Origin: Glycomyces sambucus
GTDB taxonomy: Bacteria > Actinomycetota > Actinomycetes > Mycobacteriales > Micromonosporaceae
Length of the DNA stretch: 64,000 nt
Direction: 5' to 3'
NCBI RefSeq assembly: GCF_900102815.1
Contig: NZ_FNGF01000002.1
Location: forward strand, 186,001 to 250,000
In this document: positions 1 through 64,000 of the stretch, piece by piece
How the letters are laid out: each line of letters opens with the position of its first letter
How positions within the stretch are numbered: the first letter of the stretch is position 1
The notes under the pieces: generated by a model
Database searches by the model: none
Seen by the model: the letters and a program-made list of their open reading frames with translations, nothing else
Told to the model about the DNA's origin: nothing
Position numbers and translations under genes: made by a program

Positions 1-405
1 GCGATGGACTACCAGATCTTCCTGGTCACGCGGGTCCGCGAGGCGTACGTGCACGGCGCCGACCCCAAGGCCGCGATCGTGGAGGGCTACGGCCACTCCT
101 CGCGGGTCGTGGTCGCGGCGGCGCTCATCATGATCAGCGTGTTCGCGGCGTTCATCTTCAGCGCCGAGTCGCTCATCGCCTCGATGGGCTTCGCGCTGGC
201 CGCGGCGGTCGTGTTCGACGCGTTCGTGGTCCGCATGGCGATCATCCCCGCGGTCATGGCCCTGGTGGGCCGGGGCGCGTGGTGGATCCCGCGGTGGCTG
301 GACCGGATCCTGCCGAACGTCGACGTCGAAGGGGAGCGCCTGCAGCGGCACCTCGCCGCGGACGCCCCCGAGGACGAGCGCGAGCTCGTCGGAGCGACCA
401 AGTAG
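1..405 (+). CDS. MMPL family transporter, C-terminal end (partial at window edge)
   Basis: The frame is open from the first base, so this is the 3' end of a gene that begins before the window. The visible 134 residues hold the last membrane segments typical of an MMPL/RND-type lipid exporter: a DYQIF segment at the start, a hydrophobic stretch AALIMISVFAAFIF, then VVFDAFVVRMAIIPAVMAL, and a short charged cytoplasmic tail after the WWIPRWLD motif. In this family DYxxF and the RMxxxPAxM stretch lie in the C-terminal transmembrane domain of a proton-driven transporter of lipids or drugs. The next gene starts 73 bp downstream on the same strand. Substrate cannot be inferred from the fragment. Confidence 0.85.
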   Translation, partial: AMDYQIFLVTRVREAYVHGADPKAAIVEGYGHSSRVVVAAALIMISVFAAFIFSAESLIASMGFALAAAVVFDAFVVRMAIIPAVMALVGRGAWWIPRWLDRILPNVDVEGERLQRHLAADAPEDERELVGATK

Positions 406-478
406 CCGAAGCCCCGATGGGGACTCGGGCCGACCCCCGGCCCGGGTCCCCGCGGGGGTTCGGTGAACGGGGGACCCC

Positions 479-1537
479 ATGGTCTTCTTCTGGGCGCTGC
501 TGATCCTGATCGGCATGATCACCGCGGACTTCTTCGTCCCGATGCTCCCGAGCGCGACGCTGGTGACCGCCGCGGCGGGGCTCGTGCTGGGGAACCCGTG
601 GCTGATCCTCGTGCTGCTCGTCGGGGCGGCGGGCTCGTCGTGGTTCGGCGAGTTCATGGGCTACAAGGTGTTCCGCGCGGTGCGGGCCGGGCTGCGGCGG
701 CGCCCGACCGGCTTCGCCGCGCGGGTCGCGCAGCGGACGGTGGGCGGTGCGGTGCTGAAGCTCGAGAAGCTGCTCCAGGGCAGTGTCGAGCGGCATCCCT
801 ACCGCACCACGATCGTCGCCCGCTTCCTTCCCGCCGGCCGCACCACACTCGCGTGGATCGCGGCCGGCGCCGGTCGTGTGCCGTACGGGCGGATGGCGGC
901 GCTCGGCGGGGTGCTGTGGGCGGTGTACACGGTCAGCCTCGGCCTGCTCATCGCCTGGATCGCCGGTCCGGGCCTGCAGTCGCTGCTGGGGTCGGTGCTG
1001 ACGGTCCTGGCGGTCGGGTTCGTTTTGGGGTGGGTCGCCAAGCGCTGGCAGCGGAGCCAGGTCGGCGAGCACATCGACGAGGTCGATCCTGCGGAACCGC
1101 GGGCGATCGTCGCCGGTTCCGGCGCGGCGTCGGCCCTCGATGCCGATCTGGGGGAGTCGGGTGCGGCCGGCCTGCGCGCGGCCGGGCCGGGTGCCGCTGA
1201 TCGGAGCGCGGGAGAGTCGGGTGTTGATGGTCTGGGGGCCGCTGATCGGGGCGCGCTGGGCGCGGCCGAGCCGGGCAGGAGCGATCCTGGCAAGAGCGAT
1301 CGGGGCGCGGCCGCTTCGGCCCGCCGGATCGATCCGGGCCGATCCGCGCGGTTCACCGGGGCTTCGGGCTCCGGCGCCGCCTGGAACGCTGCCGATTCGA
1401 GCGGCGATCTCGACACTGGCAGCGGGTCGCTCCCGAGCGATCCCGCGGTGTGCCGCCCGCGACCGGGCGGCGCCGCCGAACCCGGTTTCGGCGCGGATTC
1501 GGGACCGGCGCAGGCGGCATTACCGGCGTACAAGTAG
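479..1537 (+). CDS. DedA/SNARE-associated family membrane protein with repetitive C-terminal tail
   Basis: Residues 1-195 resemble the DedA (SNARE-associated, VTT) family of polytopic membrane proteins, thought to act in lipid scrambling and membrane homeostasis: an N-terminal hydrophobic helix, the LPSATLVTAAAGLVLGNP region, and a RFLPAGRTTLAWIAAG segment matching the family's R-F-x-P-x-x-R motif. Residues from about 200 to 352 are unlike DedA proteins: a low-complexity Ala/Gly/Ser/Asp/Arg tail with degenerate G-A-D-R-G and S-D-P-G-K-S-D-R-G style units. The usual family length is about 200 residues, so this tail is an extension, perhaps created by expansion of short DNA repeats. The ATG at 479 has a G-rich ribosome site just upstream. 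Function of the tail is unknown. Confidence 0.75.
   Translation: MVFFWALLILIGMITADFFVPMLPSATLVTAAAGLVLGNPWLILVLLVGAAGSSWFGEFMGYKVFRAVRAGLRRRPTGFAARVAQRTVGGAVLKLEKLLQGSVERHPYRTTIVARFLPAGRTTLAWIAAGAGRVPYGRMAALGGVLWAVYTVSLGLLIAWIAGPGLQSLLGSVLTVLAVGFVLGWVAKRWQRSQVGEHIDEVDPAEPRAIVAGSGAASALDADLGESGAAGLRAAGPGAADRSAGESGVDGLGAADRGALGAAEPGRSDPGKSDRGAAASARRIDPGRSARFTGASGSGAAWNAADSSGDLDTGSGSLPSDPAVCRPRPGGAAEPGFGADSGPAQAALPAYK
1130..1380 (+). repeat. Degenerate short-repeat region coding the DedA tail
   Basis: The DNA holds many imperfect copies of GATC-GGxGCG and GAGTCGGGTG-like words, giving a low-complexity Gly/Ala/Asp/Arg protein tail. Copies vary in length and spacing, so this is a degenerate rather than exact tandem array. 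Confidence 0.45.
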
Positions 1538-1555
1538 CACATCACATGTCACACA

Positions 1556-1588
1556 GCACGGGCCCGTCCGGAATGGACGGGCCCGTGC
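1556..1588. terminator. Bidirectional terminator between DedA gene and pirin gene
   Basis: Perfect inverted repeat: 14-bp arms GCACGGGCCCGTCC (1556-1569) and its complement (1575-1588) around a 5-nt loop GGAAT. It lies between two convergent genes and could end transcripts from both sides. The word CATGTCACAC flanks it as a direct repeat. Confidence 0.85.
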
Positions 1589-1621
1589 CATGTCACACAC
1601 TACTGAGCGTCTTCAGGCGCC

Positions 1622-2650
1622 TCAGAGCTGCTCGCAGCCGCCGGGGACCTCCGGCAGCCACGGGTCCTCCGGGTCGGGCGCGAACTCGCGGCCCTGCCGG
1701 CCGGCCGGGATCTCGCCCATCCGGCCCGCCTGGAAGTCCTCGACCGCCTGGACGATCTCGGACCGGGTGTTCATGACGAACGGCCCGTACCGTGCGACCG
1801 GCTCGTTGATCGGCTCGCCGCCGAGGAGGAGGACCTCCATGGCGCCGGTCGTGTGGTGCTGCTCGGGTCCGGCGCCGACGGTGATGTAGTCGCCGCCCGG
1901 CGCGAACTGCGCGAGCTGCGACTCCTTCAGCGCCCGCTTCTCGTCTCCGGCGTACCCGTCGCCGTGGAGCGCGAAGGCCATCGCCGAATACGAGTGCTGC
2001 CAGGGGATCCGGACCTCCGCGCCCGGTGAGAGCGAGGCGTGGACGAGCGTGATCGGCGTGTAGGTGCGCCCGGGCCCTTCGTGACCGGCGGCCGACCCGG
2101 CGATGATCCGGACCAGTGCGCCGCCGTCGCTGGAGGAGACGAGCGTCAGGCCGTTCCCGCGGATGTCCTGGTAGTTCGGCGGGTTCCACTTGGCGCGCTT
2201 GGGAAGGTTGACCCACAGCTGCACGCCGTCGAACACCCCGCCGGTCATGACCAGCTTCTCCGAGGGCAGCTCGTCGTGCAGCAGCCCCGAACCCGCGGTC
2301 ATCCACTGGGTATCGCCTCCGCGAATGACCCCGCCCCCGCCGTGGGAGTCGGTGTGCACGAAGGTGCCGTCCATGAGGTAGGTGACGGTCTCGAAGCCGC
2401 GGTGCGGGTGCCACGGGGCGCCCTTGGCCTCGTGCGGCTCGTAGGCCGCGGTCATGTGGTCGAGGAGGAGGAACGGGTCGCCGCCGTCCATGAGGCTCGG
2501 CGTGGGGAACGGCCGCCGCACGGGGAAGCCGCCGCCTTCGAGGGCGCGGATCGAGTCGACGACCTTGGCCACGGCGCGCGGGCGCGACTCCAGCGCGGGC
2601 GCGTCGAGACGCGGCAGCGCGAGGATGTCGGGCACGGTCACTGCGGGCAT
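1622..2650 (-). CDS. Pirin family protein
   Basis: A 342-residue bicupin of the pirin family. Motifs include HPHRGFETVTYLMDG around residue 80-95, which carries the metal-binding His residues of the N-terminal cupin, followed by HxDSHGGGGVIRGGDTQWMTAG and a C-terminal pirin domain. Bacterial pirins are iron-dependent cytoplasmic proteins; some are quercetin dioxygenases, others modulate enzymes or stress regulators. An upstream in-frame extension exists, but the ATG at 2650 is chosen because an AAAGGAGG Shine-Dalgarno sits 7 nt ahead and the protein then starts MPAVTVPDIL. It is divergent from a MarR gene, and its start lies next to the MarR operator, so repression by that regulator with an electrophile or phenolic inducer is likely. 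Confidence 0.9.
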   Translation of the reverse strand: MPAVTVPDILALPRLDAPALESRPRAVAKVVDSIRALEGGGFPVRRPFPTPSLMDGGDPFLLLDHMTAAYEPHEAKGAPWHPHRGFETVTYLMDGTFVHTDSHGGGGVIRGGDTQWMTAGSGLLHDELPSEKLVMTGGVFDGVQLWVNLPKRAKWNPPNYQDIRGNGLTLVSSSDGGALVRIIAGSAAGHEGPGRTYTPITLVHASLSPGAEVRIPWQHSYSAMAFALHGDGYAGDEKRALKESQLAQFAPGGDYITVGAGPEQHHTTGAMEVLLLGGEPINEPVARYGPFVMNTRSEIVQAVEDFQAGRMGEIPAGRQGREFAPDPEDPWLPEVPGGCEQL

Positions 2651-2668
2651 GTTGGCCTCCTTTGAAGG

Positions 2669-2700
2669 TTGGTCAGCCAACAATATCATTGGCCGACCAA
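2669..2700. promoter_or_regulatory. MarR-type operator between pirin and marR genes
   Basis: Inverted repeat TTGGTCAGCCAA (2669-2680) and TTGGCCGACCAA (2689-2700) with one mismatch and an 8-nt AT-rich spacer. Each half also has internal TTGG..CCAA symmetry. The position between divergent start codons fits a MarR dimer controlling both genes. Confidence 0.75.
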
Positions 2701-2707
2701 CTATTGC

Positions 2708-2713
2708 TAGGCT
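2708..2713 (+). promoter_or_regulatory. -10 box for a leaderless marR transcript
   Basis: TAGGCT lies 6 nt before the ATG at 2720 and no Shine-Dalgarno is present, placing the expected transcription start on or next to the start codon. The MarR operator is immediately upstream. Confidence 0.6.
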
Positions 2714-2719
2714 TGCCCG

Positions 2720-3205
2720 ATGGAACCCACCCGCACCGCCACCAGCGCACCGGGAAGCGACGTGTGCGACGACGAGCAGCGCGTCGGCGAGATCGGCCAC
2801 GCCCTCTTCCGCGTCGCCCGCGCCCACCGCGCCGCCGCAGGGCGACTCCTGCGCGAGATCGGCCTCTACCCCGGCCAGGAGGTCATGCTCGGCCGCCTCG
2901 CCGACCACGGCCCCACCCGCCAGTCGCGCCTCGTCCTCGAACTCGGCATCGACCCCTCCACCGTCACCAAGATGCTCCAGCGCCTCGAACGGCAGGACCT
3001 CGTCGAGCGCCGCGCCGACGCCGTCGACCGCCGCGTCTCGGTCGTCGCCATCACATCGAAGGGGCGCGAACTCCTCGACAGCATCGAGGAGTCCTGGCGC
3101 CGCCTCGACGAGATCACCTGCGCGGGGTTCACTGAGGCCGACCGCAGTGCCCTCTCGTCACTCCTGGTCCGGTTGGAGCACAACCTGTCCACCTGCCAGG
3201 AATGA
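2720..3205 (+). CDS. MarR family transcriptional regulator
   Basis: A 161-residue MarR-family winged-helix regulator. The N-terminal dimerisation helix (about residues 15-40) is followed by HTH residues around 55-85 (QSRLVLELGIDPSTVTKML) and a wing ERRADAVDRRVSVVAITSKGREL, which is diagnostic. MarR proteins repress divergent genes and release DNA on binding phenolic or oxidising ligands. The gene is divergent from pirin, and the 12+12 palindrome at 2669-2700 is the probable operator for autorepression and pirin control. The start is the ATG preceded by a TAGGCT -10 box, giving a leaderless message. An unusual feature is CDDEQRVGEI near the N-terminus, where a Cys could sense oxidants; this is only a suggestion. 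Confidence 0.9.
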   Translation: MEPTRTATSAPGSDVCDDEQRVGEIGHALFRVARAHRAAAGRLLREIGLYPGQEVMLGRLADHGPTRQSRLVLELGIDPSTVTKMLQRLERQDLVERRADAVDRRVSVVAITSKGRELLDSIEESWRRLDEITCAGFTEADRSALSSLLVRLEHNLSTCQE

Positions 3206-3368
3206 TGAACGCTTGCATGCCTAGATGCTGATATGTCAATGATCAGACACTACGTCAGCCTTTAGTGTCCTTTCGCGACTGGTGGGTACCTCCCTAAGCT
3301 GAAGGCCGAACTTTTGGGGACGACGCGGTGGGGGCATCGTCCGCCCGACACAGATCAGGTGGGTGCCG

Positions 3369-3971
3369 ATGATCCGGGTTCTCCTCAAGCACGACCAGGA
3401 CCTCCTGCGGACCGCGCTCGCGCGCGGACTCGACGGGGCGCAGGGCATCACGGCCGTGCACGACGTCCCGTCCGACGAGGACGTCATCGCGGTCGCGCGC
3501 CGGATACGGCCCCACGTCCTGGTGCATGAGGCGGGTTTACTGCCCAACGAGCATGTGGCCTCGGTGTGCTCGGCGCTGCCGGACTCGAACGTCCTGCTGC
3601 TCCTCGATCCCGGACGGCCCATGGAGTTCCGGCCCGAACTGACGCGGTTCGCGCCGCGCGTGGGGGTCATGACGACCGGGGAGACCTTCGACCGCTTCGT
3701 CGAGGCCATCCACCGGCTGAGCCGCGGCGAGCCGGTGATCGACGCCGAGATCGCGCTGGCGGCCCTGCGCTCGCGCTCCAACCCGCTCACGCCGCGCGAG
3801 CGCGAAGTCCTCGGGCTCGCGGCGACCGGTGCGCGGACGGGCGAGATCGCCGAGAAGCTGTTCCTGCGGGTGGGGACGGTGCAGAACTACCTGTCGAACG
3901 CCATCCACAAGTCCGGCGCGCGCAGCCGCATCGACGCGATCCGGATCGCTCAGGGAGCGGGCTGGATCTGA
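3369..3971 (+). CDS. RamR-like LuxR-family response regulator with degenerate receiver
   Basis: A 200-residue NarL/FixJ-type regulator. The C-terminal LuxR HTH (about residues 135-200) is canonical: LTPREREVLGLAATG, EIAEKLFLRVGTVQNYLS and RIDAIRIAQGAGW. The receiver (1-115) has lost key residues. The usual phosphoacceptor context PDVxLLD reads PHVLVHE, so Asp appears replaced by Glu, and the conserved Thr and Lys regions read LLLLDPG and VGVMTTG. No histidine kinase is adjacent. In Streptomyces the ram/amf lanthipeptide genes are activated by RamR/AmfR, an orphan regulator of similar size beside the exporters. This gene converges on the lanthipeptide exporters, so a RamR role is inferred. The ATG at 3369 is chosen over a GTG 6 nt upstream because AGGTGG lies 6 nt ahead. 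Confidence 0.8.
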   Translation: MIRVLLKHDQDLLRTALARGLDGAQGITAVHDVPSDEDVIAVARRIRPHVLVHEAGLLPNEHVASVCSALPDSNVLLLLDPGRPMEFRPELTRFAPRVGVMTTGETFDRFVEAIHRLSRGEPVIDAEIALAALRSRSNPLTPREREVLGLAATGARTGEIAEKLFLRVGTVQNYLSNAIHKSGARSRIDAIRIAQGAGWI

Positions 3972-3990
3972 GGCGGATGCCGAGTCGTGC

Positions 3991-4045
3991 TGGGGCACTG
4001 AGGGGCTGGGGCACTGGGGCACTGAGGGGCTGGGGATCTGGGGCG
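3991..4045. repeat. Short tandem repeat downstream of the regulator
   Basis: Repeated GGGGCACTGAGGGGCT units: a full copy at 3992-4007, a partial GGGGCACTG, another nearly full copy, then a GGGGATCTGGGG variant. They lie in the 196-bp convergent spacer. No function visible. Confidence 0.6.
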
Positions 4046-4167
4046 ATGAGGTTGCGGTACTGCGGCGCTGGGACGTGGGTGCCGGGGGCCGTGCGACGGT
4101 CCAGAGGGTAGGAAACGGCCGCACTCGAGGTCGCAGCAGGACAGACGGTCCGCGATGCGGCTGGCTT

Positions 4168-6390
4168 CTACGTCCTGGCGTTGTGGGCGAGGAGTTCGCG
4201 GAACAGCGGTGAGACTCCTTGCAGGAGTTCGCGGTCGCCGATGGTGGCGGTGCCGCCGTCGAGGACCAGGATTCGTCCGGCGCGCAGTGCCGAGGAGGGC
4301 CGGTGCGCGATGACGATGAGGGTGCCGCGCTCGGCGAAGGCCCGCTCGGCGCGCTCCTCGGCCTCCGGGCCGAGGTGGCAGGTGGCCTCGTCGAGGATCG
4401 CCACGGGCGCGGGGGAGAGGTGCGCGCGGGCGAGCGCGAGGAGCTGGCGCTCGCCGTCGGACAGGTCTCTGGGCGCGAGCGGGGTGTCGAGCCCGCCGAG
4501 CCGGTCGACGAGATCTGCGGCGCCGACGGCCGCCGCCGAGGCGGCGATCGTCTCGTCGGAGGCGTTGGGGCTCAGGTAGGCGAGGTTGGCGCGGACGGTG
4601 CCGGTGAAGACGTACCCGCCTTGGGGCAGCAGCACGCGGTGGCGGGCGAGCGCGCGCGGCGACAGCCGCGCGGCATCGCTGTCGCCGTAGGCGACCGCGC
4701 CGGTGTTCGGCTTGAGGAGTCCGCAGAGCAGTGCGGCGAGCGTGGACTTCCCGACGCCGCTCGGGCCGACGATCGCGAGATGGTCGTCGGCGTGGACGGC
4801 GAACGCGAGGTCTTCGACGGCCGGGGCGGAATGCGGGCCGTAGGCGAAGGTGAGGTTGCGCGCGTCGAGGATCGGGACGGACGATCCGGTCGGTGCGGGT
4901 GCGGGTGCGGGTGCGGGTGCGGGTGCGGGTGCGGGGTGATTGGGAGTGTCCGGGCGATTGCCTTCAAATCGGGCGCCCGGGGGACCCCCCGTTTCAATCG
5001 TGCCAGCGGGGTCTGACATGTTGCGTTGCAGGTGAAGGTGACCGTTGCTCGGCTTCGGTGTCGCCCCCGCTTTGATGGTGCCAGGGGGGTCCGACGGGGT
5101 GATGTTCGACGGCGTGGTGCTCGGCTGGGCGGGGGTCGGCGGTGTGGTGGGGGCCGAGTCCTGGAGGGGGGCAAGGTGAGCGGGGTTCGGCTTCGGTGTC
5201 GCCCCCGGCTCAACTGTGCCTGGGGGGTCTGACATCGGGTGGCGCTGACTGGGGGTGGGGCTGAGGTGAGTTGGGCTCGGGTTGGGTGTCGCCCCCGTTT
5301 CGATAGTGCCTTGAGGGTGCGACAGGGTTTCGTTGGTGGTGGGGTTGGAGGCGGGCAAGGGCGCGGAATCGGGGTCGGCTGCGGTGCTGGGGTCGGCCGT
5401 GGCGTCGGGGTGGCCGTTGGGGGAACCGAGGTCAGTGAGGTCGTTGGGGGAGGTGGCGATGGGGTCGGTGAGGATTCTGGTGAGGGCTATGTAGAGGCGG
5501 AGGCCGCTGCTTCCGAGACCGGAGATGAGCGCCGACAGCGCCGGTTGGAGACCGGTGAGGATGTAGAGGAGGGCTCCGGTGAGCGCCCCGGCCGTGACGC
5601 CCTGGTCGAGCAGCCAGGGGGCCGCCGCCAAGAGCACCAGTAGGGGCAGCCATCCCCCGAGCGTGAAGCAGAGCGTCCGGAGCACCGCCGCTGCCGCAAG
5701 GGCCCGCTCGGCCTTCGCCTGGGCGGCGATCGGTGCTGCCGCCAGTGCCTCGGCATGGGCCTCTCCGCCGCAGGCGACCAGGTCTCGGGCGGCGGCCGCC
5801 ACCTGCGTGGCCCGGTCGGTCAGGTTCGCGTCGGCTTGGGCCGCGTCGCGCTGGCGGTTCGCCGCGAAGCCGAGGGTGGCGATGAAGGCCAAGAGCCCCA
5901 GAAAGAACGGCGGCAGCACCAGGATCGCGAGCCTCGTGTCGAGGGCGATCAGGCCGGCGCCGACCCCGACCGTGGTGACCAGGCAGCCGCGAATCGACAC
6001 CACGATGCCCGCGTAGGCGTCGCGGGCGATCTCGACCTGCCGGGTGAGGAGCGACAGCGCCCCTTGATCGGGGCGGCCCGCGACCGCGTTCTTCAGCGCC
6101 CGCCGGACCACCCGGCGCACCAGGCGGTCCCGGAAGGGTTCCACCACCGCCCCGAGCGCGGCGTAGACCCGGCCCGCCCCCAGGGCGCCCACGCCGGCGG
6201 CGAGGAGCACGCCGCCGAGCCATGCCGTGCCGGTCCACGGGCGGCCCGCCAGGAAGCCCTCGTCGATCGCTCGGGCGAGCATCAGGCCGAACAGGGCCGT
6301 CGGCAGGATCTCCAGGGCCGACCAGCCCAGCAGCGCCCAGGCCGAGCGCGGGTACAGACCTGATGCGGCGTAACGGATCTCGTGTCTCAT
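4168..6390 (-). CDS. ABC transporter (permease plus ATPase) with a long repeat-bearing linker; RamB/AmfA-like exporter
   Basis: A 740-residue half-transporter of the lanthipeptide locus. Residues 1-305 form the exporter membrane domain. The nucleotide-binding domain starts near residue 505 with Walker [10 protein letters not shown] (about 545), signature LSDGERQ (about 640) and Walker [13 protein letters not shown] (about 665). Between them lies an approximately 195-residue Pro/Thr/Ser/Asp-rich linker containing four imperfect copies of a SDPPGTIExGATPKP unit and a run of Pro-Ala pairs. Normal half-transporters have almost no linker there. The ATG overlaps the stop of the preceding ABC gene by 4 bp, so translation is coupled and a heterodimer is likely. 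By analogy with RamA/RamB it would export the processed peptide or confer immunity. The signature has D where LSGGE normally has G. Confidence 0.85.
4892..4934. repeat. Hexanucleotide GGTGCG tandem repeat coding Pro-Ala pairs
   Basis: About seven uninterrupted copies of GGTGCG, read on the minus strand as alternating Pro and Ala codons at the end of the transporter linker. Because the unit is 6 bp, copy changes would alter linker length without shifting the frame. Confidence 0.85.
4975..5326. repeat. Four dispersed copies of a ~40-bp unit inside the ABC transporter gene
   Basis: Imperfect copies at about 4975-5020, 5055-5096, 5191-5236 and 5284-5326 share GGTGTCGCCCCCG, a short variable part, then GTGCC and GGGGTCCGAC. 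On the coding (minus) strand they encode SDPPGTIExGATPKP. Spacer lengths between copies differ, so they look like separate insertions or a decayed array. Confidence 0.75.
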
Positions 6391-8102
6391 CGTGCGAAGA
6401 CTGCCCGGTACTCGGGGTTGGACCAGAGGACGTCGTGCGGCCCCGTGGCCCGGACCCGGCCGTCCGCCAGCCAGACGACGAGGTCGGCACGCGCGGCCAG
6501 TGCCGCGTCATATGTCACCACCAGGCGGGTGCGGCCCGTCGCCGCCAGGGCCTCCTCGATGCGGTCGGCGCTGAGGAGGTCGAGGCTGGAGGTCGCGTCG
6601 TCGAGGACCAGGAGGCGGTCGGCGTGCCAGGCGCGGGCCAGGCCGATGCGCTGGGCCTCGCCGCCGGACATGGGGACCTCGGGCAGTGGTGTGTCATATG
6701 CCGCCGGGAGGCGGGTGGCGAAGTCGTGGGCGCCGACCGCCTCGGCCGCCGCGCGGACCTCGTCGCGCGGCCTGCCCGGACCCATGGCGTCCGCGAGGGT
6801 CGCTCCCGCGAGGGCGGGACGGGCCGTGGCGAGTGAGACCGCTGTGCGGAGGTCGCTGCGGGCGAGAGCGGGGAGGGGGCTGCCGTCGAGGGCGACCTCG
6901 CCGCTGTCGGGGTCTCGCAGGCGGACCGCGGTCTCCGCGAGGGTCGATTTTCCGGAGCCCGCCTTCCCTACCACTGCCGCGGTCGCTCCTCCCGGGACCG
7001 TGAAGGTGATGTCCTGGAGGAGGACCCGGTCGCCGGCTCGGACGGTCACTTCTCGGAATGCGAGGCTGCCCGGGCCATCGGGGAGCGCATCGGTGCCATA
7101 TGACATGGCACTGAGGTCGTGGACCTCGGCGATCCGCGCCACGGCCGCCCGGGAGCGGGCGACGGCGGCCACGATGCCGGTGAGGGAGCCCAGGCCCGCG
7201 CCCATCATCGCGTACTGCGCGGCGGCGAGGAGCTCCCCTGTGGAGAGGCGCCCGCCGGCGACCAGGAAGCCGGCCACCACGAGGACGCCGATCGTCGCGA
7301 GCGGGCCCGCGACCGCCGCCCTCGCACCCGCCGCGGCGAGGGCCCTCCAGGTCGCCCTGCCGTGCTCGGCGAGGGCGGGGAGGCCGGTGAGGACGCGTCT
7401 GGTCTCGGCGCCGAGCGTGCCGGCGGCGGCGATCGTGCGGGCGCCGTCCAGGGCCTCGGTCAGACGGGCCGCCATGTCCCCCTGCGCCGCCTGGTAGTGC
7501 AGGGCCGCGGTCGCGGTCTGCTTCGCGAACAGGCGCAGCACCAGCGCGACCAGAGTCAGGCCGACCGCGAACGCGGCCGCGAGGCGCCAGTCGAGCCAGA
7601 TCAGGACCACCAGGCTGCCCAGGGGCGGGAGCGCCGCGGCGACCGCGCCGACCGCGCTCGGGCCGGCGTGCGCGGCGTCGGCGGCGCCCGCGGAGATCCG
7701 GGCCACGAGGTCGCCGGTGTCGAAGCGCCCGATCCGGTGCGGGGCGCCGAGGAGGCGCCGCACCATGCCGGTGCGGAGCCGCGCGGCCGCGTCCGCGGTG
7801 CATGTCGTGGCCGCGGTGGATTCGACCAGGTCGCAGGCCACGCCCAGTAGGACCAGGCCGGCGGCGATCGCGACGGGGATCCTCGCGTCGCCGCCCGCGG
7901 CGATCGCGTCGACCGCCGCGGCGAGGGCCAGCGGCAGGGCGAGCGTCCCGAGCGATCCGAGGAGGGACGCGGCGCCGATGAGCGGCAGCCGCGCGCGGGA
8001 CTGCCGCACCACGGCCCCGAAGGTCAGCGGCCGCTCGGCCGCGCCTCCAGACGCGGCTTGGATCGCGGCTGTGGTCGCGGCCCCGGTCGCGGCGTCGGTC
8101 AT
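6387..8102 (-). CDS. ABC transporter (permease plus ATPase), RamA/AmfB-like exporter
   Basis: A 571-residue half-transporter with an exporter-type six-helix membrane domain (residues about 25-315) and a nucleotide-binding domain: Walker A GKAGSGKST (about 380), signature MSGGEAQR (about 477) and Walker B LLVLDDATSSLD (about 500). It lies directly downstream of the lanthipeptide precursor and overlaps the next ABC gene by 4 bp, so the two probably form a heterodimeric exporter. An in-frame ATG at 8138 falls inside a 15-bp hairpin. The ATG at 8102 is preferred because CGGAG lies 7 nt upstream and the hairpin stays outside the gene. Position and order match ramA/ramB or amfB/amfA of SapB loci. 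The Walker B acidic pair reads DD rather than the usual DE, so ATPase activity may be reduced. Confidence 0.88.
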   Translation of the reverse strand: MTDAATGAATTAAIQAASGGAAERPLTFGAVVRQSRARLPLIGAASLLGSLGTLALPLALAAAVDAIAAGGDARIPVAIAAGLVLLGVACDLVESTAATTCTADAAARLRTGMVRRLLGAPHRIGRFDTGDLVARISAGAADAAHAGPSAVGAVAAALPPLGSLVVLIWLDWRLAAAFAVGLTLVALVLRLFAKQTATAALHYQAAQGDMAARLTEALDGARTIAAAGTLGAETRRVLTGLPALAEHGRATWRALAAAGARAAVAGPLATIGVLVVAGFLVAGGRLSTGELLAAAQYAMMGAGLGSLTGIVAAVARSRAAVARIAEVHDLSAMSYGTDALPDGPGSLAFREVTVRAGDRVLLQDITFTVPGGATAAVVGKAGSGKSTLAETAVRLRDPDSGEVALDGSPLPALARSDLRTAVSLATARPALAGATLADAMGPGRPRDEVRAAAEAVGAHDFATRLPAAYDTPLPEVPMSGGEAQRIGLARAWHADRLLVLDDATSSLDLLSADRIEEALAATGRTRLVVTYDAALAARADLVVWLADGRVRATGPHDVLWSNPEYRAVFAR

Positions 8103-8122
8103 GGTGCGGCTCCGTTCGCGGG

Positions 8123-8161
8123 CCGCGGCCCCGGACATCGGTGACTTGTCCGGGGCCGCGG
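8123..8161 (-). terminator. Attenuator hairpin between lanthipeptide precursor and exporter genes
   Basis: Perfect inverted repeat with 15-bp arms CCGCGGCCCCGGACA and complement, around a 9-nt loop, placed 8 nt after the precursor stop codon. In SapB-type operons a hairpin after the precursor gene is expected to keep precursor mRNA in excess over exporter mRNA by partial termination or 3'-end protection. Confidence 0.8.
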
Positions 8162-8169
8162 CGGTGTTC

Positions 8170-8322
8170 TTAGTGGCAGAGCAGGATCGAGAGGCCGCTC
8201 GTGCCGCCGCAGAGGGTCGCGGACAGGTTCGAGGGGCAGGAGTGCCCGCTCGCGCTGGAGCCGCCGCCGTTGGTCGCGACCGCGTCGTTGTTGTCCATGC
8301 CCTGGAGGTCGAGGAGAGCCAT
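8170..8322 (-). CDS. amfS: SapB/AmfS-type class III lanthipeptide precursor
   Basis: A 50-residue peptide. The leader starts MALLDLQGMD, containing the conserved hydrophobic L-L-D-L-Q motif recognised by class III synthetases. The core carries two SxxSxxxC motifs, SNLSATLC (residues 31-38) and SGLSILLC (42-49), followed by a C-terminal His. In the family the first Ser is dehydrated and the second joins to Cys, giving labionin or lanthionine rings; the two-ring layout matches SapB and AmfS, morphogenetic surfactants that let hyphae escape surface tension. It sits 20 bp after the LanKC gene with an AAGGA site 8 nt before the ATG. Whether labionin or lanthionine forms cannot be read from sequence. 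Confidence 0.93.
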   Translation of the reverse strand: MALLDLQGMDNNDAVATNGGGSSASGHSCPSNLSATLCGGTSGLSILLCH

Positions 8323-8342
8323 GATCTTGTTCCTTTCGTAGG

Positions 8343-10928
8343 TCACCGGGAGGTGATCTTTTCGACCCGCGCGGGAGGCGCGGGCGTTCGAGGGGCGGTC
8401 GCGCCGGGGATCAAGGGAAGCCCGGGCCCGCCGTGCAGGGCGCCGAGGGCGAGCAGGACGCCCGCGCCTCCGGTCGCCAGGTCCATGGAGAGGCGCAGCA
8501 GCCCGGTCCCGGGGAACGCCATGCCGCCGCCGTACGGCAGCGCGTGCCACGCCAGCGCCGCGGCCTGCCGGCGCACCAGCGGGTCCGCGGCGGGCTCGGG
8601 CGTGCGCGAGGCCAGGTAGAGGAGGATGCCCGCGCGGCCGGTCGACAGGCCGGGCAGGATGTACATCGGGGAGGCCGCGGTGACCGCGATCCCCGCGGAC
8701 GCCTCCGCGAAGTCCGCGTCGGCGCGGCGCGCGGCGTACATGTCGAGGACCAGGCCGATGCCGACGCTCCCCGCGTCGAGGTACGGCATGGTCCGCCAGC
8801 CCTCGTTGACCTCGCGGGACCCGTTGTCGCGCACGACGGTGCGCCGCAGGTCCGCCCGCAGCGCCGCCGCCGCGGCGTCGAGGTACCCGGCGTCGCCGGT
8901 GGCGTCGGCGGCGCGCATGAACAGCACGGCGCGGCCCGCGCCGCCGCGCATCAGGCCCGCCCACGGCTCGCGTCCGCCGCTGACGGCGGCGGTGCCGGTC
9001 TCGGCCGCGAGCCGGTCGGCGGCGATCGCCGCGCAGCGCAGGCCCGCCTCGGTCAGGTCCGCTTCGTCATGGGCCGCACCGAGGTGCAGCAGGCCCAGGC
9101 CGATGCCGGCGATGCCGCCGGACAGGTCGCCGCCGAGCGTCTCCCAGTCCTCGCGGAGCACGATGTCGGCGATGTCGAGCGCGTCCTGCGCGTACCCGAA
9201 GCGGTCCAGGGTGAACGCCGCGCCGAGGAGCCCGTCGTAGAGGCCCAGCCGTGTTCCCGCGGCCGGGTGGACCGCGCGGTCGCGCAGCCACGCCTCGTAC
9301 TCCACGAACCGGCCCGCGCCCGCCGCGTCGAGCGCATACAGGACCCCGGCCGCGCCGAAGGACAGGCCCAGGCCGCCGGACTCGAACTGCTCGACGTCGC
9401 CGGGGAACAGCCGGTCGGTCCGCTCGGGGGTCGCGCTGGCGGTGACGGCCGCGGCGATCGCGTCCCGCACGCCCGGCCACGAGGCGGGGTCGGGGTCGAT
9501 GCGGGGCGGCTCGTACGCGAAGGACGCCGGGGCGATGCGGTCGAGCGCGTCGTCGAACCAGGCGGCGGGGACGGGGAAGTGCCCGGTGATGATCTCGGTG
9601 AAGTGGCGGGCCTTGAGCCGGTGGAGGCCCAGGAGGTTCGTCATCGGCAGGAACAGCGCGAGCTTCATGCACGCCAGGGAGTACCGGTCCGCCTCGGCGC
9701 CGGCCATCGAGCGCGGGGCGGCGAAGCCCTGGTTGCCGAGCCCGGCGCGCCGCTCGGAGTCGACCGGCCCGGCCACCTCGAAGTCGAGCAGGCACGGGCT
9801 CCCGTCGGGCCGGACCATGACGTTGAACAGGTGCAGGTCGCCGTAGGCGACGCCGCGCTCGTGGACGGCCGCGACGATCGCGTCCAGGCGCTCGTACAGC
9901 CCGCGCGCCCAGTCGCTGAACACCGCGTAGTCCTCGGGCGCCGCGGTGGCGTCGATGAGCGGGTAGCGGGTGACGACGGCCTTGCTGAGGACCTCGCCCT
10001 CGATGTACTCCATCGCCATGAACCGGTGCTCGCCGAGCCAGAACAGGTCGTACACCTCCGGCACGCCGGGGACGCCCGCGAGGAGCGAGAGGACCTCGTG
10101 CTCGCGTTCGACGCGCCGCACCGCGTCCTCGCCCCACGCGTCGAGCCCGGCGTGGGGGCGCCCCTCCTTGAGCACGACCTGGCGGCCGTCCTCGTGCCGG
10201 GCGAGGTAGATGCCGCCGCCGTTGGAGAAGTGCAGCACCCTCTCGATCGCGTAGGGGATGTCGGTGACGGTGACCGCGTTGCGCGCCTTCAGGTGCGGTT
10301 CCAGGAACCCGGGGAGCTCGACCCAGTCGGGGACGTGGAACACGGGGTCGCGGCGGTCGGCGACGAGGTTGCCCTCGCCGTCCTCCAGGGCCGGGACGAC
10401 CGCGCCGGTCGCGTCGGTGGTGAAGCGGTTCGCGAAGGCCCCGTAGCGGACGTGCAGGGGGCCGGTGCCCCAGCGCAGGTCGCTGAGGATGTACGGCCCG
10501 GGGGCGCCGTCGAGTTCGGCGCCGAGCTCGGTGAGGATGCGCTCGCACTCGGCGTCGTCGGCGGGGTAGACGGTGACGAGCTTCCCGGAGAACCCGCGCG
10601 GCGCGTACTTCGACACCCGCGCCCGGAACGCGCCGGGGGAGCGCAGGAACTTGAACTGGATGCCGCGCGGCACGCAGTAGTCCCACACCGCCTCCAGGAC
10701 CCGCTCGGCGCCGTCGAGGCTCGCGGAGGCGTGGATCTTCCAGCCCTGGAGCGGCAGGACCGCCCCCTCGCGCCGGACGGTCAGCCAGTCGTCCTTGGCC
10801 GTGCACCGCCACGCCTCGGGGAGGTCGCGGCCCGCGACCGCGAACGAAGCGCCGGCCGTCGCCTCCGAGTGCATCGCGTCGTAGAACGACGGGTCCGCCA
10901 TGCAGAACGCCTCGTACCGATCGCCCAT
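8343..10928 (-). CDS. lanKC: Class III lanthionine synthetase LanKC (RamC/AmfT-like)
   Basis: An 861-residue trifunctional enzyme that phosphorylates, eliminates and cyclises Ser/Cys in the adjacent precursor. The N-terminal part (to about 200) is the lyase-type region. The kinase domain follows, with a Lys in VVLKEG near 250, the catalytic loop YGDLHLFN near 366 (replacing HRD) and LLDFE near 381 (replacing DFG). The C-terminal 350 residues are a LanC-like cyclase with repeated GxxG helices (GGIAGIGLGLL, GRAGILLYLAS) but no visible Cys-His zinc ligands, as known for RamC-type enzymes. A frame extends further upstream, but the ATG at 10928 has GGAGG 7 nt ahead and gives the family's usual length. 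It is first in the operon lanKC-precursor-ABC-ABC. Confidence 0.93.
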   Translation of the reverse strand: MGDRYEAFCMADPSFYDAMHSEATAGASFAVAGRDLPEAWRCTAKDDWLTVRREGAVLPLQGWKIHASASLDGAERVLEAVWDYCVPRGIQFKFLRSPGAFRARVSKYAPRGFSGKLVTVYPADDAECERILTELGAELDGAPGPYILSDLRWGTGPLHVRYGAFANRFTTDATGAVVPALEDGEGNLVADRRDPVFHVPDWVELPGFLEPHLKARNAVTVTDIPYAIERVLHFSNGGGIYLARHEDGRQVVLKEGRPHAGLDAWGEDAVRRVEREHEVLSLLAGVPGVPEVYDLFWLGEHRFMAMEYIEGEVLSKAVVTRYPLIDATAAPEDYAVFSDWARGLYERLDAIVAAVHERGVAYGDLHLFNVMVRPDGSPCLLDFEVAGPVDSERRAGLGNQGFAAPRSMAGAEADRYSLACMKLALFLPMTNLLGLHRLKARHFTEIITGHFPVPAAWFDDALDRIAPASFAYEPPRIDPDPASWPGVRDAIAAAVTASATPERTDRLFPGDVEQFESGGLGLSFGAAGVLYALDAAGAGRFVEYEAWLRDRAVHPAAGTRLGLYDGLLGAAFTLDRFGYAQDALDIADIVLREDWETLGGDLSGGIAGIGLGLLHLGAAHDEADLTEAGLRCAAIAADRLAAETGTAAVSGGREPWAGLMRGGAGRAVLFMRAADATGDAGYLDAAAAALRADLRRTVVRDNGSREVNEGWRTMPYLDAGSVGIGLVLDMYAARRADADFAEASAGIAVTAASPMYILPGLSTGRAGILLYLASRTPEPAADPLVRRQAAALAWHALPYGGGMAFPGTGLLRLSMDLATGGAGVLLALGALHGGPGLPLIPGATAPRTPAPPARVEKITSR

Positions 10929-11014
10929 GCGTGCCCTCCAGATCCGGCGCCGTTTGCGACGCCCACTCATATTGCGGTCCGCGGTCACGCAGAGCCACCC
11001 CGCTTTCACACGAT

Positions 11015-11041
11015 TCGGGCCGTGAATAACCCACGGCCCGA
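11015..11041. promoter_or_regulatory. Inverted repeat in the lanKC/DUF2264 divergent promoter region
   Basis: Perfect 10-bp arms TCGGGCCGTG and CACGGCCCGA around AATAACC. It lies about 87 bp before the lanKC start and 50 bp before the divergent start, so it could be a regulator site for both genes. No known family consensus is recognised. Confidence 0.5.
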
Positions 11042-11091
11042 TACCCCGGCGGGGTTGCGGCGCAGGCCCGGCGTTGATAGCGTCTGCCAGC

Positions 11092-12777
11092 GTGACGTCT
11101 CCGCACCGCACGTTCGGACCACTGGACCAGAGCCACGCAGGATGGGGCGCCGCCGCGCTCGCGATCGGCCGCCCGGCGGTGGAGCTGGCCGCACGCGGCC
11201 CCGGTGCCATGCCGGTCACCATGTCCAACCACTCGCACCGCGAGAACTGGTTCGAACTGCTCACCCGCCCCCTCTGGGGCCTCGCCCCCGCCAAGGACCA
11301 CGTCCCCGACGCCGTCTGGGCGCCCCTCGCCGCCGCCCTCGCCCGCGCCCTCGACCCCGACGACGACTGGTACGTCGGGGCCGGCGCCGGCCAGCGCAGC
11401 GTCGAGGCCGCCGCCGTCGGCTGGGGCCTCGCCACCGCCCCCGAGAAGCTCTGGGAGCCCTTGGAGCCCAAGGCGAAGGACAAGGCCGCGGCCTGGCTCT
11501 CGGCCGCCTACACGGCCGAGGTCGCCGACACCAACTGGCACTACTTCCCGGTCTTCGCCGGCCACGGCCTCAAGCGGATCGGCGTCAAGCACGACCCCGC
11601 CGTCGCCGCCGCGCACCTGGACCGCATGGGGGAGTTCCTGCTCGGCGACTCGGTCTTCGAGGACGGCTTCGGCGGGCGCGTCGACTACTACAACCCCTTC
11701 GCGTTCCACACCTACGCGCTGCTCCACTCCCGACTCTCCGGCGACGACCGGTTCGTGGAGAACGCGGTGGCGTTCGCCCGCCGCTTCGGCTCCTGGTTCG
11801 CCGCCGACGGCGCCGCCGTCCCCTATGGACGGAGCCTGGGGTACCGGTTCGCGCAGGCGTCGCTGTGGGGCGCGCTGGCCGCCGCCGACGTGGAGGCCGT
11901 CCCGTGGGGCGAGGCCGCCGGGTACGCGCGCCGCCACCTCGACTGGTGGTGGCGCCGGCCCATGCTCGACACCGAGGGGCGCCTGACCGTCGGCTACTCC
12001 TACCCCAACGACGCGGTCGTGGAGCAGTACCTCACCGCCGGGTCCCCGTGGTGGGCCACGAAGGTCTTCACCGGGCTCCTCGCCGGACCCGGCCATCCCT
12101 TCTGGACCGCCGAGGAGACCGTCCCCGGCCCGGTCGTGGAGGCGCACAAGGCCGCGCGGGCCGTCCACGTGCGCGACCGCGCCGGACACGTCACCCGCCT
12201 CAACGGCCAGGCGTGGCACCCGTGGGCGCGCAACGGCCAGGCGTCGTACGGCAAGTTCGCGTACTCCTCGCTCGCCGCGTTCTCCCACACCACGCCCGGC
12301 CCCGGCCTGGAGGCGGCCGTCCCCGACGGCGCCCTGCTCCTGTCCGAGGACGGCCGGCACTGGCGGGGCCGCGAGGACTCCGACGAGGGCACCATCGACG
12401 AGAACGGCGTCCTCACCGTCGAGTGGCAGCCGTGGGACGACGTGTCGATCACGACCTCCCTCGAAGCGGCCGTGGACGGCTGGCACGCGCGCGTGCACGT
12501 CGTCGACACCGCCCGGACCCTCCACACCGGCGAGGGCGGCTGGTGCGTCCCCAAGTCCGGGCACGTCGCCCAGGTCGGCGAGGCGCAGGCCGCCGTCACC
12601 AGCCAGGGCCTGCGCTCGGAGATCATCGACTCCGGGACCGGCCGCGAGGCGTCCCTCATCGAGCCGATGCCCGGCACGCACCTGTACTGGCCCGCGACCG
12701 TCCTGCCGGTGCTCCGGGGCATCCTCGAACCGGGCAAGTACGTCCTGAAGTCCCTCATCTACGTCGGGACCGAGTGA
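11092..12777 (+). CDS. DUF2264 domain-containing protein
   Basis: A 561-residue cytoplasmic protein matching the DUF2264 family, whose sequences suggest an alpha/alpha-barrel (many W/Y/H-rich repeats such as NHSHRENWFE, DTNWHYFPVFAGHGL and GRVDYYNPFAFHTYALLHS) followed by a beta-rich C-terminal domain. The barrel resembles polysaccharide lyases and unsaturated glucuronyl hydrolases, so action on a carbohydrate is plausible but unproven. No signal peptide is present. The GTG at 11092 is taken because a TAGCGT -10 box lies 8 nt upstream (a leaderless message) and the protein then begins MTSPHRTFGPLD; an earlier TTG is less likely. It is divergent from lanKC across 163 bp, and whether it belongs to the lanthipeptide locus is unknown. 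Confidence 0.8.
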   Translation: MTSPHRTFGPLDQSHAGWGAAALAIGRPAVELAARGPGAMPVTMSNHSHRENWFELLTRPLWGLAPAKDHVPDAVWAPLAAALARALDPDDDWYVGAGAGQRSVEAAAVGWGLATAPEKLWEPLEPKAKDKAAAWLSAAYTAEVADTNWHYFPVFAGHGLKRIGVKHDPAVAAAHLDRMGEFLLGDSVFEDGFGGRVDYYNPFAFHTYALLHSRLSGDDRFVENAVAFARRFGSWFAADGAAVPYGRSLGYRFAQASLWGALAAADVEAVPWGEAAGYARRHLDWWWRRPMLDTEGRLTVGYSYPNDAVVEQYLTAGSPWWATKVFTGLLAGPGHPFWTAEETVPGPVVEAHKAARAVHVRDRAGHVTRLNGQAWHPWARNGQASYGKFAYSSLAAFSHTTPGPGLEAAVPDGALLLSEDGRHWRGREDSDEGTIDENGVLTVEWQPWDDVSITTSLEAAVDGWHARVHVVDTARTLHTGEGGWCVPKSGHVAQVGEAQAAVTSQGLRSEIIDSGTGREASLIEPMPGTHLYWPATVLPVLRGILEPGKYVLKSLIYVGTE

Positions 12778-12811
12778 CCCGGCCCCGCCCGGGGCTGTGC
12801 CTTCGGTCATA

Positions 12812-12845
12812 GCGGGCCCCCGGGTGTCACATCCGGGGCCCCCGC
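12812..12845 (+). terminator. GC-rich hairpin after the DUF2264 gene
   Basis: Arms GCGGGCCCCCGG (12812-12823) and CCGGGGCCCCCGC (12833-12845) pair with one bulge. It overlaps the probable ECF41 promoter, so the symmetry may instead serve regulation. Confidence 0.5.
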
Positions 12846-12852
12846 ACCGCTC
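12825..12852 (+). promoter_or_regulatory. Candidate ECF41-type autoregulated promoter
   Basis: TGTCACA at 12825-12831 matches the -35 motif reported for ECF41 sigma factors. CGCTC starts 16 nt later and is close to the CGTC -10 motif. It lies 40 bp ahead of the ECF41 gene, suggesting autoregulation. Confidence 0.55.
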
Positions 12853-12891
12853 TCAGATCGGCGACACCACCCGCCGATCGAGGAGGCGCAC

Positions 12892-13806
12892 ATGGAACCC
12901 GAGGCGCAGACGCCCACCGCGGTCTTCACCGAGCACCGCGAGCTGCTGTTCGGCATCGTCTACGCGATGCTCGGCACCGTCGCCGACACCGAGGACGTGC
13001 TCCAGGAGACCTGGCTGTCCTGGGAGGCGCGCTCGCACGGCTCGCCGATCGGGCACCCGCGCGCCTACCTGGTGCGCGTCGCGGTCAACGCCGCCATCGC
13101 CCGGCAGGCCGCGATCCGGCGCCGCCGCGAGACCTACATCGGGCCGTGGTTGCCCGAACCCCTCGCCTCCGCGCCCGACCCGATCGGGGACCGCGCCGCC
13201 CGCGAGGGCGACGGCGCCGACCGGGTCCTGCTGGTCGAGTCGGTCTCCCTGGCGCTCATGGTGGTCCTGGAGTCGCTGACCCCGGCCGAGCGCGCCGTGT
13301 TCGTCCTCGCCGACGTCTTCGGCTACGGCCACAACGAGATCGCCGCGATGCTCGACCGCACCCCGGCCGCGGTCCGCCAGACCGCGCACCGCGCCCGCGC
13401 GCACGTCCAGGCCCGGCGGCCCAAGTACGCGGTCGACCCGGCCGTCCACCGGCAGGTCACCGAGCGGTTCATGGCCGCCGTCTCCGGCGGCGACCTCGAC
13501 GCCCTCATCGGCCTCATGGCCCCCGACGTGGAGCTGACCTGCGACGGCGGCGGGCTCGCCCCCGCGGCCGGGCCCCGGCCCATGCACGGCCCCGAGCGCA
13601 TCGCCGCGTTCCTGGTCGGACGGGTCTTCCGCCGCGGGGAAGGGCTCGCGATCGGCTTCCGGCCCGTCAACGGCTCCCCGTCGGCCCTCATGGTCCGCGA
13701 CGGCGCCACGGTGGGCGTCCTCATGCTCGACCTGCGCCCCGAGGACGGGGCCGTCACCGGCGTCTACGCCGTCACCAACCCCGAGAAGCTCACCCGGCTG
13801 CGGTAG
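12892..13806 (+). CDS. ECF41-group RNA polymerase sigma factor with SnoaL-like C-terminal domain
   Basis: A 304-residue extracytoplasmic-function sigma factor. Region 2 spans about residues 10-75 (HRELLFGIVYAMLGTVADTEDVLQETWL) and region 4 about 110-165 (LTPAERAVFVLADVFGYGHNEIAAML). It has the ECF41 hallmarks: WLPEP in the linker (about 84-88), a C-terminal NTF2/SnoaL-like extension (about 180-300) and a D-G-G-G motif near residue 217 in the extension. In this group the extension, not an anti-sigma protein, tunes activity. ECF41 genes usually neighbour a carboxymuconolactone decarboxylase, oxidoreductase or epimerase; here the neighbour is a DoxX-like protein 128 bp downstream, the probable target. 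ATG at 12892 with a GAGGAGG site. Confidence 0.92.
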   Translation: MEPEAQTPTAVFTEHRELLFGIVYAMLGTVADTEDVLQETWLSWEARSHGSPIGHPRAYLVRVAVNAAIARQAAIRRRRETYIGPWLPEPLASAPDPIGDRAAREGDGADRVLLVESVSLALMVVLESLTPAERAVFVLADVFGYGHNEIAAMLDRTPAAVRQTAHRARAHVQARRPKYAVDPAVHRQVTERFMAAVSGGDLDALIGLMAPDVELTCDGGGLAPAAGPRPMHGPERIAAFLVGRVFRRGEGLAIGFRPVNGSPSALMVRDGATVGVLMLDLRPEDGAVTGVYAVTNPEKLTRLR

Positions 13807-13933
13807 CGGCCCGCCCGCGCCCGCCGCCCTCCGGGCCGCGGGCGGGACCGGCCCTGCCCGCATCCGGCCCGGCCGCCGCACCGCCGGCGGCCCGCCTCAC
13901 TTAGTTCACCCGACCACCGCAAGGAGCACTCCC

Positions 13934-14290
13934 ATGTCCACCCTGTACCTCGTCCTGGTCCTCGTCGGCGGCCTCGCCAACCTCGGATCGGGGATCGGCG
14001 CCATCGTCCGCCTCAAGGTCATCCTGCCGCTCATGGACGGCGCGCACGTGCCGCAGTCGATGCTCGTCTTCCCCATCGGCGTCCTCAAGGTCCTCGGCGG
14101 CGCCGGCCTCCTCGCCGGCCTCGCCGGCCTCCCACTGCTCGGCACCGCGGCCGCCGCCGGACTGGTCCTGTTCTGGACCTGCGCCGTCCACACCCACGTC
14201 CTGGCGAACTTCTGGCCGAAGGAGACCTTCGGGACCTTCACCTTCCTCGGCCTCGCCGTCGCCACCCTCGCCCTCGATCTCGCCATGTGA
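13934..14290 (+). CDS. DoxX-like small membrane protein
   Basis: A 118-residue hydrophobic protein with about four transmembrane helices (residues 3-25, 45-68, 72-95 and 98-117) and the family segments VLKVLGGAGLLAGL and HTHVLANFWP. DoxX/DoxD-like proteins are inner-membrane proteins linked to quinone or redox stress handling. A good AAGGAG site lies 8 nt before the ATG. It follows the ECF41 sigma gene on the same strand and is the likely regulon partner, though no ECF41 -35 motif is visible in the 127-bp gap, so it may be co-transcribed. Its molecular role is not established. Confidence 0.8.
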   Translation: MSTLYLVLVLVGGLANLGSGIGAIVRLKVILPLMDGAHVPQSMLVFPIGVLKVLGGAGLLAGLAGLPLLGTAAAAGLVLFWTCAVHTHVLANFWPKETFGTFTFLGLAVATLALDLAM

Positions 14291-14370
14291 GACCAGGCGA
14301 GTCGCGGTCCGGCCCCGCGAGGTCCGCCCCGCGAATCCAGCCATCTGCGACAGAACGATATCGACTCTGA

Positions 14371-14403
14371 CCCGGGCGTCCGCCTCCTCGGCGGGCGCCC
14401 GGG
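14371..14403. terminator. Terminator after the DoxX-like gene
   Basis: Arms CCCGGGCGTCCGCC (14371-14384) and GGCGGGCGCCCGGG (14390-14403) pair fully with one G-U, around loop TCCTC. Confidence 0.75.
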
Positions 14404-14455
14404 CCGTCGAGAAAACCCCGCCCGAGGCGAATCGAGTGACGATCCGACCAGGCGG

Positions 14456-14475
14456 GCCGGGGGACCGCCCCCGGC
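14456..14475 (-). terminator. Hairpin after the TetR gene at 14490
   Basis: Perfect 8-bp arms GCCGGGGG and CCCCCGGC around ACCG, 15 bp beyond the stop codon of the minus-strand TetR gene. Confidence 0.6.
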
Positions 14476-14489
14476 TCCGGCCCGGGGCT

Positions 14490-15239
14490 TCAGGCGCGCT
14501 GCGCGATGAGGTCGCCGATCCCGACGAGGAGCCGTTCGAGCCCGAACTCGAACGAGGAGTCGTGGTCGGCGTCCCCCTCGCGCCGGGCCTCCTCGGCCAC
14601 CCGGTGGGCGGTCGGGAACCGCGCCGGGTCGAGCACCAGGTGCAGGAACGGCTCGTGCTCCCGCCAGAACCGCTGCTCGGTGCGGCCGTCGCGCTCGTCG
14701 TCGCGGGCCTGGCTCTGGAACCGGGCCGCGCCGTAGACGAAGCTCGTCAGCGACATCACCGCCGCGTTCATCTCCGCCGCCCGCAGGCCCGTCCCCTCCA
14801 GGGCGGCCAGGTCGCGGTCGTACTTCGCGGCCACCCCCGGCCCGAACGCGGGCCGCGCGGCCGGCAGCTCCAGCAGCCACGGGTGCCGCAGGTACCGGTC
14901 CCGGTCCTGCCGCGCGACGGCCGCGCACCGCTCGCGCCAGCCGCTGCCGGACACCTCGCCGGCGTCGGCGAACACGCGGTCGAGCATGAGCGCGTTCAGC
15001 TCCTGCTTGCCCGGCACGTGCGTGTACAGCGACATCGTGCCCACGCCCAGCCGCTCGGCGACGCTGCGCATCGTCACCGCGCCGATCCCCTCGGCGTCGG
15101 CCAGCGCCACCGCCGCCTCCACGATCGCGTCCACGGTCAGCCCGCTCCCGCGGCTCGGACGCTCGGCGGTCCGCCACAGCAGCGGCAGCAGCGCGCCGGG
15201 ACCGGGCCATCGTCGTTCGGGCGTACGTTGCGAAGTCAC
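14490..15239 (-). CDS. TetR/AcrR family regulator
   Basis: A 249-residue TetR-family repressor. The HTH lies at about residues 35-80: LTVDAIVEAAVALADAEG, VTMRSVAERLGVGTMSLYTHV and PGKQEL. The ligand domain is long (about 165 residues) with a TetR_C-type C-terminus. The GTG at 15239 is chosen because TAGAAT lies 6 nt upstream on the coding strand, implying a leaderless message. It is divergent from an SRPBCC gene, and a palindrome at 15285-15302 in the shared spacer is the probable operator. A second TetR gene lies just beyond that SRPBCC gene. The inducer is unknown. Confidence 0.88.
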   Translation of the reverse strand: MTSQRTPERRWPGPGALLPLLWRTAERPSRGSGLTVDAIVEAAVALADAEGIGAVTMRSVAERLGVGTMSLYTHVPGKQELNALMLDRVFADAGEVSGSGWRERCAAVARQDRDRYLRHPWLLELPAARPAFGPGVAAKYDRDLAALEGTGLRAAEMNAAVMSLTSFVYGAARFQSQARDDERDGRTEQRFWREHEPFLHLVLDPARFPTAHRVAEEARREGDADHDSSFEFGLERLLVGIGDLIAQRA

Positions 15240-15245
15240 GCGCCG

Positions 15246-15251
15246 ATTCTA
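15246..15251 (-). promoter_or_regulatory. -10 box for a leaderless tetR transcript
   Basis: TAGAAT on the minus strand (ATTCTA on plus) lies 6 nt before the GTG start codon, with no Shine-Dalgarno. Confidence 0.55.
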
Positions 15252-15284
15252 GTGCCGCCCCGATCCCGCTTGCGCGAACTCTAG

Positions 15285-15302
15285 CGTACCTTGTACGGTA
15301 CG
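15285..15302. promoter_or_regulatory. Candidate TetR operator (palindrome)
   Basis: CGTACCTTGTACGGTACG: 6-bp arms CGTACC/GGTACG around TTGTAC. A further GTAC word follows at 15305. It sits between the divergent TetR and SRPBCC genes. Confidence 0.65.
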
Positions 15303-15326
15303 ACGTACGACAACGAAGGGAGCGCC

Positions 15327-15995
15327 ATGAGCGCCATCAGGATCCTGCGCTGGAGCGAGCACGGCCGATCCGTCCTCGCCCTCACCCCCGGCCCCGTGCC
15401 GGGCCTCGCCGAGGAGCCCGCCCCCGCGGGACTCGACCTGCCCGGCGCCGCCGGCATCGCCGTCCTCGACGACCCGGACGGCTGGCTCGACACCGGGGCC
15501 GCGCCGCTCGGCGCCGCCCTTTACACCGGACCCGGACTCGACGCCCTCCTCGACGCCGTCGCCGACGGGCGCACCGACGCGCACGCGCCCACCCAGGCCG
15601 CGGGGGAGATCCGCATCGACGCCGACCCGCACACCGTGTGGTCGGTCCTCGCCGACGTCGCGAGCTGGCCGCACGTGCGCGGCGACGTCCACAGCGTCGA
15701 ATCGGACGGCCCGGCCCGCCCCGGCGGCGCCTTCACCTGGAGCGCCGGACCGAACCGGATCGCCTCCACGTTCGCCGCCGTCGAACCCGGACGGCTCCTC
15801 ACCTACGCGAGCACCAGCGCCGGCGCGCACTTCACGCACGTCTACCGCACCGCGCCCGCCGCGGACGGGACCCTCCTGTCCTGCGAGGAGACCCTGGCCG
15901 GGCCCGTCATCGCCGCGCTCGTCCCCAGCGCCGCCCTGCAAGCGGGCGTGGACACCTGGCTCGCGGGCGTCAAGGCCGTCGCCGAAGCGCGCTGA
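15327..15995 (+). CDS. SRPBCC family protein
   Basis: A 222-residue protein. The C-terminal half (about residues 90-220) is a START/Bet v1-like SRPBCC domain: IRIDADPHTVWSVLADVASWP, GAFTWSAGPNRIASTFAAVEPG and a final amphipathic helix. Such domains bind hydrophobic ligands in a deep cavity. The N-terminal 90 residues (LRWSEHGRSVLALTPGP) are not recognised. The ATG at 15327 has an AAGGGAG site 6 nt upstream; an upstream TTG frame is rejected because it overlaps the operator. Divergent from TetR (14490) and convergent with another TetR (16032) across a terminator. Likely induced on relief of TetR repression. Confidence 0.78.
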   Translation: MSAIRILRWSEHGRSVLALTPGPVPGLAEEPAPAGLDLPGAAGIAVLDDPDGWLDTGAAPLGAALYTGPGLDALLDAVADGRTDAHAPTQAAGEIRIDADPHTVWSVLADVASWPHVRGDVHSVESDGPARPGGAFTWSAGPNRIASTFAAVEPGRLLTYASTSAGAHFTHVYRTAPAADGTLLSCEETLAGPVIAALVPSAALQAGVDTWLAGVKAVAEAR

Positions 15996-16000
15996 GCCGC

Positions 16001-16030
16001 GCCGCGGCGGGACGGGCGTCCCGCCGCGGC
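16001..16030. terminator. Bidirectional terminator between SRPBCC and TetR genes
   Basis: Perfect 13-bp arms GCCGCGGCGGGAC and complement around a GGGC loop, filling the 36-bp convergent spacer. Confidence 0.85.
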
Positions 16031-16031
16031 C

Positions 16032-16601
16032 CTACGGCTCCGGGTCGAGGCCCGCGACGATCGCGCGGACCGTCGCGGCCACCAGGCCCCGGTCGAGCGG
16101 GGCGCCCTCGATGACGCGCTGGATCGGCCATCCCTCGATGAGCACGTCGAGCGCCATGCAGACCCGCTCGGGGAAATGGAGGTGCAGGCTCTCGCGGGAG
16201 CGGTGGAGCCAGTCGCGGGCGATCGCCATGACCTGCGGATGGTGGTTCGCGTACCCGTACAGCTCGAAGATGAGCGTCATCTCCCGCGAGGTCCCGTACT
16301 CGGGCCCGCACACGAGCTCGACCACCGCCGCCTCCGCCTCGGCGCGCGTCCGCGCCCGCGCCAGCGAGTCCCGGTAGTGCTCGGACATGGTGTCGGCGAG
16401 GCGCGCGAACGCCTGGAACAGCAGGTCGTCGAGCCCCGCGAAGTAGTACGTGAGCGATCCGAGCGGCACCCCGGCCCGGGCCGCGACGCGGCGGTGCGTG
16501 GTCCTGTGGATGCCCGACTCGGCGACGACGTCGAGCACGGCGTCGAGGATGCGCGCCTTGCGTCCGGGGTCGTTGGGGACCTCGCGCCGTGTTCCGCCCA
16601 T
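16032..16601 (-). CDS. TetR/AcrR family regulator
   Basis: A 189-residue TetR-family repressor with HTH at about residues 14-60 (RKARILDAVLDVVAESG, THRRVAARAGVPLGSLTYYFAG). The pattern H-R-R-V-A-A-R-A-G-V-P-L-G-S-L-T-Y-Y-F is typical of regulators beside MFS efflux genes. It is divergent from an MFS transporter whose promoter contains TGTACGGTTGTACA, the probable operator. The ATG at 16601 is used. The gene ends next to a bidirectional terminator. The likely role is repression of the transporter until its substrate binds. Confidence 0.88.
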   Translation of the reverse strand: MGGTRREVPNDPGRKARILDAVLDVVAESGIHRTTHRRVAARAGVPLGSLTYYFAGLDDLLFQAFARLADTMSEHYRDSLARARTRAEAEAAVVELVCGPEYGTSREMTLIFELYGYANHHPQVMAIARDWLHRSRESLHLHFPERVCMALDVLIEGWPIQRVIEGAPLDRGLVAATVRAIVAGLDPEP

Positions 16602-16657
16602 GTGACCAATCTGCCATAGCCCGCGCGGCGCCCCGATCCGAGACGCCCCCGCAAGTG

Positions 16658-16671
16658 TGTACGGTTGTACA
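16658..16671. promoter_or_regulatory. Candidate TetR operator upstream of MFS gene
   Basis: TGTACGGTTGTACA: arms TGTAC/GTACA around GGTT, located 32 bp before the MFS start and 57 bp before the TetR start. Confidence 0.6.
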
Positions 16672-16702
16672 GACTCGTGCCGCCGTCCTGAGAAGGCCCC
16701 CC

Positions 16703-17908
16703 GTGCCCGCTTCCCCCACCGCCCGCAGGAACGCCCTGTCCGCGCTCTTCTTCCTGCCCGGCATCACCATCTCCTCGTGGGTCACCCGGACCCCGGACGT
16801 GCGCGACCTCGTCGGCGCCTCCACCGCCCAGATGGGCCTCATCCTCTTCGGGCTCTCCGTCGGCTCGATGACCGGCATCCTCGCCGCCGGACCGCTCGTC
16901 TCCCGGTGGGGGACCAGGCCGGTCATGATCGCCGGGACCCTCGCCATGGCGTTCGGCGCGGCCGTCATCGGCACCGGCGCCCACCTGGGCTCCGGGCTCG
17001 TCGTCGCGATCGGCCTGGGCCTCTTCGGCTTCGGCATGGGCGGCGGCGAGGTCTCCTTCAACATCGAAGGCGCCGAGATCGAACGCGAACTCGGCCGCTC
17101 CACGATGCCGCTCATGCACGGCTTCTTCAGCCTCGGCACCGTCGTCGGCGCCACCGCCGGGATGGTGCTCACCGCCCTCGCCTTCCCCGTCTCCCTCCAC
17201 CTGTGGACCGCCGCCGCGATCGCGGTCGCCGCACTGGCCGTCGCGATCCGGCCCGTCCCCGCGGGCGTGGGGAAGCGCACCGCGGCCGACACCGCCGTGG
17301 ACGCGCCGCGCGCCGCCGTCTGGAAGGACTCGCGGCTCCTGCTCATCGGAGGCGTCATCCTCGCGCTGGCCATGGCCGAAGGCACCGCGAACGACTGGCT
17401 CCCGCTGGTCATGGTCGACGGCTACGGCATGGACGCCGCCCTCGGCTCCGGGATCTTCGCCGCCTTCGCCGCCGCGATGACCATCGGGCGGTTCCTCGGC
17501 GGCCGGCTCGTGGACCGCTTCGGCCGCGCCGCGGTCCTGTGCGCGTGCGCGCTCGTCAGCGGGGTCGGCATGGCCCTGGTCGTCTTCGCGGACAACCAGA
17601 TCGTCGCGGGCGCCGCCGCGATCCTGTGGGGCCTGGGCGCCTCACTCGGGTTCCCGGTCGCCATCTCGGCCGCCGGCGACTCCGGCCCGAACACCGCCGC
17701 CCGCGTCTCCCTCGCCGCGACCATCGGCTACGTGGCCTTCCTCGTCGGCCCGCCCGCCCTGGGCTTCCTCGGCGAGCACTACGGCCTGCGCACGGCCCTC
17801 ATCGCCGTCCTGGTCCTCGTCCTCGCCTCGGCCTTCATCACCCCGGCCGCCCGCAGGCCCGCGGCCCGCATCGAAGGCGCACCCGAGGAACCCGCCGAAG
17901 CCCGCTGA
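16703..17908 (+). CDS. MFS transporter
   Basis: A 401-residue, approximately 12-helix major facilitator. Motifs include VSRWGTRP after helix 2 and a second-half repeat LVDRFGRAAV. It belongs to the same subgroup as the MFS gene at 48565-49788: both share GTANDW/GSANDW, MVDGYG and LWGxGASLGFPV with matching spacing. The subgroup resembles fucose-permease-like MFS proteins, but several members are drug exporters, so direction and substrate are open. The start is the GTG at 16703 (MPASPTARRN) with AGAAGG 7 nt upstream; a longer frame would run through the operator. Control by the divergent TetR is inferred. Confidence 0.87.
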   Translation: MPASPTARRNALSALFFLPGITISSWVTRTPDVRDLVGASTAQMGLILFGLSVGSMTGILAAGPLVSRWGTRPVMIAGTLAMAFGAAVIGTGAHLGSGLVVAIGLGLFGFGMGGGEVSFNIEGAEIERELGRSTMPLMHGFFSLGTVVGATAGMVLTALAFPVSLHLWTAAAIAVAALAVAIRPVPAGVGKRTAADTAVDAPRAAVWKDSRLLLIGGVILALAMAEGTANDWLPLVMVDGYGMDAALGSGIFAAFAAAMTIGRFLGGRLVDRFGRAAVLCACALVSGVGMALVVFADNQIVAGAAAILWGLGASLGFPVAISAAGDSGPNTAARVSLAATIGYVAFLVGPPALGFLGEHYGLRTALIAVLVLVLASAFITPAARRPAARIEGAPEEPAEAR

Positions 17909-18020
17909 GCCCCGCCACGACCGGGCCGAACCGCCGGGGCGGCAGGTGCGCCCCAGCGCCCCGGGATCCGCTCCGGCCCGATCCCACCGGCGAACCGCTG
18001 GTGGAGGTCGCGGTCCCGGC

Positions 18021-18986
18021 TCAGGTTCGGACGGCCTTGTCGGCGTTGGCCCTCACCTCCTCCGCGTAGACCTCGTGCATCGGTGCGGGGATGTCGTGGC
18101 CGACGCCCGGCGTCACCACGAGGCGGGCGCCGGCGATGGCCCCGGCGAGGTCGCGGGCGCCCGCGGTGCGCAGGAGCTGGTCGCCGTCGCCGTGGAGGAC
18201 CACGGTGGGGACCGCGATCGCGTGGAGCTTCGGACCCGACCAGTGGGCGCCGTGCTGGCGGCCCATCGAGTTGGTATCCCTGACCGAACCGGAGACGTCC
18301 TTCTCGATGCGCGACAGCGCTTCGGCCTCGTCGAACGCATAACCCGGCGAGGCCAGGGCCCGCGAGACCGCGAGCCCCATCGCCAGGTCGCCCTCGCGGG
18401 TCTCGGGGTAGCGGAGGCGCGCCATCTTCGCGACGGTGCCGAAGCGGATGCGGCGCAGCAGCTTCCACGGGCCCGCATCGGAGGACACCGAGGCGGAGAG
18501 GGCCAGGCTGCGGACCCGGCCGGGATGGCGCAGGGCGATCCGCTGGGCGCGCAGGCCCCCGTTCGAGTGCCCGAACAGGTGCGCCGAGGACCAGCCCACC
18601 GCGTCGAGCACCGCGACGGCGTCGTCCGCCACGTCCTCGCCCGTGTAGGCCGGGGCCTCCTTGCGGAAGAGGGCCGCCACCGGATGCGCCGGCGAGGCCG
18701 GGAAGTGCGTGGACTGCCCTGAGTCGCGGTTGTCGAAGGCCACCACGTGGAAGCCGCGGTCGATCAGGGCCCTGACGAGTCCGTCCGGCCACCAGAACCT
18801 GGTCACCGCCGACCCCATCACCAGCAGGAGCGGATCGCCCCCCTCGCCGCCCAAGTCCTCGTAGGCGATGCGGACCTCGCCGTTCCGCGCGTATCCGGTG
18901 GGGGCGAGGTGCGGTTCGACCGGCTCGGCTCGAGGCTCGGTCTGCGTCCGGCGCTCGGTCGGGGGCTGGGGCTGCTCTCGGTCCAT
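18021..18986 (-). CDS. Alpha/beta hydrolase
   Basis: A 321-residue alpha/beta-hydrolase fold enzyme. Visible are the oxyanion strand LLLVMGSAVTRFWWPDGLV, the NRDSGQST loop, the nucleophile elbow GHSNGG (about residue 145), an acid on the strand VVLHGDGDQLL and a C-terminal His in GVGHDIP. This is the TAP/proline-iminopeptidase-like or aclacinomycin methylesterase-like subgroup of small-molecule hydrolases. Residues 1-30 are an extra Glu/Arg/Pro-rich leader. GGAGG lies 5 nt before the ATG. It is divergent from TetR (19071) across twin operators, so substrate-induced expression is likely. The substrate is unknown. Confidence 0.88.
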   Translation of the reverse strand: MDREQPQPPTERRTQTEPRAEPVEPHLAPTGYARNGEVRIAYEDLGGEGGDPLLLVMGSAVTRFWWPDGLVRALIDRGFHVVAFDNRDSGQSTHFPASPAHPVAALFRKEAPAYTGEDVADDAVAVLDAVGWSSAHLFGHSNGGLRAQRIALRHPGRVRSLALSASVSSDAGPWKLLRRIRFGTVAKMARLRYPETREGDLAMGLAVSRALASPGYAFDEAEALSRIEKDVSGSVRDTNSMGRQHGAHWSGPKLHAIAVPTVVLHGDGDQLLRTAGARDLAGAIAGARLVVTPGVGHDIPAPMHEVYAEEVRANADKAVRT

Positions 18987-19005
18987 GGTTCCTCCAGGTT
19001 CGGAG

Positions 19006-19055
19006 TTCGCGAACAGTGTTCCCGAAGTCTAGCCTTCGGGTACAGTGTTCGCAAA
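19006..19055. promoter_or_regulatory. Twin TetR operators between hydrolase and tetR
   Basis: Two inverted copies of the same site: TTCGCGAACAGTGTTCCCGA (from 19006) and, on the opposite strand, TTTGCGAACACTGTACCCGA (ending 19055). The first contains the palindrome GAACAGTGTTC. They lie between divergent start codons. Confidence 0.75.
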
Positions 19056-19070
19056 CGACCGAGGAGTGAC

Positions 19071-19730
19071 GTGGCCGACTACGACGAACCGATCTGGCTC
19101 CGGCCCGAGCGGGCCGCCACCGGCCGCCCCGCGGTGCGCAGCCGCCCCGAGATCACCGCCGCCGCACTGGCGGTCGCCGACCGCGGCGGACTGGAGACGG
19201 TCTCGATGCGCAACGTGGCGGCGGAGCTGGGCACCGGCGGCGCCTCGCTCTACCGGTACGTGTCCGGGCGCGACGACCTCCTCGACCTCATGGTCGACGC
19301 GACCGCCGCCGACATCGCCCTCCCGCCCCCCACCGGCGACCCGGTCGCCGACCTCGTCGCCGTCGCCGAGGGCCTGTACGCGGTCATGGCCCGCCACCCC
19401 TGGCTGCCCGAACTCGTCCTCACCCGCCCCTCACTGGGCCCCAACGGCATCGAGGTCCTGGACCATGTCCTGGCCGTCCTCGCCGACCACCCCGGCGACG
19501 GCCGGTCGAAGCTGGAGGTCTTCGCCCTCCTCAACGCCGTCACCGCGACCTTCGCCCTCAACGAGCGCGCCGCCGGGACCCGGCCCGCCCACGCCGCCGC
19601 CTACCTCGCCCACGTCGCGGCCGAAGGCGACCGCCCCCGCATCGCGGCACTCCTGGGCGACCTCACCACCTCAGACGACGACCACCGGCCGCGGGCGCTG
19701 GCGAAACTCCTCTCCGGACTCCTGGCCTGA
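19071..19730 (+). CDS. TetR/AcrR family regulator
   Basis: A 219-residue TetR repressor. HTH at about residues 22-68: RSRPEITAAALAVADRGG, VSMRNVAAELGTGGASLYRYV. The C-terminal domain resembles the TetR_C class (VAEGLYAVMARHPWLPELVL). The GTG at 19071 has GAGGAG 5 nt upstream and yields MADYDEPIWL; the upstream frame is not used because it crosses the twin operators. Divergent from the alpha/beta hydrolase, its presumed target. Confidence 0.88.
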   Translation: MADYDEPIWLRPERAATGRPAVRSRPEITAAALAVADRGGLETVSMRNVAAELGTGGASLYRYVSGRDDLLDLMVDATAADIALPPPTGDPVADLVAVAEGLYAVMARHPWLPELVLTRPSLGPNGIEVLDHVLAVLADHPGDGRSKLEVFALLNAVTATFALNERAAGTRPAHAAAYLAHVAAEGDRPRIAALLGDLTTSDDDHRPRALAKLLSGLLA

Positions 19731-19946
19731 CACCCCGCGGACCGGGACTGGTCCGGCGCGCGCGACACCCCGGGTCGGCCGGTTCTCGAATACGCCCGTT
19801 CCGGGGACCGGGTTCCGGGCATTCGGGGTGAAATAGCAGTTCAGGCACGGTCTGCGGCCCTCAGGGCGGGTGTGACGCCGTCGCTCCGCACGCGCACGTG
19901 GCGAGGTAGATAACGGGCGGAGCGCGGCGACGGGGGCCGGGCCGGA

Positions 19947-19952
19947 TACCGT
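19947..19952 (+). promoter_or_regulatory. -10 box for a leaderless transcript
   Basis: TACCGT lies 6 nt before the ATG at 19959 and no Shine-Dalgarno is seen. Confidence 0.5.
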
Positions 19953-19958
19953 TCATAC

Positions 19959-20414
19959 ATGACCTATCGATACCTCACCGACGCCCACGCCGAAGCGGTC
20001 CTCCAATCGACCTATCCCCAGGCGACGCAGCTGCCTGCGCTGTCGGAGCTGCTCGGGAGCGACCTGCGGTGGGACCAGCCGGCGCGGACGCTCGTCTTCA
20101 TGGCCGAATGCTGGATCGAGGGCACCGGCTACGGGCAGCGGCTCCACACCTGCGCGGCGCGCAACATCAACAGCGACAAGGACCTCGCGGTGGAGTTCTC
20201 CCGCGCGGCCCGCAAGGGCGACCCCGAGCTCGTGGCCGCCGCGGCCGACGAGGTCCTCACCATGGTCGCCGAGGGTGTCAGCGCCGCCGACAACGCCGCG
20301 GCCGAGGCCGCGATCGGCGCGATGCTCCACGGCGGCCTGACCGAGTCCCCGTCCCGCAAGCCCATGTTCACGGCCCTGCGCACCCAGTGGACGGCCCGCA
20401 CGCCCGCGTCCTGA
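19959..20414 (+). CDS. Hypothetical protein
   Basis: A 151-residue soluble protein that I do not recognise. It begins MTYRYLTDAHAEAVLQSTYP and has a conserved-looking central part LVFMAECWIEGTGYGQRLH with a single Cys pair region (AECW and HTCAARN), then helical Ala/Glu-rich segments. No signal peptide, membrane helix or known motif is visible. A TACCGT box just before the ATG suggests a leaderless transcript, and codon use matches neighbours, so it is probably a real gene. Neighbours (TetR upstream, clpP operon 230 bp downstream) give no clear functional hint. Confidence 0.6.
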   Translation: MTYRYLTDAHAEAVLQSTYPQATQLPALSELLGSDLRWDQPARTLVFMAECWIEGTGYGQRLHTCAARNINSDKDLAVEFSRAARKGDPELVAAAADEVLTMVAEGVSAADNAAAEAAIGAMLHGGLTESPSRKPMFTALRTQWTARTPAS

Positions 20415-20584
20415 TCCGCGCCGAGGCGCGGGCCGGCCGGACACTGGTGGTGGCCCGACCGGCCCGCTCGCACAGAACACGCACCGGAACGTCGGCCATG
20501 ACGCGGTTCGGGCGAAAAATCCCGCACCCATGCGGGCGCGCCGCCGCGGAGCTCCCTGCCGGACCTCCGCGGCGCTGCTGAGAG

Positions 20585-20607
20585 CGGATCCGCCCAGGGC
20601 GGATCCG
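20585..20607. promoter_or_regulatory. PopR-type operator upstream of clpP pair
   Basis: Perfect inverted repeat: CGGATCCGCC, CAG, GGCGGATCCG. The inner TCCGCC-N3-GGCGGA has the same layout as the TCTGCC-N3-GGCAGA box I recall for the Streptomyces regulator PopR, with one substitution per half. A PopR-like gene lies at 22603-22992. Confidence 0.65.
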
Positions 20608-20610
20608 GTT

Positions 20611-20631
20611 GCGGGGGAGGAGCACCCCCGC
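20611..20631 (+). promoter_or_regulatory. Hairpin in the clpP 5' leader with AGGAG in its loop
   Basis: Perfect 7-bp arms GCGGGGG and CCCCCGC around AGGAGCA. The purine-rich loop is 22 nt from the ATG at 20645, too far for a normal Shine-Dalgarno, while the sequence right before the ATG is poor. It may affect translation. Confidence 0.4.
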
Positions 20632-20644
20632 GCACCGTTGAGCC

Positions 20645-21274
20645 ATGAGCGAAGACAACAGGCCGCAGCAGTTCTCCGAACGCGTGCGGCGGGAGCTGTA
20701 CCAGCAGCGGGTGCTCGTCCTCGACGGCGTGCTCGACGACGACAACGGGACCCTGCTCGCGACGCAGATGCTGTCGCTGGCCATCGACGACCCCGCGAGC
20801 GACATCTCGCTGTGGATCCACTCCCCGGGCGGCTCCGTCCCGGCGATGCTCGCGATCCGCGACACCATGCGCCTCGTGCCGTGCGACGTCGCCACGCTCG
20901 CACTCGGGATCGCGTGCAGCGCGGGCCAGTTCCTGCTCTCGGCCGGGACCAGGGGCAAGCGCCGGGCGCTGCCCCACGCCAGGATCCTCATGCACCAGGG
21001 CTCGTCCGGGATCGGCGGCGCCGCCGTCGACATCGAACTCCAGGCCAACGACCTGCGCTACACCAGGGACACCGTGCTCCGGCTGACCGCCGAGGACACC
21101 GGCCAGGCCGTGGAGCGGATCTTCGACGACTCCCTGCGCGACCGCTGGTACAGCGCCGAGGAGGCGCGCGAGTACGGGTTCGTCGACGCGATCGTGACGT
21201 CGTTCGACGAGATCGCCCCCAAGGAGCGGCCGGGCATCGGCCTGCGGGTCCGGGCCGAAGGAGGAGCGCGATGA
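20645..21274 (+). CDS. clpP: ATP-dependent Clp protease proteolytic subunit, catalytically competent
   Basis: A 209-residue ClpP-type serine protease. The catalytic triad can be traced: Ser in GIACSAGQFLL (about residue 92), His in ILMHQGSSGIGG (about 117) and Asp in RIFDDSLRD. The oxyanion loop SPGGS is intact. The GIGG-A-V-D-I segment resembles the ClpP3 class of Streptomyces. ClpP forms tetradecameric barrels fed by ClpX or ClpC ATPases. A stop codon 3 nt upstream of the preceding codon fixes the ATG at 20645, despite a weak ribosome site. Its stop overlaps the next clpP by 4 bp, so the two subunits are made together. A PopR-type box lies 38 bp ahead. Confidence 0.93.
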   Translation: MSEDNRPQQFSERVRRELYQQRVLVLDGVLDDDNGTLLATQMLSLAIDDPASDISLWIHSPGGSVPAMLAIRDTMRLVPCDVATLALGIACSAGQFLLSAGTRGKRRALPHARILMHQGSSGIGGAAVDIELQANDLRYTRDTVLRLTAEDTGQAVERIFDDSLRDRWYSAEEAREYGFVDAIVTSFDEIAPKERPGIGLRVRAEGGAR

Positions 21275-21858
21275 GCAGCTACATGATCCCCAACGTCATC
21301 GTCGACCAGGGACGCGGCGAGCGCGTCATGGACGTCTACTCGCACCTGCTCAGCGAGCGGGTCATCTACCTCGGCACCGCCGTCGACGCCGGCGTCGCCA
21401 ACGCCCTGGTCGCGCAGCTCCTGCACCTGGAGGCGATCAACACCGACAAGGACATCAACCTCTACATCAACTGCGAGGGCGGCGACCCCAGCGCGATGCT
21501 CGCGGTCTACGACACGATGCGCTACATCAAGCCGCAGATCGCGACCACCTGCATCGGCCAGGCCGTGGCCGTCGGCGCGGTGCTCCTGGCGGCCGGGGCC
21601 GAGGGGAAGCGGTCGGCCCTGCCGCACGCGCGGATCGTCCTCGACCAGCCCGCGGCCCAGGGCCGCGGCACGATCCCCGACCTCATCATCCAGGCCGACG
21701 AGGTCGTGCGAGTCCGCGACGGCATCGAGCGGATCCTCTCGCGCCACACCGGCCAGACCGTCGAGGCGCTGCGCGTCGACACCGACCGGGACCGCGTCTT
21801 CACCGCCGAGGCCGCCAAGGACTACGGCCTCATCGACAACATCCTGGAGACCCAGTAG
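21271..21858 (+). CDS. ClpP family protein lacking catalytic Ser and His (ClpR-like)
   Basis: A 195-residue ClpP homologue. Fold motifs are preserved (INLYINCEGGDPSAMLAVYDTMRYIKPQI, GAVLLAAG, EAAKDYGLIDNIL) but the active site is not. The nucleophile context GQAAS reads GQAVA (Ala near 99), the His context IHQP reads LDQP (Asp near 123) and the oxyanion loop SPGGS reads CEGGD. The catalytic Asp position (VDTDRD) is kept. The subunit should therefore be inactive and act structurally, like ClpR in cyanobacteria and plastids. It overlaps the active clpP by 4 bp (ATGA), so a mixed barrel of active and inactive rings is likely. It is not degraded: the frame is intact and ClpP length is normal. Confidence 0.9.
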   Translation: MSSYMIPNVIVDQGRGERVMDVYSHLLSERVIYLGTAVDAGVANALVAQLLHLEAINTDKDINLYINCEGGDPSAMLAVYDTMRYIKPQIATTCIGQAVAVGAVLLAAGAEGKRSALPHARIVLDQPAAQGRGTIPDLIIQADEVVRVRDGIERILSRHTGQTVEALRVDTDRDRVFTAEAAKDYGLIDNILETQ

Positions 21859-21885
21859 GAAGGTTCGCGCGGGCCCGGATTCGCA

Positions 21886-21891
21886 TACACT
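21886..21891 (+). promoter_or_regulatory. -10 box for a leaderless GPP34 transcript
   Basis: TACACT lies 6 nt before the ATG at 21898, with no Shine-Dalgarno, giving the gene its own promoter downstream of clpP. Confidence 0.55.
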
Positions 21892-21897
21892 CTGCCG

Positions 21898-22569
21898 ATG
21901 CTCATCGTTGAAGACCTCCTCCTGCTCCTGCTCGACGACGAGAAGGGGTACATCGCCGGCGAAGGCACGCTGTACTACCCGCTGGGCGGCGCGGTCCTCA
22001 TGGACCTCGCGCTCGCCGGGGACGTGCGCTTCGAGGAGCAGCAGAGCGCGTGGAGCACCGCGAAGGTCCACGCCGTGGAGGGCGCCGCGCCGCAGGACCC
22101 GCTGCTCGCGGACGCGTACGCGGCGATCGCGCCGAAGCCGCGCGCCGTGCAGGACCTGCTCGTCCGGATCGGCACGAAGCTCCGCGAGACCGTCGCCGAC
22201 CGGCTCGTGGACAAGGGCCTGGTGCGGCGGGACACGAAGAAGGTGCTCGGCCTGTTCCGCTCCACCACCTGGCCCGCCGCCGACGCCCGGCACGAGGGCG
22301 AGCTGCGCGAGCGGCTCAAGGCCGTGCTCGTGGGCGGCGAGGAGCCCGACCCGCGCACCGGCGCGATCATCGCGCTCCTGGCCGCCAGCGGCAGCATGCA
22401 CCAGGTCCTGAAGTACGACGAGCTCAAGTGGACCGCCCTGGAGCAGCGGGCCGGCGAGATCGTCGCGGGCCAGTGGGCGGCCGAGGCGGTGCGGAACGCG
22501 ATCGCCGCGACGAACGCCGCCATCGCGGCGGTCGCGACCACGGTCGTCATCACCACCGTGACCAGCTAG
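21898..22569 (+). CDS. GPP34 (GOLPH3-like) family phosphoprotein
   Basis: A 223-residue protein of the GPP34/GOLPH3/Vps74 family: MLIVEDLLLLLLDDEKG at the start, GGAVLMDLALAGDV, then RLVDKGLVRRDTKKVLGLF and LLAASGSMHQVL. In eukaryotes the family binds phosphoinositides and retains glycosyltransferases in the Golgi; actinobacterial members occur in many copies, often near signalling or development genes, with unknown role. The last 35 residues are a hydrophobic Ala/Ile/Val/Thr tail (AIAATNAAIAAVATTVVITTV) that could insert in a membrane. The gene has its own leaderless promoter 40 bp after the clpP pair and converges on a PopR-like gene across a perfect terminator. Confidence 0.88.
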   Translation: MLIVEDLLLLLLDDEKGYIAGEGTLYYPLGGAVLMDLALAGDVRFEEQQSAWSTAKVHAVEGAAPQDPLLADAYAAIAPKPRAVQDLLVRIGTKLRETVADRLVDKGLVRRDTKKVLGLFRSTTWPAADARHEGELRERLKAVLVGGEEPDPRTGAIIALLAASGSMHQVLKYDELKWTALEQRAGEIVAGQWAAEAVRNAIAATNAAIAAVATTVVITTVTS

Positions 22570-22571
22570 GA

Positions 22572-22599
22572 GGAGGCCCGGGACCGGTCCCGGGCCTCC
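22572..22599. terminator. Bidirectional terminator between GPP34 and PopR-like genes
   Basis: Perfect palindrome: 14-bp arms GGAGGCCCGGGACC and complement with no spacer. It lies between convergent genes. Confidence 0.85.
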
Positions 22600-22602
22600 C
22601 GG

Positions 22603-22992
22603 TCAGGCCGCCAGCGCGTACGCCGCCCGGCACACCGGGCCGGACGGGGGCGCCGCGCGGTCGGCGACCGCGCGCTCGATCTCGATCACACTGCGGTCCA
22701 GGAGGATGCGTTCGGCGACCTGGAGGGCCAGGTCGCCGAGGGTCGTGTCGAGGGCGCCGGCGACGGCGGCGATCATCTCGCTCGACGGCTCCTTGATCCC
22801 GCGCTCCATCTCGGAGAGGTACTGCGGGGAGATCCCCGCGCGGTCGGCGGTCTCGCTCAGGGTCTCGCCGCGCTCGCGCCGGGCGGACCGGAGCCGTTCG
22901 CCGAGGGCGTCGCGCCACAGGGGCTCGCGCGGGGCGCGGCTCGGTCGGGTCGCCTCGGGCGCGTCGACCGGGTTCGGGGAAGTCTCAGCCAT
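22603..22992 (-). CDS. PopR-like XRE family regulator
   Basis: A 129-residue regulator with a classical Cro/C1 HTH (about residues 30-85): LWRDALGERLRSARRERGETLSETADRAGISPQYLSEMERG followed by EPSSEMIAAVAGALDTTLGDL. This closely resembles ClgR and PopR, the activators of clp genes in actinobacteria; the LWRDxLGERLR opening is more PopR-like. In Streptomyces PopR activates the clpP3-clpP4 operon and is itself degraded by Clp. Here it lies beside a tandem clpP pair whose promoter has a PopR-type box. An upstream in-frame start exists, but the ATG at 22992 has a TACCGT box 5 nt ahead and gives a normal length. The C-terminal ...ALAA tail resembles Clp degradation signals. Confidence 0.82.
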   Translation of the reverse strand: MAETSPNPVDAPEATRPSRAPREPLWRDALGERLRSARRERGETLSETADRAGISPQYLSEMERGIKEPSSEMIAAVAGALDTTLGDLALQVAERILLDRSVIEIERAVADRAAPPSGPVCRAAYALAA

Positions 22993-23103
22993 GCCCCACG
23001 GTAAGCCGCGGCCCCGCGAGGTTTCCACCCGTTACGCCCACGGCGGAATCGGCGGGCGTTTCCGCGCGTCGCGGGCCCGGCGCGAAAAAGTGGGACCCGA
23101 CTG

Positions 23104-23131
23104 TTGACTCGATACCCCTAGGGGGTATAAA
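23104..23131 (+). promoter_or_regulatory. Promoter of the copper operon
   Basis: TTGACT (23104-23109) and TATAAA (23126-23131) are separated by 16 bp. The first CsoR-type operator fills the spacer, so bound repressor would block polymerase. Confidence 0.7.
23112..23128. promoter_or_regulatory. CsoR-type copper operator 1
   Basis: ATACCCCTAGGGGGTAT, matching the ATACCCC/GGGGTAT symmetry of actinobacterial CsoR operators, inside the -35/-10 spacer of the copper operon. Confidence 0.8.
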
Positions 23132-23145
23132 TTCAGATCAAGGAG

Positions 23146-23162
23146 ATACCCTCCAGGGGTAT
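23146..23162. promoter_or_regulatory. CsoR-type copper operator 2
   Basis: ATACCCTCCAGGGGTAT, a second copy 34 bp downstream centre to centre, in the 5' leader before copZ. Confidence 0.8.
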
Positions 23163-23183
23163 GATCGAGCGAGAGGAACCGCC

Positions 23184-23396
23184 ATGAGCGTCATCGAGTA
23201 CCAGGTCACCGGCATGACGTGCGGCCACTGCGAGATGTCCGTGCGCGAAGAGGTCGGCAAGATCGGCCCCGTCACGCAGATCGACGTCAGCGCCGCCACC
23301 GGCCGGCTCGTCGTCACCGCCGCCGGGCAGATCGACGACGCCGCGGTCATCGCCGCCGTCGACGAGGCCGGCTACGAGGCGGTGCGCGCCGCATGA
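23184..23396 (+). CDS. copZ: CopZ-like copper chaperone (HMA domain)
   Basis: A 70-residue single heavy-metal-associated domain. It has GMTCGHC at residues 10-16, with the Cys pair that binds Cu(I), and the usual ferredoxin-like pattern ending GYEAV. It collects cytosolic copper and passes it to the P-type ATPase encoded two genes downstream. The ribosome site AGAGGAA precedes the ATG. Its stop overlaps the next start by 4 bp. Two CsoR-type operators upstream imply induction by copper. The csoR gene itself is not in this window. Confidence 0.93.
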   Translation: MSVIEYQVTGMTCGHCEMSVREEVGKIGPVTQIDVSAATGRLVVTAAGQIDDAAVIAAVDEAGYEAVRAA

Positions 23397-24367
23397 ACAC
23401 CCCCGTCCGACTGAGCGCCTTCGGCCTCGGACTCGCCGCGCTGTTCGGGGGCGCCTACGCGGTCGCCGCCGTGGCCGTCCCCGACAGCGCCGTCGAAGAC
23501 CGACTGGCCGACACCGAACCCGAACACGACATGGACATGGAGACGGACATGGAAGACCACGGCGGCCACGCGGCCGACCCGGTGCGCGGCCTCTCGATCG
23601 AGCAGGACGGCTACCTCATGAGCGAGGTCGCCGCCCCCGCCCAGACCGGCACCGACGGCGTCCTCGCCTTCGGCATCACCGCACCCGACGGCACCCCCCT
23701 CACCGAGTACACCGAGTCCCACGAGAAGCAGCTCCACCTCATCGTCGTCCGCGCCGACGGCGCCGAGTTCCGGCACGTCCACCCCGAGTTCGACGGCGAG
23801 ACCTGGTCCCTGCCCTGGTCCTGGGCCCAGCCCGGCACCTACCGCGTCTTCGCCGACTTCGTCCCCGGCGACGCCGCCGAGGAACTCGACGTGACGCTCT
23901 CGCAGACCGTCGAGGTCGCCGGCGACTACGCGCCCCGCGCCGACAACCCGATCACCCGCACCGCCAGTGTCGACGGCTTCGAGGTCACCCTCGCCGGCGA
24001 CCTCGCCACGGGCACCACCACCGAACTCACCGTCGAGGTCACCCGCGACGGCGAGCCCGTCACCGCCCTGGAGCCCTACCTCGGCGCCTGGGGCCACCTC
24101 GTCGCCCTCCGCGAAGGCGACCTCGGCTACCTGCACGTCCACCCCGAAGGCGACGACCCCGTGCCCGGCACCACCTCCGGCCCCGCCATCACCTTCGCCA
24201 CCGCCGCGCCCACCGAGGGCACGTACCTCCTCTACCTGGACTTCCAGGTCGACGGCCAGGTCCACACCGCGGCCTTCGTCCTCGACACCGACGGCACCGC
24301 GCCCGCCGCGCCGACCGAGTCCGCGACCCCGCACGGCCACGACGGCACCGACGCCCACGACGACTGA
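23393..24367 (+). CDS. Membrane-anchored His/Met-rich protein of the copper operon
   Basis: A 324-residue protein with an N-terminal hydrophobic anchor (about residues 5-30) and a Met/His/Asp-rich segment EHDMDMETDMEDHGGHA, then two beta-rich domains each containing an HxHPE-type motif (EFRHVHPEFDG and YLHVHPEGDD), and a His-rich end (HGHDGTDAHDD). Clusters of Met and His outside the membrane are typical Cu(I)/Cu(II) ligands. It is translationally coupled to copZ (ATGA overlap) and sits 60 bp before copA, so it probably buffers or delivers copper at the outer face of the membrane. A homologous arrangement is common in actinobacteria, but I know of no characterised member. Upstream in-frame starts lie inside copZ and are rejected. 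Confidence 0.75.
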   Translation: MNTPVRLSAFGLGLAALFGGAYAVAAVAVPDSAVEDRLADTEPEHDMDMETDMEDHGGHAADPVRGLSIEQDGYLMSEVAAPAQTGTDGVLAFGITAPDGTPLTEYTESHEKQLHLIVVRADGAEFRHVHPEFDGETWSLPWSWAQPGTYRVFADFVPGDAAEELDVTLSQTVEVAGDYAPRADNPITRTASVDGFEVTLAGDLATGTTTELTVEVTRDGEPVTALEPYLGAWGHLVALREGDLGYLHVHPEGDDPVPGTTSGPAITFATAAPTEGTYLLYLDFQVDGQVHTAAFVLDTDGTAPAAPTESATPHGHDGTDAHDD

Positions 24368-24427
24368 GCTTCCGACGACCGCGCCCCCAACGACCGAGCG
24401 AACACCGAGCAGAAGAAAGGCAGACCC

Positions 24428-26671
24428 ATGGCATCGGCCCCCGCCGCCGCGAACCGCATCGAACTCGAGATCGGCGGCATGACCTGCGCCTCCTGCGCCA
24501 TGCGGATCGAGAAGAAGCTCAACAGGCTCGACGGCGTGACCGCCAGCGTCAACTACGCCACCGAGAAGGCCCGCATCGACGCCCCCGCCGGCATCGACCC
24601 CGCCGAGCTCATCGCCGTCGTCGAGAAGACCGGCTACACCGCCGCCCTCCCCGCGGCCCCCGAACCCGAGGCCGCCCCCGAGGACCGCCCCGACCACGAA
24701 CTCGACTCCCTGCGCGACCGCCTCATCGCCTCGATCGTCCTGTCGGTCCCGGTCATCGCCATGTCGATGGCCCCGGCCCTCCAGTTCGACTACTGGCAGT
24801 GGCTCTCGCTCGCGCTGGCCTGGCCGGTCATCGCGTGGGCGGCCTGGCCGTTCCACAAGGCCGCCTGGACCAACCTGCGCCACGGCGCGGCCACGATGGA
24901 CACGCTGGTGTCCGTCGGCACGCTCGCCGCGTTCGCCTGGTCGGTGTACGCCCTGTTCTGGGGGACGGCCGGCGAGATCGGCATGACCCACCCGTTCGAG
25001 TTCAAGGTCGAACCCAACGACGGCGCCGGGAACCTCTACTTCGAGGTCGCCGCGGGCGTCACGATGTTCCTGCTGGCCGGGCGCTACTTCGAGAAGCGCT
25101 CGAAGCGCCGGGCCGGCGCGGCCCTGCGGGCCCTGCTGGAGATGGGCGCCAAGGACGTCGCGGTCCTGCGCGGCGGCGCCGAGACCCGCGTCCCGATCGC
25201 GCAGCTCGCGGTCGGCGACGAGTTCGTGGTCCGCCCGGGGGAGAAGATCGCCGCCGACGGCGTGATCGTCTCGGGCACCTCCGCGATCGACGCCTCCATG
25301 CTCACCGGCGAGTCGGTGCCCGTGGAGGCCGGCGAGGGCGACGCGGTCACCGGCGCCACCGTCAACGCCGGCGGCCGCCTGGTCGTCCGCGCCACCCGCG
25401 TCGGCGCCGACACCCAGCTCGCCCAGATGGCCCGCCTCGTCGAGGAGGCCCAGTCCGGGAAGGCCGAGGTCCAGCGCCTCGCCGACCGCGTCTCGGGGTT
25501 CTTCGTGCCGGTGGTCATCGCGATCGCGGTCGGCACCCTCGGGTTCTGGCTCGGCGCCGGCTTCCCGGCCGCCGCGGCCTTCACCGCCGCCGTCGCGGTC
25601 CTCATCATCGCCTGCCCGTGCGCCCTCGGCCTCGCCACGCCGACCGCGCTGCTGGTCGGCACCGGCCGCGGCGCCCAGATGGGCGTCCTCATCAAGGGCC
25701 CGGAGGTCCTGGAGTCCACCCGCAAAGTGGACACGATCGTGCTCGACAAGACCGGCACCGTCACCACCGGGAAGATGACCCTCGTGGACGTCCTCCCCGC
25801 GGAGGGCGTCGACCGGGCCGAGCTGCTGCGGCTCGCCGGTGCGATCGAGCACGCCTCGGAGCACCCGGTGGCGCAGGCGATCGCGAAGGGCGCCGCCGCT
25901 GACGGGCCGCTGCCCGCGGTCGAGGACTTCCAGAACGTCGAGGGCAAGGGCGTCCAAGGCGTCGTCGACGGCCACTACGTGGTCGTGGGCCGCGAGTCCC
26001 TGCTCCGGGACTGGACCCTCGACCTCGACCCGGCGCTCGCCGAGGCCAAGGCCGAGGCCGAGCGCGGCGGCAAGACCGCGGTGGCCGTGGCCTGGGACGG
26101 TGAGGCCCGCGGGGTCCTGGTCGTCGCCGACACCGTCAAGCCGACCAGCCGCGAGGCGGTCGCCCAGTTCAAGGCCCTCGGGCTGACGCCGGTCCTGCTG
26201 ACCGGCGACAACCGGGCCGTCGCCGAGCGCATCGCGGCCGAGGTCGGGATCGACGAGGTGATCGCCGAAGTGCTCCCCGAGGACAAGGTCGCGGCCGTGA
26301 CCCGGCTCCAGGAGCAGGGCAAGACCGTCGCCATGGTCGGCGACGGCGTCAACGACGCCGCCGCGCTCGCCAAGGCCGACCTCGGCCTGGCGATGGGCAC
26401 CGGCACCGACGTCGCCATCGAGGCGGCCGACCTGACGCTCGTCCGCGGCGACCTGCGCGGTGCGGCGGACGCGATCCGGCTCGCGCGGCGCACCCTCGGC
26501 ACCATCAAGGGCAACCTGTTCTGGGCCTTCGCCTACAACGTCGCGGCGATCCCGCTCGCGGCCCTGGGCCTGCTCAACCCGATGCTCGCCGGGGCGGCCA
26601 TGGCCTTCTCGAGCGTGTTCGTGGTCGGCAACAGCCTGCGGCTGCGCTCGTTCAAGAGCCGCGCGCTGTAA
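24428..26671 (+). CDS. copA: Copper-translocating P-type ATPase
   Basis: A 747-residue P1B-1 ATPase. It has one N-terminal HMA domain with GMTCASC (about residues 17-23), a linker, membrane helices, the phosphatase motif TGES, the transport motif CPC ([12 protein letters not shown], near 395), phosphorylation motif DKTGT (near 438), the SEHP nucleotide-binding His-Pro (near 476), TGDN (near 590) and GDGVND (near 637). These mark export of Cu(I). It is the last gene of the copper operon and ends at a very strong terminator. The single HMA domain and length are normal for bacterial CopA. GAAAGG lies upstream of the ATG. Confidence 0.97.
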
Positions 26672-26678
26672 GCACAGA

Positions 26679-26718
26679 CGAGGAGGGCTCCCGCCGGAAC
26701 CGGCGGGAGCCCTCCTCG
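26679..26718. terminator. Strong bidirectional terminator after copA
   Basis: Perfect 19-bp arms starting CGAGGAGGGCTCCCGCCGG (26679-26697) and complement (26700-26718) with a 2-nt centre, between convergent copA and the AHSA1 gene. Confidence 0.9.
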
Positions 26719-26724
26719 CGTCTG

Positions 26725-27570
26725 CTACGCGTCGAGCTTCGCGGCCTCGGCGGCGACGCGGGCGATCGCGCCGTCGCCCCACTGCTCCACCGCGGCGTCC
26801 AGCTCGGCCGGGTCGGTGCCGGCGACCTCCAGGAACAGGCGGGCGCCGTGGCCGGTGCCCTCCCCGAAGCGCAGCCGGACCTCCTCGCCCGGCTCGTCCG
26901 CGGCCACCGCGAACGCGAAGGACTTCGGCTCGTCGCACTCGACCACCACGCCGAGCAGCACTGCGGTCGCCTGCGGGGCCCGGAACTCCTCGCCCGGACC
27001 GGGCGCCGCCCCCGGGCCGCCGAAGAACAGGTCCCAGGCCGCCTGCGCCGGGCACGTCAACTGCCGCTCGAACGACGCCGTCCAACCGTCCGCCGTGGTC
27101 GTGACCTGCGGCCGGTCGAGCCCGAACCGCGACGCCAGCTCCTCGTGCCGCGCGACCCCGCGCCCGGCCTCGCCCGGCTTCCGGTCGGCCAGCACCTCCG
27201 CGAGCGCGCCCATGCACAGCTCCCAGCCGGCCGCGAAGCTCGCCGCCCCCGGCTTGTCGTCGAAGCCGTGGACCAGCGTGAACAGGGTCCCGTCGCCGTC
27301 CTCGGCCAGTGTGAACTCCAGCTTGTCGTCGCCCCACGTGAACGCGAGGAACCGCGGCGGGTCGGCCTCCAGGACCTCGCCCGTGCCCCCTTCGCCGAAG
27401 TCGGCCTTCCCGCCCGCGCGCAGCTCGAGGTCGGCGCCGAACGGGAACCACTGCGCGAGGTGCTCCTGCTCGGTCACCGCGCGCCAGACGCGGTCGATCG
27501 GGTGGTCGTAGCGGCGCTCGACCTTCACGGCCGGCCGGTCGCGGTCGGTGAGCAGTTCGGTGTCGGTCAT
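26725..27570 (-). CDS. SRPBCC (AHSA1-like) domain protein, two domains
   Basis: A 281-residue protein with two START/AHSA1-like SRPBCC domains. The first (about residues 15-140) reads YDHPIDRVWRAVTEQEHLAQWFPFGADLELRAGG, the classic AHSA1 signature; the second (about 165-280) starts FERQLTCPAQAAWDLFFGG. Such proteins bind small hydrophobic ligands or act as chaperone-like factors. It is coupled to the upstream ArsR gene by a 4-bp ATGA overlap; the ArsR-AHSA1 pair is a widespread actinobacterial module whose inducer is generally unknown. The start at 27570 (MTDTELL) follows the overlap. A longer frame running through the ArsR gene is an antisense-type artefact. Confidence 0.85.
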   Translation of the reverse strand: MTDTELLTDRDRPAVKVERRYDHPIDRVWRAVTEQEHLAQWFPFGADLELRAGGKADFGEGGTGEVLEADPPRFLAFTWGDDKLEFTLAEDGDGTLFTLVHGFDDKPGAASFAAGWELCMGALAEVLADRKPGEAGRGVARHEELASRFGLDRPQVTTTADGWTASFERQLTCPAQAAWDLFFGGPGAAPGPGEEFRAPQATAVLLGVVVECDEPKSFAFAVAADEPGEEVRLRFGEGTGHGARLFLEVAGTDPAELDAAVEQWGDGAIARVAAEAAKLDA

Positions 27571-27941
27571 CGGTCCTTCTCCTCGTCGGTTGCGGTCTCC
27601 GTTGCAGGGGCTGCTGCGGCGTCCTCTTCGGCCGCCATGGCGTCCAGGCGGTCTCCCAGCCGGTCGAGCCGCGACTCCCACATCCAGCGGTACGGCTCCA
27701 GCCACCGGTCGACCTCGCGCAGCGGCTCGGGCCGCAGTTCGTACCAGCGTCGCTGCGCCTCCGCGCGGACGCTGACGAACCCCGAATCCCGCAGCACCCG
27801 CAGGTGCTTCGACGCGAGCGGCTGGCTCAGCCCCAGGCCCTCGGCCAGCTCGCCGACGGTCCGCGGCCCCTCGCGGAGCCGTTCGACGATCGCCTGCCGG
27901 ACCGGCAGCGCCAGCACCTCGAAGATCGAGGACACCACCAT
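27567..27941 (-). CDS. ArsR family transcriptional regulator
   Basis: A 124-residue winged-helix regulator: LALPVRQAIVERLREGPRTVGELAEGLGLSQPLASKHLRVLRDSGFV (residues 9-55) and the wing RAEAQRRWYELRPEPLREVDRWL. No metal-binding ELCVCDL motif is present, so it belongs to the non-metal class associated with SRPBCC partners. AAGGAG lies 8 nt before the ATG. A GTTATATAAC palindrome 15-24 bp upstream of the start is the probable operator and promoter element. The C-terminal 25 residues are an acidic Ala/Glu tail. It likely represses itself and the downstream AHSA1 gene. Confidence 0.9.
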   Translation of the reverse strand: MVVSSIFEVLALPVRQAIVERLREGPRTVGELAEGLGLSQPLASKHLRVLRDSGFVSVRAEAQRRWYELRPEPLREVDRWLEPYRWMWESRLDRLGDRLDAMAAEEDAAAAPATETATDEEKDR

Positions 27942-27955
27942 TGCATACTCCTTCG

Positions 27956-27965
27956 GTTATATAAC
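27956..27965. promoter_or_regulatory. Palindrome at the arsR promoter
   Basis: GTTATATAAC, an AT-rich perfect palindrome that stands out in this GC-rich DNA, 15 bp before the ArsR start. It probably combines the -10 region and operator. Confidence 0.6.
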
Positions 27966-28102
27966 GCTTCATTCATACACCGAGGCGGGCCGGTCCGTCA
28001 AGCAAGCCCGCGTGGCCTGGGGCGCAGGCGCGCTCCGCACCGGGGTCCGCGCGGGCGGCCGGTGCTAGGTTCGGCGCGGAAACACTCTGAAAGGAGCCCG
28101 CG

Positions 28103-28420
28103 GTGGCCAAGAACCCCGTCTTCCTGTACCGGATGCTCACCCTCGCCGAAGGCTGGTCCTTCGTGCTCCTCCTCGTCCTCGGCTCGGGCCTGAGCCGCGT
28201 CTCCGACATCGACCTGGTCATGCCGCTCGGCTCCCTCCACGGCGCCCTGTTCGTGCTGCTGTGCGGCTCCACCCTCCTCGTGCGCCGCCGCCTCGGCTGG
28301 GGCTTCGGGACCACGCTCCTCGCGCTCGTGTGCGCCGTCGTGCCGCTCGCGCCGTTCTGGTTCCACCACCGCAAGCGCGAGGACTTCCTCCGCGCCGAGG
28401 CCGCCGCCCAGCCCGCCTAG
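28103..28420 (+). CDS. DUF3817 domain-containing membrane protein
   Basis: A 105-residue protein with three predicted membrane helices (about residues 18-32, 42-62 and 68-88) and the family pattern RxLTLAEGWSFVLLL ... MPLGSLHGALFVLL ... PLAPFWFHHRKRED. DUF3817 proteins are small integral-membrane proteins common in actinobacteria, with no known function. The GTG start at 28103 has AAAGGAG 8 nt upstream. It stands alone, divergent from the ArsR pair and ended by a perfect hairpin. Confidence 0.88.
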   Translation: MAKNPVFLYRMLTLAEGWSFVLLLVLGSGLSRVSDIDLVMPLGSLHGALFVLLCGSTLLVRRRLGWGFGTTLLALVCAVVPLAPFWFHHRKREDFLRAEAAAQPA

Positions 28421-28435
28421 GACCCGCGCTTCCGC

Positions 28436-28467
28436 AACGCGCTCCCGGACTCCTCCGGGGGCGCGTT
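28436..28467 (+). terminator. Terminator after the DUF3817 gene
   Basis: Arms AACGCGCTCCCGGA (28436-28449) and TCCGGGGGCGCGTT (28454-28467) pair fully with one wobble around CTCC. Confidence 0.8.
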
Positions 28468-28552
28468 CTCGCGTCTTCACCTGCGAACCCGCCCGCCCGC
28501 CAGGAAACTGTTGTGACTCGTGTTGCGATCCGAAATTCCTCTGATATCGTTC

Positions 28553-28580
28553 TTGGAAACGTTCTTAAGAACGTTCCCAA
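28553..28580. promoter_or_regulatory. LacI-family operator of the riboside operon
   Basis: A 28-bp inverted repeat with one mismatch, centred on AACGTTCTTAAGAACGTT (28558-28575) and flanked by TTGG/CCAA. Each half holds AACGTT, the typical LacI-family half-site core. It lies 26 bp before the regulator's start, implying autorepression of the whole operon. Confidence 0.85.
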
Positions 28581-28605
28581 ACCCCTCCTATCTGCAGGGA
28601 TGAGG

Positions 28606-29619
28606 ATGGCTGAGACACCGAAGTCCAACCTCCAGCTCGTGGCCGCCAAGGCCGGCGTGTCCGTGTCCTCCGTGTCGCGGGTCCTCAACGGCGGCTCCGC
28701 CAGCGAAGACCTCGCGCGCAAGGTCCGCGAGGCCGCCGCCGAGCTCGGATACGTCCCCCACGCCAGCGCCCGCACCATGCGCACCGGGCGCACCGACCAG
28801 ATCACCCTCGCCGTCGCCGACGTCGGCAACCCCGTCTACGTGCAGATGATGCGCACCGTGACCGGGATCGTCGCCAAGGCCGGGTACCGGCTCGTCGTCT
28901 CCTCCACCGGCAGCGACCCCGCCTCCCAGATCGACCTCGTCACCAGCCTCAACCGCGGCTACGCCGACGGGCTCCTCATGAGCCCGCTGCGCATCACCGA
29001 GGACCTCGTCGAGGCCATGAAGTCGAGCCGCCTCCCGATCGTCGTCATCGGCACCCTCCCCGCCGACGTCGAACTCGACAACGTGCGCGCCGACTCCGCC
29101 ACCGGCATCGGCCTCGCCGTCGAGCACCTGGTCGCCCAGGGCCGGCGCCGGATCGCGCTCGTCAACGGCCCGGTCGACACCGTCCCCGGCTCCGCCCGCC
29201 TCGCCGGCTACCTCGCGGCGATCGAGCGGTACGGGCTCCCCACCTCCTCCGAACTCCAGGTCACCGCGACCGCGTTCACCTACCGGGCCGGGCGCAAGGC
29301 CACCGCCGCACTCCTCGGCCAGGCCAGCCCCGACGCGATCATCGGCGCCAACGACCTCCTCGCCGTCGCCGCGCTCAAGGAGCTCGCCGCCGCCGGGGTC
29401 CGCGTCCCCCGGGACACGGCGGTCGTCGGCATGGACGACACCGACGCCGCCGAACTCGCCACGCCCTCGCTGACCTCGGTGGACCTCGGCTCGGCCAAGC
29501 GCGCCAAGGCCGCCGCGAAGCTCCTCATCCGCCGCATCCAGGAACCCGACGCCCCCGTCAGCCGCATCGTGATCCCCCCGGCGCTCTCGATCCGCGAATC
29601 CACCGGAGGCCCGGCATGA
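28606..29619 (+). CDS. LacI family transcriptional regulator
   Basis: A 337-residue LacI-family repressor. The N-terminal HTH and hinge are clear: LQLVAAKAGVSVSSVSRVLNGG (about residues 8-29). A periplasmic-binding-protein-like sensor follows (IGLAVEHLVAQGRRRIALVNGP, PDAIIGANDLLAVAALKEL, AVVGMDDTD) that would bind the inducing sugar. The ATG at 28606 is preferred over one 6 nt upstream because GCAGGG is then 6 nt away. It is the first gene of a ten-gene operon and overlaps the first permease by 4 bp. The 28-bp palindrome upstream is its likely operator. Unusually, the regulator is the promoter-proximal gene, so expression is self-limiting. Confidence 0.92.
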   Translation: MAETPKSNLQLVAAKAGVSVSSVSRVLNGGSASEDLARKVREAAAELGYVPHASARTMRTGRTDQITLAVADVGNPVYVQMMRTVTGIVAKAGYRLVVSSTGSDPASQIDLVTSLNRGYADGLLMSPLRITEDLVEAMKSSRLPIVVIGTLPADVELDNVRADSATGIGLAVEHLVAQGRRRIALVNGPVDTVPGSARLAGYLAAIERYGLPTSSELQVTATAFTYRAGRKATAALLGQASPDAIIGANDLLAVAALKELAAAGVRVPRDTAVVGMDDTDAAELATPSLTSVDLGSAKRAKAAAKLLIRRIQEPDAPVSRIVIPPALSIRESTGGPA

Positions 29620-30536
29620 CCGCGCTCGCCGCACCCGCATCACCCCGGGCGCCCAAGCGGCGCAAGAGCACCGAGGGCCGCGACGCGTGGCTCCTGGTCC
29701 TGCCCGCGCTCCTGCCGGTCATGCTCTTCAGCGTCTACCCGCTCGTGTACGGCGTCCTCCTCGGCTTCACCGACGCCGAGGCCGGGCTCAACGCGGAGAC
29801 GCACTTCAACGGGTTCGACAACTACACCGCGCTCGCCGGCAACGAGCTGTTCTGGAACTCGTTCAAGATCGGCCTCATCTGGGCCTTCGCGGTGACGATC
29901 CTCCAGTTCCTGGCCTCGCTCGGGCTCGCGCTGCTGCTCAACCTCGACCTGCGCCTGCGCTGGCTCGCCCGCACGCTCGCGCTCATCCCGTGGGCGATGC
30001 CGCCGGTCATCATCGCGATCATGTGGCAGCTCATGCTCAACCCGAACTACGGGCCCGTCAACCGCACGCTCGCCTCGCTGGGCCTGCCGTCCTCGATCAA
30101 CTGGCTCGGCGAGTCGGCGATCGCGCTCCCGGTGGTCATCGTGGTCGGCGTGTGGGCGGGGATGCCGCAGACCACGGTCACGCTCCTGGCCGGGCTCCAG
30201 TCGGTGCCCGCCGAGCTGAACGAGGCCGCCGCGATCGACGGCGCGAGCACCTGGCGCCGGTTCTGGCACGTGACGCTGCCGGCGCTGCGCCCGATCATCA
30301 CCGCGATCACCACGCTCGACCTGATCTGGAACTTCAACTCGTTCGCGCTCGTGTTCGTCCTGACCGCGGGCGGCCCGGGCGGGACCACGATGCTGCCGAG
30401 CCTGTTCGCCTACAACGAGGCGTTCCGGTACGGCAACTTCGGCTACGCCGCCGCGATGGGCAACGTCATGGTCGTCCTCATCGGCGCCTTCCTGATCCTG
30501 TACCTGCGCGCTCAGATGCGGAGCCGGAACTCATGA
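29616..30536 (+). CDS. Carbohydrate ABC transporter permease, MalF-like
   Basis: A 306-residue CUT1-type permease with six membrane helices. The EAA loop that contacts the ATPase reads LNEAAAIDGASTWRRFWHVTLPALRP (about residue 205). An N-terminal basic cytoplasmic tail (PKRRKSTEGR) precedes helix 1. It pairs with the next permease and the lipoprotein binding protein. No ATPase gene is in the operon, so a shared MsiK-type ATPase encoded elsewhere is expected, as is usual for actinobacterial CUT1 systems. It overlaps lacI and the next permease by 4 bp each. Confidence 0.93.
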   Translation: MTALAAPASPRAPKRRKSTEGRDAWLLVLPALLPVMLFSVYPLVYGVLLGFTDAEAGLNAETHFNGFDNYTALAGNELFWNSFKIGLIWAFAVTILQFLASLGLALLLNLDLRLRWLARTLALIPWAMPPVIIAIMWQLMLNPNYGPVNRTLASLGLPSSINWLGESAIALPVVIVVGVWAGMPQTTVTLLAGLQSVPAELNEAAAIDGASTWRRFWHVTLPALRPIITAITTLDLIWNFNSFALVFVLTAGGPGGTTMLPSLFAYNEAFRYGNFGYAAAMGNVMVVLIGAFLILYLRAQMRSRNS

Positions 30537-31375
30537 CCCGATCCATGCGCAACCCCGTCGCCCGCCCGCTCCAGTACCTGGCGCTCCTGGCGTACATGTG
30601 CTTCCTGGCGTTCCCGCTGGTCTTCCTGCTCACGACCGCGTTCAAGACCGACCGCGAGATCCGCTCGCCCGACCCGTCGTTCCTGCCGCGGTCGCTCAAC
30701 TTCGACAACTTCACCGCCGCGATCGAGCGCGCCGACCTGTTCCAGGCCGCCGCCAACAGCCTGCTCACGGCGGTCACCACCACGGTGATCGTCACGGCCG
30801 TCTCGCTCCCGGCGGCCTACGCCCTGGTCCGGTTCCGCACCAGGCTGCGGGCCGTCGCCACCGGGTGGATCCTGCTCTCGCAGGTCTTCCCGTTCATCCT
30901 CATCATCATCCCGCTGTTCCTGCTGCTCAAGGACATCGGCCTGGTGAACACGCTGCTGGGCCTGGTCCTGGTGTACGCCGTCTGGGCGCTCCCCTTCGCG
31001 CTGTGGATGCTCCAGGGCTACGTCTCGGCGATCCCGGTCGAACTCGAAGAGGCCAGCGCCGTCGACGGCGCCGGCCGGTTCAAGACCCTCGTGAAGATCG
31101 TCCTGCCGCTCCTCGCGCCCGGCCTGGTCGCGACCAGCCTGTTCACCTTCATCAACTCCTGGAACGAGTTCTTCTTCGCGCTCGTGCTCATCCAGGACCC
31201 GGACATGCAGACCCTGCCGCTCGCCCTCGCCCGCTTCGTGGGCGCCGAGGGGCAGGTCCAACTCGGGCCGCTGGCCGCCGCCGCGCTCATCGCGTGCGTC
31301 CCCAGCCTCGTGTTCTTCATGCTCATCCAGAAACGGCTCACCGCCGGACTCCTCAGCGGCGCGGTCAAAGGCTGA
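30533..31375 (+). CDS. Carbohydrate ABC transporter permease, MalG-like
   Basis: A 280-residue CUT1 permease with six helices and the EAA loop PVELEEASAVDGAGRFKTLVKIVLPLLAPG (about residue 175). The C-terminus ends KRLTAGLLSGAVKG, the usual MalG-type tail. It is translationally coupled to the MalF-like gene by ATGA. Together they form the membrane channel for uptake of the operon's unknown substrate. Confidence 0.93.
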   Translation: MTRSMRNPVARPLQYLALLAYMCFLAFPLVFLLTTAFKTDREIRSPDPSFLPRSLNFDNFTAAIERADLFQAAANSLLTAVTTTVIVTAVSLPAAYALVRFRTRLRAVATGWILLSQVFPFILIIIPLFLLLKDIGLVNTLLGLVLVYAVWALPFALWMLQGYVSAIPVELEEASAVDGAGRFKTLVKIVLPLLAPGLVATSLFTFINSWNEFFFALVLIQDPDMQTLPLALARFVGAEGQVQLGPLAAAALIACVPSLVFFMLIQKRLTAGLLSGAVKG

Positions 31376-31407
31376 CCGGGCCGACCACTATGGAAAGAGA
31401 GAACGAA

Positions 31408-32691
31408 ATGCGCACTCGCACCAGCGCCAGCGTCGCCGCGGTAGCAGGGCTCATATCCCTGCCCCTCGCGCTCACCGGCTGCTCCGCCTTCGGGGTCGGC
31501 GACGACTCGGACGAGGGCGGGAAGGTCACCCTGACCTTCCAGTCGCTGGCCTACCAGGACACCACGATCGCCGCCACGCAGGAGATCGTCGACGCCTGGA
31601 ACGCCGACAACCCCGACGTCCAGGTCGAACTCGTGCAGGGCTCCTGGGACAACGTGCACGACCAGCTCGTGACCCAGTTCCAGGGCGGCACCGCGCCCGA
31701 CGTCATCCACGACGAGTCCGCCGACATCATGGGCTTCGCCGAGCAGGGCTACCTCGCCGACCTGACCGACCTGCTCAGCGACGACACCAAGTCCGCGGTC
31801 TCGGACGACATCTGGGGCACCGTCACCTCCTCGGACGGCGCGATCGTCGCCGCCCCGACGCTGCTCCAGTCCTACGTGGTCTTCGCCAACACCGACGCGT
31901 TCGCCGACGCCGGCGTCGAGGTCCCCGCGGGCGAGAGCCTGTCGTGGGACGACTTCCAGGCCCTCGCCGGCCAGCTCGGCGGCGACGGCGGCTTCGGCCT
32001 CGGGTGGGGCCTCCAGCAGCCCACCGCCGCGGTCATGAACCTCTCGCTCGGCTTCGACGGCACCTACTTCGAGGGCGACGCGATCAACGTGGCCGAGAAC
32101 GAGCTGGCCGTGCCCGAGCGCATCCACGCCATGGCCTACGAGGACGGATCGCTCGACCCGGTCTCGCTGACCCAGTCCGGCTCCGACGTCCTGCCCGGCT
32201 TCTTCGACGGCCGGTACCCGATGTACGTGGCGGGCAACTACATCGCCCAGCAGATCACCGAGTCCGCTCCCGAGGGCTTCAACTGGGCCGTCCTGCCCCC
32301 GCTCGCGGGCACCGCCGGCGCGGTCCAGGCCGCCAACCCGCAGACCATGTCGGTGGCCGCCGAGTCCGAGCACGTCGAGGAGTCGGCCGCGTTCATCGAC
32401 TTCTTCATGCAGGCCGAGCACCAGGCCGCCCTCGCGCAGGGCGACTGGCTCATCCCGTCCTCGGACACCGCGCGCGAGCTCGTCGCCGAGCAGACCGCGG
32501 GCGAGAACGGCTGGGACGCGATCCTCGCCTCCGGCGAGGGCCTGTCGGCCGCGCCGTTCCAGTCGGCCGTGAACTACCCGCAGTGGAAGGACCAGTACGC
32601 GACCCCCGCCCTCCAGCAGTACCTGGCGGACGAGATCACCGTCGAGCAGCTGCAGACGCAGCTCACCGACGGCTGGAACGACCTGGGCTAG
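31408..32691 (+). CDS. Extracellular solute-binding lipoprotein (CUT1 family)
   Basis: A 427-residue binding protein. The signal peptide ends with lipobox ALTGC (Cys at residue 25), so the mature protein is anchored to the membrane exterior. It has the family-1 extracellular solute-binding fold: VTLTFQSLAYQDTTIAATQEIVDAWNADNPDVQVELVQGSW, QFQGGTAPDVIHDESADIMGFAEQGYLADLTDLL, FFDGRYPMYVAGNY. It captures the substrate for the two permeases. The ATG at 31408 is preferred over one at 31390 because it leaves a standard short n-region and an AGAGAG site upstream. A hairpin just after the gene may enrich its mRNA relative to the enzymes. Confidence 0.92.
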   Translation: MRTRTSASVAAVAGLISLPLALTGCSAFGVGDDSDEGGKVTLTFQSLAYQDTTIAATQEIVDAWNADNPDVQVELVQGSWDNVHDQLVTQFQGGTAPDVIHDESADIMGFAEQGYLADLTDLLSDDTKSAVSDDIWGTVTSSDGAIVAAPTLLQSYVVFANTDAFADAGVEVPAGESLSWDDFQALAGQLGGDGGFGLGWGLQQPTAAVMNLSLGFDGTYFEGDAINVAENELAVPERIHAMAYEDGSLDPVSLTQSGSDVLPGFFDGRYPMYVAGNYIAQQITESAPEGFNWAVLPPLAGTAGAVQAANPQTMSVAAESEHVEESAAFIDFFMQAEHQAALAQGDWLIPSSDTARELVAEQTAGENGWDAILASGEGLSAAPFQSAVNYPQWKDQYATPALQQYLADEITVEQLQTQLTDGWNDLG

Positions 32692-32710
32692 CGCCGCACG
32701 AACACCCTCC

Positions 32711-32738
32711 GCCCGCCGGGGCCGCGGCCCCGGCGGGC
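32711..32738 (+). terminator. Intercistronic hairpin after the binding-protein gene
   Basis: Perfect palindrome with 14-bp arms GCCCGCCGGGGCCG and complement, between the transport and enzyme genes. Such hairpins often reduce downstream expression and stabilise upstream mRNA. Confidence 0.75.
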
Positions 32739-32764
32739 ACCGAACCAGAACCTGAGGAGACACG

Positions 32765-33940
32765 ATGACCCTGCCGCCGAACGCTGAACCGTCGAGCGAC
32801 ATCCTGGTGGACAAGGCGACGGGCGCGCTCGCTGGCGCGGCGGTGGGCGACGCGCTCGGCGGCGCCGCCGAAGGGAACACGCCCGCGGCCATCCAGGCCC
32901 GCTACGGCGGCTTCATCGAGGGGATCGTGCCGCCGTTCAACACGGACTGGCGCAACGCCCGCCCCATCGCCCCGTACCACAAGGGCGACGGGCACATCAC
33001 CGACGACACCCTCATGACCTGCGCACTCGTCGACGTCTACGCGGACGTGCGTGGCCACCTCGACGCCCACGCGATCGCCTCGCACCTGGTGCCGCTCCTC
33101 ATCGGCGAGAAGCGCTGGATCCCCGAGTTCGAGGCCGAGGGGCTGCTGCTCCACCGGATCTTCCTCGCCGAGAAGTGGCTCGTCGCGCGCCTCCACTACG
33201 GCCACATCGACCCCCGCGAGGCCGGGGTCGGCAACATCGTCAACTGCGGCGCCACCATGTACGCCGCCCCGATCGGCATCGTCAACGCAGGCAGCCCCGA
33301 GGCCGCCTACGCCGAGGCCGTCGACGTCGCCGGCGCCCACCAGTCCTCCTACGGCCGCGAGGCCGCCGGGGTCTACGCCGCCGCCGTCGCCGAGGCCATG
33401 CGCCCCGGCGCCGACGTCGAGTCCGTGGTCGCCACCGCGCTGCGCCTCGCCAAGGACGGCACGAAGCACGCGATCGCCGCCGTCGTCGAGGCCGCCCGCG
33501 GCGTCGCCGACTGGCGCACCGGCCTCGCCGACCTGCGCCGCGCCGTCGAGCCGTACGACACCGTCGGCCCCGACTACCGCGCCCCCGCCATGGACGCGCG
33601 GATCCCGAGCCGCACCAAGGCCATCGAAGAGCTCCCGATCGCGCTCGGGATGCTCGTCGCCGCCCGCGGCGACTACCGCGACGCCGTCCTCGGCGCCGTC
33701 AACTACGGCCGCGACTCCGACTCCATCGCCGTCATGGCCGGTTCGATCGCGGGCGCCCTCGGCGGCCTCGGCGCCGTGCCCGCCGCATGGGTCGAGGACG
33801 TCAGCGGCAACTCCCGCATCGACGTCACCGCCACCGGCCCCGTCATCGCCGCCGTCGCCCGCGACATCTGGGCCGCCGACGCGCGCCGCGCCGCCGAGGT
33901 CGACGCCGCCCGCACCGCCTACGCCGGAGCGGCCGCATGA
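32765..33940 (+). CDS. ADP-ribosylglycohydrolase family protein (first of two)
   Basis: A 391-residue member of the ADP-ribosylglycohydrolase (ARH/DraG) superfamily, which cleaves N- or O-ribosidic bonds using two Mg ions. Metal motifs are visible: GDALGG (about residue 29), ITDDTLM (about 79) and GRDSDSIAVMAG (about 318). The enzyme is larger than typical ARH (about 300-360 residues). With a sugar transporter and ribokinase in the same operon, the likely role is hydrolysis of an imported riboside rather than reversal of protein ADP-ribosylation. It is the first enzyme after an intercistronic hairpin and overlaps the second ARH by 4 bp. GAGGAG lies upstream of the ATG. Confidence 0.88.
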   Translation: MTLPPNAEPSSDILVDKATGALAGAAVGDALGGAAEGNTPAAIQARYGGFIEGIVPPFNTDWRNARPIAPYHKGDGHITDDTLMTCALVDVYADVRGHLDAHAIASHLVPLLIGEKRWIPEFEAEGLLLHRIFLAEKWLVARLHYGHIDPREAGVGNIVNCGATMYAAPIGIVNAGSPEAAYAEAVDVAGAHQSSYGREAAGVYAAAVAEAMRPGADVESVVATALRLAKDGTKHAIAAVVEAARGVADWRTGLADLRRAVEPYDTVGPDYRAPAMDARIPSRTKAIEELPIALGMLVAARGDYRDAVLGAVNYGRDSDSIAVMAGSIAGALGGLGAVPAAWVEDVSGNSRIDVTATGPVIAAVARDIWAADARRAAEVDAARTAYAGAAA

Positions 33941-35283
33941 TCCGACTCTCCTGGACCCAGCCCGAGGACCTCGTCCCGCACGCCCTCGAAGCCGCCCGCC
34001 TCGACGGCCGCGACGCCGCCGCGATCCGCGACCGCTGGACCACCGCGGGCGGCTCCACCCAGGCGCCGGTCTCCGGCGCGACCCCCCGGCCCGCCCCCGC
34101 GGCGCTCCGGGCGCTCGCCCGCGACCTCCTCGCCGAACTCGACACGCTGCCCGACCCCGAAGCGCTGCGAGCGAGCGAACCCGACGAGCCCGGCGCGATC
34201 CTCGCGTTCGCCGCACCCCCCGAGCTCCCCGCGCCCGGCGACGTCGAGGACCGCGTCCTCGGCGCCTGGCTCGGCCGCGCCGCCGGCTGCCTCCTCGGCA
34301 AACCCGTCGAGAAGATCTCGCTCGGCGGCATCCGCGCCATCGCGAAGTCCACCGGCAACTGGCCGCTGCACGGCTACTTCACCGAGCGGGGCCTCGACCC
34401 CGCCGTCGCCGCCGCCCACCCGTGGAACCGCCGGTCGCGGCCCACCAGCCTCGCCGAGAACATCGACGGCATGCCCGAGGACGACGACCTCAACTTCCCG
34501 CTCGTCGCCCTCACCCTCCTCGAACGCCACGGCGACGCCTTCACCACCGACCACGTCGCCCAGGCGTGGCTCGACCTCCTCCCCGGCGGCCGGGTCTTCA
34601 CCGCCGAGCGCATCGCCTACCGCAACCTCCTCGACGGCATCGAACCCGAGCGGGCCCGGGCCGTGCGCAACCCCTTCCGCGACTGGATCGGCGCCCAGAT
34701 CCGCACCGACCTCTACGGCTGGACCCGCCCCGGACTCCCCGTCGAGGCCGCGGTGCTCGCCTGGACCGACGCGCGCCTCTCCCACGGCCGCAACGGCGTC
34801 TACGGCGCCATGTTCGCCGCGGCCGCCTCCGCCGCCGCCGTCACCGGCGCCCCGGTCGCCGCCGTCATCGAGGCCGGCCTGTCGGTGGTCCCGCCGAACT
34901 CCCGCTACGCCACCGCGATCCGCTTCGGCACCGACCTCGCCGCGGGCGCGCTCGGCGACGAGGCCGCCGTCGACGCCCTCCACGCCCAGTACGGGCACCT
35001 CCACTGGGTCCACGTCCTCAACAACGCCGCGCTCCTGGCGTTCGCGCTGGCGCGCGGCGACGGCGACCTGCACCGCACCATCACGCTCGCGGTCTCCGGC
35101 GGCTGGGACACCGACTCCGTCGGCGCCACCGCCGGTGCGGTCGCGGGCGCGCTCACCGGCGCGAAGGCCCTGCCGCGCAAGTGGACCGACCCGATCGACG
35201 ACCGGTACGCGACCTCGGTGCCCGGCTTCGCCGGCGTCCGCTTCACCGACCTGGCCGCCCGCACCCTGGAGGTATCCCGATGA
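33937..35283 (+). CDS. ADP-ribosylglycohydrolase family protein (second of two)
   Basis: A 448-residue ARH-fold protein, only distantly similar to its neighbour. The N-terminal approximately 95 residues (starting MIRLSWTQPEDLVPHALEAARLDG) are extra. The ARH core follows with GAWLGRAAGCLLGKPVEK, the metal motif PEDDDLNFP (about residue 180) and SGGWDTDSVGATAGA (about 389). Both metal-binding acidic clusters are present, so it should be active. Two non-identical hydrolases in tandem suggest two linkages or anomers, or a heteromer. It overlaps both neighbours by 4 bp. Confidence 0.88.
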   Translation: MIRLSWTQPEDLVPHALEAARLDGRDAAAIRDRWTTAGGSTQAPVSGATPRPAPAALRALARDLLAELDTLPDPEALRASEPDEPGAILAFAAPPELPAPGDVEDRVLGAWLGRAAGCLLGKPVEKISLGGIRAIAKSTGNWPLHGYFTERGLDPAVAAAHPWNRRSRPTSLAENIDGMPEDDDLNFPLVALTLLERHGDAFTTDHVAQAWLDLLPGGRVFTAERIAYRNLLDGIEPERARAVRNPFRDWIGAQIRTDLYGWTRPGLPVEAAVLAWTDARLSHGRNGVYGAMFAAAASAAAVTGAPVAAVIEAGLSVVPPNSRYATAIRFGTDLAAGALGDEAAVDALHAQYGHLHWVHVLNNAALLAFALARGDGDLHRTITLAVSGGWDTDSVGATAGAVAGALTGAKALPRKWTDPIDDRYATSVPGFAGVRFTDLAARTLEVSR

Positions 35284-36173
35284 CCGCCGTCGTCGTGCTC
35301 GGCTCCGCGAACCTCGACCTCGTCTACGACGTCGAGCGCATCCCCGCCCCCGGCGAGACCGTCCTGTCGCTCGGCTTCGGCGCCTTCCCCGGCGGCAAGG
35401 GCAACAACCAGGCCGTGGCCGCCGCCCGCGCGGGCGCCGACACCCGGTTCATCACCGCGCTCGGCCGCGACGGCTCCGGCGACCGCCTCGCCCGGGAAGC
35501 CCGCGACGCCGGGATCACCCTCCTGGACCGGCGCGTGGACGCCCCCACCGGGACGGCCGCGATCTTCGTGGACCGCCGCGGCGAGAACTCCATCGTCGTC
35601 GACTCCGGCGCCAACGCCGCCCTCACCGACCTCACCGGACCCGAACGCGAGGCGATCGGCGCCGCCGACGTGCTCGTCCTCCAACTCGAGACCCCGATCG
35701 GCACCGTCGCCGAGGCGGTCGCGGTCGCGAAGGCCGCCGGGACCCGCGTGGTCCTCAACGCCGCCCCCAGCGGCGAGGTCCCGCACCACGTCCTCGACGG
35801 CGTCGACGTGCTCGTGGTCAACGAGCACGAGGCCGCCGACCTCGCCGGCCCCGGCGCCGACCCGATGGCGGCCCTGACCGGCCGCGGGTGCGCCGTCATC
35901 ATCACGCTCGGCGCCGAAGGCGCCCTCGTGGGCCTGCCCGGCGAGACCCCGGTGTCCGTGCCCAGCCACAAGGTCGACGCCGTCGACACCACCGGCGCCG
36001 GCGACACGTTCGTGGGCGCGCTCGCCGCCGCCCTCGACGGCACCGGCCTGGAGGCGCTCGTCGCCGCCACCGGCTTCGCCACCGCCGCCGCGGCCATCGC
36101 CGTGCAGCGCAAGGGCGCCGTCCCGTCCATTCCGACCCTGGAGGAGGTGCGGGCGTTCCGTGACGCACGCTGA
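35280..36173 (+). CDS. rbsK: Ribokinase (PfkB family)
   Basis: A 297-residue PfkB-family sugar kinase of the ribokinase type: VLGSANLDLVYDVERIPAPGET at the start, the substrate-binding GGKGNNQAVAAARAG (about residues 40-54) and the catalytic DTTGAGDTFVGAL with its anion hole and general base Asp (about residue 243). It would phosphorylate ribose freed by the two upstream glycohydrolases to ribose 5-phosphate for the pentose-phosphate pathway. It overlaps the preceding gene by 4 bp and the next by 14 bp. Specificity for ribose over other pentoses is inferred from family pattern and context. Confidence 0.9.
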   Translation: MTAVVVLGSANLDLVYDVERIPAPGETVLSLGFGAFPGGKGNNQAVAAARAGADTRFITALGRDGSGDRLAREARDAGITLLDRRVDAPTGTAAIFVDRRGENSIVVDSGANAALTDLTGPEREAIGAADVLVLQLETPIGTVAEAVAVAKAAGTRVVLNAAPSGEVPHHVLDGVDVLVVNEHEAADLAGPGADPMAALTGRGCAVIITLGAEGALVGLPGETPVSVPSHKVDAVDTTGAGDTFVGALAAALDGTGLEALVAATGFATAAAAIAVQRKGAVPSIPTLEEVRAFRDAR

Positions 36174-38193
36174 TCCCGACGAGGCCGCCACCAACACCAT
36201 TGATCCGCTGGTGCCCCGGCCCATCGACCGCCCGACGACCCTGCCGCCCGGCGGCCGGATCGACCCGGCGGCCGGCGACATCGCCAAGATCTTCGCCGCC
36301 CCCGACGACCCCGCCGACTGGCCCGCCTGGCGCGCCGACCTCGCCGCCTGGCGCGACGAGGCCCGCGCCCGCCTCGCCTACAGCGGCGAGGCGTACGACG
36401 ACCCCGCCGTCCGGTGGGCCGCGCGCGCCCACGCCGTCGCCCAGGTCTGGCTGTGGGACGAGCGCCTGTTCGACCACGCCGAGCAGCGGTTCACCCCCGA
36501 GCGGTTCCTGGAGTCCGTCGCCGCGCAGGGCGGCCTCGACGGGCTCGTCCTCTGGCACGCCTACCCCGTCATCGGCATCGACGACCGCAACCAGTTCGAC
36601 TTCTACCGGGACGTGCCCGGCCTCGCCGACCTGGTGCGCCGCTTCCACGACCTCGGCCTGCGCGTCTTCGTCGACTACAACCCGTGGGACACCGGGACCC
36701 GGCGCACCGGCCGCGGCGACGCCGACGAGCTCGCCGACCTCATGCGCGACCTCGACGCCGACGGCGTCTTCCTCGACACCCTCAAGGAAGGCGACGCCGC
36801 GCTCACCCGCGCCCTCGCCGGATGGGTCCTGGAAGGCGAGTCCCGCGTCGCCAACCCGCGCATCGAGGACCACCTCCTGTCGTGGGCCCAGTGGTTCGCC
36901 GACTCCGAGGCCCCCGGCGTGCAGCGCGCCCACTGGTACGAGCGCCGCCACATGATGCACTCGGTCCGCCGCTGGAACCGCGACCACTCCGGGGAGCTCC
37001 AGTCCGCGTGGATGAACGGCACCGGCGTCCTGGTGTGGGACGCCGTGTTCGGCGTCTGGGTCGGCTGGAACCGCCGCGACGAGGCCACGCTGCGCCGGAT
37101 GCTCCGCGTCCAGCGCGCCGCCACCGACGTCCTGGTGGAGGGCGAGTGGGCGCCGCTCGACGGCGCCACCCCCGAGGCGGTCGCCGCCGGGGTCTACGCC
37201 TCCCGCTGGACCCGCGGCGACGTGACACTGTGGACGATCGTGAACCGGCGCGACCTCGACTGGGTCGGCGACCCGCTCGCCGCGCCCGCGACCGGCCCCC
37301 GCTACGACGTCACCGCCGGCACCGAGGTCGCCGGCGCCGTCAAGGTCCCCGCCCGCGGCGTCACCGGCGTCCTCGACCTCGCCCCCGGCGCCGAGCGCCC
37401 GGCCTGGCTCGACGCGCTCCTCGCCGAGGCCGCCGCCGACCCCGGCGCGACCGACGCGACCTTCCCGGCCCGCGAGGCGGTCCGCTTGCGGCCCAAGCCC
37501 TCCGCACTGCAGATCCCGCCCAACACCGCGATCCGCGTCCCGGCCGGGCGCCGGGACCTCACCGTCGCCTTCCGCCGCCGCGAGACCGGCTTCTACCAGG
37601 GCGCCCCCTACGTCGAGGAGTGGAAGCCGCTCCCGCCGCGCCTCCACGACGACCGCGAAGCGGTCCTCACCGCCGAGACCGGCCCGGTCGCCGTGGCCGC
37701 CAACGAGGTCTCGCTCCTGCAGTACCGGCTGTTCCTCGACCGCAGCGGCTACGAACCGCAGGTCCCGCACCGGTTCCTCACCGGCACCGAGGACGCCGAC
37801 CCGGCCGCGCCCGTCACCGGCGTGTCCATCGAGGACGCCCGCGCGTACGCCGCGTGGGCCGGCGCCCGCCTGCCCGACGAGTTCGAATGGCAGCTCGCCG
37901 CCGCCGCGCCCGGCTTCACCCGCCGCCGCCCGGCCGTGTGGAACTGGACCGAGAGCGAGCACTCCGACGGCGTCACCCGCTTCGCGATGCTCAAGGGCGG
38001 CAGCGACCACCGCTCCGAAGGCTCCGACTGGTACACCGACGGCGGCCTCAAGGACCCCGGGTTCAGCCTCAAGTTCCTGCTGCCGGGCCTCGGACTCGAA
38101 CGCTCCGCCAGCATCGGCTTCCGCATCGCCTGGGACCTGCCCGGCGACGGCCTTCCCAGTGACGATCCATCCAGGAGCGAGGAGACCGCATGA
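36160..38193 (+). CDS. TIM-barrel glycosidase-like protein fused to a SUMF1/FGE-type domain
   Basis: A 677-residue fusion. Residues about 85-340 look like a glycoside-hydrolase-type TIM barrel: LDGLVLWHAYPVIGID, VFVDYNPWDTG and LDADGVFLDTLKEGD are beta-strand ends with acidic residues. Residues about 480-670 match the SUMF1 (formylglycine-generating enzyme-like) fold: VAVAANEVSLLQYRLFLDRSGY, VSIEDARAYAAWAGARLPDEFEWQLAA, WNWTES and FRIAW. Most SUMF1-fold proteins are binding or oxidoreductase modules; here the Cys pair needed for sulfatase maturation is not seen, so an FGE role is unlikely. No signal peptide: it acts in the cytoplasm on the imported compound. The GTG start overlaps rbsK by 14 bp. 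Function is unknown. Confidence 0.7.
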   Translation: MTHADPDEAATNTIDPLVPRPIDRPTTLPPGGRIDPAAGDIAKIFAAPDDPADWPAWRADLAAWRDEARARLAYSGEAYDDPAVRWAARAHAVAQVWLWDERLFDHAEQRFTPERFLESVAAQGGLDGLVLWHAYPVIGIDDRNQFDFYRDVPGLADLVRRFHDLGLRVFVDYNPWDTGTRRTGRGDADELADLMRDLDADGVFLDTLKEGDAALTRALAGWVLEGESRVANPRIEDHLLSWAQWFADSEAPGVQRAHWYERRHMMHSVRRWNRDHSGELQSAWMNGTGVLVWDAVFGVWVGWNRRDEATLRRMLRVQRAATDVLVEGEWAPLDGATPEAVAAGVYASRWTRGDVTLWTIVNRRDLDWVGDPLAAPATGPRYDVTAGTEVAGAVKVPARGVTGVLDLAPGAERPAWLDALLAEAAADPGATDATFPAREAVRLRPKPSALQIPPNTAIRVPAGRRDLTVAFRRRETGFYQGAPYVEEWKPLPPRLHDDREAVLTAETGPVAVAANEVSLLQYRLFLDRSGYEPQVPHRFLTGTEDADPAAPVTGVSIEDARAYAAWAGARLPDEFEWQLAAAAPGFTRRRPAVWNWTESEHSDGVTRFAMLKGGSDHRSEGSDWYTDGGLKDPGFSLKFLLPGLGLERSASIGFRIAWDLPGDGLPSDDPSRSEETA

Positions 38194-39377
38194 CCGCGCC
38201 GCTGGAGGGCCTGCGGGTCCTCGACGTCTCGACCCTGTTCGCCGGGCCCATCGCCGCGACCTTCCTCGGCGACTTCGGCGCCGACGTGATCAAAGTGGAG
38301 CACCCGACGAAGCCCGACGCCGCGCGCGGCCACGGGCCCTCCAAGGACGGCGTCAACCTGTGGTGGAAGACGCTGGGCCGCAACAAGCGCACCGTCACCG
38401 TCAACCTCGGCACCCCCGAGGGCGCCGAACTGCTGCTGCGCCTGGCCGCCGACGCCGACGTGCTCATCGAGAACTTCCGGCCCGGCACCCTCGAACGCTG
38501 GGGCCTGGGCCCCGACCGGCTCCACGAGGCCAACCCGCGCCTCGTCGTCGCCCGCGTCACCGCGTTCGGCCAGACCGGCCCCTACTCGGGCCGCCCCGGC
38601 TTCGGCAGCCTCGCCGAGGCCATGAGCGGCTTCGCGGCCCTCACCGGCCAGCCCGACGGGCCGCCCACCCTGCCGCCCTTCGGCCTCGCCGACGGCATCG
38701 CCGCGCTCGCCACCGCGTACGCCGTCATGGTCGCGCTCCGCTCCGCCGACCGCGACGGCGCCGGCCAGGTCATCGACCTCGCCATCATCGAGCCGATCCT
38801 CATGCTCCTGGGCGGCCAGATCACCGCCTACGACCAGCTCGGGGTCCTCCAGCCGCGCAGCGGGAACCGCTCGGTCAACAACGCGCCCCGCAACGTCTAC
38901 AAGACCGGCGACGGCGAATGGGTCGCCGTCTCCACCAGCTCCCAGTCCATCGCCGAACGGGTCGTGCGCCTGGTCGGGCGCGCCGACCTCGTCGCCGAGC
39001 CCTGGTTCGCCTCCGGGCACACCCGCGCCGAGCACGCCGACGAACTCGACGAGGCCGTGGCCGCCTGGATCGGCGCCCGCCCCACCGCCGAGGTCGTCGC
39101 CGCGTTCGAGGACGCCCAGGCCGCCGTCGCCCCCGTCTACGACGTGCGCGGCGTCCTCGCCGACCCGCAGTACCAGGCGATCGGCACGGTCCAGACCGTC
39201 CAGGACGACGAGCTCGGGCCCGTCAGAATGCAGAACGTCCTGTTCAGGCTCTCGGGGACCCCCGGCGCGATCCGCTGGCCCGGGCGCCGCCACGGCCAGG
39301 ACACCGACGAGGTGCTCGCCGAGGTCGGCGTCACCCGCGAGCAGCTGGAACGACTGCGGGAGAAGGGGATCGTATGA
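38190..39377 (+). CDS. CaiB/BaiF (class III) CoA-transferase
   Basis: A 395-residue family III CoA-transferase: LRVLDVSTLFAGPIAATFLGDFGADVIKVEHP at the start, NKRTVTVNLGTPEGAELLLRL and the catalytic Asp in GQVIDLAIIEP (about residue 190). These enzymes transfer CoA from succinyl- or acetyl-CoA to an organic acid through an aspartyl-CoA thioester. It is coupled by 4-bp overlaps to the fusion gene before it and the CitE-like gene after it. The CaiB plus CitE pairing is known from pathways that activate a hydroxydicarboxylic acid and cleave it to smaller acyl-CoA units, so an acidic aglycone from the imported compound is the probable substrate. Confidence 0.9.
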   Translation: MTAPLEGLRVLDVSTLFAGPIAATFLGDFGADVIKVEHPTKPDAARGHGPSKDGVNLWWKTLGRNKRTVTVNLGTPEGAELLLRLAADADVLIENFRPGTLERWGLGPDRLHEANPRLVVARVTAFGQTGPYSGRPGFGSLAEAMSGFAALTGQPDGPPTLPPFGLADGIAALATAYAVMVALRSADRDGAGQVIDLAIIEPILMLLGGQITAYDQLGVLQPRSGNRSVNNAPRNVYKTGDGEWVAVSTSSQSIAERVVRLVGRADLVAEPWFASGHTRAEHADELDEAVAAWIGARPTAEVVAAFEDAQAAVAPVYDVRGVLADPQYQAIGTVQTVQDDELGPVRMQNVLFRLSGTPGAIRWPGRRHGQDTDEVLAEVGVTREQLERLREKGIV

Positions 39378-40180
39378 ACCCGGTCAGCGCCCTCTACGTG
39401 CCGGGCGACCGCCCGGACCGCTTCGACAAGGCCGCCGCCTCCGGCGCCGACGTCGTCATCCTCGACCTGGAGGACGCCGTCGCCGACGCCGCCAAGGCCG
39501 CCGCGCTCGACCACGTCACCGCCTGGCTCGCCGCCCGCACCGGCGGCCCCGAGGTCCAGGTCCGCGTCAACGTGGGCGCCGACCACGAGATCCGGGCCGT
39601 CCGCGCCACCGGCGCGCACGTGGGCCTGCGCATCCCCAAGGTCGAGGCGCCCGAGGACCTCGGCGTCATCGCCTCCCTCGCGCAGGGCCTGCCGCTGACC
39701 GCGCTCGTCGAGTCGGCGCGCGGCCTCCAGAACGCCGGACCCATCGCCGCCCACCCGGCCGTGGCCGCGCTGGCGCTCGGCGAGGCCGACCTCGCCTCCG
39801 ACCTCGGCTCGACCGCCGAGGCCGTCCTCGACCACGCCCGCATCCGCCTCCTCGTGGCCGCCCGCGCCGCGGGCCTGCCCGCCCCGATGCTCTCGGTCTA
39901 CCCGCGGATCCAGGACCTCGACGGCCTGCGCGCCGACACCGAGCGCGGCCGGGCCCTGGGCCTGCGCGGGCGCACCGCCGTGCACCCCAAGCAGCTCCCG
40001 GTCATCCGCGAGGTCTTCGCGCCCGACCCCGAGGAGACCGCGTGGGCCGAGGCCGTCGTCGCGGCCCTCGGCGGCGCCGCGGACGGCGGCGGGGGAGTGG
40101 CGACCCTGCCCAGCGGTGAGATGGTCGACCCCGCGATGCTCGGCCGCGCCCGCGCCATCCTCGCCGCCGGGCGGCCCTGA
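39374..40180 (+). CDS. HpcH/HpaI aldolase / CitE-type acyl-CoA lyase
   Basis: A 268-residue CitE-like lyase with all family blocks: LYVPGDRPDRFDKAAASGAD, VVILDLEDAVAD, VQVRVN, ALVESARGLQNA, LGEADLASDLG (Mg ligands) and RTAVHPKQLPVI. Relatives cleave citryl-, malyl- or citramalyl-CoA to acetyl-CoA plus a keto acid. Coupled to the CoA-transferase by ATGA, it is the last enzyme of the operon and likely splits the CoA-activated acid. Exact substrate unknown. The next gene starts 18 bp later with its own leaderless promoter. Confidence 0.9.
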   Translation: MNPVSALYVPGDRPDRFDKAAASGADVVILDLEDAVADAAKAAALDHVTAWLAARTGGPEVQVRVNVGADHEIRAVRATGAHVGLRIPKVEAPEDLGVIASLAQGLPLTALVESARGLQNAGPIAAHPAVAALALGEADLASDLGSTAEAVLDHARIRLLVAARAAGLPAPMLSVYPRIQDLDGLRADTERGRALGLRGRTAVHPKQLPVIREVFAPDPEETAWAEAVVAALGGAADGGGGVATLPSGEMVDPAMLGRARAILAAGRP

Positions 40181-40185
40181 GCGGG

Positions 40186-40191
40186 CATACT
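40186..40191 (+). promoter_or_regulatory. -10 box for a leaderless GNAT transcript
   Basis: CATACT lies 6 nt before the GTG at 40198, with no Shine-Dalgarno. Confidence 0.5.
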
Positions 40192-40197
40192 CGGGCG

Positions 40198-40716
40198 GTG
40201 ACACTCATCCGACGCGAGAGGGACGGCGACCGCGACGCCGTCCACGCCCTCCACACCGCCGCCTTCGCCGGACTCCCGCACGCCTCCGGCGGGGAGGCCG
40301 ACCTCGTGGACGCCCTGCGCGGCACCGCCGCCTGGGACCCGCGGCACTCTCTCGTGGCCGAAGTGGACGGCGAGGCCGCCGGCCACGTCCTCTCCACCTA
40401 CGGCACCGTCGGCGAGGCCCGTGTCCTCGGCCTCGGCCCCATCGGCGTCGACCCCGCCCTCCACCGCCGCGGCATCGGTTCCGCCCTCATGCACGCGGCC
40501 CTCGCGGCCGCCGACGCCTGCGGCGAGCCCGCGGTGATCCTCCTGGGCGACCCGGCCTTCTACGGCCGCTTCGGATTCGTGCCCGCCGCCGACCACGGGG
40601 TCGTCCCCGAGCACCCCGAATGGGGCCCCTACTTCCAGATCCGCACCCTCAGCGCCTGGGACGAGGGGCTGCGCGGCACGTTCGCGTACGCGCCCCCGTT
40701 CAGCGAGTTCGGCTGA
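40198..40716 (+). CDS. GNAT family N-acetyltransferase
   Basis: A 172-residue GNAT acetyltransferase. It starts MTLIRRERDGDRDAVHALHTAAF. The acetyl-CoA site is LGPIGVDPALHRRGIGSALMHAAL (motif A, R-R-G-I-G), and PAVILLGDPAFYGRFGFVPAADHGV identifies the YhbS-like subgroup. The acceptor is not predictable. The GTG start with an adjacent CATACT box suggests independent leaderless expression even though it follows the riboside operon by 18 bp, so it may or may not be part of that system. Confidence 0.9.
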   Translation: MTLIRRERDGDRDAVHALHTAAFAGLPHASGGEADLVDALRGTAAWDPRHSLVAEVDGEAAGHVLSTYGTVGEARVLGLGPIGVDPALHRRGIGSALMHAALAAADACGEPAVILLGDPAFYGRFGFVPAADHGVVPEHPEWGPYFQIRTLSAWDEGLRGTFAYAPPFSEFG

Positions 40717-40777
40717 GGCGCGCGGCGATGAATCGCGCCCGGCCGCGTCGTCTGCACCGCGAGAGAACGGAGACCAG

Positions 40778-41425
40778 GTGACCCACGCCGACCTGTCGCG
40801 CAAGCAGCTCTGGAGCGCGATCTTCACCGAACGCCAGGCCCTCGCCGACGACCTCGACGGCCTCGACCCCGCGGCGTGGACCACGCCCTCGCTGTGCGCG
40901 GGCCTGTCGGTCCGCGAAGTCCTCGCCCACCTCACCGCCGGGGCCAGCCTCGACTGGGGCCACTGGATGGCAGGGGTGATCAAGCACCGCTTCGACTTCG
41001 ACGCGCAGTCCGACATGCAGCTGCGCCGCCGGCTCGGCGACTCCGCCGCCGACACCCTGGCGCAGTTCAAGGCCGCGGTCGCCAGCACCACCCGGCCGCT
41101 GCCGCTCAAGGCCGTGCTCGGCGAGATCGTCGTCCACGGCGAGGACGTGCGCCGGCCGCTCGGCATCCGCCGCGACCACCCGACCGCCACCGTGACCGCG
41201 GTGGCCGACTACTTCCAGCGCACCAACATGACCGTCCCCTCCGGCAAGCGCGCCGCGGGCCTGCGGCTGGAGGCCGCGGACGGGCCCTTCACGGCCGGTG
41301 ACGGCCCGCTGGTCTCCGGCCGCACCATCGCCCTCGTCATGGCGATGACCGGCCGCGCCGCCTACGGCGACGAACTCGACGGCCCCGGTGCCCCGGTGCT
41401 TTTGGAGCGCTGCGCGTCCATGTGA
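40778..41425 (+). CDS. TIGR03083 / DinB-like maleylpyruvate isomerase family protein
   Basis: A 215-residue protein of the TIGR03083 (mycothiol-dependent maleylpyruvate isomerase N-terminal, DinB-fold) family: LDGLDPAAWTTPSLCAGLSVREVLAHLTAGASLD (residues about 25-60) and IVVHGEDVRRPLGI. The conserved His residues in AHLTAG and VHGED are the usual metal ligands of this fold. Most members act with mycothiol in thiol transfer or detoxification. The GTG start has CGGAG 8 nt upstream. It ends at a strong terminator shared with katG. Confidence 0.82.
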   Translation: MTHADLSRKQLWSAIFTERQALADDLDGLDPAAWTTPSLCAGLSVREVLAHLTAGASLDWGHWMAGVIKHRFDFDAQSDMQLRRRLGDSAADTLAQFKAAVASTTRPLPLKAVLGEIVVHGEDVRRPLGIRRDHPTATVTAVADYFQRTNMTVPSGKRAAGLRLEAADGPFTAGDGPLVSGRTIALVMAMTGRAAYGDELDGPGAPVLLERCASM

Positions 41426-41482
41426 GGCTGCGGGGGCGGGTCGGCGCGAGTCAGGGCGCCGGGTGCGAGACGCCGCACACGC

Positions 41483-41518
41483 GACAGCCGCCGGGCCCGA
41501 ACGGGCCCGGCGGCTGTC
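41483..41518. terminator. Bidirectional terminator between TIGR03083 gene and katG
   Basis: Perfect 17-bp arms starting GACAGCCGCCGGGCCCG (41483-41499) and complement (41502-41518) around AA. Confidence 0.9.
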
Positions 41519-41527
41519 ACTCGCCTG

Positions 41528-43816
<2,289 letters not shown>

Positions 43817-43838
43817 CTAGACAACAACCTACTCGTAG

Positions 43839-43855
43839 TTTAGACAGAGTCTAAA
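43839..43855. promoter_or_regulatory. Fur/PerR-like palindrome upstream of katG
   Basis: TTTAGACAGAGTCTAAA: perfect 7-bp arms TTTAGAC/GTCTAAA around AGA, in an AT-rich stretch unusual for this region. Resembles FurA/PerR-type boxes in layout. Confidence 0.65.
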
Positions 43856-44034
43856 TCAGGGCCCTGCGGCGGCTATCCACCCGTCCAGACCGGTACAACG
43901 GCCCATCCTAAGGACCATCGGTGCGCCGGTGGAGGAAACGCCCATTGCTCACCTGATCCGCGACGGTTCCGGGCCGCCGGACCGGCCGCCCAAGCCGAAC
44001 CGCTGGACCAGGCCGCTGGACCGAACCGCCCGGG

Positions 44035-44646
44035 TCAGGCCGCCAGGAGCCGCCTGAGCGCGTCGAGCTGGACCTCCGGCAGGCCCGCGAGCTCCGGTGC
44101 CGCCAGGTCGGCGGCGTTGGCGACGGTCCACTCGTCCATCGCCCACACCACGGCCTTCGCGAGGTGGCGCTGGAGCGCGAGCGGGAGCCCGTCGCCGACC
44201 GCGCCGCCGGCCCGGCCGACCTCCAGGGCCCGGTCGATCCAGGCGTCGACCGCCGCGCGGACGGCCGCGAGCGGCGCCCCGGCGGGCGCGTCGGAGAGGT
44301 AGAACAGCGCCGCGAACCGCATCGCGTCCGGCTCCTCCCGGGCGATCCGGGCGAGCCGCGCGGTGAGGTCGCCGACGCCCGACCAGAAGTCGCCCTCCGC
44401 CAGCGCCTCGGGCGGCGGGGCACCGAGCGCGGCCGCGGCGGCCTGCGCGAGGTCCTCGACCACCGCGTCGAACAGCTCCTCCTTGGACGCGAAGTAGTGG
44501 TAGAACGAGCTCTTGCTCATGCCCTGGCCGCGGATGACGCGGTTGAGCGACGCGCGCTCGTACCCCGCCCGCGCGAACTCCTCCGCCGCCGCCCCGAGCA
44601 GCGCCGCGCGCCGCCGCGGCGGCAGTACTCCCACTGCACGCGTCAT
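44035..44646 (-). CDS. TetR/AcrR family regulator
   Basis: A 203-residue TetR repressor: HTH RRAALLGAAAEEFARAGYERASLNRVIRGQGMSKSSFYHYFASKEELF (residues 12-60). The recognition segment S-K-S-S-F-Y-H-Y-F is typical. A leaderless start is implied by TATGCT 6 nt before the ATG at 44646; a longer frame would cross the operators. It is divergent from an FAD monooxygenase across two palindromic sites and probably represses it. Confidence 0.88.
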   Translation of the reverse strand: MTRAVGVLPPRRRAALLGAAAEEFARAGYERASLNRVIRGQGMSKSSFYHYFASKEELFDAVVEDLAQAAAAALGAPPPEALAEGDFWSGVGDLTARLARIAREEPDAMRFAALFYLSDAPAGAPLAAVRAAVDAWIDRALEVGRAGGAVGDGLPLALQRHLAKAVVWAMDEWTVANAADLAAPELAGLPEVQLDALRRLLAA

Positions 44647-44652
44647 GGCGCC

Positions 44653-44658
44653 AGCATA
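44653..44658 (-). promoter_or_regulatory. -10 box for a leaderless tetR transcript
   Basis: TATGCT on the minus strand lies 6 nt before the ATG at 44646; no Shine-Dalgarno. Confidence 0.55.
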
Positions 44659-44668
44659 CCCACCGCAC

Positions 44669-44719
44669 TGGACCGGGTGGTCCACTCGGGTGTACGGTGG
44701 CTCTGGACCACCCGGTCCA
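44669..44719. promoter_or_regulatory. Twin TetR operators upstream of FAD monooxygenase
   Basis: TGGACCGGGTGGTCCA (44669-44684) and TGGACCACCCGGTCCA (44704-44719): the same site in opposite orientation, each with 6-bp arms TGGACC/GGTCCA. Spacing centre to centre is 35 bp. Confidence 0.8.
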
Positions 44720-44721
44720 CT

Positions 44722-44806
44722 CGTCTCGATCCGCGCTTTCCGAACCGCGCCTTCCCAACCGTGCCTCTCAAGCCGTGCGACCCGAACCACGTATCCCGAA
44801 CCGAGG
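44722..44806. repeat. Degenerate tandem CCGAACCGCGCC-like repeat in a 5' leader
   Basis: Successive words CCGAACCGCGCC, CCCAACCGTGCC, CAAGCCGTGC, CCGAACCACG and CCGAACCGAGG fill the leader of the monooxygenase gene. A related unit occurs at 58247-58288. Confidence 0.6.
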
Positions 44807-44813
44807 AGGAGCC

Positions 44814-45986
44814 GTGCTCCAGGAGACCTCCGTCCGCACCCAGCTCGACGCCGCCGCGCGCGACCGCACCCGGGTCCTCGTCGTCGGCGCCGGGGTCGCG
44901 GGCCTGACCGCCGCGGGCATCCTCCGCCGCAGCGGCCTGCACCCCGTCCTGATCGAGCGGTCCGGGCCCGACGCCCCCAGCGGGTACATGCTCGCCCTCA
45001 TGCCCCTCGCCGACCCCGCGCTCGCCGACCTCGGCGCCACCGACGAGTACCGGGCCCGCAGCACCCCGATCGACCGCTACCGCATCCGCGACCACCGCGG
45101 CGCCGTCGCCCGCGACTACACCATGGGCGCCCTTCTCGACACCTACGGCGACTACCGCGGCATCTCCCGCGGCGAACTCCTCGCGGCCCTGGCCGCCCCC
45201 GGCGGCACCGTCACCCGCCGCGCCCGCGTCACCCTGCTCGACGCCCGGCCCGAGGCCGTCACGGCCGTCATCGCCCATGGCGGCACCGAGACCGAGGCCG
45301 TCTTCGACGCCGTCGTGGTCGCCGACGGGCTCCACTCCCAGACCCGCGCCCAGGTCACCGGCACCGCCGCGGAGCGCGACACCGGCTGGGTCGCCTGGAC
45401 GAGCGCCGACGCGGACGCCGACCTCGCGGAGGAGCTGTGGGGCGTCGGCTCCTTCGTCGGCGCCTACCCCGTCAAGGACCGCCTCGGCACGATCGTCTGC
45501 GCCCCCGCCACCGCCGCCGCGGCCGGACTCCCCGCCTTCATCGCGCGGATCCGCGAGCGCACCCCGCACCTGAGCGAGCGCTTCGACCGCGTCCTCACCG
45601 AGGCCGCCGACGGCCGCGAGACCTACTACTGGCCGCTCACCGACTGCCGCAGCGCCGTCTGGGCCCGCGGCCGCATCGCCCTGGTCGGCGACGCCGCCGC
45701 CGGGTTCCTCCCCACGGCCGGGATCGGCGCGGGCATGGCGATGGAGTCCGCCCGGGCCCTGGCGATCCGCCTCGCCGGCGCCGACGACGTCCCGGCCGCG
45801 CTGGCGGCCTACGAGCGCGACCAGCGCCCGCGTGTGGAAGCGGCCCAGCGCAACTCGCGGCAGCTCGCACCGCTGCTGTTCAACACCAGCCGGACGGCCG
45901 CCGCTGTGCGCGACGCCGCCGTCCGCTTCGTCCCGCTCGGCGCCGCCCTCGGTCCGATCCGAAAGCTCCTGGACTCGCGGCCCTGA
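44814..45986 (+). CDS. FAD-dependent monooxygenase/oxidoreductase
   Basis: A 390-residue flavoprotein of the PHBH/UbiH-like class: the Rossmann motif VLVVGAGVAGLTAAGILRRSG (residues about 20-40), VVADGLHSQTRAQV (DG motif) and the second FAD motif GRIALVGDAAAGFLPTAGIGAGMAMESA (about 290). Such enzymes hydroxylate aromatic or polyketide substrates or act as dehydrogenases. The GTG at 44814 is chosen because GAGGAGGA lies 4-5 nt upstream; the longer frame runs through operators and repeats. Divergent from TetR (44035), which likely controls it. Substrate unknown. Confidence 0.85.
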   Translation: MLQETSVRTQLDAAARDRTRVLVVGAGVAGLTAAGILRRSGLHPVLIERSGPDAPSGYMLALMPLADPALADLGATDEYRARSTPIDRYRIRDHRGAVARDYTMGALLDTYGDYRGISRGELLAALAAPGGTVTRRARVTLLDARPEAVTAVIAHGGTETEAVFDAVVVADGLHSQTRAQVTGTAAERDTGWVAWTSADADADLAEELWGVGSFVGAYPVKDRLGTIVCAPATAAAAGLPAFIARIRERTPHLSERFDRVLTEAADGRETYYWPLTDCRSAVWARGRIALVGDAAAGFLPTAGIGAGMAMESARALAIRLAGADDVPAALAAYERDQRPRVEAAQRNSRQLAPLLFNTSRTAAAVRDAAVRFVPLGAALGPIRKLLDSRP

Positions 45987-46041
45987 CGATCGGGGTGCTG
46001 GTGAACCGCAGCGCTGATGAACCGCGACGCACACAAACCGG

Positions 46042-46070
46042 TTGCGTCCGAGAGCGGTTGCCGGTTGAAT
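46042..46070 (+). promoter_or_regulatory. Promoter of the phosphotransferase gene, leaderless
   Basis: TTGCGT (46042-46047) and TTGAAT (46065-46070) with a 17-bp spacer, followed 7 nt later by the ATG at 46078. Confidence 0.65.
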
Positions 46071-46077
46071 GCGCTGC

Positions 46078-47076
46078 ATGGAACCAGCAGCGGCAGCGGC
46101 CGCACTCGGCCTCGGCGCCCTGCGCGGACCGGCGGTCGTCCTCAAAGCCGATGAGCTCTCCCCGGTGTGGCGGCTCGACACCGCGACCGGGACCTGGGTC
46201 GTCAAGAGCCTTCTCCCGCACGGCGACTACTGGCTCGCCGACGTCGCCCAGACCGGCCGCCTGGAGGCCGCGGCCTGGGAGGCCGGCGTCGCCATGGCCG
46301 AGCCGTTGCGCCCCGAGACGGCCGCCGCCGGCATGTGGGCGCCGGTCGGCGACGGCTCGTACGCGAGGGCCGCGAGGTTCCTCGACGGCGCCCCGGCCCC
46401 CGCACCGGTGCCTCGGCGCCTCGCCGCCTGGGCCGGCGCGACCTTCGCGGCCCTGGAACGGCTCGCGGTCGCGCCCGACCGGGACCCGGCCGGCGACTAC
46501 GCCTTCCGCTTCCACCCCGAGGCCGAGTGGGACGAATGGCTCGGCCAGGCCCAGGACCTCGACGTCCTCGACGCCGCCGGGAGCCGCGCGCTCAAGGACA
46601 TCGCGGTGCGCATCGCCGCCGCCGGCGAGCCCGCCGTCGCCGCGATGCCGCGGCGGCTGGTCGTCCACGGCGACTTCAGCCACCTGAACATCATGGTGAC
46701 TCCGCAGGGCCCCAAGCTCATCGACTTCGACTCCGGCGGTCCGGCCGTCCCGTGGTGGGAGCTGGTGGCGATCGCGATCGAGATGGGCGCCCCGGCCCTC
46801 GGCGTCATGGAGCCCGACCGCGCCAGCGTCGAGGCGTGCGTCTCCGGGTACGCGGACGCGGGCGGTACGGTCCGCGACACCGGCGAAGGCGCCTTCACCG
46901 GCATGCTCGCCGGGCGCCTGTCCACGGCCGCTTGGCAGCTCTGGATGGCCTGCGGACACCGCGGCGGCAGCCCCGAGACCCAGGCGGGCTTCGCCCGCGA
47001 CCTCCGCGGCTCGATCACCGCCCTGACGGCGATGCTCGACGCGCTCCCGGTCTGGTCCTCCTGGCTCAAGGGCTGA
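46078..47076 (+). CDS. Aminoglycoside phosphotransferase (APH) family protein
   Basis: A 332-residue kinase-like protein of the APH/choline kinase fold. N-lobe: SPVWRLDTATGTWVVKSLLP with the ATP-binding Lys. Catalytic loop: LVVHGDFSHLNIMV (about residue 203), metal motif KLIDFDSGG (about 220). C-terminal helices are typical. The family includes antibiotic kinases, homoserine kinases and small-molecule kinases, so resistance is only one option. The ATG at 46078 is selected over 46069 because a -35/-10 pair places transcription start there. Neighbours are an FAD monooxygenase upstream and a deletion scar downstream. Confidence 0.85.
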   Translation: MEPAAAAAALGLGALRGPAVVLKADELSPVWRLDTATGTWVVKSLLPHGDYWLADVAQTGRLEAAAWEAGVAMAEPLRPETAAAGMWAPVGDGSYARAARFLDGAPAPAPVPRRLAAWAGATFAALERLAVAPDRDPAGDYAFRFHPEAEWDEWLGQAQDLDVLDAAGSRALKDIAVRIAAAGEPAVAAMPRRLVVHGDFSHLNIMVTPQGPKLIDFDSGGPAVPWWELVAIAIEMGAPALGVMEPDRASVEACVSGYADAGGTVRDTGEGAFTGMLAGRLSTAAWQLWMACGHRGGSPETQAGFARDLRGSITALTAMLDALPVWSSWLKG

Positions 47077-47146
47077 CCACGGTAAAGTCCGATCGGCTTG
47101 CGCCGCAGACGATCAGTGCCTGCGCGGCCCCGACGCCCGAGCCCGC

Positions 47147-47285
47147 TCAGTCCTCGGGTCCGACCCCGCCGCCGGGGGTCACCAGGCCCGTCTCGTACGC
47201 CACCACCACCGCCTGGGCCCGGTCGCGCAGGCCGAGCTTCGCGAAGATCCGCGCCACATGGGTCTTCACGGCGCTCGGGCCCGCG
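47147..47285 (-). pseudogene. LuxR-family response regulator, 3' fragment
   Basis: The minus strand encodes about 45 residues matching the end of a NarL-type regulator: PSAVKTHVARIFAKLGLRD, then RAQAVVVAYETGLV, stop at 47147. This is the second half of the LuxR helix-turn-helix. Upstream of PSAVKTH (plus coordinate about 47285) the reading frame no longer resembles any regulator and instead lies over the antisense of an FtsX permease fragment. The receiver, linker and first HTH helix are missing, so this is a remnant left by a deletion. Exact junction uncertain by about 10 bp. Confidence 0.8.
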
Positions 47286-48527
47286 CTGCGCGCCCACCGG
47301 CTCTCGGCCGCCGAGGCCGTCAGCGCGGGCTCGGCCCCCCGCGGCGGCCGCGGCCTGCGCGTCCACCGCCGCCTCAGCGGCACGCCGCTGCCGCGCTCGG
47401 TGAGCCTGGGGCTGGGCCTGCCGTTCGCGCGGCCCGGCCGCACCGCGCTGACGGCCGCGGCCGTGGTGCTCGGGGTGACCACCGCGACCTTCACCGCGGG
47501 CCTGGCCGCGTTCGCGACCGGGGTCGACGCGATGATCCAGCGGCACGGGGCCGCCCAGGTCGAAGTCCTCGGCGGCTCCGGCGGTCCCGGCGCCGACACC
47601 GCTGCCGCCCTGGGGGACCGGGAGACGCAGGACCTCCTCGCGGCGATGCCCGGCGCCGCGAACGTGACGGCGAACCTGCGGATGCCGGTGTCGGTGTCCG
47701 GGTTCGCGAAGACGCCGACGCTGTGGTTCATCCGCGGCGACGCCTCCGACATGGGCTTCACCGAGCAGCTGGTCGACGGGCGCTGGCTCGGCGGCCCAGG
47801 CGAGGCGGTCCTCTCCTCGAAGGCCGCCCACCAGAGCGGCCTGGGGCCGGGGGACGAGATGACGCTCGAACTCGACGGCCGCACCGCCGCCGTGTCGGTC
47901 GTCGGCGTCGTCATGGGCAGCGGCACCGGCACGGTCTACACCGACTGGGACGTGCTCACCGGCCTGGCCGCCGACGTCGACGCCCTCGGGCAGCCGATCG
48001 CCTACGAGGTCGCGCTCGACGCGGGGACCGACCCGGCCGCGTTCCTCGCCGCCGTCGAGGACGAAGGGCTCATCGGCCGGTCCACGCGCCAGTCCGACGC
48101 CACCGGGGTCGCGGTCGTCGGCCTGGCGACCCTGTTCGCGCTCATGCTGGGGACCGTCGCGGCGCTCGGGGTGTTCAACACCGTCGCGCTCGACGCGCGC
48201 GAGCGCCGCCGCGACCTCGCCATGCTCAAGTCGATCGGCATGACCCCGCGCCAGGTGGTGGCGATGATGACGACCTCGATGGCGGGCCTGGGCGTCCTCG
48301 GCGGCCTGGCCGGCATCGGCCTCGGCGTGGCCGCCCACCGGCAGGTCATGCGGCTCGCGGCCGCCGCCTCGCAGGTCGACATGCCCGACTCGCTGCTGCG
48401 GACCTGGAACGCGCCGCAGCTCGCGCTGCTGGCCCTCGCGGGCCTGCTCATCGCGGTGGCCGGCGCCTACCTCCCGGCGCGGCGCGCGGCCCGGCTCACC
48501 ATCGCCGAAGCGCTGCACAGCGAGTGA
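47286..48527 (+). pseudogene. FtsX-like ABC transporter permease, 3' half only
   Basis: The open frame from about 47286 encodes the C-terminal half of an actinobacterial FtsX/MacB-type permease: it starts mid-protein at HRLSAAEAVSAGSAPRGG, a segment that normally follows the fourth membrane helix, then SVSLGLGLPFARPGRTALT (helix), an extracellular MacB-type domain and three final helices ending RAARLTIAEALHSE. The family is usually 750-850 residues; about 410 remain. No convincing start codon with a ribosome site exists (a GTG at 47400 has none), and no ATPase partner gene lies upstream. It abuts the LuxR fragment at about 47285, so both are products of one deletion. It may still be translated as a truncated protein. 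Confidence 0.8.
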
Positions 48528-48531
48528 GGCC

Positions 48532-48562
48532 GGGAGCGGCGCCGGACTCCGGCGCCGCTCCC
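48532..48562. terminator. Bidirectional terminator between FtsX remnant and MFS gene
   Basis: Near-perfect 15-bp arms GGGAGCGGCGCCGGA and complement around a single C, between convergent frames. Confidence 0.85.
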
Positions 48563-48564
48563 GC

Positions 48565-49788
48565 TCACGACTCGGGCAGGCCCTTGGGCCTGCGGGCGGC
48601 GGGGGAGCAGATCGCGGCCACCGCCACCAGCACCAGGACCACCAGGAACGCGTTGCGCAGGCCGACCTCCTCGCCGAGGACGCCGATGAGCGGCGGGCCC
48701 ACGAGGAACGCCATGTAGCCGATCGTGGCGACGGCGGCGACGTTCGCGGTGGCCCGCCGCGGGTCGTCCGCGGCGGCCGACATGCCGACCGGGAAGCCGA
48801 GCGAGGCGCCCACGCCCCACAGGACCGCGCCGGCGATCGCGATCGGCGCGGTCGGGCCGATGATGACGAGCAGGAGCCCGGCGAACGCGAGCACCGCCGA
48901 CCCGGCCAGGACCGGCACGCGCCCGAACCGGTCGAGCGCGGCCCCGCCGAACAGCCGCCCGGCCGTCATCGCGGTGACGAACACGGCGAACACCGCGGCC
49001 CCGCCGGGGTTGGTGAGGCCGTAGCCGTCGACCATCGCCAGGCCGAGCCAGTCGTTCGCGCTGCCCTCGGTGAACGCCATGCCGAGGATGATGAGTCCGA
49101 TGAGGATGATGCGCGGGTCGCGCCACGCCGACAGGCGCCCGCGCCACCCGGCGGACTCGCCCGGCCCGGCCTCGTGCGGCTCCTCGGCCGGCTGGAGGTA
49201 CCGGACCACCCACAGGTCGACCGCGATCACCGCGGCGCCGACCACCACGAGGTGCCACTCGACCGGGACGCCCAGCTGCTCGGTGAGCGCGCCGGTCCCT
49301 GCCCCGAGCATCGTGCCGACGCTGAACCCGGCGTGGTACATCGGCATCAGGGTCCTCCCGATGCGCCGCTCGTTGGCCGCGCCGGCGACGTTCATCGCCA
49401 CGTCGAGGATCGCGTTGCCCCCGCCCGCGACCATGAGCGCGACGAACAGGAGCCAGAAGTCGGGTGCGAACCCGGCGATGAGCCCGGCCCCGATGAGCCC
49501 CACGGCCGCGGTCGCCAGGAACCAGCGGATCGCCCGGTTGACGCCGAGGTGGGTGATGACGTGGCTGGAGGCCACGAGCCCGAGGATCGCGCCGCCGGCC
49601 ATGCCGAGGATGAGGACCCCCATCTCCTGCGTCGAGGCCCCGAGGATGTCGCGGATGTTCGGCACCCGCGCCGCCCAGTTGGCGAACACGAACCCCGACA
49701 GGGCGAAGATCGTGAACACGGCGTTGCGCCAGCGCGCGAGCACCGGGTCGGTACGGGGCGGGCGCTCGCGCAGGGAGGATTCGGTCAC
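48565..49788 (-). CDS. MFS transporter
   Basis: A 407-residue, approximately 12-helix major facilitator, paralogous to the MFS at 16703-17908: GSANDWLGLAMVDGYG, LDRFGRVPVLAGSAVLAF, LWGVGASLGFPVGMSAA and TIGYMAFLVGPP align directly with the other copy. The conserved NERRIGRTLMPMYHAGFSVGTMLGA segment corresponds to the ELGRSTMPLMHGFFSLGTVVGA segment there. Direction and substrate unknown. The GTG at 49788 (MTESSLRERPP) is preferred; a longer frame begins only with a TTG. It is divergent from a MerR gene, the probable regulator, across a 163-bp spacer. Confidence 0.87.
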   Translation of the reverse strand: MTESSLRERPPRTDPVLARWRNAVFTIFALSGFVFANWAARVPNIRDILGASTQEMGVLILGMAGGAILGLVASSHVITHLGVNRAIRWFLATAAVGLIGAGLIAGFAPDFWLLFVALMVAGGGNAILDVAMNVAGAANERRIGRTLMPMYHAGFSVGTMLGAGTGALTEQLGVPVEWHLVVVGAAVIAVDLWVVRYLQPAEEPHEAGPGESAGWRGRLSAWRDPRIILIGLIILGMAFTEGSANDWLGLAMVDGYGLTNPGGAAVFAVFVTAMTAGRLFGGAALDRFGRVPVLAGSAVLAFAGLLLVIIGPTAPIAIAGAVLWGVGASLGFPVGMSAAADDPRRATANVAAVATIGYMAFLVGPPLIGVLGEEVGLRNAFLVVLVLVAVAAICSPAARRPKGLPES

Positions 49789-49933
49789 GTCGGTCCAATC
49801 GGGCGTCGAACGGCTGGCGGAGCGGCCCGGGGCGGCCGGGCACCGGACCAGCTTGCATCCGATCGGGCCGAACGGCAAACCGTTTCGACAGGTGGGAGCC
49901 GGTTGATCGCTAAAGGTGAGCGGAACCCGAGGT

Positions 49934-49946
49934 CAAGCTAGGCTTG
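49934..49946. promoter_or_regulatory. MerR-gene promoter with palindrome
   Basis: CAAGCTAGGCTTG is a 5-3-5 palindrome that contains the -10 box TAGGCT (49939-49944), 7 nt before the ATG at 49952. Likely autoregulatory site on a leaderless promoter. Confidence 0.6.
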
Positions 49947-49951
49947 CCCCC

Positions 49952-50368
49952 ATGGACGACCAGGGGCTCACCATCGGCGAGGTCGCCGAAGCGACCGGCC
50001 TGAGCGTGCACGCGCTCCGCTTCTTCGAGCGCGAGGGCCTGTTCCTGCGCGACATCCCGCGCACGGCCGCCGGGCGGCGGGTCTTCGCGCCCGCCGACGT
50101 CGAGTGGCTGACCCTGATGAACCGCCTGCGCGACTCCGGGATGCCGATCGCGGGCATCCGCGGTTTCGCGGCCCTGGTGGCGGCCGGGCCCGGCAACGAG
50201 GCCGAGCGGCTGAAGCTCCTCAAGCAGCACGAGGCCGACGTCCGCGCGAAGATCGCGGAACTGGAGGCGTGCCTGGAGGTCGTCCACCACAAGGTCGTCG
50301 TCTACGAGCGCCACGTCGAGGCGGGCACCGCGCGGGGCCTGTGGTCCCCTCAGGGGCGCGCCGCGTAG
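49952..50368 (+). CDS. MerR family transcriptional regulator
   Basis: A 138-residue MerR regulator: LTIGEVAEATGLSVHALRFFEREGLF (residues 6-31) and wing IPRTAAGRRVFAPADVEWLTLMNRLRDSGMPI, then a coiled-coil dimerisation helix ELEACLEVVHHKVVVYERHVE. No Cys metal ligands, so it senses a small molecule rather than a metal. Leaderless start after TAGGCT. It is divergent from the MFS gene at 48565 and overlaps the 3' end of the convergent gene at 50350 by 19 bp. Confidence 0.9.
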   Translation: MDDQGLTIGEVAEATGLSVHALRFFEREGLFLRDIPRTAAGRRVFAPADVEWLTLMNRLRDSGMPIAGIRGFAALVAAGPGNEAERLKLLKQHEADVRAKIAELEACLEVVHHKVVVYERHVEAGTARGLWSPQGRAA

Positions 50369-50835
50369 GGGAGCGGCGCGTCCATGCGCCAGTGCTCGCG
50401 GTCCCGGTCCCCGGTCGCCGACATGAGCCGCACGCCGTCCTCGCGCCACCACAGCCACCCCGCGACGCCGGCGACCGGCAGGCCCGCCAGGAACGCGATG
50501 AGGACGAGCTTCCCGAGCGGGTCGGCCAGCGGCAGGTAGACCAGCGAACCGAACACGACGGCGCCGGCCGCGACCGCCGCGCCGGCCAGCGCGACCGCGA
50601 GGTACCGCCCGCGGACCCGCTTCGTGTCGGCGACGCTGCGCACGCGCACCAGCAGCTCCCGCCCGCACTCGCCGCAGTGCGCCTCGGCCACGTCCGCGCC
50701 CGCGGCCGGGCGGCGGAACGCGAGGTGCGTCAGCGCGAAGCGCCTGGTCTCCCTGGAGTACACGATCACGGTGAAGAACCTGGTGTCGACCAGGTGCCCG
50801 ACCACGACCCGGGCCTGCTCGTGCAGCGGCTGCAT
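50350..50835 (-). CDS. Hypothetical membrane protein with a CxxC pair
   Basis: A 161-residue protein I cannot assign to a family. Residues 1-75 are soluble (HEQARVVVGHLVDTRFFTVIVYSRETRRF) with a C-G-E-C pair near residue 55 that could form half a zinc ribbon. Two strong membrane helices follow (about 80-105 and 108-130), and a charged tail. GGGAGGAG lies upstream of the ATG. Its last 19 bp overlap the end of merR on the other strand, so the two transcripts are antisense at their 3' ends. Confidence 0.65.
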   Translation of the reverse strand: MQPLHEQARVVVGHLVDTRFFTVIVYSRETRRFALTHLAFRRPAAGADVAEAHCGECGRELLVRVRSVADTKRVRGRYLAVALAGAAVAAGAVVFGSLVYLPLADPLGKLVLIAFLAGLPVAGVAGWLWWREDGVRLMSATGDRDREHWRMDAPLPYAARP

Positions 50836-51003
50836 CACGGCTCCTCCCACTCGCCGCCACCTTAACCCCCGCCGGCCATCCGCGGCCCCGGACGCGCCCG
50901 GGGCCGGTTCCCCTGCGGCGCTTGGACTCCCTCCAATGAGCTCGCTCCGGTCGGGCTCTATCCAAAAGCGGCGGTCGCTGCCATACTCGAAGGCATCGAT
51001 GCA

Positions 51004-51019
51004 TTGGTATCGATACCAA
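51004..51019. promoter_or_regulatory. LacI-like palindrome upstream of the secreted protein gene
   Basis: TTGGTATCGATACCAA, a perfect 16-bp palindrome 17 bp before the TTG start. A second palindrome GCATCGATGC lies at 50993-51002. The symmetry and CG centre fit a LacI-family operator; no such regulator gene is adjacent. Confidence 0.65.
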
Positions 51020-51036
51020 CGAGACGGAGGGCAGTC

Positions 51037-53855
51037 TTGAGAAGACTTCCTATCGCCTGCGCCGCAGCGGTATTCGTCAGCATGCTGGTCATCCAGCCCA
51101 CCCAGGCCGCCCCACCGGGCCCGGCCGCACCGACCCGGGCCGAGGTCGCCACCGAGACCGACACCGAAGAGCTGCCCCAGCAGGGCGTCGGCGAACCCCA
51201 GCCGTTCGACCAAGCCGCCTTCGACGCCTACACCGACGACGGCGACGCCGACTTCGGCCCCTACGAGGCGGACTCGGCGCAGGCCGCCGAGCACAGCGCC
51301 GTGCGCCAGGAGATCACCGCCGACACGCTCGACGTCGAGCCGTTCGCCATGGAGGACGCCGCCACCGCGGCCGCCGACGACTGCGCCTCCTCCTACAACT
51401 ACAACTTCCACGACTACGAGTGCCAGGCGTTCGCGGGCGACTTCGTGTTCCTCTACGACGTCAAGGACAGCCCCGGCGACGTCCGCGGCGTCCCCGCCGC
51501 CGCGGGCCCCAACGGCCGGCCCACCGCCGTGGTCGACATGATCAACGCCGTCGACGAGGCCCAGTCCGCCTACCGCCAGATGGGCTACGACGTCGACCCC
51601 GGCTCCGGGCCGTGGGCGGTCGTGGTGGGGCTCAACGACACCCAGGAGGGCTGGTTCCAGGGCGGCGCGTTCACGCTCCCGTTCGGCGCCACAGCCAGCC
51701 GATGATCGTCCTGCCCTCCGACCCCGGCCGGTACGACAGCGACAACTACGACTACCTGCCCCGGCACGAGTTCTTCCACATCGTGCAGTACCAGTACTGG
51801 GACGACACCGGCGACATCGGCTGGGCCTACCTGCGCGACTGGATGGGCGGGAGCGACTTCAAGACCATGAACTGGTGGATGGAGTCCACCGCCGAATGGG
51901 CCGCGCTCATGTCCTACCGGCTCCAGCCGTACCCGCCGTCGAACACCAGCGCCTCGCGCATGTACGCCCACGCGCTGGAGGAGTTCCTGGGCGACCCGGG
52001 CAGGGCGCTCAACGCGGCCGAGGAACTCGGCAGCTCGCGCCAGTACAGCACCTTCCTGCTCGCGTTCTACCTCAACGAGCAGACCGGCGGCACCGCCGCG
52101 GTCCGCAAGACCTGGGAGCACATCCGCGACCACGACTCGACCCCCGTCACCGCGATCAAGGCCGTCCTCACCGGGTACGGCCTCGACATCCCCTCCACCC
52201 TCCTCGGCTTCTCCGTGGCGAACTACCGCCTCGCCGCCGAGCAGGGCGGCGCCCCGCCGAACCCCATGGCCGGGTACGGGTACGACGACGCCGAGCGCTC
52301 CGTGTGGCGCGCCCAGCTCGTGGGCGACTCCCGCACCGACGACCACCTCCTCGGCGAGTACCGCCCCGCCCGCACCACCCGCGCGGTCCCCATGGGCACC
52401 CAGGAGACCTACGCCGCCGACATCGAACCGGGCGGCTCCGCCTACTTCGACTTCGCGGCCGTCCAGAACTCCGGCGACCCCGCCGACGGGTACGAGTCGA
52501 AGCTCACCATCGGCACCGAGGACCGCGACGACCTCGAGTACGTCGCCATGGTCTGGTCCCCGCAGGGCAGCCCCGGCTCCCTCTCCGAGTACCCCACGGC
52601 CGCCCGCGCGGTCTACCCGAACGCGAACAACGTCATCACGGTGACCGACTTCGCCTACCCGATGGTCGTCACCCTCGTCGCCACCCGCACCGACCTGAAG
52701 ACGAACTCCGTCGAGGCCGACGGGGACGGCCGCGAGTACCGCTTCCGCGTCCGCGCCCTCGTCCCGCTCGACAGTCCCTCCTGCAACCTCTCGAACCTCA
52801 CCGTCAGCAACCTCCAGGACGACGGGGTCGCGCCCGAGCAGCAGTTCCTCGACTACGCCGAGTCCACCCCGAACGGCTGGACCGGCGGCGACTCCACCTA
52901 CTCGGTGCGCCTGCCCGACGGCGACCTGCTGTGGCTGTTCTCCGACACGTTCCTCGGACCGCTCAACAGCGACGGCACCCGCCCGGTCACCGCACCGCTC
53001 ATCAACTCCACCTTCGTGAGACAGGACGGGGGCACGCTCTCGACCATCCAGGGCGGCACGGCCGCCAACCCCGAGGCGATCATGCCGCCGCCGGAGGCGA
53101 ACCACTGGTACTGGCTCGGCGACGGGATGATCTCCCGCCGGGGCGGCACCGACTACCTCCAGGTGGTCTTCCAGGAGTACCTGCGGTTCGGCTCGGGCGA
53201 CTGGGACTGGCGCTTCGACCAGAACGTGGTCGCCACGTTCGCGCTCTCGAACCTGAAGGACCCCGTCAGCGTCCAGTCCCTGCCCTCGCAGGCGGGGGCG
53301 TGGGGCTCGGCGCTGCTGCCCGCGAGCCAGTCGGGCGACGGCTACACCTACATCTACGGGATCGCCGACGCGCCCACGAACAAGAAGCAGCGCATCGCCC
53401 GCGTCCACGGCACCGACCTGGGCGCGACCGCGAAGTGGCAGTTCTGGACCCCCGACGGGTGGACCGCGTACGAGTCCGACACGGGCACCGGCCTCAACGG
53501 CATCGCCAACGAGTACTCGGTGACGAAGTGGAACAACCAGTACGTGCTGGTCTCCCAGGACTCGACCGTGGCGTTCAACAACCAGGTGTTCGCCTACACC
53601 TCCTGCTCGCCGGCCGGGCCGTTCACCAACCGGAGCCTGGTCTACGCGATGCCGGAGACGGGCCTGTTCGGCAGCTACGGCGACGAGCGGATCTTCGCCT
53701 ACAACGCGCACCTGCACCCGACGATCAGCTCCGGGAACCGGTTCGTCATGTCCTACAACGTCAACACCTTCGACAGTCGCATGACCGCGGAGGGCTCGCA
53801 CTACACGGACCCGAGCATCTACAAGCCCCGGTTCATCAGCTTCACGCTGAATTAG
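51037..53855 (+). pseudogene. Secreted zinc-metallopeptidase / DUF4185 protein, interrupted by a frameshift
   Basis: Two reading frames join into one protein of about 940 residues. The first (51037-51705) starts at a TTG with GGAGGG 5 nt upstream and encodes a Sec signal peptide (RRLPIACAAAVFVSMLVIQPTQA) and the start of a peptidase domain. It stops at 51705. The other frame continues without a gap: QPMIVLPSDPGRYD, the zinc motif HEFFH (near residue 242), WWMESTAEW, then from about 590 a DUF4185 beta-propeller (DGDLLWLFSDTFLGPL ... FNNQVFAYTSCSPAGPF). One missing base near 51692 (GGCGCCACAG) would restore a single frame. It is either a recent inactivating mutation or a sequence error. Predicted role: extracellular degradation of protein or glycan. 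A LacI-like palindrome lies just upstream. Confidence 0.8.
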
Positions 53856-53873
53856 GACGGGGCGCCGGCACAT

Positions 53874-53913
53874 CCTCTCGGTGCCTCCGGGGTACCCCGG
53901 AGGCACCGAGAGG
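53874..53913 (+). terminator. Strong terminator after the DUF4185 gene
   Basis: Perfect 19-bp arms starting CCTCTCGGTGCCTCCGGGG (53874-53892) and complement (53895-53913) around TA. Confidence 0.9.
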
Positions 53914-53923
53914 AGGGAACGGC

Positions 53924-54079
53924 ATGACCTGGATCCTGCGAAAGGTGGCGTTCGCCGTCGGCCTGGCGATCACGCGGCGCCTGCTGCGCATCGCCAGGCG
54001 CCGCCGCGCCGAGCGGCGCGCACTGGAGGCGTCCGTGACACCCGGGAGCCCGGCGTCCCGGGGTTCGTCGCCGCGGTGA
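53924..54079 (+). CDS. Small basic amphipathic protein, uncertain
   Basis: A possible 51-residue gene. The ATG at 53924 follows AGGAGGGAACGGC, a good ribosome site. The peptide begins MTWILRKVAFAVGLAITRRLL and continues with a very Arg-rich stretch, so it has one hydrophobic or amphipathic helix and a strongly basic tail, like small membrane-associated proteins. It lies directly after a strong terminator and has no obvious promoter. No family is recognised. Confidence 0.4.
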   Translation: MTWILRKVAFAVGLAITRRLLRIARRRRAERRALEASVTPGSPASRGSSPR

Positions 54080-54163
54080 TCGCCTCGGCGCCGCTCACCG
54101 GCGCCGCCGAGACCATCGCCTCCGGCCGCCACCAGACCGCCCACTCGTCTCCCGAACGACCGC

Positions 54164-54195
54164 GCCGGGGCCTGCTCACGCGAGCGGGCCCCGGC
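54164..54195 (-). terminator. Terminator overlapping the methyltransferase stop codon
   Basis: Arms GCCGGGGCCTGCTC (54164-54177) and GAGCGGGCCCCGGC (54182-54195) pair with one wobble around ACGC; the stop codon lies inside the structure. Confidence 0.75.
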
Positions 54196-54985
54196 GGCCC
54201 CACGCCTGGAACAGCACGGCCGTCGTCGGCACCGGCACCATCCGCACCCCCGCCCGGCGCCCCAGCCCCCACCGGAACGCGTCCACCAGGGACGGCCGCA
54301 CCCCGCGCAGCACCAGGTCGACCCCGTGCCGAGCGCACTCCTCCACCAGCGCCCGCCGGTCCACCAGCAGCGCCGGGTCGTGCACCCCGCGCACGGCGAT
54401 CCGCGGGATGCGCTCGGCCACGGTGATCGCCAGGAACCGGCACAGGGCCGTCGCCGCGAGGGTGTCGACCAGCAGCAGCCCGCCCGGGCGCAGCAGCCGG
54501 CACGCCTCCGCGACCGCCGCGGGCAGGTCCGGGACGTGCTCCAGGATCTCCCCGGCCGCCACCACGTCGGCGCACCCGTCCGGCAGCGGCACCGCGCACA
54601 CGTCCCCGCGGACCGCGAGCACCCCGTGCGCGGCGGCCAGCCGCAGCGACTCCCGCGACAGGTCCACCCCGATGTGCGTGTAGCCCTTGCCCTCCAGGTG
54701 CGGCGCGAGCAGCCCCGCCCCGCAGCCCAGGTCCACCAGGACCGCGCCGGGACGCCCCGCCTGCGGAACCAGCGCGCCCCGCGCCGCGGCCAGCCAGTGC
54801 AGCACCGCGAACGCGCCCCGGGGCCGCCACCACTCCCCGGCGAGCCGGTCGTACATCGCAGGGTCGTTGGGGGCGAGATCGTTGGGGGCGAGGTCATCGA
54901 GAGCGAGGGCGTCGCGGGGGAGGTCGTCGGGGGCGGGATCGTCCGGGGTGCGGCCGTCGGGGGCCGTTCGGGTCTGGCGGCGCAT
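54176..54985 (-). CDS. Class I SAM-dependent methyltransferase (UbiG-like)
   Basis: A 269-residue methyltransferase. The SAM site is VLVDLGCGAGLLAPHL (about residue 80), then IGVDLSRESLRLA, VPLPDGCADVVAAGEILEHVPDLPAAVAEACRLLRPGGLLLVDT. It resembles UbiG-type O-methyltransferases acting on quinol rings. The N-terminal 40 residues hold degenerate Asp/Pro/Ala/Leu repeats (APDDL, APNDL, APNDP), absent from the family. The ATG at 54985 is chosen because an upstream one at 55018 would overlap the divergent UbiA gene. It is divergent from UbiA with a 26-bp spacer and likely methylates the product of the type III PKS locus. Confidence 0.82.
   Translation of the reverse strand: MRRQTRTAPDGRTPDDPAPDDLPRDALALDDLAPNDLAPNDPAMYDRLAGEWWRPRGAFAVLHWLAAARGALVPQAGRPGAVLVDLGCGAGLLAPHLEGKGYTHIGVDLSRESLRLAAAHGVLAVRGDVCAVPLPDGCADVVAAGEILEHVPDLPAAVAEACRLLRPGGLLLVDTLAATALCRFLAITVAERIPRIAVRGVHDPALLVDRRALVEECARHGVDLVLRGVRPSLVDAFRWGLGRRAGVRMVPVPTTAVLFQAWGRRGPLA
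54863..54966. repeat. Degenerate tandem repeat at the 5' end of the methyltransferase gene
   Basis: Imperfect copies of GGGGGCGAGATCGTT and similar units code the APxDL repeats of the protein N-terminus. Confidence 0.6.
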
Positions 54986-55011
54986 GCCCCCAGGGTGGCA
55001 CACTGATCCGC

Positions 55012-55848
55012 ATGACAACGGCCGCAGCGATGCTCAAAGCGCTCGTCCAGGCGTCCCACACCCTCCCCGCCCTCGCGGTCACCCTCGTCACCGCCGGGCT
55101 CGCCGCCTCCACCGGCCGGTCCGTCCCCGGGATCATCGCGATCGCCGTCGCGATCCTCCTGGGCCAGTTGTCGGTCGGCTGGCTCAACGACCTCGTCGAC
55201 GCGCCCCGCGACGCCGAGGCCGGCCGGCCCGGCAAGCCCCTCGCCTCCGGCGAGCTCCACCCCGCGATCGCCAGCGCCGCCGTCGCCCTCGCCGCGCCCG
55301 CCGCGGTCCTGCTCACCCTCGTCTCCGGCCTCCCCGCGATGCTCGCCCACCTCGCCGCCCTGGTCTCCGCGTGGGCCTACGACCTCGGCGTCAAGGGCAC
55401 CGCGTTCTCCGTGGCGCCCTTCGCGGTCTCCTTCGGACTCCTGCCCGCGATCGTGTCGCTCGGCGAGCCCGGCTCGCCCTGGCCGCCCCTGTGGCTCACC
55501 GCCGCCGCGGCCGCCCTCGGCTCGGGCGCGCACTTCGTCAACGTCCTGCCCGACCTCGCCGACGACGCCGCCACCGGCGTCCGCGGCCTCCCGCACCGCT
55601 TGGGCGCCACCGCGACCCGGCTCCTCGCCGCGGCCCTGGTCCTCACCGCCTCGGTGCTCCTGGCGTTCGGTCCGCCCGGCCCGCCCTCGCCGCTCGTCCT
55701 CGCCGCGGTCCCGTTCGCCGCCGCCGTCCTCGCCGCCGGCCTGCTCCTCGGCCGCCGCCCCGGCTCGCGCGCCGCGTTCCACGCCGTGCTGCTCGTGGCC
55801 CTTGTCGACGTCGTCCTGCTCCTCCATACTGGGGTGCCCGCCGGCTGA
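55012..55848 (+). CDS. UbiA family prenyltransferase
   Basis: A 278-residue polytopic membrane protein with about eight helices. The first Asp-rich motif is NDLVDAPRDAEAGRPGKPLASG (about residues 58-80), the family hallmark that binds prenyl diphosphate through Mg; a second acidic segment NVLPDLADDAATG lies near 180. UbiA enzymes attach isoprenoid chains to aromatic rings. Next to a type III PKS, a methyltransferase and an acyl-CoA dehydrogenase, it probably prenylates an alkylresorcinol or hydroquinone. CACACT 7 nt before the ATG suggests a leaderless start. Confidence 0.9.
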   Translation: MTTAAAMLKALVQASHTLPALAVTLVTAGLAASTGRSVPGIIAIAVAILLGQLSVGWLNDLVDAPRDAEAGRPGKPLASGELHPAIASAAVALAAPAAVLLTLVSGLPAMLAHLAALVSAWAYDLGVKGTAFSVAPFAVSFGLLPAIVSLGEPGSPWPPLWLTAAAAALGSGAHFVNVLPDLADDAATGVRGLPHRLGATATRLLAAALVLTASVLLAFGPPGPPSPLVLAAVPFAAAVLAAGLLLGRRPGSRAAFHAVLLVALVDVVLLLHTGVPAG

Positions 55849-55920
55849 GGCCCGAAGGTTCGGGAACCGGGCTCCGGGGCATCCGCCACCGGTTGTCCGC
55901 GACCCGAGGAGTGAACGCCC

Positions 55921-57111
55921 ATGCCAGCACCCACCGAGTCCAGGGGCGGTGAGGCGCTCGCGCTCGCGCGCGAGCTCGCACCGCGCTTCGCCGAACGCGC
56001 CGCGGCCCACGACGAGCGGGGGCGGTTCCCCGAAGCCGACTTCGCGGAGCTGCGCGCGGCCGGACTGACCGGGCTCATGGTCCCGGCCCGCCTGGGCGGG
56101 TTCGGCGCCTCGTTCGCCGAGTACGCGGCGGTCGCGGCGGCCCTGGCGCGCGGCGCGGGCTCGACGGCCCTCATCTTCAACATGCACGCCTCGGTGACCG
56201 GCGCGCTCGCGCAGACCCCCGAGCACCTGGTGCGCGCCCTCGGCGCTCCCGAGAGCTTCTTCGCCGCTCGGGACAAGGCCCTCGAAGCGGCCGCGGGCGG
56301 CGCCCTGTACGCGGTCGCGATGAGCGAGCGCGGCGGCGGCTCGCGCCTGTCGAAGACCACCACCGCGTACCGCCGCAGCGGGGACGGCTTCCGCATCACC
56401 GGCGCGAAGGCGTTCGTGTCCGGCTCGGGGCACGCCGACGCCTACCTCGTGACCGCGCGCGACACCGAGTCCGAGGAGCCCCTGGTCTCGCACTTCCTGG
56501 TCCCCGCGGGGGCCGGGGTCCGGGTCGAGGAGACCTGGGACTCGCTCGGCATGCGCGCCACCGGGAGCCACGACGTCCACTTCGACGCCGAGGTCGGCCC
56601 GGACGCGCTCCTCGGCGGGGTCGAGGGGCTCGCGCTCCTGCTCGCCGAGGCCATGCCGCAGTGGCTCGTCGCCTCGTACGCCGCGGTCTACACCGGGGTC
56701 GCGCGGGCGGCCGTCGACGCCGCCTGCGACCACGTGCGGGGCCGCGGGCTCGACGGCCTCGCGCCCGTGCGCGCCCGCATCGGCCGCGCCGAGGCCGCCG
56801 TCGCCGCAGCCGAACTCGTGGTCGCCGAGGCCGCCCGGCGCATCGACGCCGACCCGGGGGAGGACGCCACCAACCGGTGGGTGTGGCGGGCCAAGCTCAC
56901 CGCCGGGGACACCGCGTTCCAGGTCGCCTCCTCGCTCCTGGAGGCGGCCGGGACCGGCGCCTCGCGGCGCGGTCACCCGCTCGAACGGCTCTACCGGGAC
57001 GCCCGCTGCGGCGCCCTCCAGCCGGCCACCTCCGACGTGTGCGCCGACTGGCTCGGGGCCGCCGCCCTCGGCGGGGACCCCGACCGCGACACGGCGGTCC
57101 CGCGGTGGTGA
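55921..57111 (+). CDS. Acyl-CoA dehydrogenase family protein
   Basis: A 396-residue flavoprotein of the acyl-CoA dehydrogenase fold. N-terminal helices RGGEALALARELAPRFAERAAAHDERGRFPEADF, a central beta domain YAVAMSERGGGSRLSKTTTAYRRSGDGFRITGAKAFVSG that binds FAD, and C-terminal helices. The catalytic Glu is not obvious by eye; such proteins in secondary metabolism may act as oxidases, hydroxylases or desaturases. GAGGAG precedes the ATG. It overlaps the type III PKS by 4 bp and follows UbiA by 72 bp, so it likely oxidises the polyketide or supplies an unsaturated starter. Confidence 0.85.
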   Translation: MPAPTESRGGEALALARELAPRFAERAAAHDERGRFPEADFAELRAAGLTGLMVPARLGGFGASFAEYAAVAAALARGAGSTALIFNMHASVTGALAQTPEHLVRALGAPESFFAARDKALEAAAGGALYAVAMSERGGGSRLSKTTTAYRRSGDGFRITGAKAFVSGSGHADAYLVTARDTESEEPLVSHFLVPAGAGVRVEETWDSLGMRATGSHDVHFDAEVGPDALLGGVEGLALLLAEAMPQWLVASYAAVYTGVARAAVDAACDHVRGRGLDGLAPVRARIGRAEAAVAAAELVVAEAARRIDADPGEDATNRWVWRAKLTAGDTAFQVASSLLEAAGTGASRRGHPLERLYRDARCGALQPATSDVCADWLGAAALGGDPDRDTAVPRW

Positions 57112-58157
57112 GCGCCCGGATCGCCGGGATCGGCACCGCGCTGCCGCCCCAGTTCGAGCAGCAGTGGCTGTGGGACAACGTCTTCCGCGGCCACTTCGGC
57201 GGCAGCCGCGTCGCCGGGCGCATGTTCGACACCGCCGGGGTCGCCCGCCGCCACTCCTCGACCCCGCCCTACGAGCTCGCCGACGCCGCCGGATGGTCCA
57301 CCGAGGAGCGGATGCGCCGGTACGCCGAGCGCGCCCCGGCCCTCGGCCTGCGCGCCGTGCGCGGCGCGCTGGCCGCCGCCGGGACCGACCCCGACGAGAT
57401 CGGGCTCCTCGCCGTCGCCACCTGCACCGGCTACGGCACGCCCGGCACCGACATCGAGCTCGCCGGGTCGCTGCCGCTGCGCGCCGACGCCCGGCGGCTC
57501 CTGGTGGGCCACATGGGGTGCCACGCCGCGATCCCGGCCCTCGGCGCGGTCACCGACTACGTCGCCGCCCACGACCGGCCCGCGGTCCTGCTGTGCGTGG
57601 AGCTCACCTCGCTCCACGTCCAGCCCGGCACCCGCGACATCGACCAGGCCGTGGTCCACGCCCTGTTCAGCGACGCCGCGGCGGCACTGGTCCTGCGCCC
57701 GGGGGACGGGCCGGGCCCCGAGTCTTCGCGGCTGCGCGTCGTGGACGTGGCCGCCCGCACCGACACCGCCCGCCGCGGCCACATGACCTGGCGCGTCACC
57801 GATCTGGGCTTCCGCATGGGCCTGTCGCCGGAGGTCCCCGAGGCGCTGAGCGAGCACGTGGGCCCGCTCGTGAAGGACCTCCTGGCCCGCCACGGGCTCG
57901 ACCGCTCCCAGGTGGCGGGGTGGGCCGTCCACCCCGGCGGGCCGCGCGTCCTCGACGCCGTCGCCGCGGGCCTCGACCTCGGGCCCGACGTCCTCGACCC
58001 GTCGCGCCGCGTCCTCGCCGAGCACGGGAACTGCTCCTCGGCGACAGTGCTGCTCGTCCTCGACGAGATCCTGCGGGCCGGACCGCCCGCAGGACCGGTG
58101 GTCATGCTCGCCTTCGGCCCCGGCCTGACCCTCTACGCGGCACTCCTCGACACCTGA
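57108..58157 (+). CDS. Type III polyketide synthase (chalcone/stilbene synthase family)
   Basis: A 349-residue type III PKS with the full Cys-His-Asn triad: Cys in VGHMGCHAAIPAL (about residue 137), His in WAVHPGGPRVLD (about 273) and Asn in EHGNCSSATV (about 306). These homodimeric enzymes extend an acyl-CoA starter with malonyl-CoA and cyclise to resorcinols, pyrones or quinone precursors. The GTG overlaps the preceding gene's stop by 4 bp (GTGA). With UbiA and a methyltransferase it resembles clusters for alkyl-methoxyhydroquinones (agq type) in related actinomycetes. It ends at a large palindromic terminator. Confidence 0.93.
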   Translation: MSARIAGIGTALPPQFEQQWLWDNVFRGHFGGSRVAGRMFDTAGVARRHSSTPPYELADAAGWSTEERMRRYAERAPALGLRAVRGALAAAGTDPDEIGLLAVATCTGYGTPGTDIELAGSLPLRADARRLLVGHMGCHAAIPALGAVTDYVAAHDRPAVLLCVELTSLHVQPGTRDIDQAVVHALFSDAAAALVLRPGDGPGPESSRLRVVDVAARTDTARRGHMTWRVTDLGFRMGLSPEVPEALSEHVGPLVKDLLARHGLDRSQVAGWAVHPGGPRVLDAVAAGLDLGPDVLDPSRRVLAEHGNCSSATVLLVLDEILRAGPPAGPVVMLAFGPGLTLYAALLDT

Positions 58158-58200
58158 GCGCGGCGGCCCGCGGCGGCGCGCCGCCGCGGGCCCGCCGCGC
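58158..58200 (+). terminator. Large terminator after the type III PKS gene
   Basis: Perfect 24-bp core palindrome CCCGCGGCGGCG/CGCCGCCGCGGG (58167-58190), extended to arms of about 21 bp with one bulge. Confidence 0.85.
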
Positions 58201-58246
58201 ATACGAATCTGCTGAGGTGGTCCCCGTCGAGGCGGGGATGCGCTTT

Positions 58247-58288
58247 GAGAACCGTGCTCCGAGAACCGCGCTCCGAGAACCGCGCCCC
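58247..58288. repeat. Three tandem copies of GAGAACCGCGCTCC
   Basis: Copies at 58247-58260 (GAGAACCGTGCTCC), 58261-58274 (GAGAACCGCGCTCC) and 58275-58288 (GAGAACCGCGCCCC). Related GAACCG words occur at 44722-44806. Confidence 0.8.
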
Positions 58289-58321
58289 TGAAACCCGGTC
58301 GCGCGCATCGCCGCACCCTGG

Positions 58322-58327
58322 TACCTT
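58322..58327 (+). promoter_or_regulatory. -10 box for a leaderless leader-peptide transcript
   Basis: TACCTT lies 7 nt before the leader-peptide ATG at 58335; no Shine-Dalgarno precedes that ATG. Confidence 0.6.
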
Positions 58328-58334
58328 CGGTGCC

Positions 58335-58400
58335 ATGTCCTCTCCGGAAGCGTTCAGAACCGGGCCGCCGCACCGCCGGCGGCCCGCGGCGCACGCCTGA
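58335..58400 (+). CDS. Leader peptide upstream of the MFS exporter (candidate attenuator)
   Basis: A 21-codon open frame starting MSSPEAFRTGPP and ending RRRPAAHA before TGA. Its ATG follows a TACCTT -10 box by 7 nt, so it is probably the first codon of the mRNA. The Pro-Pro and Arg-Arg-Arg runs are sequences known to slow ribosomes. The first mRNA hairpin (58362-58385) lies within its codons 10-17, so a ribosome stalled there would prevent it forming. This arrangement, before a Cmx-like drug exporter, matches antibiotic-inducible attenuation. Confidence 0.6.
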   Translation: MSSPEAFRTGPPHRRRPAAHA

Positions 58401-58472
58401 GAACTCTCTATGAGCCCTGCCCCCGAGGCAGGGCCTCCCTCCGTGCGTCCAGGGCCCGGCGGCGTCCCGCCG
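58362..58472 (+). promoter_or_regulatory. Leader mRNA hairpins before the MFS exporter
   Basis: Three perfect hairpins in series: GGGCCGCCG/CGGCGGCCC (58362-58385, inside the leader peptide), GCCCTGCC/GGCAGGGC (58414-58434, terminator-like), and CGGCGG/CCGCCG (58457-58472), 29 nt before the exporter ATG. This 344-bp stretch (58158-58501) has no other gene. Confidence 0.65.
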
Positions 58473-58501
58473 TCCGCTCTCGACAATTCGGAGAAACCGC
58501 A

Positions 58502-59635
58502 ATGCCTTTCGTGCTGTACCTGCTCGCCACAGCCGTGTTCGCCCAGGGCTCCTCGGAGTTCATGCTCGCCGGCCTGCTGCCCGACCTCGCCGCCGACCTC
58601 GGCGTCACCGTCGCCGAAGCCGGGCTCCTGACCTCGGCGTTCGCCGCCGGAATGGTGGTCGGGGCGCCGCTCATGGCCGCCGCCGGGCGCCGCTGGCCCC
58701 CGCGCACCGCCCTCGCCGCGTTCCTGGCGCTGTTCATCGCCGCGCACGCCGCCGGCGCCCTCACCGACCACTTCGCCGTCCTCCTCGCCACCCGCGCGGT
58801 CGCCGCCCTCGCCAACGCGGGCTTCCTCGCGGTCGCGCTCACCACCGTCGCACTCCTCGTCCCCGAGACCGCCCGCGCCCGGGCCCTCGCGGTCCTGCTC
58901 GGCGGCACCACCCTCGCCCTGGTCGCCGGGGTCCCGGCGGGCGCGCTCCTCGGCGACGCCCTCGGCTGGCGCGCGACCCTGTGGGCCGTCGCGGTCCTCG
59001 CCGCCCCCGCGCTCGCCGCGGTGCTCCTCGCCGTCCCCGACCGGCCCGCCGCCGCCGCGCCGCTGGCCCTGCGCACCGAACTCGCCGTCCTCACGCGGCC
59101 CGACGTGGTCCAGGTGCTCGCCCTCGGCGTCCTCGTCAACGGCGGCACCTTCGGCGCCTACACCTACCTCGGCGCGCTCGCCGAACGCCGGGTCCCGCTC
59201 GTGCTGGCGCTGTTCGGCATCGGCGCGTTCCTCGGCGTCGCCGCGGCCGGGCGCCTCGCCGACCGGCACTGGCGCCGCCTCCTCGCCTGGTGCGGTCCGC
59301 TCCTCCTCGCCGGCTGGCTCGCCCTCGCGCTCGCCCCGGCCGCGCTGGTCCTCCTCGCGCCCGTCCTCGGCGCGCTCGCGTTCGCCGCGGGCAGCACGCT
59401 CATCGGCCGCATCATGGCCGCCGCGCAGGACGCGCCCACCATGGGCGGGTCCTACGCGACGGCCGCGCTCAACGTCGGCGCGATGCTCGGCCCGGTCCTC
59501 GCCGGGGCCGCCTACACCGCGGCGGGCGCCGCCGGACCTGCCTTCGCCGCCGCCGGCCTCACCGCGAGTGCGATCGCGGTCGCCGTGTACGCCGGCAGGA
59601 CCAGCAGCCCCGCCCACCACGGCAGCGGGAAGTAG
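58502..59635 (+). CDS. MFS drug exporter, Cmx/CmrA-like
   Basis: A 377-residue major facilitator of the DHA1 group. The opening FAQGSSEFMLAGLLPDLAADLGVTVAEAGLLTSAFAAGMVVGAP closely follows the Cmx/CmlA chloramphenicol exporters of actinobacteria. Twelve helices are expected. The 166-bp leader between promoter and start contains a short peptide and three hairpins, so induction by a ribosome-targeting compound is plausible. CGGAGAAACCGCA precedes the ATG. Substrate specificity for chloramphenicol is inferred only from N-terminal similarity. Confidence 0.87.
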   Translation: MPFVLYLLATAVFAQGSSEFMLAGLLPDLAADLGVTVAEAGLLTSAFAAGMVVGAPLMAAAGRRWPPRTALAAFLALFIAAHAAGALTDHFAVLLATRAVAALANAGFLAVALTTVALLVPETARARALAVLLGGTTLALVAGVPAGALLGDALGWRATLWAVAVLAAPALAAVLLAVPDRPAAAAPLALRTELAVLTRPDVVQVLALGVLVNGGTFGAYTYLGALAERRVPLVLALFGIGAFLGVAAAGRLADRHWRRLLAWCGPLLLAGWLALALAPAALVLLAPVLGALAFAAGSTLIGRIMAAAQDAPTMGGSYATAALNVGAMLGPVLAGAAYTAAGAAGPAFAAAGLTASAIAVAVYAGRTSSPAHHGSGK

Positions 59636-59777
59636 CCCGTCCACGGGACGTGGTGGCCGATCACCTGCGGGACTCGGCCGCCGTCTGCTTCACCACCGCG
59701 AACCCCGCGGCCGGGGCGGCGCGCAGCAGCCACTGCGCGGCCGAGTCCCGCAGGACCGGCACCGCCCCGGGCGTGGG

Positions 59778-60296
59778 CTACCGGCTCGCTTGAGGCCCTT
59801 CGGGTCCGCGGTGCCGCTTGGCGCGGATCGTGAGCTTCTGCGCCACGAGCGAGGCCGACCCGGCGATCGCGGTGATGTTGAACGCCATCTGGACGCTGAG
59901 CACGCCGCGCGCGAGCTGCCCCGCGGCGTGGACGTCGCCGAACCCGACGGTGAGCAGGGTGCTGAGCGCGAAGTACAGCGCGTCGATCCGGGTGTCGAGC
60001 CCCGCGAACTCGCCGGGCCGGTGCACGGCCACGGCGAAGTCGATGAGCGCGAACAGGAGCACCCCGGCCAGGACCCCCACGACCAGGCCGCCCAGCGGCG
60101 CCCGCGGGTCCCGGAGCTGCCGCACCGCCTGCCAGCGGATCGCGACCGCCAGGACCACGAGCATCGCCGCGGTGACCGTCCACCGCACCGCGAGCGTCCC
60201 CGAGTCCGCCTCGGCCTTGACCGGCACCACCGCGTACGCCACGCCGAGCGCGACGCAGACGACCGCGTACCGCACCGGCCCCGGGATCCGCCTCAC
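59778..60296 (-). CDS. Two-helix potassium channel family protein
   Basis: A 172-residue protein. After two N-terminal helices (about 10-30 and 38-55), a pore module follows: helix LVVGVLAGVLLFALIDFAVAV, pore loop and selectivity filter LLTVGFGDV (about residue 118) and a final helix FNITAIAGSASLVAQ. T-V-G-F-G-D is the K+ channel filter with F in place of Y, common in bacteria. No regulatory RCK domain. The GTG overlaps the ClC stop by 4 bp (GTGA), so the channel is co-translated with a chloride channel. Confidence 0.87.
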   Translation of the reverse strand: MRRIPGPVRYAVVCVALGVAYAVVPVKAEADSGTLAVRWTVTAAMLVVLAVAIRWQAVRQLRDPRAPLGGLVVGVLAGVLLFALIDFAVAVHRPGEFAGLDTRIDALYFALSTLLTVGFGDVHAAGQLARGVLSVQMAFNITAIAGSASLVAQKLTIRAKRHRGPEGPQASR

Positions 60297-61621
60297 GCCG
60301 CCACCGCCTCAGTTCCCGCGCGTGGCCGGTCGAGGACCCGCTCGGTCACGAACGCGACCACGACCGCGATGAGCACCACCGGGGCCATCGACGCCGCGTC
60401 CGCGCCCAGCAGCAGCGTCACCAGGACCGCAGCCGAGACCGGCAGCGGCAGGACCGCCGCGGTCGCCGCGGCCATCCCCACCGCCAGCGCCGGCACGGTC
60501 CCGAACCCCGGCAGGGCGCTCAGCAGCACGCCCGCCGCGGCGCCGAGGAACAGGCCCGGGAAGATCGGGCCGCCGCGCAGGGCCGCGAGCGACACCGCGT
60601 ACGACACGCCCTTGCAGACGATCATCGCGACCAGCGCCCACGCGGTGATCGAGGCGGGGTCGCGGCTCAGCTCCGCGAGGGAGTCCTGGCCCGACAGCAG
60701 CACGTCGACGGGGGAGCGGCCGGTGAGCAGCGCGTACGCGCCCGCGGCCACCGCCGTCACCGCGACCGCGGTGAGCGCCATCGTCATCGGCCGCCGCTCG
60801 GCCGCGGGCGCGAGCGCGCGCCCCAGGACGTGGACCTGCTTGACGAGGACCGCGACCGCCACTGCCGCGGGGACAGTCCACAGGAGGTCGGTGACGTGCA
60901 GGACCGCGCCCGCGTCCAGTCCCGGCAGCGAGAGCGAGGACACCGGCAGGCCGGTCCAGTCGCCGAGCCCGGTGAACACGAGCGCGCCCACGCCCGCCGC
61001 GAGCAGGCACGGCAGGATCACGCGAGTCAGCCGCGGCCGAGCGAATCCGGCCGCCTCCATGATGAACACCGCCGCCACGAGCGGGCTGCCGAAGATCACC
61101 GCGACCGCCGCGGCCGCGCCCGAGGTGCCCAGGACCGCCGACTCCGGCGTCCCCTGCTCCGGCCCCCACCGGCGCGCCACCAGCAGCGCGACCGCCCCGC
61201 CGACGGCGATGAGCGGCGCCTCCGGCCCGAGCACCACGCCGAGAGGGAGCCCGCCGAGCGCCGCCAGCAGCACCCCGGGCAGGTACGAGGGCTTCACGGG
61301 ATCGGCCGACAGGCCGTCGATCGGCACGTGCCCGCCGCCGCCAGGCAGCCACTTGACGGCCGCCCCGGTGGCGAACCCGCCGACCAGCAGCCACGGCGCG
61401 GGCCACCACCACGGCGGCACACCGTGCCCCAGGTCCGCGGGCAGGTCCTCCCACACGAACCCCGTCAGCCAGTGCAGCAGCGCCAGGAACGCGAACGCCG
61501 CCACCGACACCGGGACGCCGACCAGGCCGGCGAGCAGCAGCAGCCGCACGTACCGCCAGGCCCCCGCCGACCGCTCCGCCTGCGCGTTCCCGGCCGGCCC
61601 CGTCTCCGCCTGCTCGTCCAC
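60293..61621 (-). CDS. ClC family chloride channel/transporter
   Basis: A 442-residue ClC protein with about ten or more membrane helices. Signature segments: PLGVVLGPEAPLIAVGGAVALL (the G-x-E-x-P filter near residue 130, here GPEAP), GTSGAAAAVAVIFGSPLVAAVFIMEA and LRGGPIFPGLFLGAAAGVLL. The Glu in GPEAP corresponds to the gating glutamate. Start GTG 61621 with AGGAGG 6 nt upstream. Coupled with the downstream K+ channel; together they could balance K+ and Cl- flux or membrane potential. Confidence 0.9.
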   Translation of the reverse strand: MDEQAETGPAGNAQAERSAGAWRYVRLLLLAGLVGVPVSVAAFAFLALLHWLTGFVWEDLPADLGHGVPPWWWPAPWLLVGGFATGAAVKWLPGGGGHVPIDGLSADPVKPSYLPGVLLAALGGLPLGVVLGPEAPLIAVGGAVALLVARRWGPEQGTPESAVLGTSGAAAAVAVIFGSPLVAAVFIMEAAGFARPRLTRVILPCLLAAGVGALVFTGLGDWTGLPVSSLSLPGLDAGAVLHVTDLLWTVPAAVAVAVLVKQVHVLGRALAPAAERRPMTMALTAVAVTAVAAGAYALLTGRSPVDVLLSGQDSLAELSRDPASITAWALVAMIVCKGVSYAVSLAALRGGPIFPGLFLGAAAGVLLSALPGFGTVPALAVGMAAATAAVLPLPVSAAVLVTLLLGADAASMAPVVLIAVVVAFVTERVLDRPRAGTEAVAA

Positions 61622-61694
61622 TGTGCGCCTCCTGCGTCACAGTTTTCCCTGCGGAGGGGCCCCGTACCGGGCGTTCGGCCCAAACCGGGCCGGA

Positions 61695-62288
61695 TCAGCG
61701 CGCGGCGCCCGGCCGCAGCGCCGCCATCGTGCGGTCCAGGCACGGCTCGAACGCCTCCGGGTCGCCGAGGGCCGGGAACGCCGACGCGTGCAGGCACGCG
61801 AACGCCCCGCCGACCATGGCGCGCAGCATCACCGGGTCCGCGTCCTCCCCGGCCCGCTCCAGCAGCGCCTCGGTGAGCATCCGCTGCAGGAGCTCCAGGC
61901 GGCACAGGTACGAAGCGAGCAGCCGCGGGCTGCCGTCGATAATTCGCTGGATCGCGGCGTCGTGCTCGCGCGATACTGGGTCGCCGAATCGCTCCACGAC
62001 CGGATCGAACGCGCGCCGCAGGGAGTCCCACTCGGGCTCTCCCGGGGGCCGCGCCGCCAGCCGGTCGGCGAGGTCCTCGCCCAGCCGCTCCAGGCTGTCG
62101 AGCACGACCTCGTCCTTGGACGCGAAGTAGCGGAAGAAGCTCCGCTGCGACATGCCCACGGCCGCGGCGATCTCGTCGACCGTGGTCTCCTCGAAGCCCT
62201 TGGCGACGAACAGCGACTCGGCGGTCCGCGCGATCCGGGACTGCACGGCCCGACGTGACACTTCTCGCAGACTGGTACCGGCGGTCAT
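61695..62288 (-). CDS. TetR/AcrR family regulator
   Basis: A 197-residue TetR repressor: HTH SRIARTAESLFVAKGFEETTVDEIAAAVGMSQRSFFRYFASKDEVVL (residues 17-63). Leaderless start: TAACAT lies 7 nt before the ATG at 62288. Divergent from a DHA2 exporter; the imperfect palindrome at 62316-62330 overlaps the exporter's -35 region and is the likely operator. The stop is 73 bp from the ClC start, so it may read into the ClC and K+ channel genes. Confidence 0.9.
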   Translation of the reverse strand: MTAGTSLREVSRRAVQSRIARTAESLFVAKGFEETTVDEIAAAVGMSQRSFFRYFASKDEVVLDSLERLGEDLADRLAARPPGEPEWDSLRRAFDPVVERFGDPVSREHDAAIQRIIDGSPRLLASYLCRLELLQRMLTEALLERAGEDADPVMLRAMVGGAFACLHASAFPALGDPEAFEPCLDRTMAALRPGAAR

Positions 62289-62295
62289 GCCAAGG

Positions 62296-62301
62296 ATGTT
62301 A
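62296..62301 (-). promoter_or_regulatory. -10 box for a leaderless tetR transcript
   Basis: TAACAT on the minus strand, 7 nt before the ATG at 62288. Confidence 0.6.
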
Positions 62302-62314
62302 GCAACTGCAATGA

Positions 62315-62330
62315 TTGACAGTCACTGACA
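62315..62330. promoter_or_regulatory. Exporter -35 box overlapped by a TetR-type operator
   Basis: A consensus TTGACA (62315-62320) on the plus strand is overlapped by TGACAGTCACTGACA (62316-62330), an imperfect 7-1-7 palindrome with one mismatch. Confidence 0.6.
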
Positions 62331-62406
62331 CTTCCGGTGCGTACCCGCCGTCACCACAGCGGGCCCCGTCGGCACCGGGAAGGCCACAACACCCGAAGGA
62401 TCCCCC

Positions 62407-63915
62407 ATGAGCGTTGACCAGCGTCCGGCCGACACACCAGAAGCGGCCGGCACACCCGCGGCGGTCGAGACCCCCGCCTCGGAAGGCGTCCCGGCCCAGA
62501 TCAAACTGGTCCTCGGCGTGCTCCTCGTGGCCGCGTTCGTGATGATCCTCAACGAGACCATCATGGGCGTCGCCCTCCCCGAACTCATGGAGCAGTTCAG
62601 CCTGACCGCCGCCACCGTCCAGTGGCTCACCACCGGCTTCATGCTCACCATGGCCATGGTGATCCCGATGACCGGCCTCATCCTCCAGCGGTTCACCACG
62701 CGCACGGTGTTCATCGCCGCGATGACCCTGTTCACGGCGGGCACGATCCTCGCCGCGTCGGCGCCGGTCTTCGGCGTCCTCGTCGCCGCCCGCGTCATCC
62801 AGGCCAGCGGCACCGCCGTCATGCTGCCGCTGCTCATGACCACCGTGATGACCTTCGTCCCCGCCGACCGGCGCGGGCGCACCATCGGCCTCATCACCAT
62901 CGTCATCGCCGTCGCCCCGGCGGTCGGGCCCACCTTCTCCGGGTTCGTCCTCGCCCAGCTCTCCTGGCACTGGATGTTCCTGTCGGTGCTGCCCATCGCC
63001 GTCCTCGGCCTCGTCCTCGGCGCGCTGAAGATCCAGAACCTCGGCGAGACCCGCCCGGTCAAGTTCGACCTCCTCTCCGCGCTGCTCTCCGCGGTCGCCT
63101 TCGGCGGGCTCATCTACGGCCTGTCCTCGATCGGCGAGGCCGCCGCCGGGGCCCACACCCCCGTGCCGCCGTACGCGACGATCGCCGCGGGCGCGGTGGC
63201 GCTGGCCCTGTTCACCATCCGCCAGCTCCGCCTCCAGCGCACCGACTCGGCGCTGCTGGACCTGCGGGTGTTCCGCAGCCGCTCGTTCACCGTCGGCGTG
63301 GTCATGCTGCTGGTCTCGATGGCGGCGCTGTTCGGCTCGCTCATCCTGCTGCCCATGTACCTCCAGAACGTCCTGGACCTCACCACGTTCCAGACCGGCC
63401 TGGTGGTCCTGCCCGGCGGCCTGGCGATGGGCCTGACCGGCCCCGTGGTCGGGCGCCTGTACGACCGGTTCGGCCCGCGCCCGCTGGTCATCCCCGGCTC
63501 GTTCGGGGTCTTCGGGGCGCTGGCGCTGCTGACGATGCTCGACCAGGCGAGCCCGGTGTGGTTCGTCGTCGTCATCCACGTCCTCATGAGCCTGTCGCTG
63601 AGCATGCTCATGACGCCGCTCATGACCTCCTCGCTCGGGTCGCTGAAGATGGAGCTGTACTCGCACGGCAGCGCCGTCCTCACCACGCTCCAGCAGGTCG
63701 CGGGCGCGGCCGGCACGGCCGTGTTCATCACGCTGATGACCACGGGCACCACCGCGAGCCTGGAGGCCGGGGCGAACCCGGTCACCGCGCAGGCCGACGG
63801 CATCCACACCGCGTTCCTGTGGGGCGCGGGGATGGCCGTGATCGCCGTGGCCGCCGCGTTCCTGGTCCGCCGCCCGGCGGTGGACGGCCAGGAGCCGGCC
63901 CTCGCCGCGCACTGA
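62407..63915 (+). CDS. MFS transporter, DHA2 (14-helix) family
   Basis: A 502-residue exporter of the EmrB/QacA/LmrB type: NETIMGVALPELMEQFSLTAATVQWLTTGFMLTMAMVIPMTGLI at the start (motif D1 region), LQRFTTRTVF and motif C in helix 5 (APAVGPTFSGF). Fourteen helices are expected from length and spacing. Proton-driven efflux of drugs or lipophilic cations is the family role; the start resembles lincomycin-type LmrB exporters. It is divergent from TetR (61695), its presumed repressor, and ends at a strong terminator. Confidence 0.92.
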   Translation: MSVDQRPADTPEAAGTPAAVETPASEGVPAQIKLVLGVLLVAAFVMILNETIMGVALPELMEQFSLTAATVQWLTTGFMLTMAMVIPMTGLILQRFTTRTVFIAAMTLFTAGTILAASAPVFGVLVAARVIQASGTAVMLPLLMTTVMTFVPADRRGRTIGLITIVIAVAPAVGPTFSGFVLAQLSWHWMFLSVLPIAVLGLVLGALKIQNLGETRPVKFDLLSALLSAVAFGGLIYGLSSIGEAAAGAHTPVPPYATIAAGAVALALFTIRQLRLQRTDSALLDLRVFRSRSFTVGVVMLLVSMAALFGSLILLPMYLQNVLDLTTFQTGLVVLPGGLAMGLTGPVVGRLYDRFGPRPLVIPGSFGVFGALALLTMLDQASPVWFVVVIHVLMSLSLSMLMTPLMTSSLGSLKMELYSHGSAVLTTLQQVAGAAGTAVFITLMTTGTTASLEAGANPVTAQADGIHTAFLWGAGMAVIAVAAAFLVRRPAVDGQEPALAAH

Positions 63916-63936
63916 CCCGCACGGCAGCAGTACGGA

Positions 63937-63973
63937 GGAACGGGCCCGACCGCATCGCGGTCGGGCCCGTTCC
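63937..63973 (+). terminator. Strong terminator after the DHA2 exporter
   Basis: Perfect 17-bp arms starting GGAACGGGCCCGACCGC (63937-63953) and complement (63957-63973) around ATC. Confidence 0.9.
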
Positions 63974-64000
63974 CGTGTGATCCCTAGAGTGCGTCCAGAT

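Follow-up and report, generated by a model that had tools for sequence, protein, structure and literature searches.

A ten-gene stretch of the Glycomyces sambucus genome is best explained as a LacI-repressed operon for the uptake and breakdown of a furanoside carrying a beta-hydroxy acid, a reading for which we infer both substrates and reactions and to which we give a probability of about one in two. The parts shown directly are the gene content, its conservation, the intact motifs, a predicted barrel fold and the alternation of a TIM/SUMF1 fusion protein with two further enzymes of the ADP-ribosylglycohydrolase (ARH) fold, here named ARH3 and ARH4. ARH-fold enzymes are familiar mainly as ADP-ribosyl hydrolases, which counts against this reading. 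Here, a small furanoside, most likely an alpha-riboside resembling an oligosaccharide, which also bears a beta-hydroxy (di)carboxylic acid, would enter through a CUT1 ABC importer with its ATPase in trans. Its glycosidic bonds would be cut in the cytosol by ARH1, ARH2 and TIM/SUMF1 (or ARH3 and ARH4 in other lineages), and a PfkB kinase would phosphorylate the freed pentose, which is likely ribose. A CaiB transferase would load the freed acid with CoA, and a CitE lyase would split the product to give an oxo compound and a short acyl-CoA that is probably acetyl-CoA. The original prediction of an uptake and breakdown pathway is partly supported, by the conserved unit, the kinase residues and the structural neighbours of CaiB and CitE; the role of the TIM/SUMF1 protein is re-read.

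Operon layout and conservation

The window, a 64,000-nt stretch of the genome, carries the ten open reading frames where they had been predicted, all on the + strand from 28600 or 28606 to 40180, behind a 28-bp LacI operator. Each gene family originally named scores above its Pfam cut-off except the TIM part of the fusion protein, which has no clear match.

28553..28580, no strand: LacI-type operator, a 28-bp near-perfect palindrome in which 12 bp separate two AACGTT boxes
28606..29619, +: LacI-family regulator (alternative start 28600)
29616..30536, +: CUT1 ABC permease A (Pfam, NCBIfam)
30533..31375, +: CUT1 ABC permease B (Pfam, NCBIfam)
31408..32691, +: sugar-type solute-binding lipoprotein, SBP_bac_1 (alternative start 31390)
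32692..32764, +: 73-nt gap with a strong hairpin, binding protein to ARH1 (folding energy)
32765..33940, +: ARH1, ADP-ribosylglycohydrolase-fold enzyme (Pfam, conserved residues)
33937..35283, +: ARH2, second ADP-ribosylglycohydrolase-fold enzyme, extended at its N terminus by ~100 residues
35280..36173, +: PfkB kinase, ribokinase-like, less constant than the other nine genes
36160..38193, +: TIM/SUMF1 fusion, barrel plus beta domain (~39-414) and cysteine-free SUMF1/FGE-fold domain (~450-660)
38190..39377, +: CaiB-type (class III) CoA-transferase, Asp168 invariant in 96 of 96
39374..40180, +: CitE-type acyl-CoA lyase (Pfam, nearest solved structure)

The operator is as near-perfect as first described, with complementarity at 13 of the 14 positions of its arms. 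When up to 3 mismatches are allowed, a 31-mer over it occurs once in the window and in none of 100 shuffles, and its 20-bp core marks a single site in the 5.6-Mb host genome. At least one copy of AACGTT lies upstream of lacI in 52 of the 63 loci examined, and none in the other 11 (seven Kribbella loci, L047, L049, L081 and L090). Nearly every junction had been described as an ATGA overlap; this holds for six of the nine. Permease B and the binding protein are separated by 14 or 32 nt, depending on the start chosen, the kinase and TIM/SUMF1 genes overlap by 14 nt with a GTG start, and the hairpin in the gap before ARH1 (-37.1 kcal/mol, z -3.8) probably sets relative expression. Loci of Kribbella and Micromonospora, along with a small number of further ones, have only a short gap here or none.

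Loci were counted by tblastn with the window proteins in two sets, 80 chosen only for TIM/SUMF1 (65 full and 15 with short flanks) and 20 chosen only for ARH1. A family search that matched 125 of 200 genomes, many over the SUMF1 domain only, was used solely as a source of loci, and an alignment search over 396 genomes of the phylum, which scored three candidates per genome and returned the host only, is no evidence of absence. All ten genes are present in 57 of the 65 full TIM-picked loci, across 23 genera, which rules out a chance neighbourhood. CaiB and CitE are present in 64 of these 65 (L060 lacks them) and in the same cluster in 18 of the 20 ARH1-picked loci; no substitute acid genes were recognised in the translations of the two exceptions, L122 and L125. 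These three losses of CaiB and CitE weigh against the best explanation. The gene set therefore co-occurs as originally expected, and its order is conserved in relatives, as befits a real unit.

Proposed sugar and acid chemistry

With two permeases and a binding protein, the operon encodes the membrane and binding components of a CUT1 carbohydrate ABC importer. None of the ten genes is an ATPase gene; a UgpC/MsiK-like candidate, 57% identical to the rhizobial one, lies elsewhere in the host genome (G000:C7). The top NCBIfam model for the LacI protein is RbsR (188.6 bits, below the cut-off of 382), and the best model for the kinase is the ribokinase equivalog TIGR02152 (270.2 bits, below the cut-off of 299.65). 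The sugar-contact and catalytic residues of ribokinase (N, D, GGKGxNQ, E and GxGD) are present in the kinase when it is aligned to solved ribokinases, and N11, D13, K40, N43, E137 and D242 are each invariant in 82 of 82 sequences. Both scores below curated ribose-family cut-offs count against the best explanation, as does the absence of the kinase gene from 7 of the 65 full TIM-picked loci.

Among solved structures (PDB), CaiB is nearest to succinate--hydroxymethylglutarate CoA-transferase (SUGCT), although at 239.5 of 750 bits it falls outside the SUGCT equivalog, and CitE is nearest to an acyl-CoA lyase, with RipC as its best NCBIfam model at 139.3 of the 375 bits required. Because of these structural neighbours, activation and splitting of a hydroxy acid would fit the pair. 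Itaconate degradation proceeds through a CoA-transferase, a hydratase and the citramalyl-CoA lyase RipC/Ccl. The window operon shares the CoA-transferase and a CitE-type lyase with this route but has no hydratase among its ten genes, scores below the RipC cut-off and is coupled to glycosidases. Plasmid relatives of CaiB neighbour varied lyases, hydratases and amidohydrolases, and genomic context therefore does not name the acid; candidates are malate, citramalate, hydroxymethylglutarate (HMG) and another 2-alkylmalate.

In 25 of 100 loci a PF00756-type esterase adjoins the operon (several look secreted, and a Leifsonia one is short and cytosolic-looking), a hint that an ester bond, not a glycosidic one, may hold the acid. 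It is possible, though we consider it rather doubtful, that the sugar is a non-ribose furanose from plant or microbial glycans (apiose-, arabinofuranose- or galactofuranose-like) and bears an ester-bound acid of, for instance, the malate, citramalate or hydroxymethylglutarate type, all dismantled by the esterase, the glycosidases, the kinase and CaiB/CitE. Besides the esterase, the proximity of CaiB to SUGCT, the kinase score under the ribokinase cut-off and a GH127 (beta-L-arabinofuranosidase-type) protein in the place of the ARH in Sphingopyxis speak for such a substrate. However, the ribokinase-type sugar-site residues are invariant, the best models remain ribokinase and RbsR, and the other 75 loci, all ten Glycomyces loci included, have no esterase match.

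Proposed glycosidases

The predicted TIM-barrel/SUMF1 fusion stands as to its domains, with a barrel fold in the model and a SUMF1 domain. Formylglycine-generating enzyme needs a catalytic cysteine pair. Because the window protein has no cysteine in its entire sequence, its SUMF1 domain is ruled out as an active formylglycine enzyme, and it differs from the formylglycine-generating enzyme, EgtB and SenA, which share the SUMF1 fold, in lacking FGE-type copper-cysteine chemistry. Cysteine is likewise missing from the C-terminal part of 14 of 58 homologues. A first structure model of the fusion (16 sequences, pLDDT 57.9) was poor, and its fold search was used for the SUMF1 domain only.

Residues ~39-414 are modelled as an alpha-glycosidase-type barrel by structure prediction and fold search, with the barrel fold of the GH13 alpha-amylase family. 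No Pfam family was found for this part; apart from FGE, Pfam returned for 55 barrel-fusion members only ten weak families, the best with E 0.044 and each limited to one or two members. Two acidic residues are invariant, Asp206 directly following strand 4 and Glu227 directly following strand 5. GH13 enzymes have an Arg two residues ahead of the strand-4 nucleophile, whereas the window protein reads F204-L205-D206, if D206 is the nucleophile. The barrel therefore differs from GH13 in the residues preceding Asp206, and from GH13/GH27/GH36/GH129-type alpha-glycosidases generally in having no Pfam family and being fused to a SUMF1 fold. Since its fold matches include a non-enzyme, the CD98 heavy chain, the fold alone is no proof of hydrolysis. 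A better reading of the protein, from its predicted structure, is a glycosidase outside the ARH family, the third in the operon, whose SUMF1 domain would be lectin-like. The missing cysteine and the barrel model are new here.

TIM/SUMF1 alternates with the extra ARH pair, an observation new here. Each of the 20 ARH1-picked loci carries at least one of the two: 15 have only ARH3 and ARH4, three only TIM/SUMF1 and two both, the last counting against the best explanation. The pair occurs in none of the 80 TIM-picked loci, 15 of which have short flanks.

ARH1 and ARH2 match the whole PF03747 domain with 172.2 and 160.0 bits (cut-off 26.2). Acidic dimetal motifs typify this family, and they are indeed intact in both enzymes, as first noted: TDDT, D317 and D319 are kept in 97 of 97 ARH1 sequences, and EDDD in 96 of 98 (two gaps) and D391/D393 in 97 of 98 (one gap) ARH2 sequences. 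The motifs would also suit true ADP-ribosyl hydrolases in an operon serving to recover ADP-ribose, fragments of NAD or small molecules that have been ADP-ribosylated, which we regard as unlikely. The neighbours are a sugar importer, a sugar kinase, a glycosidase-fold protein, a CoA-transferase and a lyase, and the equivalog scores are far under cut-off for ARH1 (Tri1, 58.6 versus 490 bits; DraG, 44.1 versus 337.05 bits) and place ARH2 in neither family (28.1 and 29.9 bits). In contrast to ARH1, the two further ARH genes of the host have no CaiB or CitE match in the 18-kb stretches that surround them, a point in favour of the best explanation.

In the accessible parts of the literature (for each statement, one of PMC13036486, PMC9411070, PMC5087735), two papers favour the hydrolase reading: one places Streptomyces coelicolor SCO2028-SCO2031 among uncharacterised DraG/ARH homologues, and another lists SCO2028-SCO2030 and takes the many hydrolases as a sign of lively ADP-ribosylation metabolism. 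Against it, SCO2028 and SCO2030 are reported to have no detectable activity on U-alpha-ADPr, a single substrate. These presumed orthologues, four ARH genes with consecutive numbers close to the trp locus, match ARH3-ARH4-ARH1-ARH2 beside lgt/trpA/trpB in L126 and L129, which lack TIM/SUMF1. Judged by gene order, not alignment, SCO2028-SCO2031 are probably the Streptomyces form of the window cluster, an assignment new here, even though they are in print, in those parts, as ADP-ribosyl hydrolases. In 7 of 7 clusters of one genus, probably Streptomyces, no relative of the window regulator or importer was found in the stretch. This counts against the best explanation, as one would not expect it of a pathway devoted to uptake, except where the transporter is encoded elsewhere.

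Relatives and known systems

Many bacteria of soil and plants have relatives of the operon. Two rhizobial plasmids, from Ensifer and Sinorhizobium, bear a divergent form of it with relatives of ARH1 (43 and 41% identical), CaiB (45 and 44%) and CitE (37 and 35%) beside a CUT1 transporter that is only 24-28% identical. Shorter relatives comprise an importer, four ARH genes and a kinase within a 25-kb stretch (Nonomuraea), LacI, ARH, importer and ribokinase (Mycolicibacterium plasmid), and ribokinase, TIM/SUMF1, the GH127-domain protein and CaiB (Sphingopyxis plasmid). Riboside-only versions such as those of Nonomuraea, Mycolicibacterium and an Agrobacterium plasmid, together with L122 and L125, could suggest that two independent operons are kept side by side, one for a riboside (importer, ARH and kinase) and the other, CaiB with CitE, for degrading an acid, but this is highly improbable given the near-constant presence of CaiB and CitE in both locus sets, their translational overlap in the window and their recurrence beside the distant transporter of Ensifer and Sinorhizobium. 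An AHL synthase in the vicinity of the Agrobacterium version raised the idea of an opine-like substrate, which found no further support.

A Bacteroides ribose-utilisation system reportedly includes an ARH gene. As described in the accessible part of PMC10819704, E. coli yegTUV, with the regulator GgaR/YegW, unites a transporter, a predicted ADP-ribosylglycohydrolase (the ARH-fold YegU) and a putative sugar kinase (the PfkB-type YegV) in one operon, but its transporter is of the nucleoside:H+ symporter type, and nothing in it corresponds to a second ARH, to the glycosidase fusion or to the CoA-transferase and lyase. The open-licence literature yielded no described pathway with the ten-gene set, in agreement with the original statement.

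Tentatively, the operon may represent a widespread, undescribed pathway that joins ARH-fold enzymes, acting as ordinary furanosidases of catabolism and not in ADP-ribosyl repair, to a CoA-transferase and lyase, with TIM/SUMF1 as a new glycoside hydrolase family replacing two ARHs. If so, many streptomycete 'ADP-ribosyl hydrolases' of the SCO2028-SCO2031 type would be sugar-catabolism enzymes, and the ARH fold, which is usually counted among the ADP-ribosylation machinery and from which ADP-ribosyl signalling has been inferred in Streptomyces, would in many Actinobacteria and some rhizobia serve as a catabolic glycosidase fold. A natural substrate that is common yet has gone unrecognised would also be implied, as would a new glycosidase family.

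Gene order, regulation and conservation

The ten-gene cluster (lacI, permeases A and B, a binding lipoprotein, ARH1, ARH2, a ribokinase-like PfkB kinase, TIM/SUMF1, CaiB and CitE) is real and conserved. An alignment scan of named genomes with the TIM/SUMF1 protein gave 235 relatives, and the best 80 of these were retained. Full loci, flanked by 9.9 kb or more on either side, number 65 of the 80 and span 23 genera, for example Glycomyces, Leifsonia, Herbiconiux, Kribbella, Cellulomonas, Micromonospora and Desertimonas. All ten genes are present in 57 of the 65, CaiB and CitE in 64, the kinase in 58 and the other seven genes in every one. Because this set over-represents TIM/SUMF1 by design, a separate search was made with ARH1, which matched at E ≤ 1e-60 in 61 of 394 genomes of the class (host counted). 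Among 20 loci drawn from the 60 matching non-host genomes (one, L130, lies on the same contig as locus L090), CaiB and CitE fall within the cluster in 18, the kinase in 14 and TIM/SUMF1 in 5; in one relative locus, L135, the CoA pair is placed upstream of lacI. The host has two other ARH genes, whose 18-kb surroundings served as a small control: no CaiB or CitE match was present there, and one stretch holds a PfkB-like match.

Diverged versions of the cluster with CaiB and CitE occur in genomes of 1.8 and 1.3 Mb (L132 and L133), so the pathway is retained even in small genomes. The operon is also present in Candidatus Lumbricidophila (L047), where the kinase is missing and lacI sits between arh2 and the TIM gene. 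The locus of Arthrobacter sp. M4 (L060) is mosaic in appearance: arh2 and TIM are 70–71% identical to the window, the importer and regulator just 43–56%, and CaiB/CitE are missing. Ten Kribbella loci (L082 5349–7796 and nine more) carry reverse-oriented PhoD-like phosphatase-type and discoidin-like genes, named by reading translations, between arh1 and arh2.

Features of the operon region in the window
28553–28580: 28-bp palindrome (operator), preceding the ten genes
28606–40180, + strand: ten-gene operon, downstream of the palindrome
32692–32764: strong hairpin in the 73-nt gap between the binding-protein and ARH1 genes (−37.1 kcal/mol, z −3.8)

The operator core is present as a single copy in the 5.6-Mb host genome (the window being 186,001–250,000 of its contig), so the LacI regulator may have only this target. 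Nearly every junction had been described as a 4-bp ATGA overlap; this holds for six of nine, but permease B/binding protein, binding protein/ARH1 (73 nt) and ribokinase/TIM (14-nt overlap) differ. The gap hairpin perhaps lifts binding-protein expression above that of the enzymes; a comparable gap with a stable fold is found in many relatives and is absent from the Kribbella and Micromonospora loci. There is no ATPase gene within the operon, and an ATPase 57% identical to rhizobial UgpC is encoded elsewhere in the host genome. Importer ATPases encoded away from the operon are common in Actinobacteria. A GNAT acetyltransferase gene 17 nt past CitE and the following gene for a mycothiol maleylpyruvate isomerase-domain protein (40198–41425) are probably outside the operon. 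The region is flanked by a heavy-metal P-type ATPase (24428–26671, + strand) and a catalase-peroxidase-type peroxidase (41528–43768, − strand).

The enzymes and their counterparts

The component proteins belong to known families, the barrel excepted: Pfam agrees with each predicted family save for the N-terminal ~450 residues in the SUMF1 fusion, which have no clear match. The acidic metal motifs of ARH1 and ARH2, predicted to be intact, are kept in nearly all of 97 and 98 sequences, respectively. All 82 kinase sequences retain the catalytic and sugar-site residues of ribokinases, as aligned to solved ribokinases; the kinase has a score under the ribokinase cut-off. CaiB Asp168 is present in 96/96 (nearest PDB entry, succinate--hydroxymethylglutarate CoA-transferase), as are CitE E113 and D139 in 94/94 (nearest in the PDB, acyl-CoA lyases).

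All 15 ARH1-picked loci that lack TIM/SUMF1 have two further ARH-fold genes, here ARH3 and ARH4; three of the 20 have TIM/SUMF1 only, two both and none neither, a pattern that carries no probability given the phylogenetically clumped sample. The pair is found in 0 of the 80 TIM-picked loci (best 80 of 235), 15 of which have short flanks. This alternation argues that TIM/SUMF1 and ARH3 plus ARH4 would do a similar job, namely bond hydrolysis, although the two loci with both mean that the exchange is not strict.

In two loci of one genus (L126 and L129, genus g50; ARH1 in 88 of 121 genomes) the cluster adjoins lgt, a DsbA-like gene, trpA and trpB, as named from translations, and the trp locus includes SCO2038 (PMC5036795). 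This neighbourhood suggests that g50 is probably Streptomyces, with SCO2028–SCO2031 probably being ARH3, ARH4, ARH1 and ARH2. SCO2028–SCO2031 are four of a group of eight DraG/ARH homologues described as uncharacterised (PMC9411070). Another paper, which lists SCO2028–SCO2030, takes the abundance of such hydrolases as a sign of lively ADP-ribosylation metabolism (PMC5087735). With U-alpha-ADPr as substrate, no activity was detected for SCO2028 or SCO2030 (PMC13036486). The E. coli yegTUV genes share the transporter–ARH–kinase pattern and are likewise without clear function (PMC10819704).

Substrate and pathway variants

The original prediction proposed uptake and breakdown of a ribosidic acid; a riboside is the best of several readings. 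No account of the gene set was found in the open-licence literature searchable, and within it the operon as a pathway is, as predicted, not described before.

The cluster has a linked PF00756-type esterase gene in 25 of 100 loci, 0–1,464 bp past CitE in 21 and between TIM and CaiB in three from Micromonospora; in L052 it follows TIM, with no CaiB/CitE seen there. This linkage hints that the natural substrate of esterase-bearing species may contain an ester bond. In many Micrococcales (L053 14138–16504, L055, L068, L071, L081 and others) the esterase soon after citE is secreted-looking with propeller-like repeats (in L053, an SBBP repeat match below cut-off), and in Leifsonia (L046 14082–14864) it is short and cytosolic-looking.

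Variants in other bacteria
Ensifer sp. PDNC004 and Sinorhizobium sp. B11 plasmids: LacI, two permeases, binding protein, ARH1-like, ARH2-like, UgpC, CoA transferase, CoA ester lyase
Agrobacterium plasmid: ribokinase where the CoA pair would stand
Mycolicibacterium: LacI, ARH2-like, importer, ribokinase
Nonomuraea: importer, four ARH, kinase
Sphingopyxis: TonB receptor, ribokinase, TIM/SUMF1, GH127, CoA transferase

The Ensifer/Sinorhizobium ARH2-like protein has a C-terminal part with a weak LamG match, below cut-off. The Agrobacterium operon (L144 5504–18307) lies close to AHL synthase and LuxR-family genes. The CoA pair is neither annotated nor found by tblastn in the Nitratireductor stretch, and is absent from the Phyllobacterium and Pseudochrobactrum stretches examined. 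The 25-kb Nonomuraea stretch has no match to TIM, CaiB or CitE, and a CaiB relative (63.5%) lies far away on the same replicon. Importer and ARH form a constant front end in most variants, with the kinase and CoA pair as optional branches. This is the pattern that would be expected if the front end frees a pentose and an acid.
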